DNA of 45,135 bases from Verrucomicrobiota bacterium (GTDB lineage: Bacteria > Verrucomicrobiota > Kiritimatiellia > JAHIZV01). Numbering within the stretch: the stretch's first letter is position 1; every line of letters starts with the position of its first letter. A model generated the notes under the pieces. That model was not told the origin of the DNA, did no database searches, and worked only from the letters and a program-made list of their open reading frames with translations. The stretch covers positions 1-45,135 of the forward strand of contig JAHIZV010000082.1 of NCBI GenBank assembly GCA_018814445.1. The letters are read 5' to 3'. The position numbers and the translations under genes are program-made. Positions 1 to 45,135 of this stretch are shown here, piece after piece.

Positions 1-154
1 CCCGGCTCAGCAAGCTTCGCCCTCCATGAAGAAGGTTGACGGCTCTGGAGGGCGAACTTTACGTGAGCCGTGCATGGCGGACGCCCCGGCTCAGCAAGCT
101 TCGCCCTCCATGAAAAAGGTTGACGGCTCTGGAGGGCGAACTTCACGTGAGCCG
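1..154. repeat. Two tandem REP-like hairpins left of the RAYT gene
   Basis: Two copies of one unit lie 84 bp apart (bases 1-29 equal 85-113). Each has a perfect 10-bp stem, ttcgccctcc / ggagggcgaa, at 16-25/47-56 and 100-109/131-140, with a 21-nt loop. Outer arms cggctca / tgagccg lie at 3-9/64-70 and 88-94/148-154. The first copy is cut by the window edge, so more copies may lie upstream. Such hairpins next to a RAYT gene are the classic arrangement in which the transposase acts on REP-type structures. Confidence 0.8.
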
Positions 155-164
155 CAATCGGTGA

Positions 165-192
165 TTGCGCACAGAAACGGAATTCGTATTCT
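165..192 (+). promoter_or_regulatory. Possible promoter of the RAYT gene
   Basis: TTGCGC at 165-170 and TATTCT at 187-192 are separated by 16 nt. Transcription would begin at about base 199, the A of the chosen ATG, so the message would be leaderless. A 6-bp hairpin (gcaatc / gattgc, 154-168) overlaps the -35 box. Weak evidence from sequence alone. Confidence 0.3.
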
Positions 193-198
193 CCCCGT

Positions 199-669
199 AT
201 GTGTGCGTTGCCACAAAGAAGAAGACCTGCTCATCATCCTCCGATTCATCGTTTCAATGACCCCACGATGATCTTTGTCACGGTTTGTCTGCGAGTGCCC
301 AATCCCTACAACTGTTTTGACAACGAACAGTTTAGGAATTGCCTGTTAACTTCATGGCAAGATTCACCTGAATGGATTGTCGATCAGTATCTAATAATGC
401 CGGACCATCTTCACTTCTTCTGTGTTCCTGGAACATGGGAATATCCAAGCGTCAAGACATGGTGTCAGAAATGGAAGAGTCTTGTGTCACGACAGATACC
501 GGAACGTTCGTGGCGTTGGCTCTCAGGCTGTTGGGATACGCAGATTCGTGATCGCACTCATTACGATGAGAAGATCGCCTACGTGCGCATGAATCCGGTG
601 AGAAAGGGATTGGTTCGCGATCCGGATGAGTGGGTGTATCAAGGTACGATCATGCCCGTGAGATGGTAA
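199..669 (+). CDS. REP-associated tyrosine transposase (RAYT, Y1_Tnp/IS200-like)
   Basis: A single-strand DNA transposase of the HUH class, 156 aa, the usual RAYT length. The metal-binding HUH signature is seen as MPDHLHF (His70 and His72). The C-terminal family signature YVRMNPVRKGLV lies at about 128-139, followed by a P-x-EW motif. Tyr122 or Tyr128 is the candidate nucleophile; I cannot decide between them without an alignment. The start at 199 keeps the N-terminal RRRPAHHPP stretch that precedes the first beta strand in this family. No Shine-Dalgarno sequence is visible. Hairpin repeats flank the gene on both sides, as expected for a REP/RAYT locus. RAYTs are usually single-copy domesticated genes that move or maintain REP elements rather than themselves. 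The frame is intact, so it may be active. Confidence 0.88.
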   Translation: MCALPQRRRPAHHPPIHRFNDPTMIFVTVCLRVPNPYNCFDNEQFRNCLLTSWQDSPEWIVDQYLIMPDHLHFFCVPGTWEYPSVKTWCQKWKSLVSRQIPERSWRWLSGCWDTQIRDRTHYDEKIAYVRMNPVRKGLVRDPDEWVYQGTIMPVRW

Positions 670-685
670 CAGCCTGGTAACCGTA

Positions 686-817
686 GAAGGTTGACGGTTC
701 TGGAGGGCGAACCACGCCACCGAAGGCGTGGCAAGCTTCATGCCTGCCCCGCGAATCGCGGGGTGAGCCGTGCATGGCGGTCGCTGCGGATCAGCACGCT
801 TCGCCCTCCATCATGAA
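686..817. repeat. Diverged REP-like copy right of the RAYT gene
   Basis: The left-hand unit recurs in pieces. Gaaggttgacgg-type sequence with the ggagggcgaa arm occupies 686-711. Gtgagccgtgcatggcgg (763-780) equals 63-80. The cttcgccctcca arm lies at 799-810. Between these pieces are two further hairpins, ccacgcc / ggcgtgg (712-718/725-731) and ccccgcg / cgcgggg (747-753/757-763). It looks like a REP unit interrupted by, or fused with, other small palindromes. Confidence 0.65.
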
Positions 818-911
818 GGCTGAACAAATCGGCTTTTTCGTGTACGTTTTAGAGGTATTCGGGCATTACGATGGGCGCATTCCTTTAGTTTCAGATTGCG
901 TATTATCTGCG

Positions 912-934
912 TACTTGATAAGTAAAACGTTTCA
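912..934. promoter_or_regulatory. Operator-like palindromes upstream of the starch-binding protein
   Basis: Two palindromes overlap here: tactt-gat-aagta (912-924) and TAAAACGTTTCA (923-934), which contains the perfect 8-mer AAACGTTT. A-rich/T-rich half sites around a central CG are typical of LacI-family operators. The second matches 10 of 12 bases with TAAAACGATTTA upstream of the GH31 gene at 41277. The rest of 818-972 holds no gene I can recognise and no convincing -35/-10 pair. Confidence 0.4.
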
Positions 935-972
935 GCTCAACTGGTATCGTTCTGTTTCAGGAGACAACTGTG

Positions 973-3936
973 ATGAGAAAACTTATCCTTCCGCTACTCG
1001 CCATTTACGTTGCCTTCGGCTCTTCTGCATTAGCCACCCCGCCCAACACTGCAATTCTCGACGCGCAGCCGACCGAGTACGACTCCATGGATCTACGGGG
1101 TGTGTTTCAGGGAGGTGCGGGACAGCTTGCGCCGAACAGTGTGATCACAAATCTTTACGTCACATGGGACGCGACCTACCTGTACATTGCTCTGCAGGGG
1201 TGGGGCGGCAGCGACAAGCTCGCGGTCCTGCTGGATGTCGATCCCAGTAACGCGGTGCCGACCGGCGCCACCTCGACCGCCGACTGGACGGCGACAGCTC
1301 CGGACTATATCGGGTACAACGATGTCAGTTGGCAGGCGGCAACGAACGGTGTGAGTTTCGGCGCGGACTACATGTTTGCGAGCCAGGGCACCTACAACAA
1401 CGTGCTCCGAATCACATACAACGGCGCTACCGTAGATACAAACGAAGTGGACAACATCTTCGACCAGGGGAATGGCGCAAATCCGCAAGGAACAGCCATC
1501 GATATGGTCGCGAGCTACCAGGGCAATAACGGATGTGATTTGCAGGGCTTCGAGGTCCGTATTCCGTGGGCGGAACTGTTCTACTCAAATCGCTTCGGCA
1601 TCGTTGGCGCAGGGGACGTCGTTCCCACGAACGCCATGCTTCGTCTGTTCGCCAACATTCACAACGATGATTTCAACGCCGGGTGGAGTTCGTCCGATGT
1701 GATCCCCCTGCAAACCAGCAGCAACTACAGCTATGTCGCCGGACTGCTGACTCTCGACAACTACGTGGAGATTCCTCTGGATCAGAACGGCGACGGCATC
1801 CCTGACCTGCAGGCGGGCGACGTGAACGCGCCCTTCATAAAGGCCGTATCCGGTGTACAGGGCAAGCGGGTCGTCTACGCATTGTGGAACGAGAATGTGA
1901 CGGGGATCAGCGTCTCTAATACCGTCAACTGGTCCGTCAACGGGAGCACTCCGGACGTCATTGACCAGACCACGCCGAACACCGTGCTCATCTCGCTAAC
2001 GAACGATCTTCCCTCCGCCGCAACGCTCGTGAGCCTAAGCGCAGCAGGGGTTGAGGACAGCAGTACAAACTCGAAGACGGCGCGCCTGTGTTTCTATCCT
2101 GCGAGCAGCGGCATCGAGACCGCGGTGACCGTCAGGTTCGTTTTACAGAAGAACTCCGGTCTCGGCGCCTCTCCCGGCGCATCCGCGTTTCACATCAACG
2201 GCTCGACGCCTCCGCTCGAATGGGGGTATCCGCCGGCCACTTCAATGCCCCTGAGTCTGCTCACGGGGACACTGTACTACAAGGATGTCACGTTCCCGCC
2301 GGGCAGCCCCCAAGTTGTCTACTACAAGTACAGCGGGAAGCTGAACAACACCGGTACGAACAACTTTGAAGCCATACGCGCGGCCGACTACATGGATGCC
2401 TCGCGCGAAATCACGCTTAACCTCCTCGGGAACGACATGGTCATCACCGACTACCTGGGTGTGGCCTCGCATCCCTGGCGGGATAAGAATGACACGAACG
2501 TTACTGGATATGCCAATCTCTACAGCGACTCGCATCGCGGTGATGCGGGCGTCCGTCAGCAGAGAACGATCACCTTTCAGGTCGATCTCTCCGCACGCGA
2601 TCTATACGGCTATGACAGGGTGTTGGTTCAGGGCTCAGATCCTCTTCGCGGCTTCAATGAATCCGGCGTAGGAGTGGTCGACTGGGCAGGCCGGAGCTTT
2701 GTTGGATGGGATGTGGGTGGTCTGACAATGTACGACGACGGAACGCACGGTGACACGAACGCGGCCGACGGGATCTATGCGCGCACCTGGATCTGGACTA
2801 CGGACGGCACGGATTCGACCGGTACCTACGTGCCCGATTTCCCGAGTTCGTTGGTCGGCGGCGATACATCAACCGATCCTTACCTCGGCTTCGGTTGGAC
2901 GGACCGGAGAAGTCCCAAATCATTTGCTTATAAATTCTATGTGGCCGATTTCGACACGGAGACCTATGTCGAAAGCCCGACAGCCAACATCGAGTACTAC
3001 ATTGAAGACAGCGATGCAGCGGGCGTGGTTTTAGCCCCGCACGTCTGGTCGAACAACGACCTGCCGTTTACGAACACGGCCAATCCTGCTGTGATAACGG
3101 ACATCGCATACAACGGCACGAACGTCGTCGTCACCTTCACAAACATCACGCTCCAGATGGAGCATGGTGTGGAATCGGCCGACACTGCGGAAGGGCCGTG
3201 GAACGACTACGGCGCCGCTGCAGGAGGTGCTTCCGGCGTATGGAAGGTGTCGCTGAATACGTCAGACAGAGAAGTCGTCCGGGTCTACAGCGGACCTGGA
3301 AGTCCTGCAGGACACGTATACTGGTCGCCCGCATTTGTTCCGGCGACGGGCGGCACGGTTCAAGTCTGGTACAATCAGAACGGCCGTGTTCTATCCGGTG
3401 AACGAGATGTCAATTGGTACGGTTCACCGACATGGACGCCCACGCCGATGACGTTCCTCAGCAACGGAATCTGGACGATCGATGTGGTGGCCGGTTCGGG
3501 AACGAACGTCTACGGTGAGTTCCTGTTTACGGATGCCTCTCCCCCGCCATGGGACAAGAACGGAGGGGAGGGCGGACCGAACTACAGCATCAATATCGGC
3601 AACCGGGCTTCCTGGTCTCCGGACCCTGTCACGAATGGCGGCGTATTGACGATCAATTACAATGCGACCAACACCGCGCTTGCCGGCGCGAGCAATATGT
3701 ACTTCCACGGTGGATATGACGGATGGGAAGGCAATGGCTGGGAGGATGTTCAGGAGAACCCTCGTCCGGCGATGACCAACGTCGCTCCGGACCTGTGGAC
3801 GATCTCGCTCGTGATACCGTCAAACAAGACGATGACCGTGAACTGGGTATTCACGACATCGCCGCAATCCGGCGCTCCGGGCAGTTGGGACAATAACAAT
3901 TCTCACGACTGGGCTGCCTTTATCGGTGATTGGTAG
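973..3936 (+). CDS. Secreted multi-module starch/glucan-binding protein
   Basis: Predicted 987 aa. ATG 973 is chosen because AGGAG (959-963) sits 9 nt upstream; a GTG three bases earlier is less likely. Residues 1-22 form a Sec signal peptide ending near SSALA. Residues about 22-265 resemble DOMON/CBM9-like beta sandwiches, followed by a calcium-loop-like DQNGDGIPD. Residues about 384-500 look like a CBM20-type starch-binding fold ([12 protein letters not shown], then a V-YYKYSG strand). About 530-680 is a related module with a [15 protein letters not shown] loop. Two C-terminal modules (about 785-878 and 880-987) look like CBM25; the second has [19 protein letters not shown] and WDNNNSHDW. 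No catalytic glycosidase domain is evident. Likely role: cell-surface or secreted alpha-glucan capture. Domain calls are by eye and need profile confirmation. Confidence 0.7.
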
Positions 3937-4034
3937 ACTGTCGGAGAGGCAATAAGAGCGGTCCCGGGACTACGACACTCCAAGGGATTGATAAGTCGAT
4001 CTCAGAAGACACGGACACTGCAGGAGAACTTGGA

Positions 4035-4712
4035 ATGAAAAAGAGACGAGGTTTCACCCTCATCGAGCTGTTGGTCGTTATCGGCATCATAGCCCTGCTC
4101 GCAGCCATCTTGACGCCGATTGTCGGCAGTGCGCTTGAAAAAGGGCGTCGAACTGCCTGCCGCAATAATCTCAAGCAAATCGGTTTGGCGATGCTCATGT
4201 ATGCAGGCGACTGCGACGGTTGGCTGCCTTTGCATGTGGAAAAATCTGCAGAGCAATGGCCCTGCGGGGAAACACCTGACTATCCTTTGGATTCCCAGTA
4301 CCCGCTGACCTGGACTGCGAAACTGCTGAATAATCTGGACTACGTTACGGATCCACTCCTGTGGATTTGTCCCAGCGACAAGCGTGACTTCAATGTTGAT
4401 GTGAAACCCGCGGATGACATCGACAACATCACTCAGATCAACATCAGCTACATGTTCATTGCCGGTCACTATCTTGACTCCCGGGAGCGCCCCTCAATGG
4501 CGCCTGTCATGGCCGATGAATCCAATGATCAGGAGCGAGGTGATGCGACGCCCGGCAACATGCCTGACATCGATAAAGATGATAACCACGGCGAAGACTT
4601 CCGGAACGTCCTCTTTCTCGATGGGCATGTGGCCAGTCTTCGCGGTGCGGATACGGCCAACAGTATTTTCACAAACTTGGTTGAGACGAGCGTGCTGCAG
4701 AGTATAGACTGA
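4035..4712 (+). CDS. Pseudopilin-like protein, type IV prepilin N-terminus with H-x-DG end
   Basis: Predicted 225 aa. ATG 4035 follows CAGGAG (4021-4026) by 8 nt. An upstream in-frame start exists but would bury the leader. The N-terminus is a textbook class III signal: MKKRRG, then [20 protein letters not shown], cleaved and methylated by PilD after Gly6. The rest is soluble, with CPSDKRDF and the C-terminal [15 protein letters not shown]. This is an H-x10-DG variant of the motif typical of DUF1559-type proteins that abound in PVC genomes. Such proteins are thought to be secretion-system pseudopilins or surface proteins; their substrates are unknown. The gene follows the secreted glucan-binding protein by about 100 bp and may share its transcript. 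Confidence 0.85.
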
Positions 4713-4735
4713 TCCCTGTTCAACAGGAGGGATAA

Positions 4736-5857
4736 GTGTCTACGTTGCGAGCGGCTCAGTGGTTCATAGGCTTGGCTTTTTTCGCGGCGCTTCTCGCTGT
4801 TTCTCCTGCCGAAACGGTAACGGTTAGTCGGCGTGTCGCTGCCTACTCTCCCGACAATCCCCGCAAGATGAAAGGCTACTTTCCAAGCGGGGCTGATCTT
4901 GAGGTATTGGGCGACGCGAAGGCCGGAATGGTCAAAGTCCGTTTTGTTTCCCCCAGCGGCAAAGAGGTCATCGCCGCGTGCCGCCGTGTGGATCTTGGCC
5001 TGCCGCCTGCGGCCGCGGTCGCTGCTTCCCTGGATCGCGATTCCCCGGACATCTCCCCGAAAAGCGGCTCTGACGTGTGGAATGAGGTTTCCGCTGATCG
5101 GATGGACACGAAGGAGCTCAGTGATCGAGGCAAAGAAGCGATGAGTATGCCGGGGCTGAAATGGCGGCATGCTCAGACAGACCATTTCGTTGTTCACTAC
5201 GAGCACGGAATCTTTGCGCGGAAGGTCGCACGTATGGCCGAGTTCTACTACGATTTCATTTCGCAGGATCTCAAGTGCAAGAAGGATCTTCTGGCCGGCA
5301 GATCGCATATTTATATATTCCGCACTGAAGAGAAGTGGAAGGAGTTCCTGGCAAAGGGCGGGAACGCGAATGACTGGGCCTTTTCGTATGTGCTGGGTCC
5401 GGCCATGTTCCTTCAGCAGGCGGACGGCACGAGTTCAAGCGCCGACGTGCTCGCGCACGAGATGACCCATCTCGTTCTCAACCGCTTCTTCCGGACCAGG
5501 ATCCCGACATGGTTGAACGAAGGCATGGCCGAATGGTACGGAGAATTTGCCTATTCGGCATTCAAGGGCATCAAGAAGAGCCAGCGCGCTCAGTTCAAGC
5601 GGCTTGTCTATCGCTTCCCGGTTGACGATCTTCTTTCCGCCGAGACCTATCCGCAGGACACCGAATCCGTGCACGCCTTCTATCAGACCTCCAAATTCCT
5701 TGTCGCCTATCTGAGGCTCGAATGGCCCGAAGAGAACTTCATCGACCTGATAAACGAAGTCATGGCCGGCACCGAGTTCGACGCAGCCCTCGAACAGAAA
5801 TACGCCATTGCCTCAAGAGACGATCTCGCCAAAGGTTTCAAGAAGTTCATTGAGTAG
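4736..5857 (+). CDS. Secreted gluzincin metallopeptidase (peptidase MA-like)
   Basis: Predicted 373 aa with a GTG start, set by AGGAGG (4725-4730) 5 nt upstream. Residues 1-25 are a signal peptide ending at SPA-E. Residues about 27-90 look like an SH3-type domain (beta-rich, with VEVLGD- and VKVRFV-like strands). The peptidase domain runs from about 143 to the end. It has the zinc motif HEMTH (241-245) and a third-ligand glutamate in WLNEGMAEW (E262 or E266), the arrangement of peptidase_MA/gluzincin families. The protein probably acts in the periplasm or outside the cell. Substrate unknown. It is 23 bp downstream of the pseudopilin gene, so the two are probably cotranscribed. Confidence 0.8.
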   Translation: MSTLRAAQWFIGLAFFAALLAVSPAETVTVSRRVAAYSPDNPRKMKGYFPSGADLEVLGDAKAGMVKVRFVSPSGKEVIAACRRVDLGLPPAAAVAASLDRDSPDISPKSGSDVWNEVSADRMDTKELSDRGKEAMSMPGLKWRHAQTDHFVVHYEHGIFARKVARMAEFYYDFISQDLKCKKDLLAGRSHIYIFRTEEKWKEFLAKGGNANDWAFSYVLGPAMFLQQADGTSSSADVLAHEMTHLVLNRFFRTRIPTWLNEGMAEWYGEFAYSAFKGIKKSQRAQFKRLVYRFPVDDLLSAETYPQDTESVHAFYQTSKFLVAYLRLEWPEENFIDLINEVMAGTEFDAALEQKYAIASRDDLAKGFKKFIE

Positions 5858-5912
5858 GGTGGATGCCGGAAGACAGAAGACAGAAGACAGAGGTCAGAGG
5901 TCGGAAGTTCAA
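5858..5912. repeat. 7-bp-period repeat array (AGACAGA family)
   Basis: Immediately after the peptidase stop comes ggtggatgccgg and then six heptads: agacaga x3 (5871-5891), ggtcaga, ggtcgga and agttcaa. The same words recur at 6405-6445 and, on the other strand, at 43520-43568. No protein is encoded. The rest of the gap to 6007 holds only the promoter noted below. Confidence 0.75.
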
Positions 5913-5965
5913 TCCTTTGTCGTGAACTTCGTCGTTCTGCTCTGTCGACAGTGGGTGAGGCTTGT

Positions 5966-5995
5966 TTGTTGTAAGCGTCGGAGTAGTGCTATATA
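5966..5995 (+). promoter_or_regulatory. Probable promoter of the MNT antitoxin gene
   Basis: TTGTTG (5966-5971) and TATATA (5990-5995) are separated by 18 nt. The predicted start of transcription is near 6002, only about 6 nt before the ATG at 6008. No Shine-Dalgarno sequence fits, so translation would be nearly leaderless. Confidence 0.4.
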
Positions 5996-6007
5996 TTTGG
6001 TCGAGAT

Positions 6008-6301
6008 ATGAGGAAAGGGGATGTCATCAAACTGGTCCGAGAGCATCTCGATGATCTCCGTACATTCGGGGTGTCGCGGCTGAGTCTGTTCGGGTCTGTC
6101 AGCCGTGATACCGCATCTCCTGAGAGTGATGTCGATTTCATTGTGGAGTTTGATCGCCCCCTGGGTCTGTTCGAATTCTTTCGCCTCCAGCACTATCTTG
6201 AGGAACTACTGGATGTAGACAAGGTTGACTTGATTACGCCAGGGGCCATCAAGCCGGCGCTCAAAACGCGCATACTTTCGGAGGCTGTGGATGTCGCCTA
6301 G
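6008..6301 (+). CDS. mntA: MNT-domain nucleotidyltransferase antitoxin (MntA-like)
   Basis: Predicted 97 aa, the usual length of a minimal nucleotidyltransferase. The signature G29-S30-x-x-R with S40-D41-x-D43 (LFGSVSRDTASPESDVDF) is complete, and a third acidic residue is present in the DKVDLIT strand near residue 74. In HepT-MntA systems this enzyme neutralises the HepT RNase by attaching AMP groups to a HepT tyrosine. That is family knowledge, not something seen here. The gene overlaps its partner by 11 bp, the normal arrangement. The partner is truncated, so this antitoxin may be an orphan or act on another HepT elsewhere. Confidence 0.85.
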   Translation: MRKGDVIKLVREHLDDLRTFGVSRLSLFGSVSRDTASPESDVDFIVEFDRPLGLFEFFRLQHYLEELLDVDKVDLITPGAIKPALKTRILSEAVDVA

Positions 6302-6476
6302 AGACTGGAAATTCCGGGTCGAGGATATTCTCGACGCCATCGAACGAGTCGAGGAATACACTCGGGACATGTCCGAAGAAGAGTTCTGTGCGGACAGTAA
6401 GACTGTGGATGCCGGTTGTTGGATGTCAGAAGGCAGAAGACAGAGGCCCGTTGACTGGCCGACTGATCACTTATAG
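6291..6476 (+). pseudogene. hepT: Truncated HepT-like toxin (DUF86)
   Basis: The first about 39 residues match the HepT N-terminus: MSPRDWKF, then DILDAIERVEEYT, EEFCADSKTVDA. Full HepT proteins are about 110-140 aa, with an R-x4-6-H catalytic motif further on. Here homology stops at DSKTVDA (about 6410) and the frame runs into repeat DNA, giving GCWMSEGRRQRP and a stop at 6476. The catalytic arginine-histidine motif is therefore absent. The junction word gtggatgccgg occurs also at the repeat array at 5859-5870, suggesting repeat-mediated deletion or insertion. Confidence 0.8.
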
Positions 6477-6625
6477 CTGATTGCTCCCTTTCCTTGGTAA
6501 CACGCCACGCTTCCATACACCCACACAATGGCGGCGATCGGGCGGCTCTCCCTTTCTCCCACACGCCCATTCCCCCTTTCTGCTGCGGCACTCCCACACG
6601 CCCACACTTCCATACCATCTTGCCT
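6405..6625. repeat. Mosaic of short degenerate repeats between hepT remnant and pyrB
   Basis: AGACAGA-family words occupy about 6405-6445. From about 6503 to 6625 the strand reads as variations on cccacacgccc, cttccatac and cccattcccc (for example ctcccacacgccc at 6555-6567 and 6591-6603) with roughly 7-bp spacing. The 335 nt between the truncated toxin and pyrB hold no credible gene; open frames here on both strands are low-complexity. Confidence 0.55.
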
Positions 6626-6746
6626 GTAGATTGCCTGAAGACGGCTCGGATGAACCTCGCCCGCCATGATGATTCTGGAAATCGGACTAGTCTCCTGCCG
6701 CCACCTCTGCTATACCCGATCAAAATTCTTGGAGGCAGGACTGGCT

Positions 6747-7832
6747 ATGTATCGCGACAATCCTTTACGCAAGATTTCATGGGCGGACTTTCAGAAACTC
6801 GACCTGATGGAGAAGGGTCCCTTCTTCATGCGGGGGGAAGCCCCGTATCACGCGCTTATCGCACAGCAATTCGACCGGGGACTTCTCGATCGCGTGTGCG
6901 AACTGTCGAATAGGATCCGCAGTATCGCGAAGACGAGGGGAGGGGCCAACTTCCTGCGTGATCTTCTCTGCGAAAAAAGGGCCATGCTCTACTTCGCACA
7001 GCCTTCTTCACGAACCTTCCTGTCGTTCCTGTCGGCATGTCAGACAGTCGGGATTCAAACGGCATCGGTGCGGGACAAGTCGACGTCCAGCGAGGTCAAA
7101 GGTGAGTCCCCGGATGACACCGTGCGGACGTTCAGTTCATATGTGGATATGATCATTATGAGACATCCGGTCGGCGGGTTCTGCGAGAGGATCGCGTGGC
7201 TGCTCTGCAACACGTCCCGTTCGGTTCCCGTGATCAACGCGGGGTCGGGCCCCGATCAGCATCCGACGCAGGCGCTACTGGACATCTACACGCTCCAGAG
7301 AAGCTTCGAAGACGCCGGCGGCATTGAGGGCAAGAAGATTGCGTTCGTTGGAGACCTTGCGCGGGGACGTACCGTCAGGTCGCTTGCATGGCTGCTGACG
7401 TACTATCCGGGCGTGAAGCAGTATTTCATCGGGCCTGAGTCGCTTCAAATCGGCGAGGACGTGACGCAGCAATTGGATAAGGCCGGAATGGATTATGAGG
7501 TCGCCTATGACTTCGAGAAGGTCATACCCGAAGTAGACGCGATCTACATGACGCGGATCCAGGACGAATGGGATGTGGAGAATGAAAGCCAGGCGATCGA
7601 CACGAGCGGTTTCCATTTCAGAGAAGAGCATCTGAAGATTCTCAAGAAGGATGCCGTACTGATGCATCCTCTGCCTCGCAGGGCGGAAATGGATGTTGCC
7701 GTCGACGCTGATCCACGAGCGAAATACTGGCGGCAGGTCCGCAACGGGATGTGGGTGAGGGCAGCGCTGATTCTGATGATATTCCAGCGGGACTCAGAGA
7801 TCGATAGGTACTATGAAGATCTGACGGGGTGA
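6747..7832 (+). CDS. pyrB: Aspartate carbamoyltransferase catalytic subunit
   Basis: Forms carbamoyl-aspartate from carbamoyl phosphate and aspartate in pyrimidine synthesis. ATG 6747 (361 aa) is preferred: GGAGG (6731-6735) precedes it, and the 27 extra residues of the longer frame look non-native. Visible motifs are QPSSRTFLSF (carbamoyl-phosphate loop; canonical STRTR-SF is changed to SSRTFLSF), KGESPDDT, HPTQALLD, GDLARGRTVRSL, MTRIQDEWD and MHPLPRR. It is about 50 aa longer than the E. coli enzyme (about 310 aa), mainly through an N-terminal stretch of about 45 residues containing FFMRGEAPYH. No pyrI regulatory subunit is adjacent. It is 21 bp upstream of the ornithine carbamoyltransferase-like gene. 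Confidence 0.88.
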   Translation: MYRDNPLRKISWADFQKLDLMEKGPFFMRGEAPYHALIAQQFDRGLLDRVCELSNRIRSIAKTRGGANFLRDLLCEKRAMLYFAQPSSRTFLSFLSACQTVGIQTASVRDKSTSSEVKGESPDDTVRTFSSYVDMIIMRHPVGGFCERIAWLLCNTSRSVPVINAGSGPDQHPTQALLDIYTLQRSFEDAGGIEGKKIAFVGDLARGRTVRSLAWLLTYYPGVKQYFIGPESLQIGEDVTQQLDKAGMDYEVAYDFEKVIPEVDAIYMTRIQDEWDVENESQAIDTSGFHFREEHLKILKKDAVLMHPLPRRAEMDVAVDADPRAKYWRQVRNGMWVRAALILMIFQRDSEIDRYYEDLTG

Positions 7833-7853
7833 TGGAAGAAATAGAGTGGTATT

Positions 7854-8783
7854 ATGAAGCATTTGATTACATTGGCGGATTGGACGTCTGAAGACGTCGA
7901 AAGTGTTCTTGAGCTTGCGGCGAAGGTTAAAGCCAAGCCTGGAAAATATGCCGGCATGATGGCGGGCAAGACTCTCCTTATGGTCTTTGAGAAGCCGAGT
8001 TTGAGAACCCGGGTGTCCTTTGAGACCGGGATGACGCAATTGGGTGGTCACGCAATCTACTATGACATGAGCACATCGCCTCTGGGTGCGGGCAAAGAGA
8101 CGATCGAAGATACGGTTCAGACCGTAAGCCGGTATGTGGACGTCATCATGGCCAGGCTTTTTGAGCATGACGCCGCCGAGAGGATGGCCGCCAGCAGCAG
8201 CGTCCCCGTGATCAATGCCCTCACGAACTACTCTCATCCGTGTCAGATTCTCGCCGACCTGCAGACCATCAAGGAGATGAAGGGAAGGCTCGCAGGTCTC
8301 AAATTGGCCTATCTGGGTGACGCGAACAACAACGTGACCCATTCCCTGATGTTCGGGTGTGCCCTGACCGGCATGAACATCTCCATAGGATGCCCGGTCG
8401 GAGCGGATTACAGTCCGGCGCAGAAGGTGATCGAAACGGCCATGAGTCTTGCGATCAAGGATGCCGAGGTCGAAGTAACCCACGATGCCAGGCAGGCCGC
8501 CAGGGACGCTGACATTGTCTATACCGATTCATGGATGAGCTACCATATTGCAGCGGACAAGCTTGAGGAACGGGTCAGGGTTTTCACTCCGTATCAAGTG
8601 AACGCCGATCTCATGGGCTTGGCGGCTCCGGATGCGATCTTCATGAACTGCCTGCCTGCCGTTCGCGGATATGAACAGACTGCGGACGTCATCGACGGCC
8701 CCCAGTCCGTTGTCTTCGACGAAGCCGAGAACCGCCTTCATGTGCAGAAGGCCGTGATGTTGAGACTTCTCGACTTGGCGTGA
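7854..8783 (+). CDS. argF: Ornithine carbamoyltransferase-like enzyme with altered motifs
   Basis: Predicted 309 aa. It would transfer a carbamoyl group from carbamoyl phosphate to the side-chain amine of ornithine. The carbamoyl-phosphate loop reads EKPSLRTRVSFE, and HPCQILADL and GDANNNVTHSL are present. Two signature sites deviate. The usual HCLPA motif is MNCLPAVRGYE (His to Asn). The SMG ornithine loop (D-x-W-x-SMG) is DSWMSYHI. These may mark a sister clade rather than loss of function, since the fold motifs and the C-terminal DEAENRLHVQKA are well kept. It lies 21 bp after pyrB and could share carbamoyl phosphate supply. Substrate other than ornithine is possible. Confidence 0.8.
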   Translation: MKHLITLADWTSEDVESVLELAAKVKAKPGKYAGMMAGKTLLMVFEKPSLRTRVSFETGMTQLGGHAIYYDMSTSPLGAGKETIEDTVQTVSRYVDVIMARLFEHDAAERMAASSSVPVINALTNYSHPCQILADLQTIKEMKGRLAGLKLAYLGDANNNVTHSLMFGCALTGMNISIGCPVGADYSPAQKVIETAMSLAIKDAEVEVTHDARQAARDADIVYTDSWMSYHIAADKLEERVRVFTPYQVNADLMGLAAPDAIFMNCLPAVRGYEQTADVIDGPQSVVFDEAENRLHVQKAVMLRLLDLA

Positions 8784-8803
8784 TCTGCGAGTTTGTCGGG
8801 GAA

Positions 8804-8830
8804 GGGACGTAAAGGACCCAAGGGACCTAA
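8804..8830. repeat. 9-bp tandem repeat before the GT9 gene
   Basis: Three 9-bp units, gggacgtaa, aggacccaa and gggacctaa, end two bases before the GT9 start codon. The AGGGAC stretch may double as a weak ribosome-binding site. An inverted copy lies inside the gene at 9049-9075. Confidence 0.7.
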
Positions 8831-8831
8831 G

Positions 8832-9860
8832 ATGGACAAAGTTCAGGCAGGCGAAGCGAGGAGCCCGAGGATTCTCCTTGTGAAGCTCAGTTCCCTGGGC
8901 GATCTCTTCCATGCTCTCCCCCTGGTGCGCGTTCTCAAGCGGGAATTGGGCGCTCGTATCGACTGGGTCACGCAAGCTCCGTATGCCGATCTTGTCCGGT
9001 GTTTCGACGATGTCGACGATGTGATTGTCTTTCCCCGGAAATCTTTCCTTAGGTCGCTTAGGTCCTTCAGGTCCCGATTGAGACAGGAGGAATACGACCT
9101 GGTCCTGGATCTCCAGGGCTTGCTGAAAAGCGCGTTTGTTGCCGGCCTCGCAAGAAGCCGCCGCAAGTTAGGTCCGTCCTACTGCCGAGAGGGGTCTCAC
9201 ATCTTCTACGGAGAGATCGCCGGCGAACTTAACAAGGAACGGCATGCCGTCGAAGAGGGTCTTGATTTTGCCCGGCATCTGGACCTGTCGGTCGGAGAAC
9301 CGGAGTTCCCGATGTCTTTTCCTTCGCTCAATCTCAGCGAAGGCCGTCCTCGCATTGCCCTCATTCCCTGCTCCCGATGGGAAACGAAGAACTGGCCTGT
9401 TGCTCATTTCGTGGACGCCGGGAAGATGTTGCGGCGCGAATTGGGCGCCACGCTGTTTCTTTTCGGCGCGCCGGAGGACGGGGAAATCTGTCGCCAAATA
9501 GCCGCAGGATGCGGGGATGGGGTAGTGGACCAATGCGGAAAGACCTCTCTGATCGAGATGGGAAGTTGGCTGAGTGAAATGGATCTAGTGATTACCGTTG
9601 ACTCCGGTCCCATGCACATGGCCGCAGCACTGCAGAAGCCGGTGCTCGCTATATTCGGCCCAACTGATCCGGTCAGGACGGGACCTTTCGGCGACCGTTG
9701 TGAAGTACTTTACGTCGACTACCTGTCCTGCCGCCCCTGTTTCTCGCGATCCTGCCTCAGAGACGAGAGAGACGTCGCTTGTCTGAAGATGCTTTCTCCG
9801 GAGCGAGTAGCAGCTACCGCAGCCGGAATGCTGGAGATGCCGCAGACGCCGCCGAGTTGA
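8832..9860 (+). CDS. Glycosyltransferase family 9, heptosyltransferase-like
   Basis: Predicted 342 aa; transfers heptose or a related sugar during lipopolysaccharide core assembly on the cytoplasmic face. N-terminal Rossmann half: ILLVKLSSLGDLFHALPLV (residues about 13-31) and DLVLDLQGLLKSA. C-terminal half: SRWETKNWP, FGAPED and the nucleotide-sugar site DLVITVDSGPMHMAAAL, then IFGPTDP. ATG 8832 is chosen because the upstream TTG-started extension is encoded by a 9-bp repeat. Residues 73-82 (LRSLRSFRSR) are encoded by an inverted copy of that same repeat. They fall in the variable loop before the YDLVLDLQG strand, so they are probably tolerated. A Cys-rich CRPCFSRSC segment near the end is common in this family. 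Confidence 0.85.
   Translation: MDKVQAGEARSPRILLVKLSSLGDLFHALPLVRVLKRELGARIDWVTQAPYADLVRCFDDVDDVIVFPRKSFLRSLRSFRSRLRQEEYDLVLDLQGLLKSAFVAGLARSRRKLGPSYCREGSHIFYGEIAGELNKERHAVEEGLDFARHLDLSVGEPEFPMSFPSLNLSEGRPRIALIPCSRWETKNWPVAHFVDAGKMLRRELGATLFLFGAPEDGEICRQIAAGCGDGVVDQCGKTSLIEMGSWLSEMDLVITVDSGPMHMAAALQKPVLAIFGPTDPVRTGPFGDRCEVLYVDYLSCRPCFSRSCLRDERDVACLKMLSPERVAATAAGMLEMPQTPPS
9049..9075 (-). repeat. In-frame inverted 9-bp repeat inside the GT9 gene
   Basis: Units ttaggtcgc, ttaggtcct and tcaggtccc are the reverse complement of the gggacctaa-type units at 8804-8830. The period is a multiple of 3, so the frame stays open and yields an LRS/LRS/FRS-type peptide. Confidence 0.7.
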
Positions 9861-9898
9861 ATCCCGATGATTGATCTCTGCTGACGACTCACAGCCAT

Positions 9899-9938
9899 TT
9901 GACTTTCGACGCGATCCGCGTATCATACAAACGTATGA
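9899..9938 (+). promoter_or_regulatory. Promoter and probable autoregulatory operator of the efflux operon
   Basis: TTGACT (9899-9904), a 16-nt spacer and TATCAT (9921-9926) make a good sigma-70 promoter. The predicted transcription start is at about 9933-9935, the ATG itself. The palindrome tcatac-aaac-gtatga (9923-9938) covers the -10 box, transcription start and start codon, an ideal place for TetR self-repression. Confidence 0.6.
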
Positions 9939-10546
9939 ATGAGGCGCCTCAAAAGGAAACCACGCGGGAAAAGCTGATAGCAGCAGCATCGAGGCTATTT
10001 GCCGAGCGCGGTTTCGACGGGGTTTCCGTCCGGGAGATTGTTGCGGCAGCGCAGGCCAATCTCGGAGCGATCACCTATCATTTTGGCGGGAAAGAGGAGC
10101 TGTTTGCCGCCGTTATTGAGACCAGGATTGAACCGCTCATGGCGATTGCGAAGGACGTGATGGGTTCCAGCGCATCACCCAAACAGAAACTGGCGGAAGC
10201 ATTGCATCGCTCGGCACAGTATATTCTACATGAGGATCCGACATTGAAGGTCTTCTTTGCGGAGGCCATGCAGGGGGGATCGAGACTGCCTGAAGCGGCA
10301 GTCAAATCTCTTGATGTGCGCAACAAGATGGTCCAAAGGTTGATTGAAGAAGGAATTGAGCGAGGAGACTTCCGCAACTGCGATGCGGAACTGGTCTCGT
10401 GGTTCTTCTTCGGGTCGATCATGTCTTTTGTCCTTCACCGTCCTTTACTCCATCCTGAATTCAGGCGGCAAGCATATCCTGAGGACTTTGTTAGGAAGAT
10501 AGTGGATGAATCATTGGAGATTTTCTTCAAAGGAATTGAAGCATGA
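9935..10546 (+). CDS. TetR/AcrR-family repressor of the efflux operon
   Basis: Predicted 203 aa. The N-terminal helix-turn-helix spans about residues 8-54: TREKLIAAASRLFAERGF, then VSVREIVAAAQANLGAITYHFGGKEEL. The YHFGGKEEL end of the DNA-binding domain is diagnostic. The C-terminal half is a helical ligand/dimer domain resembling the TetR_C group with a bulky FFFGSIMSF helix. ATG 9935 is chosen over the upstream TTG because that TTG is the -35 box. No Shine-Dalgarno sequence precedes it. The gene overlaps the outer-membrane factor gene by 4 bp, so regulator and pump genes are one transcript and the repressor probably controls itself and the pump. Confidence 0.88.
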   Translation: MNEAPQKETTREKLIAAASRLFAERGFDGVSVREIVAAAQANLGAITYHFGGKEELFAAVIETRIEPLMAIAKDVMGSSASPKQKLAEALHRSAQYILHEDPTLKVFFAEAMQGGSRLPEAAVKSLDVRNKMVQRLIEEGIERGDFRNCDAELVSWFFFGSIMSFVLHRPLLHPEFRRQAYPEDFVRKIVDESLEIFFKGIEA

Positions 10547-12066
10547 GGGCATTGATGCATAAGCGAATCATGGTCTATCTGGTATGGAGCCTTCTTCTGA
10601 CTTGTTCCCGGGGGGAGGAGGCTGACCAGACGTACGATCTGGACCGCTGTCTACGAGAGGCGCTGACGAGAAACCCGTCCCTTCAGAAACAGATGCTGAA
10701 CATTTCCAGGGCGGAAGAGGATGTGACAAGCGCAGGCGCAGTCTACGACACAACGGTGTCGCTGTCCGGAGGTTACGAGGATACGGAACTCAGCAGTTCT
10801 CTCTTCTCCCGCAATGGAAATACGGAAACGTGGGATGTGCGGGGTGGTGTGATCAGATCCTTCTCTTCGGGGACGCGGATAGGCCTGGAGGCTTCAACGC
10901 AGGGGTTCGATTTCATGCCCACGTCCAGCGAAGCTGCGAGTCCTTTTGCCGGGGAGTTTTTCAACACCGCGGTGATTCTGAGTCTCACACAGCCGATTCT
11001 GAAGAATGCCGGAGGAAGTCTGGACAGCATGCGGATTCATGCGGCGGAACTCGGAGTTGATCTGGCGAGGCTCGATTACTTGAGATACCGTGATCAGATG
11101 GCCTTTCAGGTACATGCCGCGTACTGGGACAAGTTCGCGGCAGACAAACTTCATGCGGCCAATCAGGCTTCCGTTGACCGGGCCGCATCTCTTCTGGAGA
11201 TAAACAGAAAGAAGTCCAGTGACGGTCTGCTTGACGAAACGGATATCCTTGCCGCGGAAGCGGTTCTCGCAACGCGCGAAGTCGATGTTCTGACGAGGAA
11301 GAACAGGATTGAAGAAGCAGGCGACGTTCTCAAGCAACTGATGTTCTTGCATCCTGAAGAATGGGATCTTGTTGCTTTCATCTTCCCCGACAGACTTGAT
11401 GTCGAAAATGAACCGGAGGCATCTCTTCCGGAAACGCTGGATAAAGCTCTCTCGCACAGGCCCGACTTGCTGGCGATCTACCAGGCCGAACAGCGCGCGC
11501 TCGAAGTCGTTGAAATAAAGAAACAGGGCGTACGGCCCGACCTGTCGGTCAGCGGCGCGCTGATGCAGGGAAACGACGCCGACACATCATGGTCCGATTC
11601 GGTCTCGCTGGACAAGTCGGGGTGGTCAGTCCGCGTCGCGCTCGAAGTGCCGATCTTCCGTGATCGGGAGAAGGCGGAACTCCGACAGGCCGAACTTGAA
11701 TTAGAGCAGATACAAGAGGGCATCGCGGATATCGAACTCCTTATCGAGCGTCAATGCCGTTCCGCGGTTCGCAACCTCGACACTGCGTGGAAAACGGTCG
11801 CGGCGACGAAGAAAGCGTTAGACCTGCAAACGAAGAAACTCAGTCTGGAGGAGGAGAAGCTGAGGCAGGGCCGCTCGAACACCAGGATTATCATGGACTA
11901 CCAGGACGATCTGGAGTTTGCGGAGAACAGCTATCTCATTGCGCTCAGCCGATACAGAATTGCGGCGGCTGAACTTGCGCTCGTCCGGGGCGATATCGTC
12001 GATCCGCTGCTGGCGCCGCTCCCCGACGAGCACGGCGTATCCGGGGTGGGGGAGGACGCGCGATGA
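10543..12066 (+). CDS. TolC-like outer-membrane efflux protein
   Basis: Predicted 507 aa (503 if the ATG at 10555 is used). A signal peptide is visible as IMVYLVWSLLLTCS; the Cys could be a lipobox, but the -3 to -1 context (LLT) is poor. Two OEP repeats follow: YDLDRCLREALTRNPSLQ near residue 30 begins the first, and LPETLDKALSHRPDLLAIYQAEQ the second at about 295. Long coiled-coil helices and paired beta segments (SLSGGYED; LSVSGALMQG) fit the TolC fold. It would form the trans-envelope channel for the downstream RND pump. It overlaps TetR by 4 bp and the RND gene by 4 bp, giving translational coupling. Confidence 0.88.
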   Translation: MRALMHKRIMVYLVWSLLLTCSRGEEADQTYDLDRCLREALTRNPSLQKQMLNISRAEEDVTSAGAVYDTTVSLSGGYEDTELSSSLFSRNGNTETWDVRGGVIRSFSSGTRIGLEASTQGFDFMPTSSEAASPFAGEFFNTAVILSLTQPILKNAGGSLDSMRIHAAELGVDLARLDYLRYRDQMAFQVHAAYWDKFAADKLHAANQASVDRAASLLEINRKKSSDGLLDETDILAAEAVLATREVDVLTRKNRIEEAGDVLKQLMFLHPEEWDLVAFIFPDRLDVENEPEASLPETLDKALSHRPDLLAIYQAEQRALEVVEIKKQGVRPDLSVSGALMQGNDADTSWSDSVSLDKSGWSVRVALEVPIFRDREKAELRQAELELEQIQEGIADIELLIERQCRSAVRNLDTAWKTVAATKKALDLQTKKLSLEEEKLRQGRSNTRIIMDYQDDLEFAENSYLIALSRYRIAAAELALVRGDIVDPLLAPLPDEHGVSGVGEDAR

Positions 12067-15000
12067 ATATTGCTGAATTCTCCGTCAAGAATTCGATTCT
12101 CAGCAATATGCTGACGGTCGTGGTGCTGGTCGTTGGTTTGATCATGACCGTCAGAATGCAGAGGGAAGTATTCCCGGTCGTCGATCTTGACCTTGTCGTT
12201 ATCTCTACGCGTTATCAGAACGCCTCGCCGGAAGAAGTCGAGGATCTGATCACCGTGCCGCTGGAGGACGAAATCCGCGATGTGGATGGCATCGACGAGT
12301 ATACGTCCACGTCTGTCGAGGGCATTTCAGTTATCGTTGTGCAGGTCGATCCGAACGCGAAGTACAAGGAGCGTGTCTTTGCCGATATCCAGAGAAAGAT
12401 CGAGCAGATCACCGACCTGCCGGAAGAGGCGGATACCCCGGAAGTCGAAGTCCTGGTCATTGATAGGCCTGTGATCCGTGTGGCTCTTTCCGGGACGGCC
12501 GAGGAAGGCGTGGTTCGTGACTATGGCGAGCATCTCGAACTGATATTGGAGGACATCCCGGGCGTCAGCAAAGTCGAGAAAGATGGATGGCGTGACGAAG
12601 AGTTCTGGGTGGAAACTGATCCTTCCGCGCTGGAGGCTCAGGAACTGTCTTTGACCGAGGTGATTCGGAGCCTCGCCCAGCGAAACATCAACCGGCCCGG
12701 CGGAAAGGTCACCGTTGGTACCGAAGAGATACTGCTGCGGACGATCGGCCAGTTTTACACGGCCGACGAAATTGCAGATGTGATTGTCCGCTCCAACAGC
12801 GATGGCAACCATGTGCGGGTCAAGGATGTCGCATCAGTTATCCGGACCTACGAAGACGACGCGGCGTTCACGCGCGTCAATGGACACCGCGCGCATATCC
12901 TCGTTGTCGAGAAGAAGGAAAGCGGAGACACGGTATCGATTGCCAATAAGGTTAAGGAAGTCATTGCGGGGGAGGAGCTTACAAAACCAGCCGGCGTGGA
13001 AAGCGCGTTGATCGACGACACGTCCTACTACGTGAAGCGGCGCTTGAGAGTGTTGAGCAGTAATGGCCTGATCGGCATGGTCCTGGTCACGGCCAGCCTG
13101 TTCGTATTCATGAATTTCCGTGTGGCTCTTGTGACCGCTATCGGCATCCCGTTCTCATTTCTCGCGACGCTCATGATCATGTCGTTTTTCGGGGTGACGA
13201 TTAACCTTATGACGATGTTCGGACTCATCATCGTTCTGGGTATGGTGGTCGACGACGCCATCATCGTCGGTGAGAATATCTTCCGGCACATGGAGGAGGG
13301 AATGGAGCCCGGGAAGGCGGCTGTTCAGGGCACATCAGAGGTGCTGACTGCCGTCACTTCGACCGTCCTCACTACGGTTGCCGCTTTCCTTCCTTTGATG
13401 TTTGTGCCCGATATCATCGGCAAGTTCCTGAAATGGATACCTATCGTTGTCATGATCGCTCTGCTCAGTTCTCTGTTCGAGGCACTCGTTATTCTTCCCT
13501 GCCATGTTTCGGACTTTGTCCGTCCGCTCAAGCGTTCGCGCGCACGTGTTGACGATAAACAGGCCGGCCATCCGATCATGGACGCTTTGACCGGCCGGTA
13601 CACCACCTTAATCCAGATGGTTCTGCACCACCGCTATATCTTCATGAGCGTGTCGATTCTTGTATTCGTGGGATCAGTCCTTTTTGCCGTCGCCCAGCAG
13701 AAGATCGACATGTTCCCCGCTGACTTGATCGACATCTTTCATCTGCGTGTGAAAACGGCCGAGGGCACGTCCCTGGATCAAACGGCGGCTGTGATGGGAG
13801 AGATAGAAAAGCAGATAGACAGGATCCCCGACGACGAGTTGGACGCGGTAGCGACCTATGTGGGCAAGCACATTGACGCGTACGGCCGTCTCGCGTCCGG
13901 GTCGAATTTCGGGCAGACCACGGTGTATCTGACGCCTCAGAATAAGCGCGAGCGACGGACTCAGGACATTCTCAACGAGATCCGAGGATGGTGTGAGAAG
14001 ATCGATGGTATTGAACACCTTGACTGCGACATGGAGAAGCCGGGCCCGCCGGTGGGGAAAGCCGTTGAGGTGAAGGTTCGTGGCCGGGAATTTGATGTGC
14101 TGGATACGATCGCGCAGGAGATCGAGGCGTTCCTTGCAACGCAACCCGGAGTGCGGGACGTGCAGGACGACTATGAGACCGGGAAGAACGAAACGCATGT
14201 GATCGTCGATGAGCAGGAAGCCGCAAGGCTTGGACTGAGCGTTGCCGACGTGGCGCAAACGGTGTATGCGGCCTTCCAGGGGGCCGCGTCCACAATCGTC
14301 CGCGAAGGCAAAGACGAAATAGACGTCGTCGTCAAAATGAGGGAGCCGTATCGGGATGATCCCGGATTCCTGAATCGACTGACCATATTGAACAAGCAGG
14401 GCCGGCTTATTCAACTTGGTCGTGTCGCACATTTCATCGAGGACCGCGGTCTACCGACGGTCTTTCACTACGATGGCGACAGGGTCGTGACGGTTTCAGC
14501 TTCGATCGATGCCGATGTGACAAGTTCCGCGGCCGTGAATGTCGCCATGGAGCGGGCCTTCCGGGATGTTCCCGAGCGCTATCCGGGCTACAGACTCATT
14601 CGCGGCGGTGAGTGGGAGGAATCCCGTACACTGCTGATCAATCTGTCACTGGCTTTCATGGTTGCGATGCTGCTGATCTACACGATTCTTGCCATGCAGT
14701 TTCAGTCATTCCTGCAGCCGTTCGTTGTCATGGCCGCGATCCCGTTCGGAATTATTGGTGTCATCCTCGCTCTATACGTTCATCAGAAGCCGATCAGTAT
14801 GATGGCCCTGATGGGCATGGTCGGCCTGAGCGGTGTCGTGGTGAACGACGCAATCGTACTGGTGACCTTCATCAATACAAAGCGTCGCGAAGGGGGCATT
14901 GGCACGTTCGAAGCCATCGTGCAGTCGGGCAGGAAGCGATTGCGGCCGATTCTTCTGACATCCTTGACCACTGTGGCCGGGCTGCTGCCGGTCATATACG

Positions 15001-15182
15001 GTTGGGGAGGTTACGAACCGTTCATTGCACCTGCGGCGATCACTCTCGCCTATGGGCTGATCTTTGCCACGGTGCTGACCCTTCTCGTTGTTCCGTGCAT
15101 CTACCACATTGCCTTTGACGTCAAAGCGGCCGTCGGCAGGCTGAGTCGGCGACAATCTGCTGCATCCGACGGATCAGACTAA
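12063..15182 (+). CDS. RND-family efflux permease (AcrB/HAE-1-like)
   Basis: Predicted 1039 aa, the standard RND length. The start is NIAEFSVKNSILSNMLTVVVLVVG (TM1). TM4 carries the proton-relay pair in GLIIVLGMVVDDAIIVGENIFRH. The second half repeats the pattern with GMVGLSGVVVNDAIVLVTF and the closing GYEPFIAPAAITLAYGLIFATVLTLLVVPCIY. Two large periplasmic loops lie between TM1-2 and TM7-8. It pumps hydrophobic compounds out using the proton gradient; substrates cannot be read from sequence. A periplasmic membrane-fusion protein gene, normally beside it, is not present in the operon or anywhere in this window. Confidence 0.92.
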   Translation: MNIAEFSVKNSILSNMLTVVVLVVGLIMTVRMQREVFPVVDLDLVVISTRYQNASPEEVEDLITVPLEDEIRDVDGIDEYTSTSVEGISVIVVQVDPNAKYKERVFADIQRKIEQITDLPEEADTPEVEVLVIDRPVIRVALSGTAEEGVVRDYGEHLELILEDIPGVSKVEKDGWRDEEFWVETDPSALEAQELSLTEVIRSLAQRNINRPGGKVTVGTEEILLRTIGQFYTADEIADVIVRSNSDGNHVRVKDVASVIRTYEDDAAFTRVNGHRAHILVVEKKESGDTVSIANKVKEVIAGEELTKPAGVESALIDDTSYYVKRRLRVLSSNGLIGMVLVTASLFVFMNFRVALVTAIGIPFSFLATLMIMSFFGVTINLMTMFGLIIVLGMVVDDAIIVGENIFRHMEEGMEPGKAAVQGTSEVLTAVTSTVLTTVAAFLPLMFVPDIIGKFLKWIPIVVMIALLSSLFEALVILPCHVSDFVRPLKRSRARVDDKQAGHPIMDALTGRYTTLIQMVLHHRYIFMSVSILVFVGSVLFAVAQQKIDMFPADLIDIFHLRVKTAEGTSLDQTAAVMGEIEKQIDRIPDDELDAVATYVGKHIDAYGRLASGSNFGQTTVYLTPQNKRERRTQDILNEIRGWCEKIDGIEHLDCDMEKPGPPVGKAVEVKVRGREFDVLDTIAQEIEAFLATQPGVRDVQDDYETGKNETHVIVDEQEAARLGLSVADVAQTVYAAFQGAASTIVREGKDEIDVVVKMREPYRDDPGFLNRLTILNKQGRLIQLGRVAHFIEDRGLPTVFHYDGDRVVTVSASIDADVTSSAAVNVAMERAFRDVPERYPGYRLIRGGEWEESRTLLINLSLAFMVAMLLIYTILAMQFQSFLQPFVVMAAIPFGIIGVILALYVHQKPISMMALMGMVGLSGVVVNDAIVLVTFINTKRREGGIGTFEAIVQSGRKRLRPILLTSLTTVAGLLPVIYGWGGYEPFIAPAAITLAYGLIFATVLTLLVVPCIYHIAFDVKAAVGRLSRRQSAASDGSD

Positions 15183-15228
15183 TCTGGCTTGCGCCGAAGG
15201 CCCTCTGTCCCCACACTGTCGCACCTGA

Positions 15229-16395
<1,167 letters not shown>

Positions 16396-16399
16396 GACT

Positions 16400-16747
16400 A
16401 TGACAGGCAGTTTTCTAACATTGGCGATGGCGGGGCAGCAGGGACAGGGAGCACAGCAGATGTCGCCCGTCGGCATGATCGGCTGGTTCGTCATCATGAT
16501 CGCCATCTTCTACTTCATTCTCATCCGTCCTCAGCAGAGGCGCGAGAAAGAACGCAAAGCGCTCATCTCCGCCATCAAAACCGGCGACAGGGTTCTGTTC
16601 GCCGGCGGCATTATCGGCACAGTTGCAAACTGCAAAGACAAGACGCTTGTCATCAAAATCGCCGACAATGTGAAAATTGAGGTCAGCCGGGGGGCTGTTT
16701 CGCAGGTGCTTGCCAAAGGCGAAGAACCGGAAGACACAGCGGCGTAA
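16400..16747 (+). CDS. yajC: Preprotein translocase accessory subunit YajC
   Basis: Predicted 115 aa. One membrane helix (about residues 25-43, MIGWFVIMIAIFYFILI) is followed by the family signature RPQQRREKERKALISAIKTGDRVLFAGGIIGTV. It associates with SecDF at the Sec translocon. ATG 16400 lies 4 bp after the tgt stop, and AAGGAG at the end of tgt provides the ribosome-binding site. The N-terminal Gln/Ala-rich stretch before the helix is typical. Confidence 0.92.
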   Translation: MTGSFLTLAMAGQQGQGAQQMSPVGMIGWFVIMIAIFYFILIRPQQRREKERKALISAIKTGDRVLFAGGIIGTVANCKDKTLVIKIADNVKIEVSRGAVSQVLAKGEEPEDTAA

Positions 16748-16791
16748 CTTTTTCTATCAGGAATCAAACAGATAATACGGAGTAAGTGAAC

Positions 16792-19302
16792 ATGGATCGT
16801 AACGCGTTTTGGAAATGGTTGATCCTCATTGTCGCCACAGTGTGGTCAATCGTGCTGATCTATCCCCCTCTTGATCAGAAGGATGCTGCCGGCCACATAA
16901 CCCGGCCGGGCAAACTCAAGTTCGGTCTGGACCTCCAGGGAGGCGCGAGTTTCACTCTTCAGGTCGACACGTCCGAACTCACGGATGACGCGAAGAAGGA
17001 CGCACAGGCACGCGCCTTGGAGGTCCTTCGCAACCGCGTTGACGCAATGGGTATTTCGGAGCCGATTATCTATCCCGAACCCGACGGCGAACGTATCGTT
17101 GTTCAGATTCCCGGCCTCAAAGCGGAAGACCGCGCCGCGGCAATCAAGCTGATTCAAAGCGCGGCGTTTCTGGAATTCCGCATGGTTCATCCTGAAAACG
17201 ACAAACTTGTGGATGAACTGTTCGCGAGCGGACAGGCTCCGCTCGGTTACAGAGTCGTGGGGGTAGATGAACAGGCGCCCAATGGCAGTTGGATCAAGAA
17301 CTACTACTACAAGCGAGACAAGTCGCTCGATCCTGAAGGGGCTACGGAGGACACCATCAGGGCGCGCCTTCGCTCTTTCAACGCTCCGCCGGGTCATGAA
17401 CTTCTTCTGGAGAAGAGCGAAAAACAGAATCAGGAATTGTTCAAACCTTACTACGTCAGCCGTCGGCGTGAGCTGACGGGTGAAGGCCTTAAGACGGCCG
17501 GGGTGGATTACCGGCAGTTTGGACAGCCCGTTGTGAACCTGAAGTTCGACTCAAAGGCTTCGCGCAAGTTCGCCAATGTCACTTCCGATTACGCGCCCGG
17601 GGGAGCCAAGAATCCCAGCCCCGACGGCCGGCGCTATATGGCCATCGTCCTGGACGGAACGCTCTACTCCGCGCCGTTCATTCGGACAGCAATCTTCGGC
17701 GGCGAAGCGATCATTGAAGGCAGTTTCACTCTCAAAGAGGCGCAGGATCTGGCCATCGTGTTACGTGCGGGATCATTGCCTGCGCCTGTAGAGGTCATAG
17801 AGCAGCGCGGCGTGGATCCAACCCTCGGGCATGATTCGATATCAAGCGGCAAACGCGCCGCCGTCTATGGGGGTATCGCCGTTTTGGCCTTCATGATGAT
17901 TTACTACCTGCTCGCCGGTGTTGTGGCTAATCTTGCCCTGCTGCTGGACGCCTTGCTCCTTCCGCTGGGTATGATGATCGCGGCTGGTTTCCTTAGCCTG
18001 CTGACCGGGGGCGGTGGTCCGGGGGGGGCGCAGGTAGGCCTGCCGACTCTTACGTTGCCGGGCATCGCGGGTCTCGTGCTTACCATTGGTATGGCGGTTG
18101 ACGCGAACGTGCTGATCTTCGAGCGCATCCGTGAGGAGCAGAGGGCAGGCAAGAAGCTGGCCAGTGCGATTGACGCGGGTTACGAGAAGGTATTCAGCAC
18201 GATCTTCGACGCGAACATCACGACTTTGCTCACGGCCATCATTCTCTTCTGGAAGGGCTCGGGGCCCATTCGCGGATTTGCCGTCACTTTGAGCGCGGGT
18301 ATTCTGGTCAGCATGATCATGGCGCTGGTCGTAACGCGTCTCTTCTTCAACACGATCGCCGCGAAGACGAATCTGACCAAGATCAGGATGCTCAACTTCC
18401 TTAGAGATACGAAGATCGATTTCGTAGGCAAGCGCGTGATAGCAGCGACTCTCTCGATCTCCATCATCATCGGTTCCTGGGTGCTCTTCATACAGCGCGG
18501 TCAGGACAACTTCGGTGTCGATTTCACGGGTGGTGCAGCGATTACATTTCAGTTTGATCAGAAAGAGGCTGTGGACAGCATTAGGTCGACCTTGAGTGAC
18601 GTGGGAATCGCCGAATCGTTCATTCAGTACCAGAAGGAAATGGCGCCGGATGCTGATGGACACACCAAGGAATACCTCGAGATCAAGGTGGGATTTGACG
18701 AGGGAGATAAGGCACGCGATGCGATGTTGACGAAGTATGCGGATGCCGGGTTCCGCGTCGTGAAGGAGGACAGCGTTGGTCCGCAAGTCGGCAAGGAACT
18801 GAAGAAACAGGGCGTTACCGCGATTGTAGCGGCCCTAATCGGTATTGTTCTCTACATCACCATCCGTTTTGAATTCGCTTTCGCGATCGGTGCGATTGTC
18901 GCGCTTGCACATGACGTGCTCGTGACGGTAGGTCTGTTTACGCTCTTCGGACGGCAATTGAGTCTTCCGATCGTAGCGGCCCTGCTGACGATCGTGGGTT
19001 ATTCGGTCAACGATACGATTGTCGTGTTCGACCGTATTCGTGAAGATCTGAAGCTGATGAAGGGCAGGAGCTACAAGGACATCGCGAACCTGAGCATCAA
19101 CCAGACACTCAGCAGAACCCTGCTGACTTCCATCACGACGCTCTTGAGTGTGGTTATGCTGCTGATCTTTGGCGGTGGCGCAATCAATGATTTCGCGCTT
19201 GCGCTGTTCATCGGTATCGTCGTCGGCACCTATTCGTCCATCTTCGTTGCGACGCCCATCGTACTGCTCTGGCACCGGGAGAAGAAGGAAGCGGCGAAGT
19301 AA
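16792..19302 (+). CDS. secDF: Fused protein-export membrane protein SecDF
   Basis: Predicted 836 aa. SecD and SecF are joined in one chain that uses the proton gradient to pull exported proteins across the membrane. SecD part: TM1 followed by LKFGLDLQGGASFTLQVD, the periplasmic P1 domain, then GMAVDANVLIFERIREE. SecF part begins near residue 530 (NFLRDTKIDFVGKR) with FGVDFTGGAAITF, later VGYSVNDTIVVFDRIREDL. The inter-TM glycine stretch LTGGGGPGGAQVGLP (about 405-420) is unusual padding. ATG 16792 is preferred over GTG 16786 because GGAG (16779-16782) is 9 nt away. It overlaps recJ by one base (TAATG). Confidence 0.93.
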   Translation: MDRNAFWKWLILIVATVWSIVLIYPPLDQKDAAGHITRPGKLKFGLDLQGGASFTLQVDTSELTDDAKKDAQARALEVLRNRVDAMGISEPIIYPEPDGERIVVQIPGLKAEDRAAAIKLIQSAAFLEFRMVHPENDKLVDELFASGQAPLGYRVVGVDEQAPNGSWIKNYYYKRDKSLDPEGATEDTIRARLRSFNAPPGHELLLEKSEKQNQELFKPYYVSRRRELTGEGLKTAGVDYRQFGQPVVNLKFDSKASRKFANVTSDYAPGGAKNPSPDGRRYMAIVLDGTLYSAPFIRTAIFGGEAIIEGSFTLKEAQDLAIVLRAGSLPAPVEVIEQRGVDPTLGHDSISSGKRAAVYGGIAVLAFMMIYYLLAGVVANLALLLDALLLPLGMMIAAGFLSLLTGGGGPGGAQVGLPTLTLPGIAGLVLTIGMAVDANVLIFERIREEQRAGKKLASAIDAGYEKVFSTIFDANITTLLTAIILFWKGSGPIRGFAVTLSAGILVSMIMALVVTRLFFNTIAAKTNLTKIRMLNFLRDTKIDFVGKRVIAATLSISIIIGSWVLFIQRGQDNFGVDFTGGAAITFQFDQKEAVDSIRSTLSDVGIAESFIQYQKEMAPDADGHTKEYLEIKVGFDEGDKARDAMLTKYADAGFRVVKEDSVGPQVGKELKKQGVTAIVAALIGIVLYITIRFEFAFAIGAIVALAHDVLVTVGLFTLFGRQLSLPIVAALLTIVGYSVNDTIVVFDRIREDLKLMKGRSYKDIANLSINQTLSRTLLTSITTLLSVVMLLIFGGGAINDFALALFIGIVVGTYSSIFVATPIVLLWHREKKEAAK

Positions 19303-21053
19303 TGCCGCAGGGGAATCACGGCTCCGGCGCTGATGCGCCGGAGCACAAGATATGGTGCGATTGCAGTGCGGACGAGCAGAAGGCTTCTGCACTGGCGGCG
19401 GAGATGAAGCTTCCTTTTCCGGTCGCGCGGGTTCTCGTCAGTCGAGGTCTGACAAACCGCGAGTCAGTGGATCACTTCCTGAATCCCCGTCTCAGCGACC
19501 TGGGAGACCCTTTTGAACTTCCTGACATGAAGAAAGCGGTCACCCGCATTCTGCATGCTGTACAGGAAGGGGAGCCCATGGTTGTCCACGGCGATTATGA
19601 CGTGGATGGCGTAACGAGTACGGCGCTGCTCGTGCAGGTAATCGCTGCGCTCGGCGGCAAGGTGACAGGCTTTCTTCCTCACCGCGTGGCCGATGGATAC
19701 GGTTTCAGCGAAAATACGTTGAGACAGTGTGTGGAACAGTCTTCCCCGCGCCTGATCATCACAGTTGACTGCGGAACGGGGTCGATCGACGCCGTTCGGG
19801 CTGCTTCAGAAATGGGTATCGATATCGTGATTACCGATCACCATGAAGCGGCGGAGGGTGTGGCGCCGGCGTTCGCTGTTGTGAATCCCAAGCTTGGAGT
19901 GGATGCCGGCCTTCGTACGCTCGCCGGTGTCGGAGTCGCGTTCAAACTTGCTCACGCCCTCGTCAAGGTCCTGCGCAAAGAGGGGCGTCCGGATGCAGAT
20001 TTAGATCTGCGCAGATTCCTTGATCTTGTCGCGGTCGGCACTGTTGCGGATATTGTCCCGCTGGTCGGGGAGAACCGCATTCTCAGCCGACACGGTCTCG
20101 CACAGCTTGAAAGAACCGAATCGGTAGGATTTCAGGCGTTGAAGCAGGTTGTTCGACTTGAAGGTGAAATTGAGGCCTATCATGTCGGATTCATTCTCGG
20201 GCCCAGGATCAACGCCGCGGGCCGTGTGGCGACGCCCTTGCTTGCTCTTGAAATGCTTCTTTCGGGCGACGGGGATCACGCGCGGGAAGTCGCGGCCAAG
20301 CTCGATCAAGCTAACAAGGATCGTCAGGAGATAGAGGTGTCGATTGTCGAGGAGGCCCTGCAGCAGATTGAATCGATATTCGATCCGTCAAAACACTACG
20401 GCATCGTCGTTTCCTCAAGAGGCTGGCATCCGGGCATCATCGGGATTGTAGCCTCGCGGCTGGTCGGCCGCTTCTACAGACCGACAGCAGTCATTGCGAT
20501 TGACGAGGAAGGGAAGGGCAGGGGCTCCTGCAGAAGCATAGAGGGTTTCAATCTCGTCGACGCGTTGGGGCGATGTTCTGAACTCCTGCATCAGTTTGGA
20601 GGGCATGCCATGGCCGCGGGCCTTGATATAGACGAAGCCAACATTCCCCGGTTCACGGAACTGTTCAACAGCGTCGCGGCGGAAGAGCTGGACCAGGCCA
20701 CACTTCGACCTCACCAGAATATTGATGCATGGATTGATCTGGCGGATGCTGATCCCGCTCTTGTGCAAAGCGTGAAGCAGCTTGGCCCGTTTGGCGAGGG
20801 CAACAGGGAACCGGTGTGGGCTTCGGAGAACATCCGCATCGTTCGCCAATCCCGCATCGTCGGTAAGAAACATCTGAAACTGACCCTTGGCCAGGGGGGA
20901 GCGCAGAAGGAAGCTATCGGCTTCGGCATGGGAGCCCGCGCGGTCCCCGAGGGGCCGATTGACGTGGCTTTCCGCGTTCAGATGGACACGTATCGCGGCG
21001 GCAATCAGGTCCAACTGGTCCTGCGTGATTTCCGCCCCCACGGCTCCCGTTAG
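19302..21053 (+). CDS. recJ: Single-strand DNA 5'-3' exonuclease RecJ
   Basis: Predicted 583 aa, normal for RecJ. DHH-phosphoesterase motifs: HGDYDVDGVTSTALL (I), TVDCGTGSIDAV (II), and ITDHHEAAE (III, the DHH), with a later GPRINAAGRV. DHHA1 region: SSRGWHPGIIGIVASRLVGRFYRP and GRGSCRSIEGFNLVDAL, HQFGGHAMAAG. A C-terminal OB domain follows. It degrades ssDNA in recombination and mismatch repair. The start overlaps the secDF stop. The IWCDCSADEQ stretch matches the family N-terminus, so a start after the 19321 hairpin is unlikely. Promoter not seen; probably transcribed with secDF. Confidence 0.93.
   Translation: MPQGNHGSGADAPEHKIWCDCSADEQKASALAAEMKLPFPVARVLVSRGLTNRESVDHFLNPRLSDLGDPFELPDMKKAVTRILHAVQEGEPMVVHGDYDVDGVTSTALLVQVIAALGGKVTGFLPHRVADGYGFSENTLRQCVEQSSPRLIITVDCGTGSIDAVRAASEMGIDIVITDHHEAAEGVAPAFAVVNPKLGVDAGLRTLAGVGVAFKLAHALVKVLRKEGRPDADLDLRRFLDLVAVGTVADIVPLVGENRILSRHGLAQLERTESVGFQALKQVVRLEGEIEAYHVGFILGPRINAAGRVATPLLALEMLLSGDGDHAREVAAKLDQANKDRQEIEVSIVEEALQQIESIFDPSKHYGIVVSSRGWHPGIIGIVASRLVGRFYRPTAVIAIDEEGKGRGSCRSIEGFNLVDALGRCSELLHQFGGHAMAAGLDIDEANIPRFTELFNSVAAEELDQATLRPHQNIDAWIDLADADPALVQSVKQLGPFGEGNREPVWASENIRIVRQSRIVGKKHLKLTLGQGGAQKEAIGFGMGARAVPEGPIDVAFRVQMDTYRGGNQVQLVLRDFRPHGSR
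19321..19344 (+). other. Perfect hairpin at the 5' end of recJ
   Basis: gctccggcgc-tgat-gcgccggagc has a 10-bp GC-rich stem and 4-nt loop, spanning codons 7 to 15. No T-run follows, so it is not a simple terminator. It could slow ribosomes or protect an mRNA end at the secDF-recJ boundary. Confidence 0.6.
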
Positions 21054-21095
21054 TATTTTCCCCGGTAGGTTGAGATCTTCCGCCAAGCAGATGGT

Positions 21096-21124
21096 TTGCA
21101 TTTCTGTCTTCTGGCGAGTACTAT
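21096..21124 (+). promoter_or_regulatory. Probable promoter of gltA
   Basis: TTGCAT (21096-21101) and TACTAT (21119-21124) are separated by exactly 17 nt. The predicted transcription start near 21131 leaves a leader of about 116 nt, with a small hairpin ggctt-tcag-aagcc (21151-21164) followed by ggtttt. Confidence 0.5.
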
Positions 21125-21246
21125 GCCCGTGTCAGTTCCCTGACTACGGTGGCTTTCAGAAGCCGGTTTTCAGCGGCATTTCAGGGGCGTAGTACACAGA
21201 GGAATTCTGCAATAGTCTTTAGGTTGATGCTTATTGGAGTTTGGAT

Positions 21247-22548
21247 ATGGCACCGGGAAATGAAGCAGGAACAGCGAAGTTGGAATACGAAGGGAAGATG
21301 GTGGAGCTTCCGGTCTTTGAAGGAAGTGAAGGGGAGAAGGCCCTGGATATCCGGGCACTGCGTTCGCAAACCGGCATGATCACATATGATCCCGGATTCG
21401 GAAACACCGGGGCATGCGAAAGCAACATCACGTTTATTGATGGTGAGAAAGGTGTGCTGCGAATCCGGGGTTACGAGATTGACGATCTGGCGGAGCACTG
21501 CGAGTTTGTTGAAGTGGCCTATCTGCTTGTGAACGGGAACCTTCCCAACCCGGCTCAGCGGGCAAGTTTCTCGGAAATGCTCACACGCGCCTCGCTCATT
21601 CATGAGGACATGCGGAACTTCTTCCGGCAGTATCCGGAACACGCGCATCCGATGGCGATTCTTTCGGCCTGCGTGGTTTCACTGTCGACGTTCTATCCTG
21701 AACTCGAGCGCTCGGAGGATGAGGAAATCAATGTGCAGACCACTCGGCTGATCTCGAAGATCAGGACGATATCGGCCTTTTCTTACAAGAAATTCATCGG
21801 CCAGCCGTTCGTTTATCCTCGGTACGACCTGAAATACTGCGAGAACTTCCTCAACATGATGTTCTCCAGTCCCGTGCATCCGTATGAACTGAATCCGGTG
21901 GTCGTGAAGGCCATCAACCAGTTCTTCATTCTGCACGCGGATCATGAGCAGAACTGTTCGACGACCGTCGTTCGGCTGGTGGGCAGCTCGCGGGCGAATC
22001 TTTATGCCTCGATCGCATCCGGCGTCTGTGCCCTGTGGGGGCCGCTGCATGGCGGCGCGAACCAGGCCGTGGTGGAGATGCTTGAAGAGATGCAGCGCGA
22101 AGGCTGGACTGCCGCCGATGTCATCGCGAAGGCCAAGAATAAGGAGAGCGGGTTCCGTCTCATGGGCTTCGGACACCGTGTCTACAAGACGTACGATCCC
22201 CGGGCGAGGATCGCCAAAGAAGCTTGTGAGAAAGTCCTCAAACAACTGGGCGTTGTGGATCCCCTTCTTGATCTTGCTTTCGAGCTTGAGGACGCTGCTT
22301 TGAACGATGACTACTTCAAAGAACGCAATCTCTATCCGAATGTCGACTTCTACACGGGGATCACTCTGCGTGCCGTCGGTATTCCGACTAACATGTATCC
22401 CGTCATGTTCGCTATCGGCCGACTGCCGGGATGGATCGCCCAATGGCGAGAGCTGTGGGGTGATCCTGATCAGAGGATCGGACGCCCGCGGCAGATATAT
22501 ACCGGCCCGGTTAAGCGGGATTTCATCCCGATCTCAGAACGCGGGTAG
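21247..22548 (+). CDS. gltA: Citrate synthase
   Basis: Predicted 433 aa, the size of hexameric type II bacterial enzymes. Condenses acetyl-CoA and oxaloacetate to citrate. Catalytic and binding motifs: FILHADHEQNCSTTVVR, GPLHGGANQAVVEML (His), GFGHRVYKTYDPRA (His/Arg), NVDFYTGI (Asp). The N-terminal IRALRSQTGMITYDPGFGNT is typical of the allosteric Gram-negative group. ATG 21247 is set by GGAG (21236-21239) 7 nt upstream; the TTG at 21241 is not needed. It appears monocistronic, with its own promoter and a foldback element after the stop. Confidence 0.95.
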   Translation: MAPGNEAGTAKLEYEGKMVELPVFEGSEGEKALDIRALRSQTGMITYDPGFGNTGACESNITFIDGEKGVLRIRGYEIDDLAEHCEFVEVAYLLVNGNLPNPAQRASFSEMLTRASLIHEDMRNFFRQYPEHAHPMAILSACVVSLSTFYPELERSEDEEINVQTTRLISKIRTISAFSYKKFIGQPFVYPRYDLKYCENFLNMMFSSPVHPYELNPVVVKAINQFFILHADHEQNCSTTVVRLVGSSRANLYASIASGVCALWGPLHGGANQAVVEMLEEMQREGWTAADVIAKAKNKESGFRLMGFGHRVYKTYDPRARIAKEACEKVLKQLGVVDPLLDLAFELEDAALNDDYFKERNLYPNVDFYTGITLRAVGIPTNMYPVMFAIGRLPGWIAQWRELWGDPDQRIGRPRQIYTGPVKRDFIPISERG

Positions 22549-22558
22549 TCTCGAATGC

Positions 22559-22693
22559 CGCTGACTTAAGACCACTTTCGGATGCCCCAGGCGAAGAAAG
22601 GCACAGCCCTGACGGGCTTAACTACAAACAAGTGATGAAGTTCGCATTGTCTGTAGTCAATGTCGTAAGGCATGTCGTGGCCTTAAGTCAGCG
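22559..22693. mobile_element. MITE-like foldback element after gltA
   Basis: Terminal inverted repeats of 17 bp with one mismatch (cgctgacttaag-a/g-ccac at 22559-22575 and 22677-22693) enclose 135 bp. An inner inverted pair, actacaaacaa / ttgtctgtagt, has one mismatch near 22620-22658. An 11-bp direct repeat cgggtagtctc lies outside (22542-22552 and 22700-22710), six bases from each inverted end. The left copy contains the gltA stop codon. No protein is encoded. It may also serve as a two-way terminator between the convergent genes. Confidence 0.6.
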
Positions 22694-22708
22694 CCAGTCC
22701 GGGTAGTC

Positions 22709-23185
22709 TCAGCCGATTCCGAGCTTTCCGCGCGTGTTCACAACGTGACTTCCGTGCCAGAATACCGTCCCGCATGACGGGCATCTGTAGAACTGCTCAT
22801 GTCGTGCGAAGACATTCGGGTGGACTTTGTCTCGCACGTATTCCTTATCATCAATTCGTTCGAGCAACACGTTGCACTTGATACAGCGTGAGAACAGCCA
22901 CTTCTCAGGATCAAGTCCGTATTCTGCGGTGATCTGCGCCAACTGTTCGGTGGGGGCCGGACTGATCAGACGCAGCCAGCGTGCGGGCGGAGGATAAGAG
23001 TAGGGGATGTGCGCGTTCCTCGTGAGGAATATACGGCCATCCCGGTTGGCGGATGCGATCAATTCATGAGTTCTGAGAGATGCCTGCCAGACGGCATTGT
23101 ATCCCAGGATACGGAGGTACTTCCCTGTCTTCACGACCATATGGTCGCAAAGAAACGATACCTGATCTGGGCGGGCCGTCGTCAA
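22709..23185 (-). CDS. Mut7-C RNase-domain protein (DUF82-like)
   Basis: The core reads FLCDHMVVKTGKYLRILGYNAVWQ, GRIFLTRNAHIP, LISPAPTEQLAQITAEYGL and a C-terminal zinc ribbon CIKCN...CPSCG. This is the order of Mut7-C (PIN-like RNase fold) proteins. The start is uncertain. The open frame reaches an ATG at 23422 that lies inside the divergent TPR gene and is improbable. I place the start at TTG 23185 (158 aa); GTG codons at 23206 and 23239 are alternatives. None has a good ribosome-binding site. The acidic residues after FLCD and in LTRN (usually LTRD) deserve checking: Asn replaces the common Asp. Predicted cytoplasmic nuclease of unknown substrate. Confidence 0.7.
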   Translation of the reverse strand: MTTARPDQVSFLCDHMVVKTGKYLRILGYNAVWQASLRTHELIASANRDGRIFLTRNAHIPYSYPPPARWLRLISPAPTEQLAQITAEYGLDPEKWLFSRCIKCNVLLERIDDKEYVRDKVHPNVFARHEQFYRCPSCGTVFWHGSHVVNTRGKLGIG

Positions 23186-23320
23186 AAGAACACCCCATAA
23201 ATCCACATAGATTATGCGATTTTGGCCCGTCGTCTTCACGCATTTTGTCAGATGTTGTATATTAACAGTGCGGGGACGGAGCGATGCGTATCGCGTGTGT
23301 CTATTCCCCCGAGAGTGAAC

Positions 23321-23713
23321 ATGACACATAGGGAACAAAGGGAGTATCTGCACAGGAAGAGACGTGATCTCGAGGTCGAGACCCGTTTCCTGGAGGGGGT
23401 TCGACATCGATGCCCCGACCATGCGCTTCTTCTGAAAGCTCTCGGCGACTTATACACCCGTACCGGCAAGCATGCTGACGGCCTGTCCGTTGACCTGCGG
23501 TTAGCTCAGTTGTGTCCGGAGGAGTCTGAGGTCTGGTACAACCTCGGATGCAGCTATGCGCTTGTCGGGGAGCGCGAGCAGGCGCTGGATGCCTTGAGGA
23601 GGGCCCTCGACCTCGGCTACAGCGACTACGACTGGATGCTGAAAGACGCCGATCTCGAGTGCCTTCGCAACGACCCCCGCTTCATTGACCTGCTGGAACA
23701 CGGTCTGTCTTGA
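23321..23713 (+). CDS. Small TPR-repeat protein
   Basis: Predicted 130 aa, with no signal peptide or membrane segment. A charged N-terminal helix (MTHREQREYLHRKRRDLEVET) is followed by two clear tetratricopeptide repeats: HALLLKALGDLYTRTGKHADGLSVDLRLAQLCP (about 34-66) and EVWYNLGCSYALVGEREQALDALRRALDLG (about 70-99). The end, DLECLRNDPRFIDLL, is a familiar capping pattern in bacterial TPR proteins. It probably mediates protein-protein contacts; the partner is unknown. ATG 23321 is chosen over an upstream in-frame ATG because the extension lacks repeat character. It is divergent from the Mut7-C gene. Confidence 0.75.
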   Translation: MTHREQREYLHRKRRDLEVETRFLEGVRHRCPDHALLLKALGDLYTRTGKHADGLSVDLRLAQLCPEESEVWYNLGCSYALVGEREQALDALRRALDLGYSDYDWMLKDADLECLRNDPRFIDLLEHGLS

Positions 23714-23745
23714 CGGACTGGTGTCCGTGATCTTTGATTGACCTC

Positions 23746-24264
23746 ATGCAAGACAGCATCGAAATCGTCGAAGGCGACATTACAGGACTGCAGGTCGAGG
23801 CTATTGTCAATGCCGCCAACACGAGTCTGCTGGGAGGTGGCGGGGTTGATGGCGCTATTCATCGTGCGGCCGGGTCGGGACTTCTGAAAGAATGTCGAAC
23901 ATTGAACGGGTGCGCGACGGGTGACGCAAAGATCACCGGGGGATACAACCTTCCGGCTAAGTGGGTGATTCACGCGGTCGGTCCGGTCTGGCATGACGGG
24001 AAACACGGTGAGGATGATCTGCTTGCGAGTTGCTATCGCCGGTGTCTTGAAATCGCCGATGCTCATCGCATCACGTCAATCGCGTTCCCGGCAATCAGTA
24101 CCGGCGTGTATCGTTTCCCGATTGAACGAGCGACGAAAATTGCCCTTCGCGAAACGCGGGCCTTCCTCCATGAGCACGAATCCATCAAGAAGGTCGTGTT
24201 CGCGTGCTTCGGAAAGAACGTATACGACACATACATCAAGTGTCTGGCGGAACTAAACCCCTAA
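23746..24264 (+). CDS. Macrodomain protein, O-acetyl-ADP-ribose deacetylase-like
   Basis: Predicted 172 aa, a single macrodomain of the YmdB/MacroD type. Seen: VEGDITGLQVEAIVNAANTSLLGGGGVDGAIHRAAG (ADP-ribose binding and catalytic loop), GDAKITGGYNLPAKWVIHAVGP, and SIAFPAISTGVYRFPIERAT (phosphate loop). These enzymes hydrolyse O-acetyl-ADP-ribose or remove mono-ADP-ribose from proteins. ATG 23746 is preferred; a TTG 12 bases earlier is in frame. It is 32 bp after the TPR gene and may share its transcript. Confidence 0.9.
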   Translation: MQDSIEIVEGDITGLQVEAIVNAANTSLLGGGGVDGAIHRAAGSGLLKECRTLNGCATGDAKITGGYNLPAKWVIHAVGPVWHDGKHGEDDLLASCYRRCLEIADAHRITSIAFPAISTGVYRFPIERATKIALRETRAFLHEHESIKKVVFACFGKNVYDTYIKCLAELNP

Positions 24265-24294
24265 TCCTAATCCCTCCTTCTCTCCGTGACATCT

Positions 24295-25395
24295 ATGCGT
24301 GATCTGACCAGAACGGAAATCCTCATCGAAGAAGGCATAGAACAGGGCCTGCACCCCGGCGCCCAACTGTACGTGTCTTTGCGGGAGAAAACACTGGCTG
24401 ATGTAGGTTTTGGAGAGGCGCGTGACGGGGTTGAGCTAACGCCCGAGACAATCATGCCGTGGCTCTCGTCCTGCAAGCCGGTTGCCGCTCTCGAGATAGC
24501 CGCGAAATACGAGCAGGGATATATGGATTTTGATGACCCCATTGTTGAATATGTTCCGGAGTTTGGCGTCCTGGGGAAAGACACTGTCACGCTCAAGCAC
24601 GTGTTGACACACACCGGAGGATTCAGGGGTGGCGACCGCGGCATCAAGATGCTCGGCTGGGACGATGCGTTGGCACATATATGCGCGGTTCCCCTGGAGG
24701 AAGGCTGGGTTCCGGGGGAGCGGGCCGGCTACCATGTCGATGCGGGACAGTATATCCTCGGCGAGGCGATCCGCCGAAGCAATGGCGTGCCCTTCGATGA
24801 GTATATTCGCGAGGCCATTTTCCTGCCTCTCGGTATGGAGCATTCCTGGATCGGTCTACCTGGAGACCGCTACGACTTGTACGGCGACCGCATCGCATTC
24901 ATGTACAACACGTTTCGGAAGAGGAAGGAAGTCACGTTCCTTAATACCCGACAGGGATGCGCTCTGGTCAGACCGGGGGGCAATGGAAGAGGGCCGGTGC
25001 GGGAACTGGGAAGACTTTACGAGGAACTGCTTCGCTGCCTGAACGGGTCAGGCCATCTCTGGAGCGCCGAGACAATTCAGTTGTTCACCAGTCGCCAACG
25101 GCGCGATATGGAAGACGAAACGTTTGGGCACGTCATGGATTGGGGTCTTGGATTTGTTCCGGACAACAAACACCACGGCATAGACACCGTTCCATACAGC
25201 TACGGCCCGCACTGCTCAGAACTGACTTTCGGCCATAGCGGAAGCCAGTCATCCACAGCTTTTGCGGATCCTGTACATGGTCTGGTTGTCGCGGTTGCCT
25301 TCAACGGTATGCCCGGCGAACTGCTGCATCAGAAAAGGATACGCGCGGTGTGCCGGGCTATTTATGAGGATCTGGGTCTAGCGCAGGAAAGCTGA
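24295..25395 (+). CDS. Serine hydrolase, class C beta-lactamase/esterase fold
   Basis: Predicted 366 aa, no signal peptide, so likely cytoplasmic and not a true periplasmic beta-lactamase. Nucleophile motif SSCK (Ser58, Lys61). The LKHVLTHTGGF segment is diagnostic for the family. The tyrosine motif is YHVDAGQYILGEAI (Tyr146, where class C has Y-x-N, here Y-x-V-D). The KTG equivalent is GHSGSQSS. Family members cleave esters, amides or D-peptides; substrate unknown. A GTG three codons upstream (24286) is an alternative start. The 3' end overlaps the convergent esterase gene by 18 bp. Confidence 0.85.
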   Translation: MRDLTRTEILIEEGIEQGLHPGAQLYVSLREKTLADVGFGEARDGVELTPETIMPWLSSCKPVAALEIAAKYEQGYMDFDDPIVEYVPEFGVLGKDTVTLKHVLTHTGGFRGGDRGIKMLGWDDALAHICAVPLEEGWVPGERAGYHVDAGQYILGEAIRRSNGVPFDEYIREAIFLPLGMEHSWIGLPGDRYDLYGDRIAFMYNTFRKRKEVTFLNTRQGCALVRPGGNGRGPVRELGRLYEELLRCLNGSGHLWSAETIQLFTSRQRRDMEDETFGHVMDWGLGFVPDNKHHGIDTVPYSYGPHCSELTFGHSGSQSSTAFADPVHGLVVAVAFNGMPGELLHQKRIRAVCRAIYEDLGLAQES

Positions 25396-26052
25396 AATCG
25401 CTGCGATGGCCCTTGGACCCGTCTGTGCGAGCAGGTCGTGCCCGATATCCTCGTAGGTGACCCGCCGTGACCGAGGCAGGTGCTTCTCCAAAAAGCGCGA
25501 GGCATCGCAGGGGATGATTCTATCGCTCTCTCCGTGAAGCAGCAGTGTCGGAATATTTACTCTCGCGAGCCCCTCTCTGAGATCCGTGGACTTCAGATAG
25601 CGGAGGCCGTCAAGCAGTCGCGCTACGCCTATTTGCATCGCCGAGTCCACTTTTGCGGACAGTGCGTCCGCGCTGATGCTTAAGGGGAAAGCCGCGTTCA
25701 TGAAGAAGGCGCTCAGGACCGTTTCAGGTTCTGAACTGAGGTCCGCAATCATGGCTTCCAACGAGCGTTCCGGAAATCCGCAACGGTAGCCGGATGTTCG
25801 ACAGAAGCAGGACGTAGCGCTTATCAGTACCAGTTTGGTGAAGGTCCCGGGCTGTCGGATCTCGGTCTCGATCAGTGCGATTGCTCCGGCTGACCAGCCG
25901 ATGCCGATGCGCGGTGCGTCAGCCTGTGCTATATCGAGTTTACGCAGAGAAATAGCGTCTACCTGATAATCGGCCTTGAGTAGATCAGGGAGAGGTGAAA
26001 GCGCCTCTTCGGTGTGCGCCCAGCCGGAGACCATTAGAATTGATGGGGTCAC
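25378..26052 (-). CDS. Alpha/beta hydrolase, probable pimeloyl-ACP methyl ester esterase (BioH/BioG-like)
   Basis: Predicted 224 aa. Alpha/beta-hydrolase triad: nucleophile elbow GWSAG (Ser54), aspartate in LLLHGESDRIIP (about 174-178), and histidine in DIGHDLL. The oxyanion region is SGWAHTEE. It overlaps the end of bioF by 4 bp (ATGA), so it is coupled to biotin synthesis. The natural role would be to release pimeloyl-ACP from its methyl ester before BioF acts. It is shorter than E. coli BioH (256 aa), with a reduced region before the nucleophile, closer to BioG in size. Assignment rests on context plus fold. Confidence 0.75.
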   Translation of the reverse strand: MTPSILMVSGWAHTEEALSPLPDLLKADYQVDAISLRKLDIAQADAPRIGIGWSAGAIALIETEIRQPGTFTKLVLISATSCFCRTSGYRCGFPERSLEAMIADLSSEPETVLSAFFMNAAFPLSISADALSAKVDSAMQIGVARLLDGLRYLKSTDLREGLARVNIPTLLLHGESDRIIPCDASRFLEKHLPRSRRVTYEDIGHDLLAQTGPRAIAAISAFLR

Positions 26053-27221
26053 AGGATGCCTTCGTTACGTGCGGCCCGGATGATGACCTCCGACGCCTGT
26101 TCCAGATCACGATCTTCGTGGGCAAGCGTCACGGAGAGTCTCACGCGCGCGGTGCCTTTCGGTACGGTCGGAGGTCGTATGGCGATAGCGATGATGCGAT
26201 CTTCGAGAAGTCGTTCCGCAAGGCCCAGCGCGGATTCATTACTGCCCGCGATGATCGGAATAATCTGGGTCTGCGAATCCAGCGTATCCAGACCTGCATC
26301 GTTGAGTCGTTTTCGAAACCTGGACGCTCGTTCCATCAGGATGGTTCCCAGATCCGGCTCCTTGTCGAGCACCTCAAGCGCCGCGAGGGCTGAACCCGCG
26401 ACGGAAGGCGGCGGTGCTGTCGAGTAGATGAGTCCCCGTCCGCGGTTAACAAGCAGTTTTCGGATGGATTCGGAACAGGCTACGAAGCCGCCGTATCCCC
26501 CGAGACCTTTGCTTAATGTTCCCATTGCGACATTCACCGATTCCTCAAGATGTTCCTGCCGGATCAATCCGCCTCCCCTTGGGCCCAGAACTCCCGTGGC
26601 ATGAGCCTCATCGACCAGCAGGAGCGCGTTGTTCTTCTCAGCTGTCGCTGCGATCTCTCGCAGAGGGGGTATAGATCCGTCCATGCTGTAGACGGATTCG
26701 ATCAGAATGAGCCTACGCCCCTTGTCTGCATGCATGGTGAGAAGTTCTTCGAGATGACCGCAGTCATTGTGACGGAATCGAACCAGTCGGGCATCGCTCA
26801 GTTTCGCGGCGTCAATCATGCTGGCGTGAATGAAACGGTCCGCGAATATTGTGTCATTTCGCCCCACGAGAGCCGGGACAGTTGAGCTGTTCGCGAGATA
26901 GCCGCTCCCGAAGAGGATAGCGGCAGGATAGCCCTTATGTCGGGCGAGCTGCATTTCCAGTTCGTCATGTATCGGAAGCGTCCCGGTGACGAGACGTGAA
27001 GCCGCTGAGCCTGCGCCGAAGTCATCGATCGCCCGCTTTGCCGCGCGGGCAAGTTCCGGGCGCCCCGCAAGGTTAAGGTAATCATTGGAGGAGAAATTCA
27101 GGACTTCGTGTCCATCGATATTGATTTTTCCTCCGGCGTGCGGGAACACGCGGATATGACGCTCAAGGTTGTCCACCCGTAGCTTCCGCAGTTCATCGTC
27201 GATCCACGCTTCGCGATTCAT
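26049..27221 (-). CDS. bioF: 8-amino-7-oxononanoate synthase
   Basis: Predicted 390 aa, PLP-dependent alpha-oxoamine synthase condensing pimeloyl-ACP (or -CoA) with L-alanine. Motifs: NFSSNDYLNLAGRPEL, GAGSAASRLVTGT, ESVYSMDGSIPPL, LLVDEAHATGVLGPRGGG and the Schiff-base lysine in GTLSKGLGGYGG. The C-terminal PPTVPKGTARVRLSVTLAHE is typical. It is transcribed away from bioB, with 136 bp between the two starts. No BirA-type operator is obvious. bioA and bioD are not in the window. Confidence 0.92.
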   Translation of the reverse strand: MNREAWIDDELRKLRVDNLERHIRVFPHAGGKINIDGHEVLNFSSNDYLNLAGRPELARAAKRAIDDFGAGSAASRLVTGTLPIHDELEMQLARHKGYPAAILFGSGYLANSSTVPALVGRNDTIFADRFIHASMIDAAKLSDARLVRFRHNDCGHLEELLTMHADKGRRLILIESVYSMDGSIPPLREIAATAEKNNALLLVDEAHATGVLGPRGGGLIRQEHLEESVNVAMGTLSKGLGGYGGFVACSESIRKLLVNRGRGLIYSTAPPPSVAGSALAALEVLDKEPDLGTILMERASRFRKRLNDAGLDTLDSQTQIIPIIAGSNESALGLAERLLEDRIIAIAIRPPTVPKGTARVRLSVTLAHEDRDLEQASEVIIRAARNEGIL

Positions 27222-27323
27222 GGGTGGAATGTAGCAGATGCGGGAGACTGGATGCCAGTCGGCTTCTTTCGGAAACTACACCGCGCCATGGGTGTCAGAT
27301 GCCGGATGAGTCTTTGGCCTATT

Positions 27324-27358
27324 TATCTGGTATCGGATATCCGGTATCTGGTATCTGA
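27324..27358. repeat. 7-bp-period repeat (TATCTGG family) at the bioB start
   Basis: Five heptads, tatctgg, tatcgga, tatccgg, tatctgg and tatctga, run directly into the ATG at 27358. The remainder of the 136-bp bioF-bioB gap contains looser ggatgcc / agatgccgg words but no clear promoter. Confidence 0.75.
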
Positions 27359-28344
27359 TGGCTCCCATGAACTGGTTTGAACTGAGTGAGAAATCGATAT
27401 CCGGCGAGCCACTGACCCGCGAGGAGGCGCTCGCCGTGCTGGAGTCGCCGGACGATCACTTGCTGTGCGTGTTGCATGCAGCGTTCCGTGTCCGGCTCAA
27501 GTACTTCGGGCGCGGCGTCCATCTTCACGTCCTGTGCAATGCGAAGAGCGGCATGTGTCGCGAGAACTGCTCTTTCTGCAGTCAGGCGATCGGTTCGTAC
27601 AGCGGTGTGGACCGCTATGAAATACAGAGTGTCGAAGAACTTGTCGCGGGCGCGAGAGCCGCGCACGAGATGAAGGCCGTTAAGTACTGCATCGTCACGG
27701 CTACCAGCGCGCCGTCCACGAAGGAAGTCGACACCATCTGCGAAGCCGTTCAGATAATCAAAAAGGAAATGCCGATCAAGATCTGCACTTCGCTCGGTTT
27801 CCTGAACGAGGAGACCGCGAAGCGACTGGTTGGGGCTGGAGTGGACCGATTCAATCACAACCTTGAGACGGCGCGGGAGTACTATCCGTCTATCTGTCAG
27901 ACACACACATACGATGACCGGATGAATACCATTCTCACCGCGAAGTCTGCAGGGATGGAAGTCTGCTGCGGCGGCATCATGGGCATGGGTGAAAGTCTTG
28001 AGAACCGCGTTGATCTGGCGATGTCCCTGCGCGAGGTGAATGCAGAGTCGATTCCCGTGAACTTTCTTGATCCGCGTCCGGGCACACCCCTGGAAAACCG
28101 GGAACGTATGTCGCCTTCCGACTGTCTTCGGGCCCTGTGCATGTTCCGACTGACCAATCCCTTGACCGAGATACGCGTTGCGGGCGGACGCGAGGTATGT
28201 CTTCGTCATATGCAGGCATTGGCCCTGTATCCGGCAAACTCAATGTTCACCGAGGGATACCTCACGACAGGGGGACAGGGGTACGATGGAGACATCGCAC
28301 TGATAAGGGACGCCGGGTTTGAATTGGCAGGGTTTGAAGCATGA
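27358..28344 (+). CDS. bioB: Biotin synthase
   Basis: Predicted 328 aa (325 if ATG 27367 is used). Radical-SAM enzyme inserting sulfur into dethiobiotin. The radical-SAM cluster motif is C-R-E-N-C-S-F-C within KSGMCRENCSFCSQAI (about residues 64-76). Further family motifs: YCIVTATSAPS, FNHNLET, GGIMGMGES, VNFLDPRPGTPLE and AGGREVCLRH (the [2Fe-2S] arginine region). The first ATG lies within the heptamer repeat, so the native start may be 27367 (MNWFELSEK). No clear Shine-Dalgarno sequence. The stop is followed after 3 nt by an AACATCG palindrome. Confidence 0.92.
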   Translation: MAPMNWFELSEKSISGEPLTREEALAVLESPDDHLLCVLHAAFRVRLKYFGRGVHLHVLCNAKSGMCRENCSFCSQAIGSYSGVDRYEIQSVEELVAGARAAHEMKAVKYCIVTATSAPSTKEVDTICEAVQIIKKEMPIKICTSLGFLNEETAKRLVGAGVDRFNHNLETAREYYPSICQTHTYDDRMNTILTAKSAGMEVCCGGIMGMGESLENRVDLAMSLREVNAESIPVNFLDPRPGTPLENRERMSPSDCLRALCMFRLTNPLTEIRVAGGREVCLRHMQALALYPANSMFTEGYLTTGGQGYDGDIALIRDAGFELAGFEA

Positions 28345-28347
28345 GGA

Positions 28348-28439
28348 AACATCGAACATCGAACAACAAACATCGAACTTCGAATCGAAGAGCACCTGCA
28401 TTCGATGTTCAGCGTTCGATGTTCGGAGTTCGATGTTCC
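28348..28439. repeat. AACATCG foldback element, copy 1
   Basis: Left arm heptads: aacatcg, aacatcg, aacaaca, aacatcg, aacttcg, aatcgaa (28348-28389). After an 11-nt loop the right arm (28401-28439) is built of the complementary words cgatgtt, cagcgtt, cgatgtt, cggagtt, cgatgtt. It fills the space between the bioB stop and the next ribosome-binding site. Confidence 0.8.
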
Positions 28440-28448
28440 TAAGAGGCT

Positions 28449-28850
28449 ATGGTCCGTCATCCAAAAGTTCTAGCGTGGGAAAAGGATCTCAAGGAGGTCT
28501 TCGATGAAATTGATGATTACATCGAAGATCGTTACGGCGCGACGTATCCTCTGCGTCCGCTGAGGCCGCCCAGGGGAACCACCTCCAGCAAGTCCCATGA
28601 CGGGCTCTTCAATGTCGGTGCGGCGTTCAGCGCTGGATACGGATCGGAGAAAGGGCGGGGCTATGTTGTCGAAGTCCGGTTCGCTACGCTGCGACACGTT
28701 CCCGTCGATGTCCGCGAGCAGGTTGAGGAGGAAGTCGCCGTCAAACTCCGCGAACTGCTGCCGGTGAAGTTTCCCGGACAGACGATGCATGTGGACCGGG
28801 ATGGCCAGGTCTATAAGATTTGGGGCGATCTTAGTCTTGGGGAGGTTTAG
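28449..28850 (+). CDS. Small hypothetical protein
   Basis: Predicted 133 aa, soluble, acidic, no signal peptide. AAGAGG lies just before ATG 28449. I do not recognise a named domain. Visible features: a helical N-terminus (HPKVLAWEKDLKEVFDEIDDYIEDRYG), a Pro-rich linker (LRPLRPPRGTTSS), a central LFNVGAAFSAGYGSEKGRGYVVEV beta segment, then an amphipathic helix (REQVEEEVAVKLRELLP) and VYKIWGDLSLGEV. The composition and codon use look like a real gene. It is bracketed on both sides by AACATCG foldback elements, with the right one starting 3 nt after the stop. Function unknown. Confidence 0.7.
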   Translation: MVRHPKVLAWEKDLKEVFDEIDDYIEDRYGATYPLRPLRPPRGTTSSKSHDGLFNVGAAFSAGYGSEKGRGYVVEVRFATLRHVPVDVREQVEEEVAVKLRELLPVKFPGQTMHVDRDGQVYKIWGDLSLGEV

Positions 28851-28852
28851 GA

Positions 28853-28944
28853 AACATCGAACTCTGAACAACCAACATCGAACGTCGAAGTCCGGAACTC
28901 TTCCATTCGATGTTCTGAGTTCGTTGTTTGATGTTCGATGTTCC
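28853..28944. repeat. AACATCG foldback element, copy 2
   Basis: Left heptads aacatcg, aactctg, aacaacc, aacatcg, aacgtcg, aagtccg (28853-28894) face a complementary right arm (28906-28944) ending gatgttcgatgttcc. It begins 3 nt after the hypothetical gene stop and ends beside the convergent nadA stop, so it may act as a two-way terminator. Confidence 0.8.
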
Positions 28945-28955
28945 GCCGCAGGCGG

Positions 28956-29996
28956 CTAGTCTCTCTTCCCGGCGCCACCGATCTCCGTCATCCGTTTCAC
29001 GGCCTGATAAGCTCTGACGCGGATGTCTTCTGGGACTTCGATGACGTACTGGGTTTTCAGGAGGGCGTCGCGCGTCTCCTCCATCGTGATCTCGTTCATG
29101 TGCGGACAGCGGATGCTGCAAATGCGCAGCATCTCCTTGTCTGGATTCTCCGCCGCGATGTTATCGCCCATTGCGCATTCGGTCAGGATCAGGAAGTGTT
29201 CGGCTTTGGAGTCCTTGACGTATTTCACCATCGCAGACGTGCTCGCCGAGAAATCGGCAGCTTCACAGACTTCGGGCGGGCACTCGGGGTGGGCGAGGAC
29301 GACCACGTCGGGGAACTGCTCGCGCGCACGTTTAATGTCTTCAACCGTGAACCTTTCATGGACCTCGCACTTTCCGCGCCAGCCGATCATCTGATAGTCG
29401 AGTTCCGCGTCCACCGCCTTCGGATCTTTGGTCGGAAAGATGATGTGCTTGCCGGTTTCACGCGCCGTATTGCGGGCGAGGTATTCGTCAGGAAGAAAAA
29501 TGATCGTGTCACTGTGAAGTGATTCGACTACGGCCGTTGCGTTACCAGAGGTACAGCAGATGTCCGATTCCGCCTTCACATCGGCATAGGTGTTCACGTA
29601 GGTGACAACGGGCACGCCGGGGAACCGTTTTCTGAGGTGTTTGATGTCTTCTGCCGTAATGCTCTCAGCCAGGGAACAGCCCGCCTTCTTCGCCGGCAGA
29701 AGAACGGTCTTGTCAGGGCTGAGTATCTTGGCTGTTTCGGCCATGAACCGAACCCCGCAGAAGACGATGATGTCCTTGTCTGTTTCCGCCGCCTTACGAC
29801 TCAGTTCCAGCGAGTCGCCGACAAAGTCAGGAACCGAGTAGAAAAGCACAGGCTCCATGTAATTGTGGCCCAGAATGACCGCATTGCGCTCAACCTTTAA
29901 ACGGTTGATCTCATCTGCGATTTCGGCCTTGTAGCGAAGTTCCGCATCAGGGACGACATGACTGAGTTTCGCTTTCAGTTGTTCGTACATGCTCAT
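28956..29996 (-). CDS. nadA: Quinolinate synthase
   Basis: Predicted 346 aa. Condenses iminoaspartate with dihydroxyacetone phosphate in NAD synthesis, using a [4Fe-4S] cluster. Motifs: NAVILGHNYMEPV, VFCGVRFMAETAKIL (Cys80), CCTSGNATAVVES (cluster Cys147 or 148), HPECPPEVCEAADFSASTSAMV and the C-terminal RICSIRCPHMNEITME, which supplies the third cluster cysteine. nadB and nadC are not adjacent. Transcribed leftward, convergent with the small hypothetical gene. Confidence 0.93.
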   Translation of the reverse strand: MSMYEQLKAKLSHVVPDAELRYKAEIADEINRLKVERNAVILGHNYMEPVLFYSVPDFVGDSLELSRKAAETDKDIIVFCGVRFMAETAKILSPDKTVLLPAKKAGCSLAESITAEDIKHLRKRFPGVPVVTYVNTYADVKAESDICCTSGNATAVVESLHSDTIIFLPDEYLARNTARETGKHIIFPTKDPKAVDAELDYQMIGWRGKCEVHERFTVEDIKRAREQFPDVVVLAHPECPPEVCEAADFSASTSAMVKYVKDSKAEHFLILTECAMGDNIAAENPDKEMLRICSIRCPHMNEITMEETRDALLKTQYVIEVPEDIRVRAYQAVKRMTEIGGAGKRD

Positions 29997-30062
29997 GGAA
30001 CGTCAGCTTAGGTTGAGATCACGGAGGTTTCAACTCACAACTGCAGGAAGCAACCGGGACCA

Positions 30063-30097
30063 AGGTCCAATGTCCAGGCTCGGTAGTCCATGGTCCT
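30063..30097. repeat. 7-bp-period repeat (AGGTCCA/TAGTCCA family)
   Basis: Five heptads: aggtcca, atgtcca, ggctcgg, tagtcca, tggtcct. Outer ggacca (30057-30062) and tggtcc (30091-30096) are complementary, so the array can fold back. It sits between the divergent nadA and the glycosidase-like gene. Confidence 0.6.
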
Positions 30098-30107
30098 GTC
30101 GGCCCCA

Positions 30108-30136
30108 TTAACCGGAACCTCCATTGGGCGTATAAT
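30108..30136 (+). promoter_or_regulatory. Probable promoter of the TIM-barrel glycosidase-like gene
   Basis: TTAACC (30108-30113), 17-nt spacer, perfect TATAAT (30131-30136). The predicted transcription start falls on the ATG at 30143, so the transcript would be leaderless. No Shine-Dalgarno sequence is present. Confidence 0.5.
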
Positions 30137-30142
30137 CAGAAT

Positions 30143-32158
30143 ATGAAGATCGGACTCAGGGGAGACAGTCCGAGATGTGGGGTCGCGTTTCGCGGCCCCT
30201 ATTTTGTACTGGTCTCAGTGGCATTGACGTGTGGCCCTGTGGGTGCCGCTGTCGACATGAACAACAACGGGGTCAGCGATGTGTATGAATGGTATTTCGG
30301 TGTCACACCCGATCTTCTGGACACAGATGCTGATGGTGATGGCCACATCACCCGAACCGAAGCGGCCTTCGGGACCGATCCCCTCGATGGCTCATCCGTC
30401 ACGACAGTCAAGGTCGATCCGTTTACCCAGCCTGACCCGAGCGTCTGGTGGTACACGGTCAGTGGGGTACGGTACCAGCTCCTGCGAGCGGGGGACTTCT
30501 CGCAATGGTCTGTCGAGGGTCCGGTCGTGGACGGGGATGGCGACGTCTTCTCCCGCGCGGTCATCGGGAACGTCGCCGGTACCTACTTCAGGATAGCGTC
30601 GGTTCCTCCCCTCGACTCTGATGGCGACGGGCTCGATGACTTTGAGGAGTCCCTGCTGGGTACGGATACAGACTCCAATGACACCGACCGTGACGGGCTC
30701 TTGGATGCGGATGAATTCAGTGTCTATCTGACCGATCCCGCGGCATCCAACGACTTTGTTAACATCAGCGGACTCCTCACCTATTCCGGGAGTGATCCAG
30801 GGCCCACATGCGTCATTGCTTCTCCCTCCCGATTTGGCTGGATGACCAACAACAGTACGGGGATCGATGGACCCGGGGCCTACACGATTGATCATATTCC
30901 CATGCGCAGTAGCTACTGGATCAAAGCCTTTCGCGATCTCAATACGAATGGCGTGTGGGAGGCGAGCGAACCGTCGACGACCCACGCGATCAAATGGTCC
31001 GTTCCACCGGAGGGCCTGACCAACGTAACGGTGGACGTCCAGAAGGTGCGCGCCATGCGCGTGGACTTCGCATATTACCTTGGCTACGGGGCTGAGGGAG
31101 CGGCCCGTCTTATCGTCAGCAATGCCGTCGATTGGAGGGTCAACACGATCTACGCGCTTGCTTACAGTTGGCAATACGGGACGTATTGGATCCCCGATGG
31201 AAGCACGCCGTTTCTCTTGCCGGAACCGGGGATCGGCGACCAGGACGCCCTGCCGGAGTTGATCGAGGTCGCCCATTCGAACGGCATCAAGGTGATTGCC
31301 TGGCTGCAGCCCCTGAACTCCTGCAGCAACGCCTGGATGCAGAATCCATCCTGGCGGGCAACGCGCGCGGACGGGAGCTACTATGATGCCCCGGAGGATA
31401 GGGGATCGCCGCAGCGATACCTGTTGTCTCCATTCAACACGGGATATCTGCATTGGATGGACTCCGTGATCAACGAGATACTTGACCTTGGCGTCGACGG
31501 TCTCGATGTGTCTGAGACCATGGTTGACCCGCAGTTCGGTACCAACCTCACGTATGATGCGGCAGCGACCAATCTCTTCTTTGAGCGGTATCCGAATGGC
31601 GCTCTGGGCGATGATGACTGGGTAGCATTGCGGTCAGAGATTCTGACGTCAAACGTCTACCGGCGTATTGGTCAGTTGGTGGATGCGCGGACGAACAAGG
31701 ACTATCACGTGACGGCCACGTGGGCGCCGGACTCCGGCGGCGAACTCAAACCTGCAAGCGTGATCGCCGATGCAACGGGATTCGATTTCGATGCTATTCT
31801 GGACCTGCCGGAGGAATACCGGCCGAATGTCTATAACGCGGAGGTAGTGTGGCAGTCAAAAGCCGCGCGCCATTGTGACACCAATACCTTCAATCCCGGC
31901 TGGACGGCCTATGCGATCCAGACCGTCGTGGACAAAGCGGCGGGGCGCACGTTGTGTGTCGGGCATCCGGAGATGTCGACCGCCGTCCCCGGAGAATTGT
32001 GTGGCCTGCCCGAACTCACTCCAACACGTACACAATTCGAGATGGCCCTGTTTCATGCCATAACCAACAGCGCCGGTGCCGACTTCTACAGCCATCATAC
32101 GGTGACGGAGACCAATGCCGGATCCGTCGTTTCGAATGTGTACTGGAGTGTGCCGTGA
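30143..32158 (+). CDS. Secreted TIM-barrel glycoside hydrolase-like protein with calcium-binding repeats
   Basis: Predicted 671 aa. Signal peptide at about 1-36 (FVLVSVALTCGPVGAA). Two clusters of calcium-loop/thrombospondin type 3-like repeats follow: DMNNNGVSDVYE, DTDADGDGHITRTEA (about 33-70) and DSDGDGLDDFEE, DTDRDGLLDADEF (about 158-190). A beta-sandwich linker occupies about 200-300. From about 310 a TIM barrel like those of GHL10-type proteins is seen: RVNTIYALAYSWQYG, ALPELIEVAHSNGIKVIAWLQPLN, then VDGLDVSETMVDP with candidate acidic catalytic residues. I cannot assign a GH family. It is probably a polysaccharide-active surface enzyme. The second hairpin near the start (ggggtcgcg / cgcggcccc, 30178-30198) could influence translation. 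Confidence 0.65.
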   Translation: MKIGLRGDSPRCGVAFRGPYFVLVSVALTCGPVGAAVDMNNNGVSDVYEWYFGVTPDLLDTDADGDGHITRTEAAFGTDPLDGSSVTTVKVDPFTQPDPSVWWYTVSGVRYQLLRAGDFSQWSVEGPVVDGDGDVFSRAVIGNVAGTYFRIASVPPLDSDGDGLDDFEESLLGTDTDSNDTDRDGLLDADEFSVYLTDPAASNDFVNISGLLTYSGSDPGPTCVIASPSRFGWMTNNSTGIDGPGAYTIDHIPMRSSYWIKAFRDLNTNGVWEASEPSTTHAIKWSVPPEGLTNVTVDVQKVRAMRVDFAYYLGYGAEGAARLIVSNAVDWRVNTIYALAYSWQYGTYWIPDGSTPFLLPEPGIGDQDALPELIEVAHSNGIKVIAWLQPLNSCSNAWMQNPSWRATRADGSYYDAPEDRGSPQRYLLSPFNTGYLHWMDSVINEILDLGVDGLDVSETMVDPQFGTNLTYDAAATNLFFERYPNGALGDDDWVALRSEILTSNVYRRIGQLVDARTNKDYHVTATWAPDSGGELKPASVIADATGFDFDAILDLPEEYRPNVYNAEVVWQSKAARHCDTNTFNPGWTAYAIQTVVDKAAGRTLCVGHPEMSTAVPGELCGLPELTPTRTQFEMALFHAITNSAGADFYSHHTVTETNAGSVVSNVYWSVP

Positions 32159-32237
32159 TGCGTGATCGATCATCGTCGCGTAGCCACTGGGCGAAGCGGG
32201 AAGCTACGGAACTTGGCTGGGTGTCTCCCGTATATCA

Positions 32238-32265
32238 TTGAACTCTCCTCTCACCTTGGTATAAA
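32238..32265 (+). promoter_or_regulatory. Promoter of tRNA-Leu
   Basis: TTGAAC (32238-32243), 16-nt spacer, TATAAA (32260-32265). The predicted start near 32272 gives a 12-nt leader before the mature tRNA end. Confidence 0.65.
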
Positions 32266-32283
32266 TCCACCCCCGTATGACGG

Positions 32284-32369
32284 GCCGAAGTGGCGGAATG
32301 GCAGACGCAGCAGACTCAAAATCTGCCGAGGGCAACCTCGTGTGGGTTCGACTCCCACCTTCGGCACCA
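32284..32369 (+). tRNA. tRNA-Leu (anticodon CAA)
   Basis: Acceptor stem gccgaag (32284-32290) pairs with cttcggc (32359-32365), followed by discriminator A and an encoded CCA (32367-32369). The anticodon stem gcaga / tctgc encloses the loop ctcaaaa, giving anticodon CAA, which reads UUG. A long variable arm (gagggcaacctc) marks a class II tRNA, and the T-loop gggttcgactccc is standard. Length is 86 nt including CCA. Confidence 0.96.
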
Positions 32370-32392
32370 TTTAGGAGACCCGATCACCACCC

Positions 32393-32464
32393 ATGGTTGA
32401 TGGGGATGGTTAATGGGGAATGGTTGACCGCCCGTCACCGCACATGGTTGATGGCTGAGGACTG
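32393..32464. repeat. 7-bp-period repeat (ATGGTTG family) before lysS
   Basis: Words atggttg, atgggg, atggtta, atgggga, atggttg (32393-32426), then atggttg and atggctg, aggactg (32444-32464), ending two bases before the lysS ATG. The same family recurs, inverted, at 37027-37054. Confidence 0.75.
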
Positions 32465-32466
32465 AT

Positions 32467-33912
32467 ATGACAGAACAACAGGAACAGAATGAATACCGGG
32501 CTCAGAGGCTTGAGAATCTTGAGAAGCTGAAGGAGGCGGGTTACTCGCCTTTTGGTGCCGCCTTCGAGCGCACGGGTGACCTTGGTGCGATCCGTGCGGA
32601 GTTTGAAGAGGGGAAGACGGTCCGAATCGCCGGACGCCTTGTCGCGATCCGCGACATGGGGAAAAGCATCTTCGCGCACCTGCAGGACAGTTCAGGAAGA
32701 TTCCAGGTATATGCCCAGAAGAACGCTCTCGGAGATGAGGCGTTTGCCGCGTTCAAGCTGCTCGACCTCGGCGACACGATTGGCGTAGAAGGTGAGTTGT
32801 TTACCACCCGGACGGAAGAACCAACCGCCAAGGCGGCGAGCTGGACTCTACTGTCAAAGGCCCTGCTTCCTCTCCCCGAGAAGTGGCACGGGCTGCAGGA
32901 CGTGGACACGCGCTATCGCCAGCGCTACCTTGATCTCATTGCCAATCCGGAAGTGACCGGGCTTTTCCGCAAACGCACGGAGGCTGTCCGTGAGATTCGC
33001 GGGTATCTTGCCGATCGTGGATTTTACGAAGTCGAGACGCCGATGATTCAAGCGATGGCGGGCGGTGCGGCAGCCAATCCGTTCAAGACACACTACGATG
33101 CGCTCAGTAGCGACATGTTTCTGCGCATCGCGCCGGAGCTTTACCTCAAGCGACTGCTGGTCGGCGGTTTTGATAAGGTCTTCGAGCTGAACCGCAACTT
33201 CCGCAACGAAGGACTGAGCCGTTCACACAATCCTGAATTTACGATGCTGGAAATCTACCAGGCTTTCACCGACGTGCGCGGCATGATGGAACTCGTTCAA
33301 GGTCTGACTACGCACGTGTCCGAGAAGATCTTCGGCACATTGAAAGTCGGATCTGAGGAAATGCCGATAGATTTGATGCCGCCGTGGCGTGAGGTGACGT
33401 ACCATGATCTGATTGTTGAGGTGGCGGGAGACGACTGGTTCTCGCTGGATCTTGCGCTCGCGCAGGAGAGGGCTTCTTCTCTAGGTGTGGATTTCGATCC
33501 TGCATGGGACATGGTTCTGTTGACGCAGGAGATCTTTGAAAAGAAGATCGAGAAAACGCTGGTGAATCCGACTTTTGTAACGCGTCTGCCGGTCGCGTTG
33601 GTCCCGCTTGCCAAGGCGTGCATTGACGATCCATCGGTTGTCGATGTCTTCGAACTCATCATCGGCGGCCGGGAAATAGCTCCTGCCTACAGTGAGCTGA
33701 ATGATCCGCTGGAGCAACGGAAGCGTTTCGAGGAGCAAGCCGCGGGGGATGCAGAGAAGATCGATGAGGACTTCCTCGCGGCGCTGGAGCATGGAATGCC
33801 ACCGGCCGGCGGCATGGGCATCGGGATCGACCGCCTTATGATGGTCTTTACGGGTGCAGAAGCGATTCGGGATGTGATACTGTTTCCGCAGTTGAAACCG
33901 AGGGAGAGTTGA
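32467..33912 (+). CDS. lysS: Lysyl-tRNA synthetase, class II
   Basis: Predicted 481 aa. N-terminal OB anticodon-binding domain (about 50-140: VRIAGRLVAIRDMGKSIFAHLQDSSGRFQVY). Class II motifs: motif 1 around VREIRGYLADRGFYEVETPMI, motif 2 FELNRNFRNEGLSRSHNPEFTMLEIY, motif 3 GMGIGIDRLMMVFTG. The body is close in length to E. coli LysS (505 aa). No strong Shine-Dalgarno sequence; repeat DNA fills the region before the start. It lies downstream of tRNA-Leu and may be read from that promoter or one hidden in the repeat. Confidence 0.95.
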   Translation: MTEQQEQNEYRAQRLENLEKLKEAGYSPFGAAFERTGDLGAIRAEFEEGKTVRIAGRLVAIRDMGKSIFAHLQDSSGRFQVYAQKNALGDEAFAAFKLLDLGDTIGVEGELFTTRTEEPTAKAASWTLLSKALLPLPEKWHGLQDVDTRYRQRYLDLIANPEVTGLFRKRTEAVREIRGYLADRGFYEVETPMIQAMAGGAAANPFKTHYDALSSDMFLRIAPELYLKRLLVGGFDKVFELNRNFRNEGLSRSHNPEFTMLEIYQAFTDVRGMMELVQGLTTHVSEKIFGTLKVGSEEMPIDLMPPWREVTYHDLIVEVAGDDWFSLDLALAQERASSLGVDFDPAWDMVLLTQEIFEKKIEKTLVNPTFVTRLPVALVPLAKACIDDPSVVDVFELIIGGREIAPAYSELNDPLEQRKRFEEQAAGDAEKIDEDFLAALEHGMPPAGGMGIGIDRLMMVFTGAEAIRDVILFPQLKPRES

Positions 33913-33996
33913 ACATCGAACACCGAACATCGAACGCTGAACATCGAATCCCGTTCCAACTTCGATGTTGGATGTTTAATGTTCGATGTTCGATGT
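33912..33996. repeat. AACATCG foldback element, copy 3
   Basis: The first heptad shares its first base with the last base of the lysS stop. Left: aacatcg, aacaccg, aacatcg, aacgctg, aacatcg, aatcccg (33912-33953). Right arm 33961-33996 is complementary (gatgttgg, gatgttta, cgatgtt). It ends 10 nt before the lolC/E start. Confidence 0.8.
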
Positions 33997-34006
33997 CTTC
34001 TGCGTG

Positions 34007-35233
34007 ATGCATCTGCCATTTTCACTATTCCTGTCGCTGAAGTACCTGAAGCCCAAGCGGACGCTTCTCTCCATTGCTTCCGTCATGTCGGTCATCGGAG
34101 TGATGCTCGGCGTCGCGGTGATGGTTATTGTGATCTCCGTGATGACCGGGTTCGACGACATGTGGCGCGACAAGATTCTGAGCTTCAATGCGCATCTCGT
34201 CGTTCGACAGTTCGGCGCGATCGATGACCCTGAAAACATCGTTGGACGAGTCGAACGCCTGGAGGGGGTCACCGGGGCCGCGCCGCTGATTCAAGGGCTT
34301 GTCTTCGTTCAGCGAGAGGGGCAGGTCTATACACCGATTGCGCGCGGCGTTCTTCCGGAGCAGGAGACGAAAGTCAGCAGAATCCCGGAGAACATCGTCG
34401 ACGGCACATATTACCTTGAAGACGACGAGATTATCATCGGGAGAGACCTCGCCTTCCAGATGGGCGTCAGCGTCGGTGACGAAGTGCTGGTGTATTCTCC
34501 GCAGAGCTTCGCGTCGGCGGACGAGTTCCATCTTCCCGAGGAATTGACCGTGTCGGGAATTTTCGAACTTGGCATGTGGGACTTCGATATGGGGTATGTC
34601 CTGACTTCCCTTGAAACGGCGCGTGAGCTCTACAACATGGAAGACGGTGTGCACGCCGTTCAGGTCATGACATCCGATCCTTATCATGCCGAGACAACAG
34701 CGCGCCTGATATCGTCAGAACTCGGATCCGAGTACATCGTGCAGACGTGGATGGAATTGAACCACCAGCTGTTCGCCGCTCTGCGTGTTGAAAAGAACCT
34801 TATGTTATTCATCCTGATCTTTATCGTGCTGGTCGCGGCATTCGGCATCGCCAGCACGTTGATTAACACGACGTATCAGAAGACGCGCGAAATAGGTCTG
34901 CTGAAGGCCATCGGATTCAGTTCCGGGAGCATCATGCGGGTGTTCTTCTGGCAGGGATGTATCGAAGGCGTGGCCGGTACCGCAGCCGGTATCGGACTCG
35001 GGCGGCTGGCTCTGCATTACCGCAACGACCTTCTTCAATTCCTGTCGAACCGGCTGAATCTGGATCTGCTCCCGAAGGAGCTTTATCACCTCAGCGAAAT
35101 CCCGGCGACGACGACGGGAACCGATATACTTCTGATATCAATTGTTGCCCTGATGATATGCATGCTGGCAGGGCTTCTGCCGGCGATGAGGGCGGCGCAT
35201 CTCGATCCTGTAAGGGCTTTGAGATATGAGTAA
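34007..35233 (+). CDS. lolC: Lipoprotein-releasing ABC transporter permease (LolC/LolE type)
   Basis: Predicted 408 aa. Inner-membrane subunit that extracts outer-membrane lipoproteins. TM1 near residues 25-47 (SVMSVIGVMLGVAVMVIVISVMTGF, the family signature), a periplasmic MacB-like domain (about 48-270), then three TMs near the C-terminus including LFILIFIVLVAAFGIASTLI and the coupling EIGLLKAIGFSSGSIM. Ends PVRALRYE, as usual. Only one permease is present, suggesting a homodimeric LolF-like system rather than LolC plus LolE. ATG 34007 is chosen (GTG 34004 abuts it); earlier starts lie in repeat DNA. It overlaps lolD by 8 bp. Confidence 0.88.
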   Translation: MHLPFSLFLSLKYLKPKRTLLSIASVMSVIGVMLGVAVMVIVISVMTGFDDMWRDKILSFNAHLVVRQFGAIDDPENIVGRVERLEGVTGAAPLIQGLVFVQREGQVYTPIARGVLPEQETKVSRIPENIVDGTYYLEDDEIIIGRDLAFQMGVSVGDEVLVYSPQSFASADEFHLPEELTVSGIFELGMWDFDMGYVLTSLETARELYNMEDGVHAVQVMTSDPYHAETTARLISSELGSEYIVQTWMELNHQLFAALRVEKNLMLFILIFIVLVAAFGIASTLINTTYQKTREIGLLKAIGFSSGSIMRVFFWQGCIEGVAGTAAGIGLGRLALHYRNDLLQFLSNRLNLDLLPKELYHLSEIPATTTGTDILLISIVALMICMLAGLLPAMRAAHLDPVRALRYE

Positions 35234-35924
35234 CCGGACTTCAGAGGTCGTCCTCGCGACGGAGGAGGTCGAACGGGTCTACCGGATTGATCATCAGGCG
35301 ATACACGCGCTGAGCCGTGTCACGCTGGAAGTGCGGGACGGAGAGAAGCTTTGCATTATGGGAGAGAGCGGGGCGGGGAAGAGCACGCTTCTGCATCTGC
35401 TTGGAGGACTGGATCGTCCATCGAGCGGCAGAGTGCTCCTGAATGGACAGAATCTCTACGAACTGCCGGCATCGAAGCGGGCCTCGATCAGGGCAAACGA
35501 TATCGGGTTCGTGTTTCAGTCCTACCATCTGCTTCCCGAACTCGATGTGCTGGAGAATGTACTGCTGCCGGCTATGAGTTGTCGCGGGTTCCTGGCCAGG
35601 CGCGATATGCTCCGTGGAAGGGCGCTTGAACTGCTTGAAAGGGTTGGCCTGAGCGAGAGGACTCTGCACCTGCCTTCGGAACTCTCCGGGGGTGAGCAGC
35701 AGAGGGCTGCGCTGGCGCGGGCCTTGATGAATGACCCGAGTATCGTGCTTGCCGACGAGCCTACGGGCAATCTTGACTCGCGAACCGGGAAGCATGTGCT
35801 GGACTATCTTTTTCGTCTTGTGAATGAACAGTCGCGCACGCTTCTGATTGTCACGCACAACGAGAGAATTGCGGAAATGTGTGACCGCACACTGGTCTTA
35901 AAGGACGGCACTCTGCTAGAGTAG
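35226..35924 (+). CDS. lolD: Lipoprotein-releasing system ATPase
   Basis: Predicted 232 aa ABC ATPase powering the adjacent permease. Walker A GESGAGKST (about 44-52), Q-loop FVFQSYHLLPELDVLENV, signature LSGGEQQRAALARAL, Walker B IVLADEPTGNLD, and the H-loop histidine in VTHNERIA. The N-terminus (EEVERVYRIDHQAIHALSRV) matches the LolD/MacB group. It starts within the last codons of the permease gene, so the two are translationally coupled. Confidence 0.92.
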   Translation: MSNRTSEVVLATEEVERVYRIDHQAIHALSRVTLEVRDGEKLCIMGESGAGKSTLLHLLGGLDRPSSGRVLLNGQNLYELPASKRASIRANDIGFVFQSYHLLPELDVLENVLLPAMSCRGFLARRDMLRGRALELLERVGLSERTLHLPSELSGGEQQRAALARALMNDPSIVLADEPTGNLDSRTGKHVLDYLFRLVNEQSRTLLIVTHNERIAEMCDRTLVLKDGTLLE

Positions 35925-35957
35925 CCGGGATTTCACGGATACTTTGATCCTCCCGGC
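35924..35957 (+). terminator. Weak hairpin between lolD and ilvE
   Basis: gccggga (35924-35930) and tcccggc (35951-35957) are perfectly complementary around a 20-nt loop. There is no T-run, so termination would be inefficient at best. Confidence 0.25.
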
Positions 35958-35981
35958 AGGGGAGACCATTCGGAGAAGAAG

Positions 35982-36851
35982 ATGAAGATTTACATAAACG
36001 GAAGTCTGAAAGACGAGAAGAACGCGAAGATATCGGTTTTCGATCATGGACTGCTGTATGGGGACGGCGTTTTCGAAGGCATCAGGGCTTACAACGGCAG
36101 GGTCTTCCTGCTCGATGAGCATGTCGCGCGCCTGTACAGTTCAGCCAAGGCAATCGCCATGACGATTCCGATGTCGCCCGCAGATATGGCGAAAGCGGTT
36201 GTCAGCACCTGCAAGGCCAACCGGATCAAGAACGGATACGTTCGCCTCGTCGTCACGCGCGGTGTGGGCACGCTGGGGCTGAACCCGTATCTCTGCAAGA
36301 AGCCGCAGGTCATTATCATCGCGGCTGGTATCCAGCTTTATCCTGAGGATCTATATCGCAAGGGCCTGAAGATCGTGACGGTCGGGACGATCAGAAATCA
36401 TCCCGAGGCGATCAATCCCAGGATCAAAAGTCTGAACTATCTGAACAACGTGCTGGCCAAGATTGAGGCGCTCAACGCGGGAGTGATGGAATGCATCATG
36501 TTGAACCCGCAGGGCTATGTCGCCGAGGCATCGGGCGACAATATCTTCGTTGTCCGCGGCAATCAGTTGCTGACGCCGCCCTGCTGGTGCGGTGCGCTTG
36601 AAGGCATCACTCGCGCCATGGTTATGAAACTGGCTGCCGAAGCCGGCTATGAGGTCAGAGAAGAAGTCATGTCCCGGTATGACCTGTACACGTCAGACGA
36701 AGTCTTTTTGACTGGAACCGCCGCCGAGATCATCGGTGTCACGGAAATCGACCGGAGACCGATCGGTAAAGGAAAGCCCGGCAAAGTGACCCGCAAACTG
36801 GCTAAGGCCTTCAGTGAGTATGCGAACAGTAATGGAGCCGAGATAGGATAG
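35982..36851 (+). CDS. ilvE: Branched-chain amino acid aminotransferase
   Basis: Predicted 289 aa, fold-type IV PLP enzyme transferring amino groups to the keto acids of Ile, Leu and Val. Motifs: VFDHGLLYGDGVFEGIRAYNG (N-terminal), PLP lysine at about 149 in NPRIKSLNYLNNVLAKIEA, EASGDNIFVVRGNQLLTPP, and FLTGTAAEIIGVTEIDRRPIG. GGAGAAGAAG immediately upstream is the likely ribosome-binding site. D-amino-acid aminotransferase shares this fold, but KSLNYLNNVLAK favours IlvE. Confidence 0.9.
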   Translation: MKIYINGSLKDEKNAKISVFDHGLLYGDGVFEGIRAYNGRVFLLDEHVARLYSSAKAIAMTIPMSPADMAKAVVSTCKANRIKNGYVRLVVTRGVGTLGLNPYLCKKPQVIIIAAGIQLYPEDLYRKGLKIVTVGTIRNHPEAINPRIKSLNYLNNVLAKIEALNAGVMECIMLNPQGYVAEASGDNIFVVRGNQLLTPPCWCGALEGITRAMVMKLAAEAGYEVREEVMSRYDLYTSDEVFLTGTAAEIIGVTEIDRRPIGKGKPGKVTRKLAKAFSEYANSNGAEIG

Positions 36852-36888
36852 TGATAGAGTCTGTGTGTGCGGAGGCATGGAAGTGAGC

Positions 36889-37054
36889 GAACATCGAACA
36901 CCCCGCTTCGCTCTGCGAGCTACGCAGGGCAAGCCGAACATCGAACACCCCGCTTCGCTCTGCGAGCTACGCAGGGCAAGCCGAACATCGAGTTCGGAGG
37001 TCGTCGATGTGTTCTATATCGTCCATCAACCATCAGCCATCAACCATTTCCCAT
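36889..37054. repeat. 47-bp tandem repeat with nested hairpin, then ATGGTTG heptamers
   Basis: Two identical 47-bp units (36889-36935 and 36936-36982) and the start of a third each contain gaacatcgaacacc followed by an imperfect hairpin (gcttcgctctgc / gcagggcaagc). They therefore combine an AACATCG heptamer stub with an inserted palindrome, later duplicated. Inverted ATGGTTG heptads (caaccat, cagccat, caaccat, ttcccat) occupy 37027-37054. Nothing else was found in the 222 bp before mcsA. Confidence 0.75.
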
Positions 37055-37073
37055 GGGGCAGGGGGCGGTTCTG

Positions 37074-37610
37074 ATGCTTTGCGAGAAATGTCAGGATAAG
37101 GAAGCGACGGTTCACCTCACGCAAGTTGTTGAAGGCGCCGTCAAGAAGATCCACCTCTGCGAGGAGTGTGCCGCCGAAAGCGGATTCGACGTGCACGGAC
37201 CGATGTCTATAACGGACATACTTCTCGGCATGGGGGGAGAGTCTGCGGCTTCCAGGCCTACTCCCGTAGACAGATCCTGTCCCCGCTGTCACATGAGGCA
37301 GGCGGACTTCAAGAAAACAGGCCGTCTCGGATGTCCGACATGCTACGAAACGTTCGAGGATGAACTGGCTCCGCTGATCAAGGCGATGCACCGTCACGAG
37401 CAACACATGGGCAAGGTGCCTTCGCGCGAAAGTGTGCGTGTCAGAATGTCCACGGAAATTGCCGCGCTTCAGAAATCTCTCGAGAGAGCGGTGGCCCAGG
37501 AACACTATGAAGAGGCCGCTGAAATTCGAGATCGCATCCGGACATGCCGGCAGAAGATGGTGTCCGAAGAGAAGAAAGCGGAAGCAGAAAAGGACAGCCA
37601 TGCGGATTGA
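37074..37610 (+). CDS. mcsA: McsA-like zinc-finger protein, activator of McsB
   Basis: Predicted 178 aa. Two pairs of CxxC zinc knuckles: CEKCQDKEATVHLTQ with HLCEECA (residues 3-31) and CPRCHMRQADFKKTGRLGCPTCYETF (about 66-91). The C-terminus holds a UVR motif, LQKSLERAVAQEHYEEAAEIRDRIR. In Bacillus, McsA binds and activates the arginine kinase McsB. ATG 37074 is chosen because it gives the family N-terminus MLCEKCQ; longer frames are translated repeat DNA. It overlaps mcsB by 11 bp. Confidence 0.88.
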   Translation: MLCEKCQDKEATVHLTQVVEGAVKKIHLCEECAAESGFDVHGPMSITDILLGMGGESAASRPTPVDRSCPRCHMRQADFKKTGRLGCPTCYETFEDELAPLIKAMHRHEQHMGKVPSRESVRVRMSTEIAALQKSLERAVAQEHYEEAAEIRDRIRTCRQKMVSEEKKAEAEKDSHAD

Positions 37611-38679
37611 GGATCTATTTGAACGCACAGGCGAATGGCTGCGGGATGCCGAGGACACCGGCATTGTCATAAGCAGTCGCGTGCGGCTGGCGCGGAACCT
37701 CCGCGATGTCGCCTTTCCCGGGTGGGCGGGGGAGGAAGAATGCGAGAGGGTGTTCATTCATCTGCGAGATATCCTGAAGGGCTTGAAAGAGCTCAATGAC
37801 CCGCTCTCCGTGCACATGGCCGACATTACCATGCTGGACAAGGAGGTGCTGTTCGAGAGGCATCTGATCAGCCGTGAGCACGCCGACAGGGGGAGGGGAA
37901 GCGGGCTGATCGTTCGGGAAGATGAGGTGGTGGCTGTCATGGTTAACGAGGAAGACCACCTTCGCCTGCAGGCTCTTTACCCGGGCCTTGCCCTCGATCA
38001 GGCCTGGCAGGTCGCCAACGCGGTAGATTCTGCCCTTGAGAAAGAGGTCAGCTATGCATTCTCCACGCGATGGGGCTATCTGACGGCATGTCCCAGCAAC
38101 GTGGGATCCGGCATGCGGGCCAGCGTCATGCTTCACCTTCCGGGATTGGTTCTGATGGACGAGATGGGGCCTATCGTTAAGGGCATGGGAAAAATCGGTC
38201 TGGCTGTGCGAGGCCTCTGGGGCGAGGGAACCGAGGCCGTGGGCAATATGTTCCAGGTTTCCAATCAGATCACATTGGGCGACCGCGAAGAGGATATTAT
38301 CGCCACACTTAACAGAATTGTGGCGGAAGTTGTTGACCACGAACGTAATGCGCGGCTTCGCCTTATGGAGAAGAAGGAGAGTATCGTGCGGGATCACGTC
38401 GGCCGCGCCTACGGCATTCTCTCTAACGCTCACGTTCTGACGTCAAAGGAGTCGCTCGATTTACTCTCAAGTTTGCGTTTGGGAATCGATTTGGGTATAT
38501 TGGATGATGTCGATCGTTCGACAGTGGCGAAACTGCTGACGCAGGTTCAGCCCGGGCATTTGCAGAAACTGGTAGGAAAAGAGCTGAAACCCGCGCAGAG
38601 GGATGATGCGCGGGCTGATCTTGTAAGGTCCAGTCTGCTGAAAACGACTAGAATAAGTAGAAACGACGAGCAAACATGA
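37600..38679 (+). CDS. mcsB: Protein-arginine kinase McsB
   Basis: Predicted 359 aa, ATP:guanido phosphotransferase family. Phosphorylates arginine residues on proteins, marking them for ClpC-ClpP. Motifs: ISSRVRLARNLRD (about 24-36), VMVNEEDHLRLQ (114-124), TACPSNVGSGMRASV (162-176, with the family cysteine at 164), and GLWGEGTEAVGNMFQVSNQ. The C-terminal phosphoarginine-binding region is present by length. It overlaps mcsA by 11 bp and clpC by 4 bp. No ctsR repressor gene precedes the cluster, unlike Firmicutes. Confidence 0.92.
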   Translation: MRIEDLFERTGEWLRDAEDTGIVISSRVRLARNLRDVAFPGWAGEEECERVFIHLRDILKGLKELNDPLSVHMADITMLDKEVLFERHLISREHADRGRGSGLIVREDEVVAVMVNEEDHLRLQALYPGLALDQAWQVANAVDSALEKEVSYAFSTRWGYLTACPSNVGSGMRASVMLHLPGLVLMDEMGPIVKGMGKIGLAVRGLWGEGTEAVGNMFQVSNQITLGDREEDIIATLNRIVAEVVDHERNARLRLMEKKESIVRDHVGRAYGILSNAHVLTSKESLDLLSSLRLGIDLGILDDVDRSTVAKLLTQVQPGHLQKLVGKELKPAQRDDARADLVRSSLLKTTRISRNDEQT

Positions 38680-41135
38680 ATAATTTTACGCCACGCGCTC
38701 AGCAGGTCCTGCACCTGGCTCGCAAAGAAGCCGACCGCTTCAACCACGGTTATGTGGGAACGGAGCACATCCTTCTCGGCCTTATCGGGCTGGGACAGGG
38801 CGTCGCGGTAAACGTGATGCAGAAGATGGGGATCGACCTTGAGACGATCAGGCTCGAAGTGGAAAAAGCCGTCGGCGTCGGACCCGAAACGAAGACGATG
38901 GGCAACGTGCCGTTTACCCCGCGCGTCAAGAAGGTTCTGGCTCTCGCGGGCAGTGAGGCCAGATCTCTGCATCATTCCTATGTCGGAACCGAGCACATTC
39001 TCCTCGGCCTGCTTCGCGAAGGAGAGGGTGTGGCCGCGCGTGTTTTGCAGAACCTGGGCGTTGATCTCGAACAGACTCGTGTCGAGATTATGAAAGAGCT
39101 CGATCCAAATTATGAACCGACATCCGATATGGGGGACGCCGGGGAGGAAGGACCCGGAGGCGTTCCGCGCGACTCGAAGACCCCCGCTCTGCATACGTTC
39201 GGCCGTGACCTGACAGAGCTGGCCGCCAAAGACGAACTTGATCCGGTGATCGGCCGTGAGAGCGAGATTGAACGCGTCATCCAGATTCTATGCCGGCGCA
39301 CAAAGAACAATCCGGTTCTTCTCGGCGAAGCGGGCGTCGGTAAGACGGCGATTGTCGAGGGTCTCGCACAGGCCGTCTGTTCCGGTGACGTTCCGGAACT
39401 TCTGCGGGATAAGACCGTTGTCACGCTCGACCTCGCGCTGATGGTCGCCGGCACGAAATACCGCGGACAGTTCGAGGAACGCATCAAAGCGGTGATGGAT
39501 GAGATCAAGCGGTCCGGAAATATCATTCTTTTCATCGACGAACTGCACACGATCGTTGGCGCGGGATCGGCAGAGGGCGCGATGGACGCGTCCAATATCA
39601 TCAAGCCGGCACTTTCGCGCGGTGAACTGCAGTGCATCGGCGCGACAACGATGAACGAATACCGCAAGTTCATCGAAAAAGACTCGGCGCTGGAGAGGCG
39701 CTTCCAGTCCGTCATGGTGCGGGAGCCTACCGTTCTTGAGACCATTGATATCCTCAAGGGCCTTCGCCCGAGATATGAGGAGCATCATCACGCGCGGATT
39801 TCCGACGACGCTCTGAAGGCTTCGGCAGAGCTTTCCTCGAGGTATTTGACCGATCGTTTTCTCCCGGATAAGGCCATTGACGTGATGGACGAGGCGGGCG
39901 CTCGCGCCCGGATATCGGCTATGACCCGTCCGCCTGACGTCAAAGAGCAGGAGAAGAAAATCGAGGAGATCAAGGAGCGGAAGGAAGCTGCCATCCACGA
40001 CCAGAAGTTTGAAGAAGCCGCGTCTTTCCGGGACGAAGAGCGGGCAGCCCGCGAAGCTATGGAGATGATCCTGGAAGAGTGGCGCAAAGCCCGGGACGAG
40101 ACGGTGGTCAGTGTGGAGGAAGAGGACATCATGCACATCGTGTCCAAGTGGACGGGTGTTCCTCTGACGAAGATGGAGGCTACCGAGACTGCTCGTCTCC
40201 TGCAGATGGAAAAGGAGATCGAGAAAACGGTCGTGGGCCAGGATCAGGGCGTGGAAGCTATTTCGAAGGCGTTGCGGCGTTCGCGCGCCAACCTCAAGGA
40301 CCCCCGCCGCCCGATCGGCTCGTTCATCTTTCTGGGTCCTACGGGCGTGGGTAAGACTCTTCTCGCGAAAGCTCTGACGGAGTTCATGTTCGATGATCCT
40401 GACGCGCTGATTCAAATTGATATGTCGGAATACATGGAGAAGTTCTCCTCGTCACGCCTGGTGGGTTCGCCCCCCGGCTATGTCGGCCATGAGGAGGGTG
40501 GGCAGTTGACCGAGCGAGTGCGGCGCCGACCGTATTGCGTTGTCCTTTTTGATGAGATCGAGAAGGCTCATCCGGATGTGATGCACCTTCTTCTCCAGAT
40601 TCTTGAGGAAGGTAAACTCACTGACAGCCTGGGCCGGACCGTAGACTTCAGGAATACCGTGGTGATCCTGACCTCTAATCTTGGAGCCGACTTCATCCGC
40701 AAGGGCGGATCGCTTGGCTTCGGTGAGAAGACCGAGGATGCCGATTATGAAACACTGAAGGCGCGGATGCTTGATGAAGCGAAGAAAGTCTTCAAGCCGG
40801 AACTGTTGAATCGAATCGACGATGTGATCGTTTTCCGTCAGCTCAACAAGGGTGACGTGAAGAAGATTCTTGATATCGAGCTTATCAAAGTCCGTAAGCG
40901 GCTCGAGGCGAAGAATATAGAGTTGCATCTGAGTGATTCAGCGGAGGAGTTCCTGATCGGCAACGGCTACGATCCCGCGTTTGGAGCGCGTCCTCTGCGT
41001 CGCGCCATCGAGAGACACCTGGAAGACCCCCTGGCGGAGGAAATCCTCAGGGGCAATATCACGCCTTCAGAACGCGTCGAAGTCACGGCCGAGGGCGACC
41101 ACCTCAAGTTTGAACAGCTTGCCGGCGCTAGTTAG
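38676..41135 (+). CDS. clpC: ATP-dependent unfoldase ClpC
   Basis: Predicted 819 aa, HSP100 family. Two Clp N repeats (about 3-70 and 80-145: [11 protein letters not shown] occurs twice). AAA-1: Walker A GEAGVGKT (217-224), Walker [10 protein letters not shown]. The middle domain has a UVR motif, [31 protein letters not shown]-2: GPTGVGKT with [15 protein letters not shown]. Presence of the UVR/M-domain and the mcsAB partners favours ClpC over ClpA. The clpP gene is not in the window. It unfolds arginine-phosphorylated or aggregated proteins for degradation. No clear terminator; 41136-41276 contains T-rich stretches only. Confidence 0.94.
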
Positions 41136-41247
41136 TCCAAGGTCGCGTACAGGGCTCCACGTGCGGTTGGTCGCGGTTCTTTTCGCTTTTTTCCTCTTTT
41201 CTCTGGTATTTCTCCATTGGATGTCTAAACTGCCGTTGAATGATAGG

Positions 41248-41263
41248 TCTAAAACGATTTAGA
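41248..41263. promoter_or_regulatory. LacI-type operator-like palindrome upstream of GH31
   Basis: tctaaa-acga-tttaga is a 16-bp palindrome with central CG, ending just before the Shine-Dalgarno sequence GGAGGTGAT (41265-41273). A half-site tctaaa recurs at 41224-41229. The core TAAAACGATTTA resembles TAAAACGTTTCA at 923-934. A bound repressor here would block transcription into the gene. Confidence 0.45.
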
Positions 41264-41276
41264 TGGAGGTGATGAG

Positions 41277-43472
41277 ATGGCATTTAAGAAGATGAAGACA
41301 CCTGTAACGCTGGGCAACGCCCGCTTCACTGTTTATTCAGACGGCTGTGTGCGCATGGAGTACGCGCATTGGGAACGTTTCAGTCCCTATGCCTCCATCA
41401 TCGTCGGCAAGAAGCTTCCGAAGGCCGCTTCGGCTGAAGTGGAAATCGAGGGGCGCGAGGTGCGGATTCGTACGCCTAAGTTCGAACTTCACTACAAGGA
41501 AAACGGGGAGGAGTTCTCGGCGCAGAACCTGAACATCTCCCACGTCGATAAAGATAACAAAAAGAAAGTCTGGTCTCCCGGCAAGAAGGATGAGGGCAAT
41601 CTTGGCACGGTCACGCGCTCGCTCGACTTCTGGAAATGGTGCGGCGGCCCGGAGAAACATCCGGTCGAGGGTATTCTCAGCACGGACGGCGGTCACTTCC
41701 TGCAGGATCATGGGCGCGTCTACTGGAACACGAAGTACGATTGGCCGCAGTCTATGCAGGACCAGGTGGCATTTGACGGTTACTTCTTCGCGTACGGGCA
41801 AGACTTCAAGGGAGCTCTCAAGGATTTCATCACGGTCTTTGGACGCATTCCGATGGTTCCGCGCTGGACGTTCGGCTTCTGGTACTCGCGGTGGTACGAC
41901 TACACGGATAAAGAGTTCGTCGCGCTCGCGAAGCGATATGATAAGGAGAAGATCCCGATCGATGTAATGATTATCGATACTGACTGGCGCGACAACTGGG
42001 GCGGGTACGACTGGAGCAAGCGTACATTCCCGAATCCGGAAAAGGCGCTGAAGAACCTCCATGACCTCGGCCTGCAGACATCTCTGAACGATCACCCGGG
42101 TTACGACGCATACGAGTCGCTGCCCGGTAATGACAGCCATATCCCGGCGATCGCAAAGAAACTCGGTCCGCTGCCGCACGAGGGCAGGTGGGCGTGTGAC
42201 TGGTCGAATAAGAAGGCTCTGAAGGTGTGGTTTGACGAGTTACTTGGCCCGTTCTTTGACCAGGGCATGGACTTCTGGTGGATTGACGGCTGGATCAAAC
42301 GCTCGTTCCGCGGCGAAGACAGCCAGCTCTGGGCTAACTGGCACTACTTCGATGAATGTGAGAAACGCACCGGCAAACGCGGGATGATCCTGTCGCGCTG
42401 GGGCGGGGTGGGATCACATCGCTTCCCCGTGCAGTTCTCCGGCGACACGGCCTCAGAGTGGGACACGCTGCGTGAGCAGATTCAGTTCACCGCAAACTCG
42501 GGCAACCTTGGCGCGATCTACTGGTCGCACGATATCGGCGGTTTTTTCGGCAAGAAGATCGATGAGGAGTTGTTCATCCGGTGGAGCCAGTTCGGCGCGA
42601 TGAGCCCGGTCTTCCGCACACACAGTGATCACGGCAGCCGTGAACCGTGGGAGTACAGCGAGAAGGCTAAGGCGCTGTTCCGCAAGCAGACGCGGATCCG
42701 CTACGCGCTCGCACCATACTTCTACACACTGGCGCGCGAAGCGCACGATACAGGAATGCCGATCATCCGTCCTCTGTATCTCGAGTACAACGACAATGAC
42801 GGCGGGGCGTTCTACCGCAAGCACCAGTACACGATCGGGAGAGAATTGCTCGTGATTCCGGCAGACGGCGCTGCGGACAAGAAGACAGGAATGTACTCCA
42901 AGCGGATCTACATTCCGAACGGAAACTGGTCAGGCCTGGAGACGGACGAGACGTACTTTGGAATGATGGACCGCAGTATCGACATACCCCTTGAGATCAT
43001 TCCGACCTACGTGCGCAAAGGCGCCATCATCCCGTGTCAGGCTGTCGGCAAACGGATCGGCAAGGACGTGCCCGAGGAAATGCAATTCGACTACTATCCG
43101 GATGATCTGCACCCCTCGCATTTTGAACTCTACGAGGACGATGGGGATTCAAAGGACTATGAGAAGGGCAGATGTGCCGTCACGCATGTTGACGGTTCGC
43201 GCAGCGGAGACACGATCATGTTCAAAATCGCCGCGCCGAAGGGCTCATACAAGAATATGCCGAAGAAGCGTTCCTACGTCGTCAGAATGGCAATAGACCA
43301 CGACGAGAAAGTGGGGTCCGCGGAGGCTGAGGTCGGCAAGGGCGAATGGCAGAAGATCACATCCAAAACGACCGGCACTTGCCTGGCAGGAACAGTGAAG
43401 TCAAAACGCAAGTTCTGCGAAGTGTCTGTGGATAGTCCGAACCAGCCGGTTCAGATTCGGGTTAAGCTCTAA
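41277..43472 (+). CDS. Glycoside hydrolase family 31 alpha-glucosidase-like enzyme
   Basis: Predicted 731 aa, no signal peptide, so probably cytoplasmic. Exceptionally strong Shine-Dalgarno GGAGGTGAT, with 7 nt between GGAGG and the ATG. N-terminal beta-sandwich (about 1-190), then a TIM barrel. Nucleophile Asp337 in DFWWIDGW, acid/base Asp390 in QFSGDTASEWD, plus IYWSHDIGGFFG and PVFRTHSDHGSREPWEYSE. C-terminal beta domains contain PTYVRKGAIIP and FELYEDDGDSKDYE. GH31 includes alpha-glucosidases, alpha-xylosidases and sulfoquinovosidases; starch context upstream and a shared operator suggest alpha-glucosidase, but substrate is not proven. Confidence 0.88.
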   Translation: MAFKKMKTPVTLGNARFTVYSDGCVRMEYAHWERFSPYASIIVGKKLPKAASAEVEIEGREVRIRTPKFELHYKENGEEFSAQNLNISHVDKDNKKKVWSPGKKDEGNLGTVTRSLDFWKWCGGPEKHPVEGILSTDGGHFLQDHGRVYWNTKYDWPQSMQDQVAFDGYFFAYGQDFKGALKDFITVFGRIPMVPRWTFGFWYSRWYDYTDKEFVALAKRYDKEKIPIDVMIIDTDWRDNWGGYDWSKRTFPNPEKALKNLHDLGLQTSLNDHPGYDAYESLPGNDSHIPAIAKKLGPLPHEGRWACDWSNKKALKVWFDELLGPFFDQGMDFWWIDGWIKRSFRGEDSQLWANWHYFDECEKRTGKRGMILSRWGGVGSHRFPVQFSGDTASEWDTLREQIQFTANSGNLGAIYWSHDIGGFFGKKIDEELFIRWSQFGAMSPVFRTHSDHGSREPWEYSEKAKALFRKQTRIRYALAPYFYTLAREAHDTGMPIIRPLYLEYNDNDGGAFYRKHQYTIGRELLVIPADGAADKKTGMYSKRIYIPNGNWSGLETDETYFGMMDRSIDIPLEIIPTYVRKGAIIPCQAVGKRIGKDVPEEMQFDYYPDDLHPSHFELYEDDGDSKDYEKGRCAVTHVDGSRSGDTIMFKIAAPKGSYKNMPKKRSYVVRMAIDHDEKVGSAEAEVGKGEWQKITSKTTGTCLAGTVKSKRKFCEVSVDSPNQPVQIRVKL

Positions 43473-43475
43473 AGC

Positions 43476-43603
43476 GAAGAGCCCGGAGCAAGGAGCGCGG
43501 AGGATGGATCGTCACACTCTATCCTCTGTCTCCTGACTTCTGACCTCTGTCTTCTAACATCTGATGTCTGGCTTCCTGCCGCCTTTATCCTGTATCCTTC
43601 TCT
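43476..43603. repeat. Long 7-bp-period array between GH31 and lpxL (two families)
   Basis: Immediately after the GH31 stop come purine-rich heptads gaagagc, ccggagc, aaggagc, gcggagg (43476-43503). From 43520 twelve consecutive pyrimidine-rich heptads follow, starting tatcctc, tgtctcc, tgacttc, tgacctc, tgtcttc, taacatc, tgatgtc, tggcttc and ending cttctct at 43603, 4 bp before the next ATG. This is the clearest example of the 7-bp phase in the window. Confidence 0.85.
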
Positions 43604-43607
43604 GGTC

Positions 43608-44531
43608 ATGGTTACAGTGATCAAAATCCTGTGTCGGCTATTCTCGGCCCTCCCGCTTGGCGGCGCGCTCCGGCTCGGACGCGGGCTGGGCTGGTTGTTC
43701 GGCAACGTGTTCCGTTATCACAGATCGGACGCCTCTGAGGCCCTGGGCGTGGCCTTTCCCGAGATGAGTGCTGTCGAGAAGCAAGCGATTCTCAACCGCA
43801 TGTACAAGGGATTTGGAATGAACCTGGCGGAACTTCTTCGTCTGAATTCGATGAAGGCGGAAGATCTGATGAGCCGCGTTGAGGGCCGCGGCCTTGAGAA
43901 CCTCGTGAAGGCGCTCGAAGGCGGCAAGGGTGTCATTGCCGTGACTGCGCATATCGGTAACTACGACTTACTTGCGATGGCCTGTGCAGCATTCGGGCAC
44001 CCCATCACGATAATCTCGAAGGTCATCAAGAACGAGAAACTGAACGAATTCTGGCAGGAACTTCGCGCGCGGTTTGGAATCGAGATACTTCCGCCAAAGA
44101 ATTCTTACCGGGAATGTCGACAGGCGCTCAAACGGAACCGGATGCTTGGTTTCATTCTTGATCAGAACATGATCGCGAAAGAGGGGATATTCGTGGACTT
44201 CTTCGGCAAGTCGGCATGCACCACGCCGGGCCTGGCTTTTCTGGCGGCCCAGGCGCAGTGTCCGATTATTCCGGCGTTCATGATCAGAAAGCCGGGCGGG
44301 AGGCACGAGATCATCATGTTCGAGGCCATAGAGCCTCCTGATAACAGAGATGCCGATGAAATCCGCCGGGTTACGCAGGAATGCACAAAGGTCATTGAAG
44401 ATGTGATCCGCCGGTATCCGGACCAATGGACGTGGATTCATCGCCGCTGGCGGACAAAACCGAAAGATAACCGCCCGGGCCGGGACGGGCGGACCGGCAT
44501 CGAGGACCCCGCCGGGCCTGAAAGCGGGTGA
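43608..44531 (+). CDS. Lipid A late acyltransferase (LpxL/HtrB family)
   Basis: Predicted 307 aa. Adds secondary acyl chains to lipid A at the inner membrane. N-terminal hydrophobic helix (MVTVIKILCRLFSALPLGGAL). The catalytic HxxxxD/E motif reads HIGNYD (about 105-110, family usually HFGNWE). Other blocks: GFILDQNMIAKEGIFVDFFGKSACTTPGLAFLA and the terminal YPDQWTWIHRRWRTKP, all typical. A basic, low-complexity tail (about 283-307) follows. The ATG lies right after the heptamer array, with no ribosome-binding site visible. Confidence 0.88.
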   Translation: MVTVIKILCRLFSALPLGGALRLGRGLGWLFGNVFRYHRSDASEALGVAFPEMSAVEKQAILNRMYKGFGMNLAELLRLNSMKAEDLMSRVEGRGLENLVKALEGGKGVIAVTAHIGNYDLLAMACAAFGHPITIISKVIKNEKLNEFWQELRARFGIEILPPKNSYRECRQALKRNRMLGFILDQNMIAKEGIFVDFFGKSACTTPGLAFLAAQAQCPIIPAFMIRKPGGRHEIIMFEAIEPPDNRDADEIRRVTQECTKVIEDVIRRYPDQWTWIHRRWRTKPKDNRPGRDGRTGIEDPAGPESG

Positions 44532-44545
44532 GCAAGACGCACGAT

Positions 44546-44589
44546 GCTGTTTCATTTAGGCTCACGATCGTGAGGCTAAATGAAACAGC
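44546..44589. terminator. Near-perfect 44-bp palindrome after the lpxL-like gene
   Basis: Arms of 21 nt (44546-44566 and 44569-44589) pair except for one G-G position; the centre is cacgatcgtg. No T-run follows. It starts 14 nt after the stop, so it may act as a transcription end or mRNA-protecting structure, or be a small palindromic element. Confidence 0.5.
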
Positions 44590-44646
44590 GTTGGTATCGG
44601 GGAACGGATCTTCCCGGCCAACGGAGGTCGTTGAACCGGCCACCGC

Positions 44647-44697
44647 AAACTTCCAATGCTTGGAAGTTTTCTATAGGATTCTTCCAAACCTTGGAAG
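44647..44697. promoter_or_regulatory. Tandem TTCCAA-N3-TTGGAA palindromes
   Basis: Two 17-bp palindromes, cttccaatgcttggaag (44650-44666, extendable to a 10-bp stem at 44647-44669) and cttccaaaccttggaag (44681-44697), are exactly 31 bp apart, about three helical turns. They precede the gene at 44753 and look like paired operator sites on one DNA face. The first, with following tttct, could alternatively end transcription. The remaining 55 bp to the ATG show no clear promoter. Confidence 0.5.
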
Positions 44698-44752
44698 TTT
44701 CTGTGAACGTTGAAAGGGTTTGTGCGATCGAATACATGGTGCGAGGTTAATC

Positions 44753-45135
44753 ATGAGAACGCTTGCGATATTTCTTGTCTCACTCATTGTTGTTCCCGCC
44801 GTCGTTCTGGCGTCGGCCGAACTCCCCCTGAAGAATGTTGTCCTGTTCAACAGCGGCGTCGGGTACTTCGAGAGGTCGGATGAAGTGGCGGGCGCCGTGA
44901 GTGCGGATCTGTCTTTCAAGACGGAACAGTTGAACGACGTGCTTAAATCTCTGGTGCTGATCGACGAGGGCGGTGGCGATGTCACGTTCGTGACGTACGA
45001 TGCGAAGGATCCTGCCGAGCGGACGCTGAAGTCTTTCAGCGTTGACCTCTCCGACAGCCCGAGCTTTGGAACGATTCTTCAGCGGATGCGCGGTGTTGCC
45101 GTACGAGTTACGACGAGCGGTTCTGATCTGGAAGG
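44753..45135 (+). CDS. Secreted DUF4139/MuiA-like protein (5' part, runs off the window)
   Basis: 127 codons are visible with no stop. ATG 44753 follows GAGG (44743-44746). Signal peptide MRTLAIFLVSLIVVPAVVLASA. The mature start, LPLKNVVLFNSGVGYFERSDEVAG, then LSFKTEQLNDVLKSLVLIDEGGGDV and ERTLKSFSVDLSDSPSFGTIL, resembles the N-terminal region of DUF4139-type (mucoidy-inhibitor-like) proteins, whose function is poorly known. The identification is from memory of the family pattern and uncertain; the rest of the gene is needed. Confidence 0.6.
   Translation, partial: MRTLAIFLVSLIVVPAVVLASAELPLKNVVLFNSGVGYFERSDEVAGAVSADLSFKTEQLNDVLKSLVLIDEGGGDVTFVTYDAKDPAERTLKSFSVDLSDSPSFGTILQRMRGVAVRVTTSGSDLE

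Follow-up and report, generated by a model that had tools for sequence, protein, structure and literature searches.

Copies of a dispersed 9-bp tandem repeat beside and, inverted, within a glycosyltransferase family 9 gene of a Verrucomicrobiota bacterium

The window examined was a 45,135-nucleotide stretch of DNA from a Verrucomicrobiota bacterium of the class Kiritimatiellia (assembly GCA_018814445.1, contig JAHIZV010000082.1). It contains a glycosyltransferase family 9 (GT9) gene with one short repeat array adjoining its start codon and another, inverted, inside its reading frame. The features of the locus, in window coordinates, are:

8802–8831, forward strand: upstream array of three 9-bp units, AAGGGACGT AAAGGACCC AAGGGACCT, then AAG, read directly from the sequence
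8832–9860, forward strand: glycosyltransferase family 9 (heptosyltransferase-like) gene, 342 amino acids from ATG 8832
9048–9077, reverse strand: inverted coding arm, in family orientation TCGGGACCT GAAGGACCT AAGCGACCT AAG
9045–9080, forward strand: alpha helix predicted by AlphaFold2 at GT9 residues 72–83, occupied by the coding arm

The protein is a family match to Pfam PF01075 (E 5.8e-47; 160.5 bits against a cut-off of 22). Searches with it returned records named Kiritimatiellae, Lentisphaerae and Verrucomicrobia, and homologues from the same class are 47–60% identical. The gap preceding the gene measures 48 bp. The upstream array adjoins the ATG at 8832, and an AAGGGA stretch 6–11 nt before that codon, within the array, could be a Shine-Dalgarno sequence. 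Residue numbering presumes a start at ATG 8832, with codon 73 at 9048–9050; the frame is also open from TTG 8793, and a start there would make the upstream array coding as well (GKGRKGPKGPKM). On the forward strand the coding arm reads CTT AGG TCG CTT AGG TCC TTC AGG TCC CGA, which forms GT9 codons 73–82 and encodes LRSLRSFRSR. Units before the ATG and an inverted copy encoding these residues were the starting observation of the original prediction, and both can be read directly from the DNA. An inverted-repeat search aligned 8804–8831 with 9048–9075, 28-nt arms that are complementary at 24 of 28 positions (86%) and have 216 nt between them. Among long genes taken from the window, the codons AGG and CTT account for 12.9% of arginines and 20.4% of leucines, respectively. 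Roughly 100 bp past the coding arm, the GT9 gene has a further single unit (CGGACCTAA, minus strand, one mismatch) at 9168–9176, and a scan at 18 bits also counts a second, weaker match in this gene.

The arrays belong to a family of degenerate head-to-tail units, approximately AARNGACCN, found at many sites in the genome, an assembly of 250 contigs that totals 4.06 Mb and is 95% complete. The lone 9-mer, with one mismatch allowed, matched the window 7 times against 5.5 expected; the single unit is therefore not enriched there, and the non-random feature is the tandem array. Across the whole genome a pattern of two units, allowed at most three mismatches, gave 38 matches against 1 for the backwards pattern, and a looser version gave 56 against 4. 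A three-unit position matrix derived from 17 intergenic arrays was applied to 413 kb, comprising nine contigs picked partly for holding arrays, so that the density of matches is not representative of the genome. It returned 21 matches of at least 20 bits, and the reversed sequence returned none at 16 bits or more. The upstream GT9 array scored 39.6 bits with this matrix and E 6.7e-6 in a whole-genome model search. The coding arm scored 22.8 bits and E 7.2e-4; it is the lowest-scoring of the 21 matrix matches, yet well above the reversed-sequence control.

A sequence-only model built from 21 arms recovered 42 genomic matches at E≤10, of which 24 had E≤0.01. Our own classification of the 42 places 26 between genes and 14 within 12 coding frames, leaving 2 unclassified; the best 24 include 5 coding matches. 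The unclassified pair are those in C86 (14.9 bits) and C194 (14.8 bits); L299 has an open frame of 367 amino acids with a weak codon score, and L300 has none that convinces. The 21 aligned intergenic arms have three 9-bp units per site. Within the unit, positions 1, 2, 5, 6 and 7 are nearly invariant and position 3 is restricted to A or G, with more variation at 4, 8 and 9. A related two-unit pattern occurs sporadically across 240 genomes of the class, with 33 occurrences here, 16 in one other genome and at most 5 elsewhere. The 9-bp family is real and genome-wide. Our literature searches found no paper on an AARNGACCN family, a statement that reaches no further than those searches. Another genome of the class (G123; contigs C79, C84, C8 and C19) carries longer, purer related 9-bp arrays of AAGGGACCT and AAGGGACAT, some of them inverted.

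That other coding copies exist, as the original prediction had supposed, was borne out by the genome search, which finds them in about a dozen genes and in several frames. Twelve were scored; eleven lie at 22.8–36.2 bits, and the twelfth, in a subtilase gene, scored 8.7 bits and was excluded from the count. The eleven are:

Abhydrolase, amino-terminal membrane segment: 36.2 bits
E2, lipoyl-domain linker: 35.0 bits
ABC-F, linker: 34.3 bits
UbiA-like, membrane helix: 31.6 bits
Alpha-amylase, carboxy-terminal domain: 31.6 bits
Lipoprotein-like, signal peptide: 31.1 bits
RmuC-like, amino terminus: 30.7 bits
ComEC-like, linker: 30.3 bits
Dinitrogenase-cofactor-domain protein: 27.9 bits
ThiS-like protein: 27.7 bits
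GT9: 22.8 bits

The names GT9, amylase, E2, abhydrolase and cofactor-domain are backed by Pfam, and UbiA, ThiS, ABC-F, ComEC and RmuC were read from sequence. The start codons of the abhydrolase and RmuC genes are uncertain, so translation of their copies is uncertain too. The encoded peptide varies with the frame: VLL in membrane segments and signal peptides, RDL in ThiS and amylase, LRS in GT9, and KGP, GTK and KDQ in the linkers of ComEC, ABC-F and E2, respectively. Of 27 units in coding copies, the three positions of GAC agree in 27, 27 and 25, and 26 have A or G at position 3; position 9 is free. This per-position pattern matches that of the intergenic copies, a likeness partly built in by selecting the coding copies with the intergenic profile.

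The codons were compared with synonymous-codon shuffles (40 rounds) of the 292 called genes, 357 kb in all. Three genes contained a 27-bp match of at least 22 bits, against a shuffle mean of 0.025. These results support membership of the GT9 coding copy in the repeat family, rather than chance. A chance resemblance would mean that the helix FLRSLRSFRSRL evolved normally, like FFRSFRSF in a relative, and that its codons resemble the repeat by accident; the GT9 copy is indeed the weakest of those accepted, and other genomes have similar peptides at the same columns. However, its score exceeds every reversed-sequence control, the native score is reached by only 0.09% of random codon choices for the GT9 peptide, and the copy lies inverted within 220 bp of a strong array to which 24 of 28 bases are complementary. 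Chance is consequently a very improbable explanation.

Repeats within genes are usually explained by insertion. The original prediction likewise proposed that the repeat had entered GT9 by insertion into a variable loop, an event that would resemble those of the Rickettsia palindromic elements. A length of 27 bp would keep the frame, and the segment is poorly conserved among homologues. However, the interval from R69 to Y88 spans 20 residues in the window protein and 49 homologues alike, which makes 50 of the 59 distinct sequences compared (those below an E-value of 1e-40 having been left out); one homologue has 19 residues, and eight distant ones (30–36% identity) have 23–33. Nor is the segment a loop in the AlphaFold2 model (24 sequences; mean pLDDT 92.8), which places residues 72–83 in an alpha helix whose block means are 93–97. 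Insertion into a variable loop was therefore rejected at the resolution of homologues no more than 60% identical, and is scarcely credible as an account of the copy. The closest homologues found were 60% identical, which leaves room for an old insertion with a compensating deletion.

The original prediction held that the same residues in homologues from repeat-free genomes would count against it, and such a peptide was found in part. One homologue reads FFRSFRSFCRAL at the columns of residues 73–82 and others read F[LF]RSF, in each case with unrelated codons and with no array at the GT9 locus. As a homologue carries FFRSFRSFCRAL, the GT9 peptide appears normal for this helix, and it is the codons that are unusual.

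Length was also compared at copies in other genes. UbiA (against 11 homologues) and ThiS (against 8) show no gap at the copy, and ABC-F nearly equals a 71% identical homologue in length, its linker varying among the remaining ones. ComEC has three extra residues at the copy relative to 8 of 11 homologues, and four or more relative to the other three. Four of the five proteins compared are thus no longer for carrying the copy; for alpha-amylase the homologues had diverged too far to judge length at the copy. Compared with their homologues, the copies in GT9, UbiA and ThiS seem to have replaced sequence in place, with length unchanged.

It had further been argued that a period divisible by three allows spread into genes. 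In the 413 kb, three of the 21 arms in the 9-bp family are coding, as is one of 10 in a 7-bp family, numbers too few for a difference to be seen, and length-neutral copies make the argument unneeded. The 7-bp family consists of GAACATC units with a fixed GAAC core, in inverted arrays directly 3' of stop codons (window 28348–28438, 28853–28943, 33911–33996 and 36888–36991), with 10 matches of at least 18 bits in the 413 kb and none in the reversed sequence. An 84-bp tandem repeat (1.8 copies at 97%) occupies window positions 1–154, at the contig end.

Replacement in place might result from selfish or neutral spread, in which short repeat tracts are copied to new places via template switching or ectopic conversion, structured genes keeping only length-neutral, in-frame outcomes and linkers tolerating small gains. 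The presence of copies in many unrelated genes and frames is consistent with such spread, as are the gain of one unit (3 residues) by the linker of ComEC relative to 11 homologues, the length-neutral copies elsewhere, and the fact that bacteria commonly carry degenerate, dispersed short repeats, as far as the accessible parts of the literature show. However, variation is limited to unit positions 3, 4, 8 and 9, which simple copy decay would not produce. Moreover, when the GT9 arm was compared with 32 other arms, one was closer to it than its own neighbor and several tied, so that no local template was seen. Hairpin template-switch copying from the upstream array is unsupported for the same reason. 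Selfish spread is possible, if doubtful, as the origin of the copies.

The arrangement of the arms was also considered. Of the 21 arms in 413 kb, 12 form six opposite-strand pairs with gaps of 5–570 bp, the rest being single at the threshold; no same-strand pairs occur among them. Weaker partners were found beside three more arrays. Intergenic sites are enriched between convergent genes (8 of 18, compared with 35 among 283 gene pairs; p 7.5e-4), a count that rests on our own codon-score gene calls and includes one site that hangs on a weakly called gene. In one case (L137 1589–2211; contig C42 41988–42610), two inverted 9-bp arrays directly flank a gene weakly similar to PF05635, the 23S rRNA intervening-sequence protein family (26.3 bits, sub-threshold against 33.8). 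This gene adjoins an apparent tRNA gene, and one of the arrays provides the stop codon of a RecQ gene.

Inverted arms could act as RNA, pairing in the mRNA, with intergenic ones forming terminator-like hairpins. At GT9 the paired arms would enclose a loop of 216 nt and mask the start region, lowering translation until ribosomes opened codons 73–82; pairing over the ribosome-binding site had also been suggested by the original prediction. Folding of 8784–9110 does predict about 23 arm–arm pairs, with pairing of 8820–8834 at 0.80, compared with 0.58 for synonymous shuffles, of which 6 in 200 were as high. The enrichment between convergent genes and the several close pairs with loops of 5–34 nt are likewise in keeping with an RNA element. 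However, the folded region as a whole gains no stability over shuffles (z −0.04), local folding alone leaves the start about half open (pairing 0.46), and a partner is missing from most coding copies and from many intergenic ones. Nor do partners covary in the eight pairs compared, where their mean identity of 0.704 equals the 0.704 of unrelated arms (permutation p 0.36). As partners are no more alike than unrelated arms, the pairs fit two independent protein sites rather than an RNA stem. An RNA element is therefore an unlikely explanation of the family. The arm pairing predicted over the GT9 start may be a by-product; translation of GT9 may be affected, but the family as a whole does not look selected for such an effect.

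Several published repeat systems offer comparisons, and the 9-bp family probably joins a loose kind of paired or dispersed short tandem repeats, of which those of Geobacter metallireducens are the closest published. In the accessible sections of that report (PMC2700814), about 50 multicopy elements are described, with three to five tandem repeats of 7–9 nt, in sites that form opposite-strand pairs of variable spacing and are guessed to bind IHF/HU-type proteins. Class 2 consists of three TCTCCGTS[Y] repeats of 8–9 nt, and a four-repeat heptamer family (GGGACCG / GGACCGG) occupies 49 places between and within genes; the elements occur in one genome and are absent from a relative (PMC2700814). 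The present family shares the three tandem short repeats per site; as for opposite-strand pairing, six variably spaced pairs account for 12 of the 21 arms in 413 kb, and the others are single at the threshold used. It differs from what those sections show in its unit, AARNGACCN against TCTCCGTS[Y], GTTGCTYN, MTYCTGA and GGACCGG, with only a GGACC core common to the last, and in that pairs are a minority here. Intragenic copies were tested here for length and codons, unlike in the accessible Geobacter text, and the sections available of PMC2700814 and PMC4692102 report no length-neutrality test of such copies. A TCTGACT array at window 43525–43575 has a rotation, CTTCTGA, that fits the Geobacter class-3 motif MTYCTGA as given in the same sections (PMC2700814), possibly by chance.

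The GGGAATC heptamers of Xanthomonas (7–11% intragenic) and the GGGGA(C/T)T heptamers of Nostoc/Anabaena (68% intergenic in Anabaena) are, in the available text of PMC4692102, similarly degenerate dispersed tandem repeats, mostly intergenic with an intragenic minority. They are described there as 7-bp G-rich units studied for G-quadruplexes, in longer arrays mainly between aligned genes, whereas the units here are 9 bp, have GG/GGG runs only and frequently form inverted pairs. Neisserial DNA uptake sequences also combine a short motif, often in inverted pairs, with genome-wide dispersal, and these pairs act as terminators, according to the portions available of PMC2397512; they are single 10–12 bp motifs in hundreds to thousands, in contrast to the tens of three-unit arrays here. 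Assignment to that class was rejected, as single units show no excess in the window (7 against 5.5) and the genome has 42 model matches. The Rickettsia palindromic elements likewise place repeat DNA in frame within unrelated genes; as described in the accessible part of PMC10969869, they are insertions of about 150 bp that lengthen the protein, whereas the copies here are 27 bp, GT9, UbiA and ThiS are not lengthened, and ComEC alone gained three residues. The cyanobacterial HIP1 is another short motif, spread by nucleotide substitutions according to the title of Robinson et al. 1997 (PMC4390886). It is given there as an 8-bp palindrome in very high number, unlike the non-palindromic, low-number tandem units described here.

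On balance, a paired DNA site is favored, with selfish copying a close second. The GT9 pair would be opposite-strand copies of a dispersed three-unit DNA site, written in place and read by a protein, a reading held with slightly less than even confidence. On this paired-site reading, 8802–8831 and 9048–9077 would be two copies, on opposite strands, of a site with three degenerate AARNGACCN units, acting at the DNA level as paired half-sites for a putative repeat-recognizing DNA-binding protein of nucleoid or regulatory function. The half-site idea is modelled on the proposal published for the paired tandem-repeat sites of G. metallireducens. The GT9 copy would straddle the gene start, with one half-site beside the ATG and the other 216 bp inside. 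Within genes, copies would persist where the encoded peptide suits the protein, such as in an amphipathic helix (GT9, ThiS), a membrane segment or signal peptide, or a linker. The enrichment between convergent genes also fits a terminator role and so counts against the protein-site reading.

More generally, a DNA-level drive, either selection for a repeat-recognizing protein or repeat copying, may rewrite 27-bp stretches of genes by substitution, a proposal made with some reserve. Such a drive would take whatever frame the protein bears: VLL in membrane segments, RDL and LRS in amphipathic helices, and KGP, GTK and KDQ in linkers. The observation itself stands and is stronger than first claimed; it is the insertion mechanism that fails. 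If in-place rewriting is correct, overwriting at constant length shapes proteins in ways that alignments of insertions and deletions miss, and a codon signature, the profile score relative to synonymous shuffles, would detect it. The paired-array design now seems to occur in a second phylum, which makes the identity of what reads such sites testable.

Follow-up and report, generated by a model that had tools for sequence, protein, structure and literature searches.

The gene gap at 43473-43607 of the contig whose first lines stand above (45,135 nucleotides in full, hereafter the window) raises the question of how a gene junction comes to be filled with short repeats of one strict period, and why junctions elsewhere carry the same period in unrelated sequences. 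Base identity at lag 7 in this gap was 0.57, compared with 0.18-0.28 at lags 5, 6, 8 and 9, and the top lag-7 segment scored 23, a value reached in none of 2000 shuffles, while other lags scored 5 or less. The gap holds two arms, a purine-rich GAAGAGC-like one followed by a pyrimidine-rich TCTGACT-like one. The 5' arm (43479..43510, + strand, GAAGAGC / CGGAGCA-type heptads) begins a few bases past the stop codon of a GH31 glycosidase gene (41277-43472). The 3' arm (43517..43598, + strand, 11-12 heptads of the TCTGACT / CTTCTGA family), which carries the segment of score 23 (0/2000 shuffles), stops just 5' of the ATG (43608) of a lipid A acyltransferase gene. The two arms complement each other in part, and the RNA fold is weak relative to shuffles (z=-1.5). 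GAAGAGC, the word of the 5' arm, is also found together with GAGAGCC in an array of 33 units in phase at positions 2872-3103 of contig L267, which belongs to a genome (G223) of another family of the class.

An earlier note on this DNA had listed several unrelated families of heptads across the window. Clear 7-bp arrays were recovered at 5861-5908, 27324-27357, 28348-28438, 28867-28943, 33913-33983, 37018-37047 and 43473-43607. The GAAGACA/AGAGGTC array (5861..5908, +, score 27) starts 3 nt past the stop codon at 5857, and a TCAGAAG-type array that had escaped the list was found at 6407..6444 (+, score 13). The TATCTGG array (27324..27357, +, score 17) extends to the initiating ATG of a radical SAM/BATS gene, and the gap that holds it folds with z=-3.0. 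AACATCG heptads are arranged as inverted, hairpin-forming pairs to which no strand was assigned. One of these, (GAACATC)n ... (GATGTTC)n at 28348..28438, occupies an entire gene gap (fold z=-4.3 for 28345-28448), and a second at 28853..28943, within which 28867-28943 is the clear lag-7 array, occupies the entire next gap (z=-6.2 for 28851-28955). A further pair at 33911..33996, with its clear lag-7 array at 33913-33983, starts inside a stop codon (TTGA/ACATCG) and folds with z=-3.3 (33913-33985). The CCATCAA array (ATGGTTG inverted; 37018..37047, +, score 15) precedes a start codon. Two families of the list survived in part. The AGGTCCA repeat placed at 30063-30097 shrank to a weak run at 30057..30076 (+, score 9, P about 0.0025), and the ATGGTTG repeat placed at 32393-32464 lies in a mixed region (32393-32465, for which TRF gave period 13 with 2.6 copies), where heptads are confined to a short run at 32444..32465 (+) and period 13 fits better at 32393-32427.

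Repeats with longer units were seen as well. A 47-bp unit present in 2.2 copies (36888..36991, +; TRF, 100% identical) ends in GAACATCGAAC heptads and joins AACATCG heptads to the strong palindrome CGCTCTGCGAGCTACGCAGGGC; the surrounding DNA (36885-37024) folds with z=-5.2, and a relative of the unit (95% over 38 bp) lies in a gap of contig L193 starting at 18042. At the contig end, an 84-bp direct repeat (1-154, 1.8 copies, 97%) is probably a dispersed repeat that interrupted the assembly. Another dispersed element, about 140 bp long, with inverted ends and free of heptads, lies in the window gap from 22549 and in gaps of contigs L176 (from 10316) and L178 (from 12016); its copies are 94-99% identical, and it may represent a MITE family.

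The window, whose ClpC-like protein shares 74% identity with one from a Verrucomicrobia genome, is one contig of a 4.06-Mb, Verrucomicrobiota-like metagenome-assembled genome in 250 contigs. Of this genome, 1.41 Mb were analysed by measuring identity per lag, with genes predicted by a simple hexamer scorer whose stops are reliable and whose starts are approximate. Intergenic identity was 0.279 at lag 7, 0.273 at lag 14 and 0.271 at lag 21 over a background of 0.254 +/- 0.003 (z = 7.6, 5.8 and 4.9), while in the coding DNA of these 1.41 Mb the codon period alone was observed and a lag-7 excess was not found. The earlier note had named such peaks at 7, 14 and 21, in intergenic but not in coding DNA, as the outcome that would support it, and the same peaks were obtained from 40 contigs picked without regard to repeats. 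Lag-7 arrays with a score of at least 12 were present in 84 of 700 gene gaps, about one in eight, whereas lags 3-6 and 8-13 gave arrays in 0-11 of the 700, and mononucleotide shuffles of the gaps gave 0 arrays for lags 5-9. At lag 7 the intergenic DNA gave 72 arrays, compared with 0-7 for lags 5, 8, 10, 11 and 13, and these 72 lie in 0.12 Mb of intergenic DNA, compared with 21 in 1.26 Mb of coding DNA. The few arrays within predicted coding DNA are mostly located at CDS ends. Altogether, arrays make up about 4% of the intergenic DNA. A weak genome-wide 7-bp periodicity outside the arrays was considered and rejected: the lag-7 excess is gone once the arrays are masked, so that the signal consists of discrete arrays. 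Six relatives of the same class, analysed with the same method as a negative control, yielded 2 arrays in 400 kb; the genome collection used for comparison included no relative from the same family.

Counted up to rotation and strand, 105 arrays represent at least 46 heptads. AACATCG is the commonest (16 of 105 arrays; letter-shuffled heptads reach at most 6) and turns up again in phages and in genomes that are only distantly related. The pattern (GAACATC)3 is present in 30 of 289 genomes of the phylum with up to 118 matches each, while the reversed pattern is nearly absent, and its occurrence is patchy, one genus having genomes with 39, 64 and no matches. AACATCG aside, 8 of 93 heptad families are common to other genomes, where 3.5 are expected. 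With most heptads private and AACATCG both over-represented and recurrent, the period is general and the sequences are mostly local, with one that either travels or is favoured. The sharp intergenic period-7 excess over so many unrelated heptads indicates one 7-nt process acting on many sequences. The proposal that a mechanism copies the period and not the sequence is therefore borne out as to the period and goes too far as to the sequence, since sequence is copied also, as the over-representation of AACATCG shows. Three predicted reading frames elsewhere (L155 3944-5288, L181 1170-2246 and L033 3653-4471) end in AACCATC heptads, and their protein ends appear to be set by array growth.

The position of the arrays relative to genes follows rules. 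They had been described as occupying whole junctions, usually from within a few bases of a stop codon to a few bases before a start. Proximity to stops was confirmed, 29 of 96 arrays starting no more than 6 nt from a stop codon where 13.6 +/- 2.7 were expected, about a twofold excess; proximity to start codons was not significant (32 versus 26.7 expected, P=0.06). Of 35 array pairs that share a gap, 11 are inverted copies and 2 direct ones, with about 4% expected for each. A set of 24 close inverted pairs was collected in the own genome, in planctomycetes, Fibrobacteria and further verrucomicrobia, and on IMG/VR contigs; the 5' arm has the higher purine content in 21 of them (p=0.0003). Single arrays follow the same purine polarity (rho=-0.34, p=0.008), and array-free gaps are opposite in sign; the purine-rich strand is directed away from the adjoining gene. 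Arrays are equally frequent in divergent (15/141), tandem (56/462) and convergent (13/97) gaps. A constant phase between the two arms was not found, the offsets taking six of the seven possible values. In the own genome arrays did not run on into the CDS upstream of the stop, and seeding from the CDS end was not observed.

Polarity and proximity to stops were both replicated in a set of 272 arrays taken from IMG/VR loci, with rho=-0.32 (p=7e-8) for the polarity and 92 of 267 arrays near stops, compared with 44.7 expected. These loci were found via a heptad search, which makes their array density non-random; the location rules lie outside the search criteria. Several of the array-bearing loci are genuine phages that encode a terminase, a portal protein or a Mu-type transposase, and in the phage contigs arrays are found in many gene gaps. 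L313 (terminase and portal) and L302 (Mu-type transposition genes) carry 11-13 heptad arrays per 14 kb, AACATCG included. In several gaps of the phage contig L303, GTTATTG arms lie 3-6 nt past stops and ACTAATA/ACAAATA arms 16-20 nt ahead of starts, and its arrays are letter-identical in L291, L306, L307 and L308, making five contigs from different metagenomes.

The relationship between units within an array bears on how arrays grow. Adjacent units are more alike than in order-shuffled arrays (0.79 versus 0.69, z=14.9, 57 of 68 arrays). In arrays without family switching the effect is only z=1.9, and array detection is itself biased toward similar neighbours, so that unit similarity is taken as support for neighbour copying and not as proof. 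Variant pairs at a given phase share the same base in 69% of cases, which points to copying after mutation. Duplications of 21-bp blocks, that is of three heptads, were observed in G223 (unit orders IJJIJJIJJ and EECEECEEC), and an array at 6710 of L169 has repeated AACATCG-AACATTG-AACATCG blocks. A switch from one family to another within a continuous array was seen at L186 2974, L044 14613, L141 7588, L193 10757, L295 1427 and L291 9263. A grammar of four conserved plus three variable positions within heptads was also considered; the contiguity of variable phases was weak (z=1.7) and it is not claimed.

Taken together, we give a probability of about 0.5 to the reading that the arrays are degenerate heptamer satellites of gene gaps, grown by local 7-nt copying, some of which form intercistronic hairpins. 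Arrays would grow by local copying in steps of 7 nt, through slippage or tandem duplication in replication or repair. Point mutations would be carried forward, letting an array drift between heptads, and the enclosed genes would halt growth at the stop codon and at the ribosome site. Some particularly successful heptads, with AACATCG in the lead, may have spread among gaps and genomes, plausibly via phages. Where the same family reaches both ends of a gap, the transcript could fold as an intercistronic hairpin, any function of which would be a secondary use and not the origin of the array. Against local copying it counts that plain slippage predicts neither the preference for a purine-rich 5' arm nor the inverted pairing, and that the recurrence of AACATCG in unrelated genomes requires an added dispersal or sequence preference. 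The step of 7, rather than 6 or 8, is left unexplained by the present data.

Hairpins might instead be what the arrays exist for. The arrays would then be selected regulatory elements, either binding sites or intercistronic RNA hairpins through which neighbouring genes are controlled at the level of termination, mRNA decay or translation. Stop-codon adjacency and polarity, seen in two independent data sets, would fit, as would the spacing of the L303 arms from stops and starts. Several gaps fold far better than shuffles, such as 28851-28955, and related heptads have been proposed as regulator sites (MTYCTGA in Geobacter, PMC2700814) and as translational sites (TAACTGA, PMC4679880). However, fold z below -2 was reached in only 33% of array-bearing gaps, compared with 19% of the others, the equal frequency of arrays in all gap orientations does not suit terminators, and one binding protein is ill-suited to dozens of heptads per genome. 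In an Rfam search of the window the arrays matched no family, a single tRNA alone being above threshold. With a third of the gaps folding and no bias in orientation, hairpins are a plausible use of some arrays and unlikely to be the reason for all, and we regard selected regulation as a rather doubtful general explanation. Somewhat less likely still is an origin from REP/REPIN-like mobile palindromes, in which Y1 (REP-associated) transposases would mobilize the inverted pairs as non-autonomous elements, and single arrays would be halves of broken pairs. The constant polarity of inverted pairs, the dispersal of AACATCG over gaps and genomes and the position directly past stop codons would all fit such elements. 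Y1_Tnp is encoded in 30 of 30 (GAACATC)3-positive genomes versus 214 of 289 overall and 184 of 259 negatives, with 10 copies in the own genome. This association is suggestive but confounded, since Y1_Tnp is common and more frequent in larger genomes, and the (GAACATC)3-positive genomes are large ones. Moreover, sequence outside the arrays is shared in only 22 of 6105 masked gap pairs, the period is the sole common trait of dozens of unrelated sequences, and many arrays are single-armed and switch family midway.

Two further explanations carry little weight. The arrays could be scars of DNA-end healing, in which a gap breaks, a polymerase extends the 3' ends while re-aligning in 7-nt steps, and the ends are rejoined. 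Extension of both ends would run purine-rich heptads inward from both genes and leave an inverted pair, extension of one end a single array, and one process would thus give the period, the diversity of families, switching within arrays, inverted pairing and outward polarity on chromosomes and phages alike. The polymerase, a putative enzyme, would have to tolerate sequence change and be telomerase-like in effect, and we consider this improbable. An assembly or sequencing artefact might be suspected in a metagenome assembly of 250 contigs, but the letter-identical arrays on the five phage contigs come from different metagenomes, and arrays are degenerate, placed at gene gaps and present in many unrelated records, which makes an artefact extremely unlikely.

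The arrays belong to a known class of repeats that is itself unexplained, although they are more regular than the earlier note had seen. Its contrast with the STRR heptamers of heterocystous cyanobacteria was too narrow, since reports of heptad arrays extend to Xanthomonas, Geobacter, Beggiatoaceae and Bacteroidetes, and a 7n3 excess has been published for Planctomycetes and Verrucomicrobia. According to the 2007 survey of Mrazek and colleagues, as cited in PMC4679880 and PMC4692102, no other unit is as common as the heptamer among longer tandem repeats, and slippage of a polymerase whose contact length is 7 nt was put forward as the cause; this is close to one mechanism that copies the period, and the idea is therefore not new. 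Table 2 of PMC4060949 lists a 7n3 excess of 2.0 for Planctomycetes and 0.5 for Verrucomicrobia, with 0 for 6n3 and 8n3. The dominant period in these surveys is the same as here. Their counts refer to near-perfect repeats, and the passages covered describe neither degenerate arrays nor inverted pairs, and neither a polarity of arms nor an occurrence in phages. The Calothrix STRR heptamers, as cited in PMC4692102, are likewise tandem and intergenic and form few defined families.

A close parallel is formed by the G-rich intergenic heptamers GGGAATC / GGGGA(C/T)T described for Xanthomonas and Nostoc in PMC4692102, which differ in length and sequence among related genomes and form 70-75 convergent inverted pairs per Xanthomonas genome, outward polarity being reported for GGGAATC as well. 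Both the inverted pairs (11/35) and the outward purine-rich strand (21/24; phage contigs rho=-0.32) are shared with the present arrays. Those repeats comprise one family per genome, are quadruplex-forming and are under-represented between divergent genes (PMC4692102), whereas here many families coexist, most are not G-rich, divergent gaps are not avoided and phages carry arrays too. The main families AACATCG, AACCATC, AAAGTTC and AAGTCAG lack the GGG of a quadruplex G-tract, although some others, such as AAACCCG (CGGGTTT), contain it. In Geobacter metallireducens, class 3 sites consist of five tandem MTYCTGA, essentially the heptad of the 43517-43598 arm, and 49 elements carry four GGGACCG repeats (PMC2700814). 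These are single, conserved families proposed as regulator or RNA elements, and neither multiple families nor switching within arrays is described there. TAACTGA direct repeats of marine Beggiatoaceae, Cyanobacteria and Bacteroidetes (PMC4679880) resemble the present arrays as sporadic, possibly horizontally transferred intergenic heptads in unrelated lineages. They are near-perfect repeats of one fixed sequence, mostly upstream of start codons, whereas the arrays here are degenerate, of many families and mostly beside stop codons, and TAACTGA is not among the heptad families of the own genome. REP, BIME and REPIN elements are also dispersed palindromes by stop codons, and Y1 transposases are present in this genome, but REP elements have neither period 7 nor family diversity, and the constant body of a REP/REPIN is not seen among 46 distinct heptads and the few gap pairs that share sequence. 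CRISPR arrays differ in having long direct repeats separated by unique spacers of constant length, where the 7-bp units are contiguous.

Heptamer excess, inverted pairs and polarity have thus been published for single families such as GGGAATC and TAACTGA. In the literature searched, no report was found of dozens of degenerate heptad families coexisting in one genome, of family switching inside heptad arrays, of a polarity general across families and phyla, or of dense heptad arrays in phages. For annotation, the arrays are a warning that gene ends in array-bearing genomes run into repeats. The heptamer excess has been noted since at least 2007, and no cause of it is generally accepted. When dozens of unrelated heptads share one genome, and small phages carry arrays in many gene gaps, the step length of 7 is separated from the sequence, and the shared polarity and stop-codon placement limit the possible mechanisms in ways that are testable in strains and phages.
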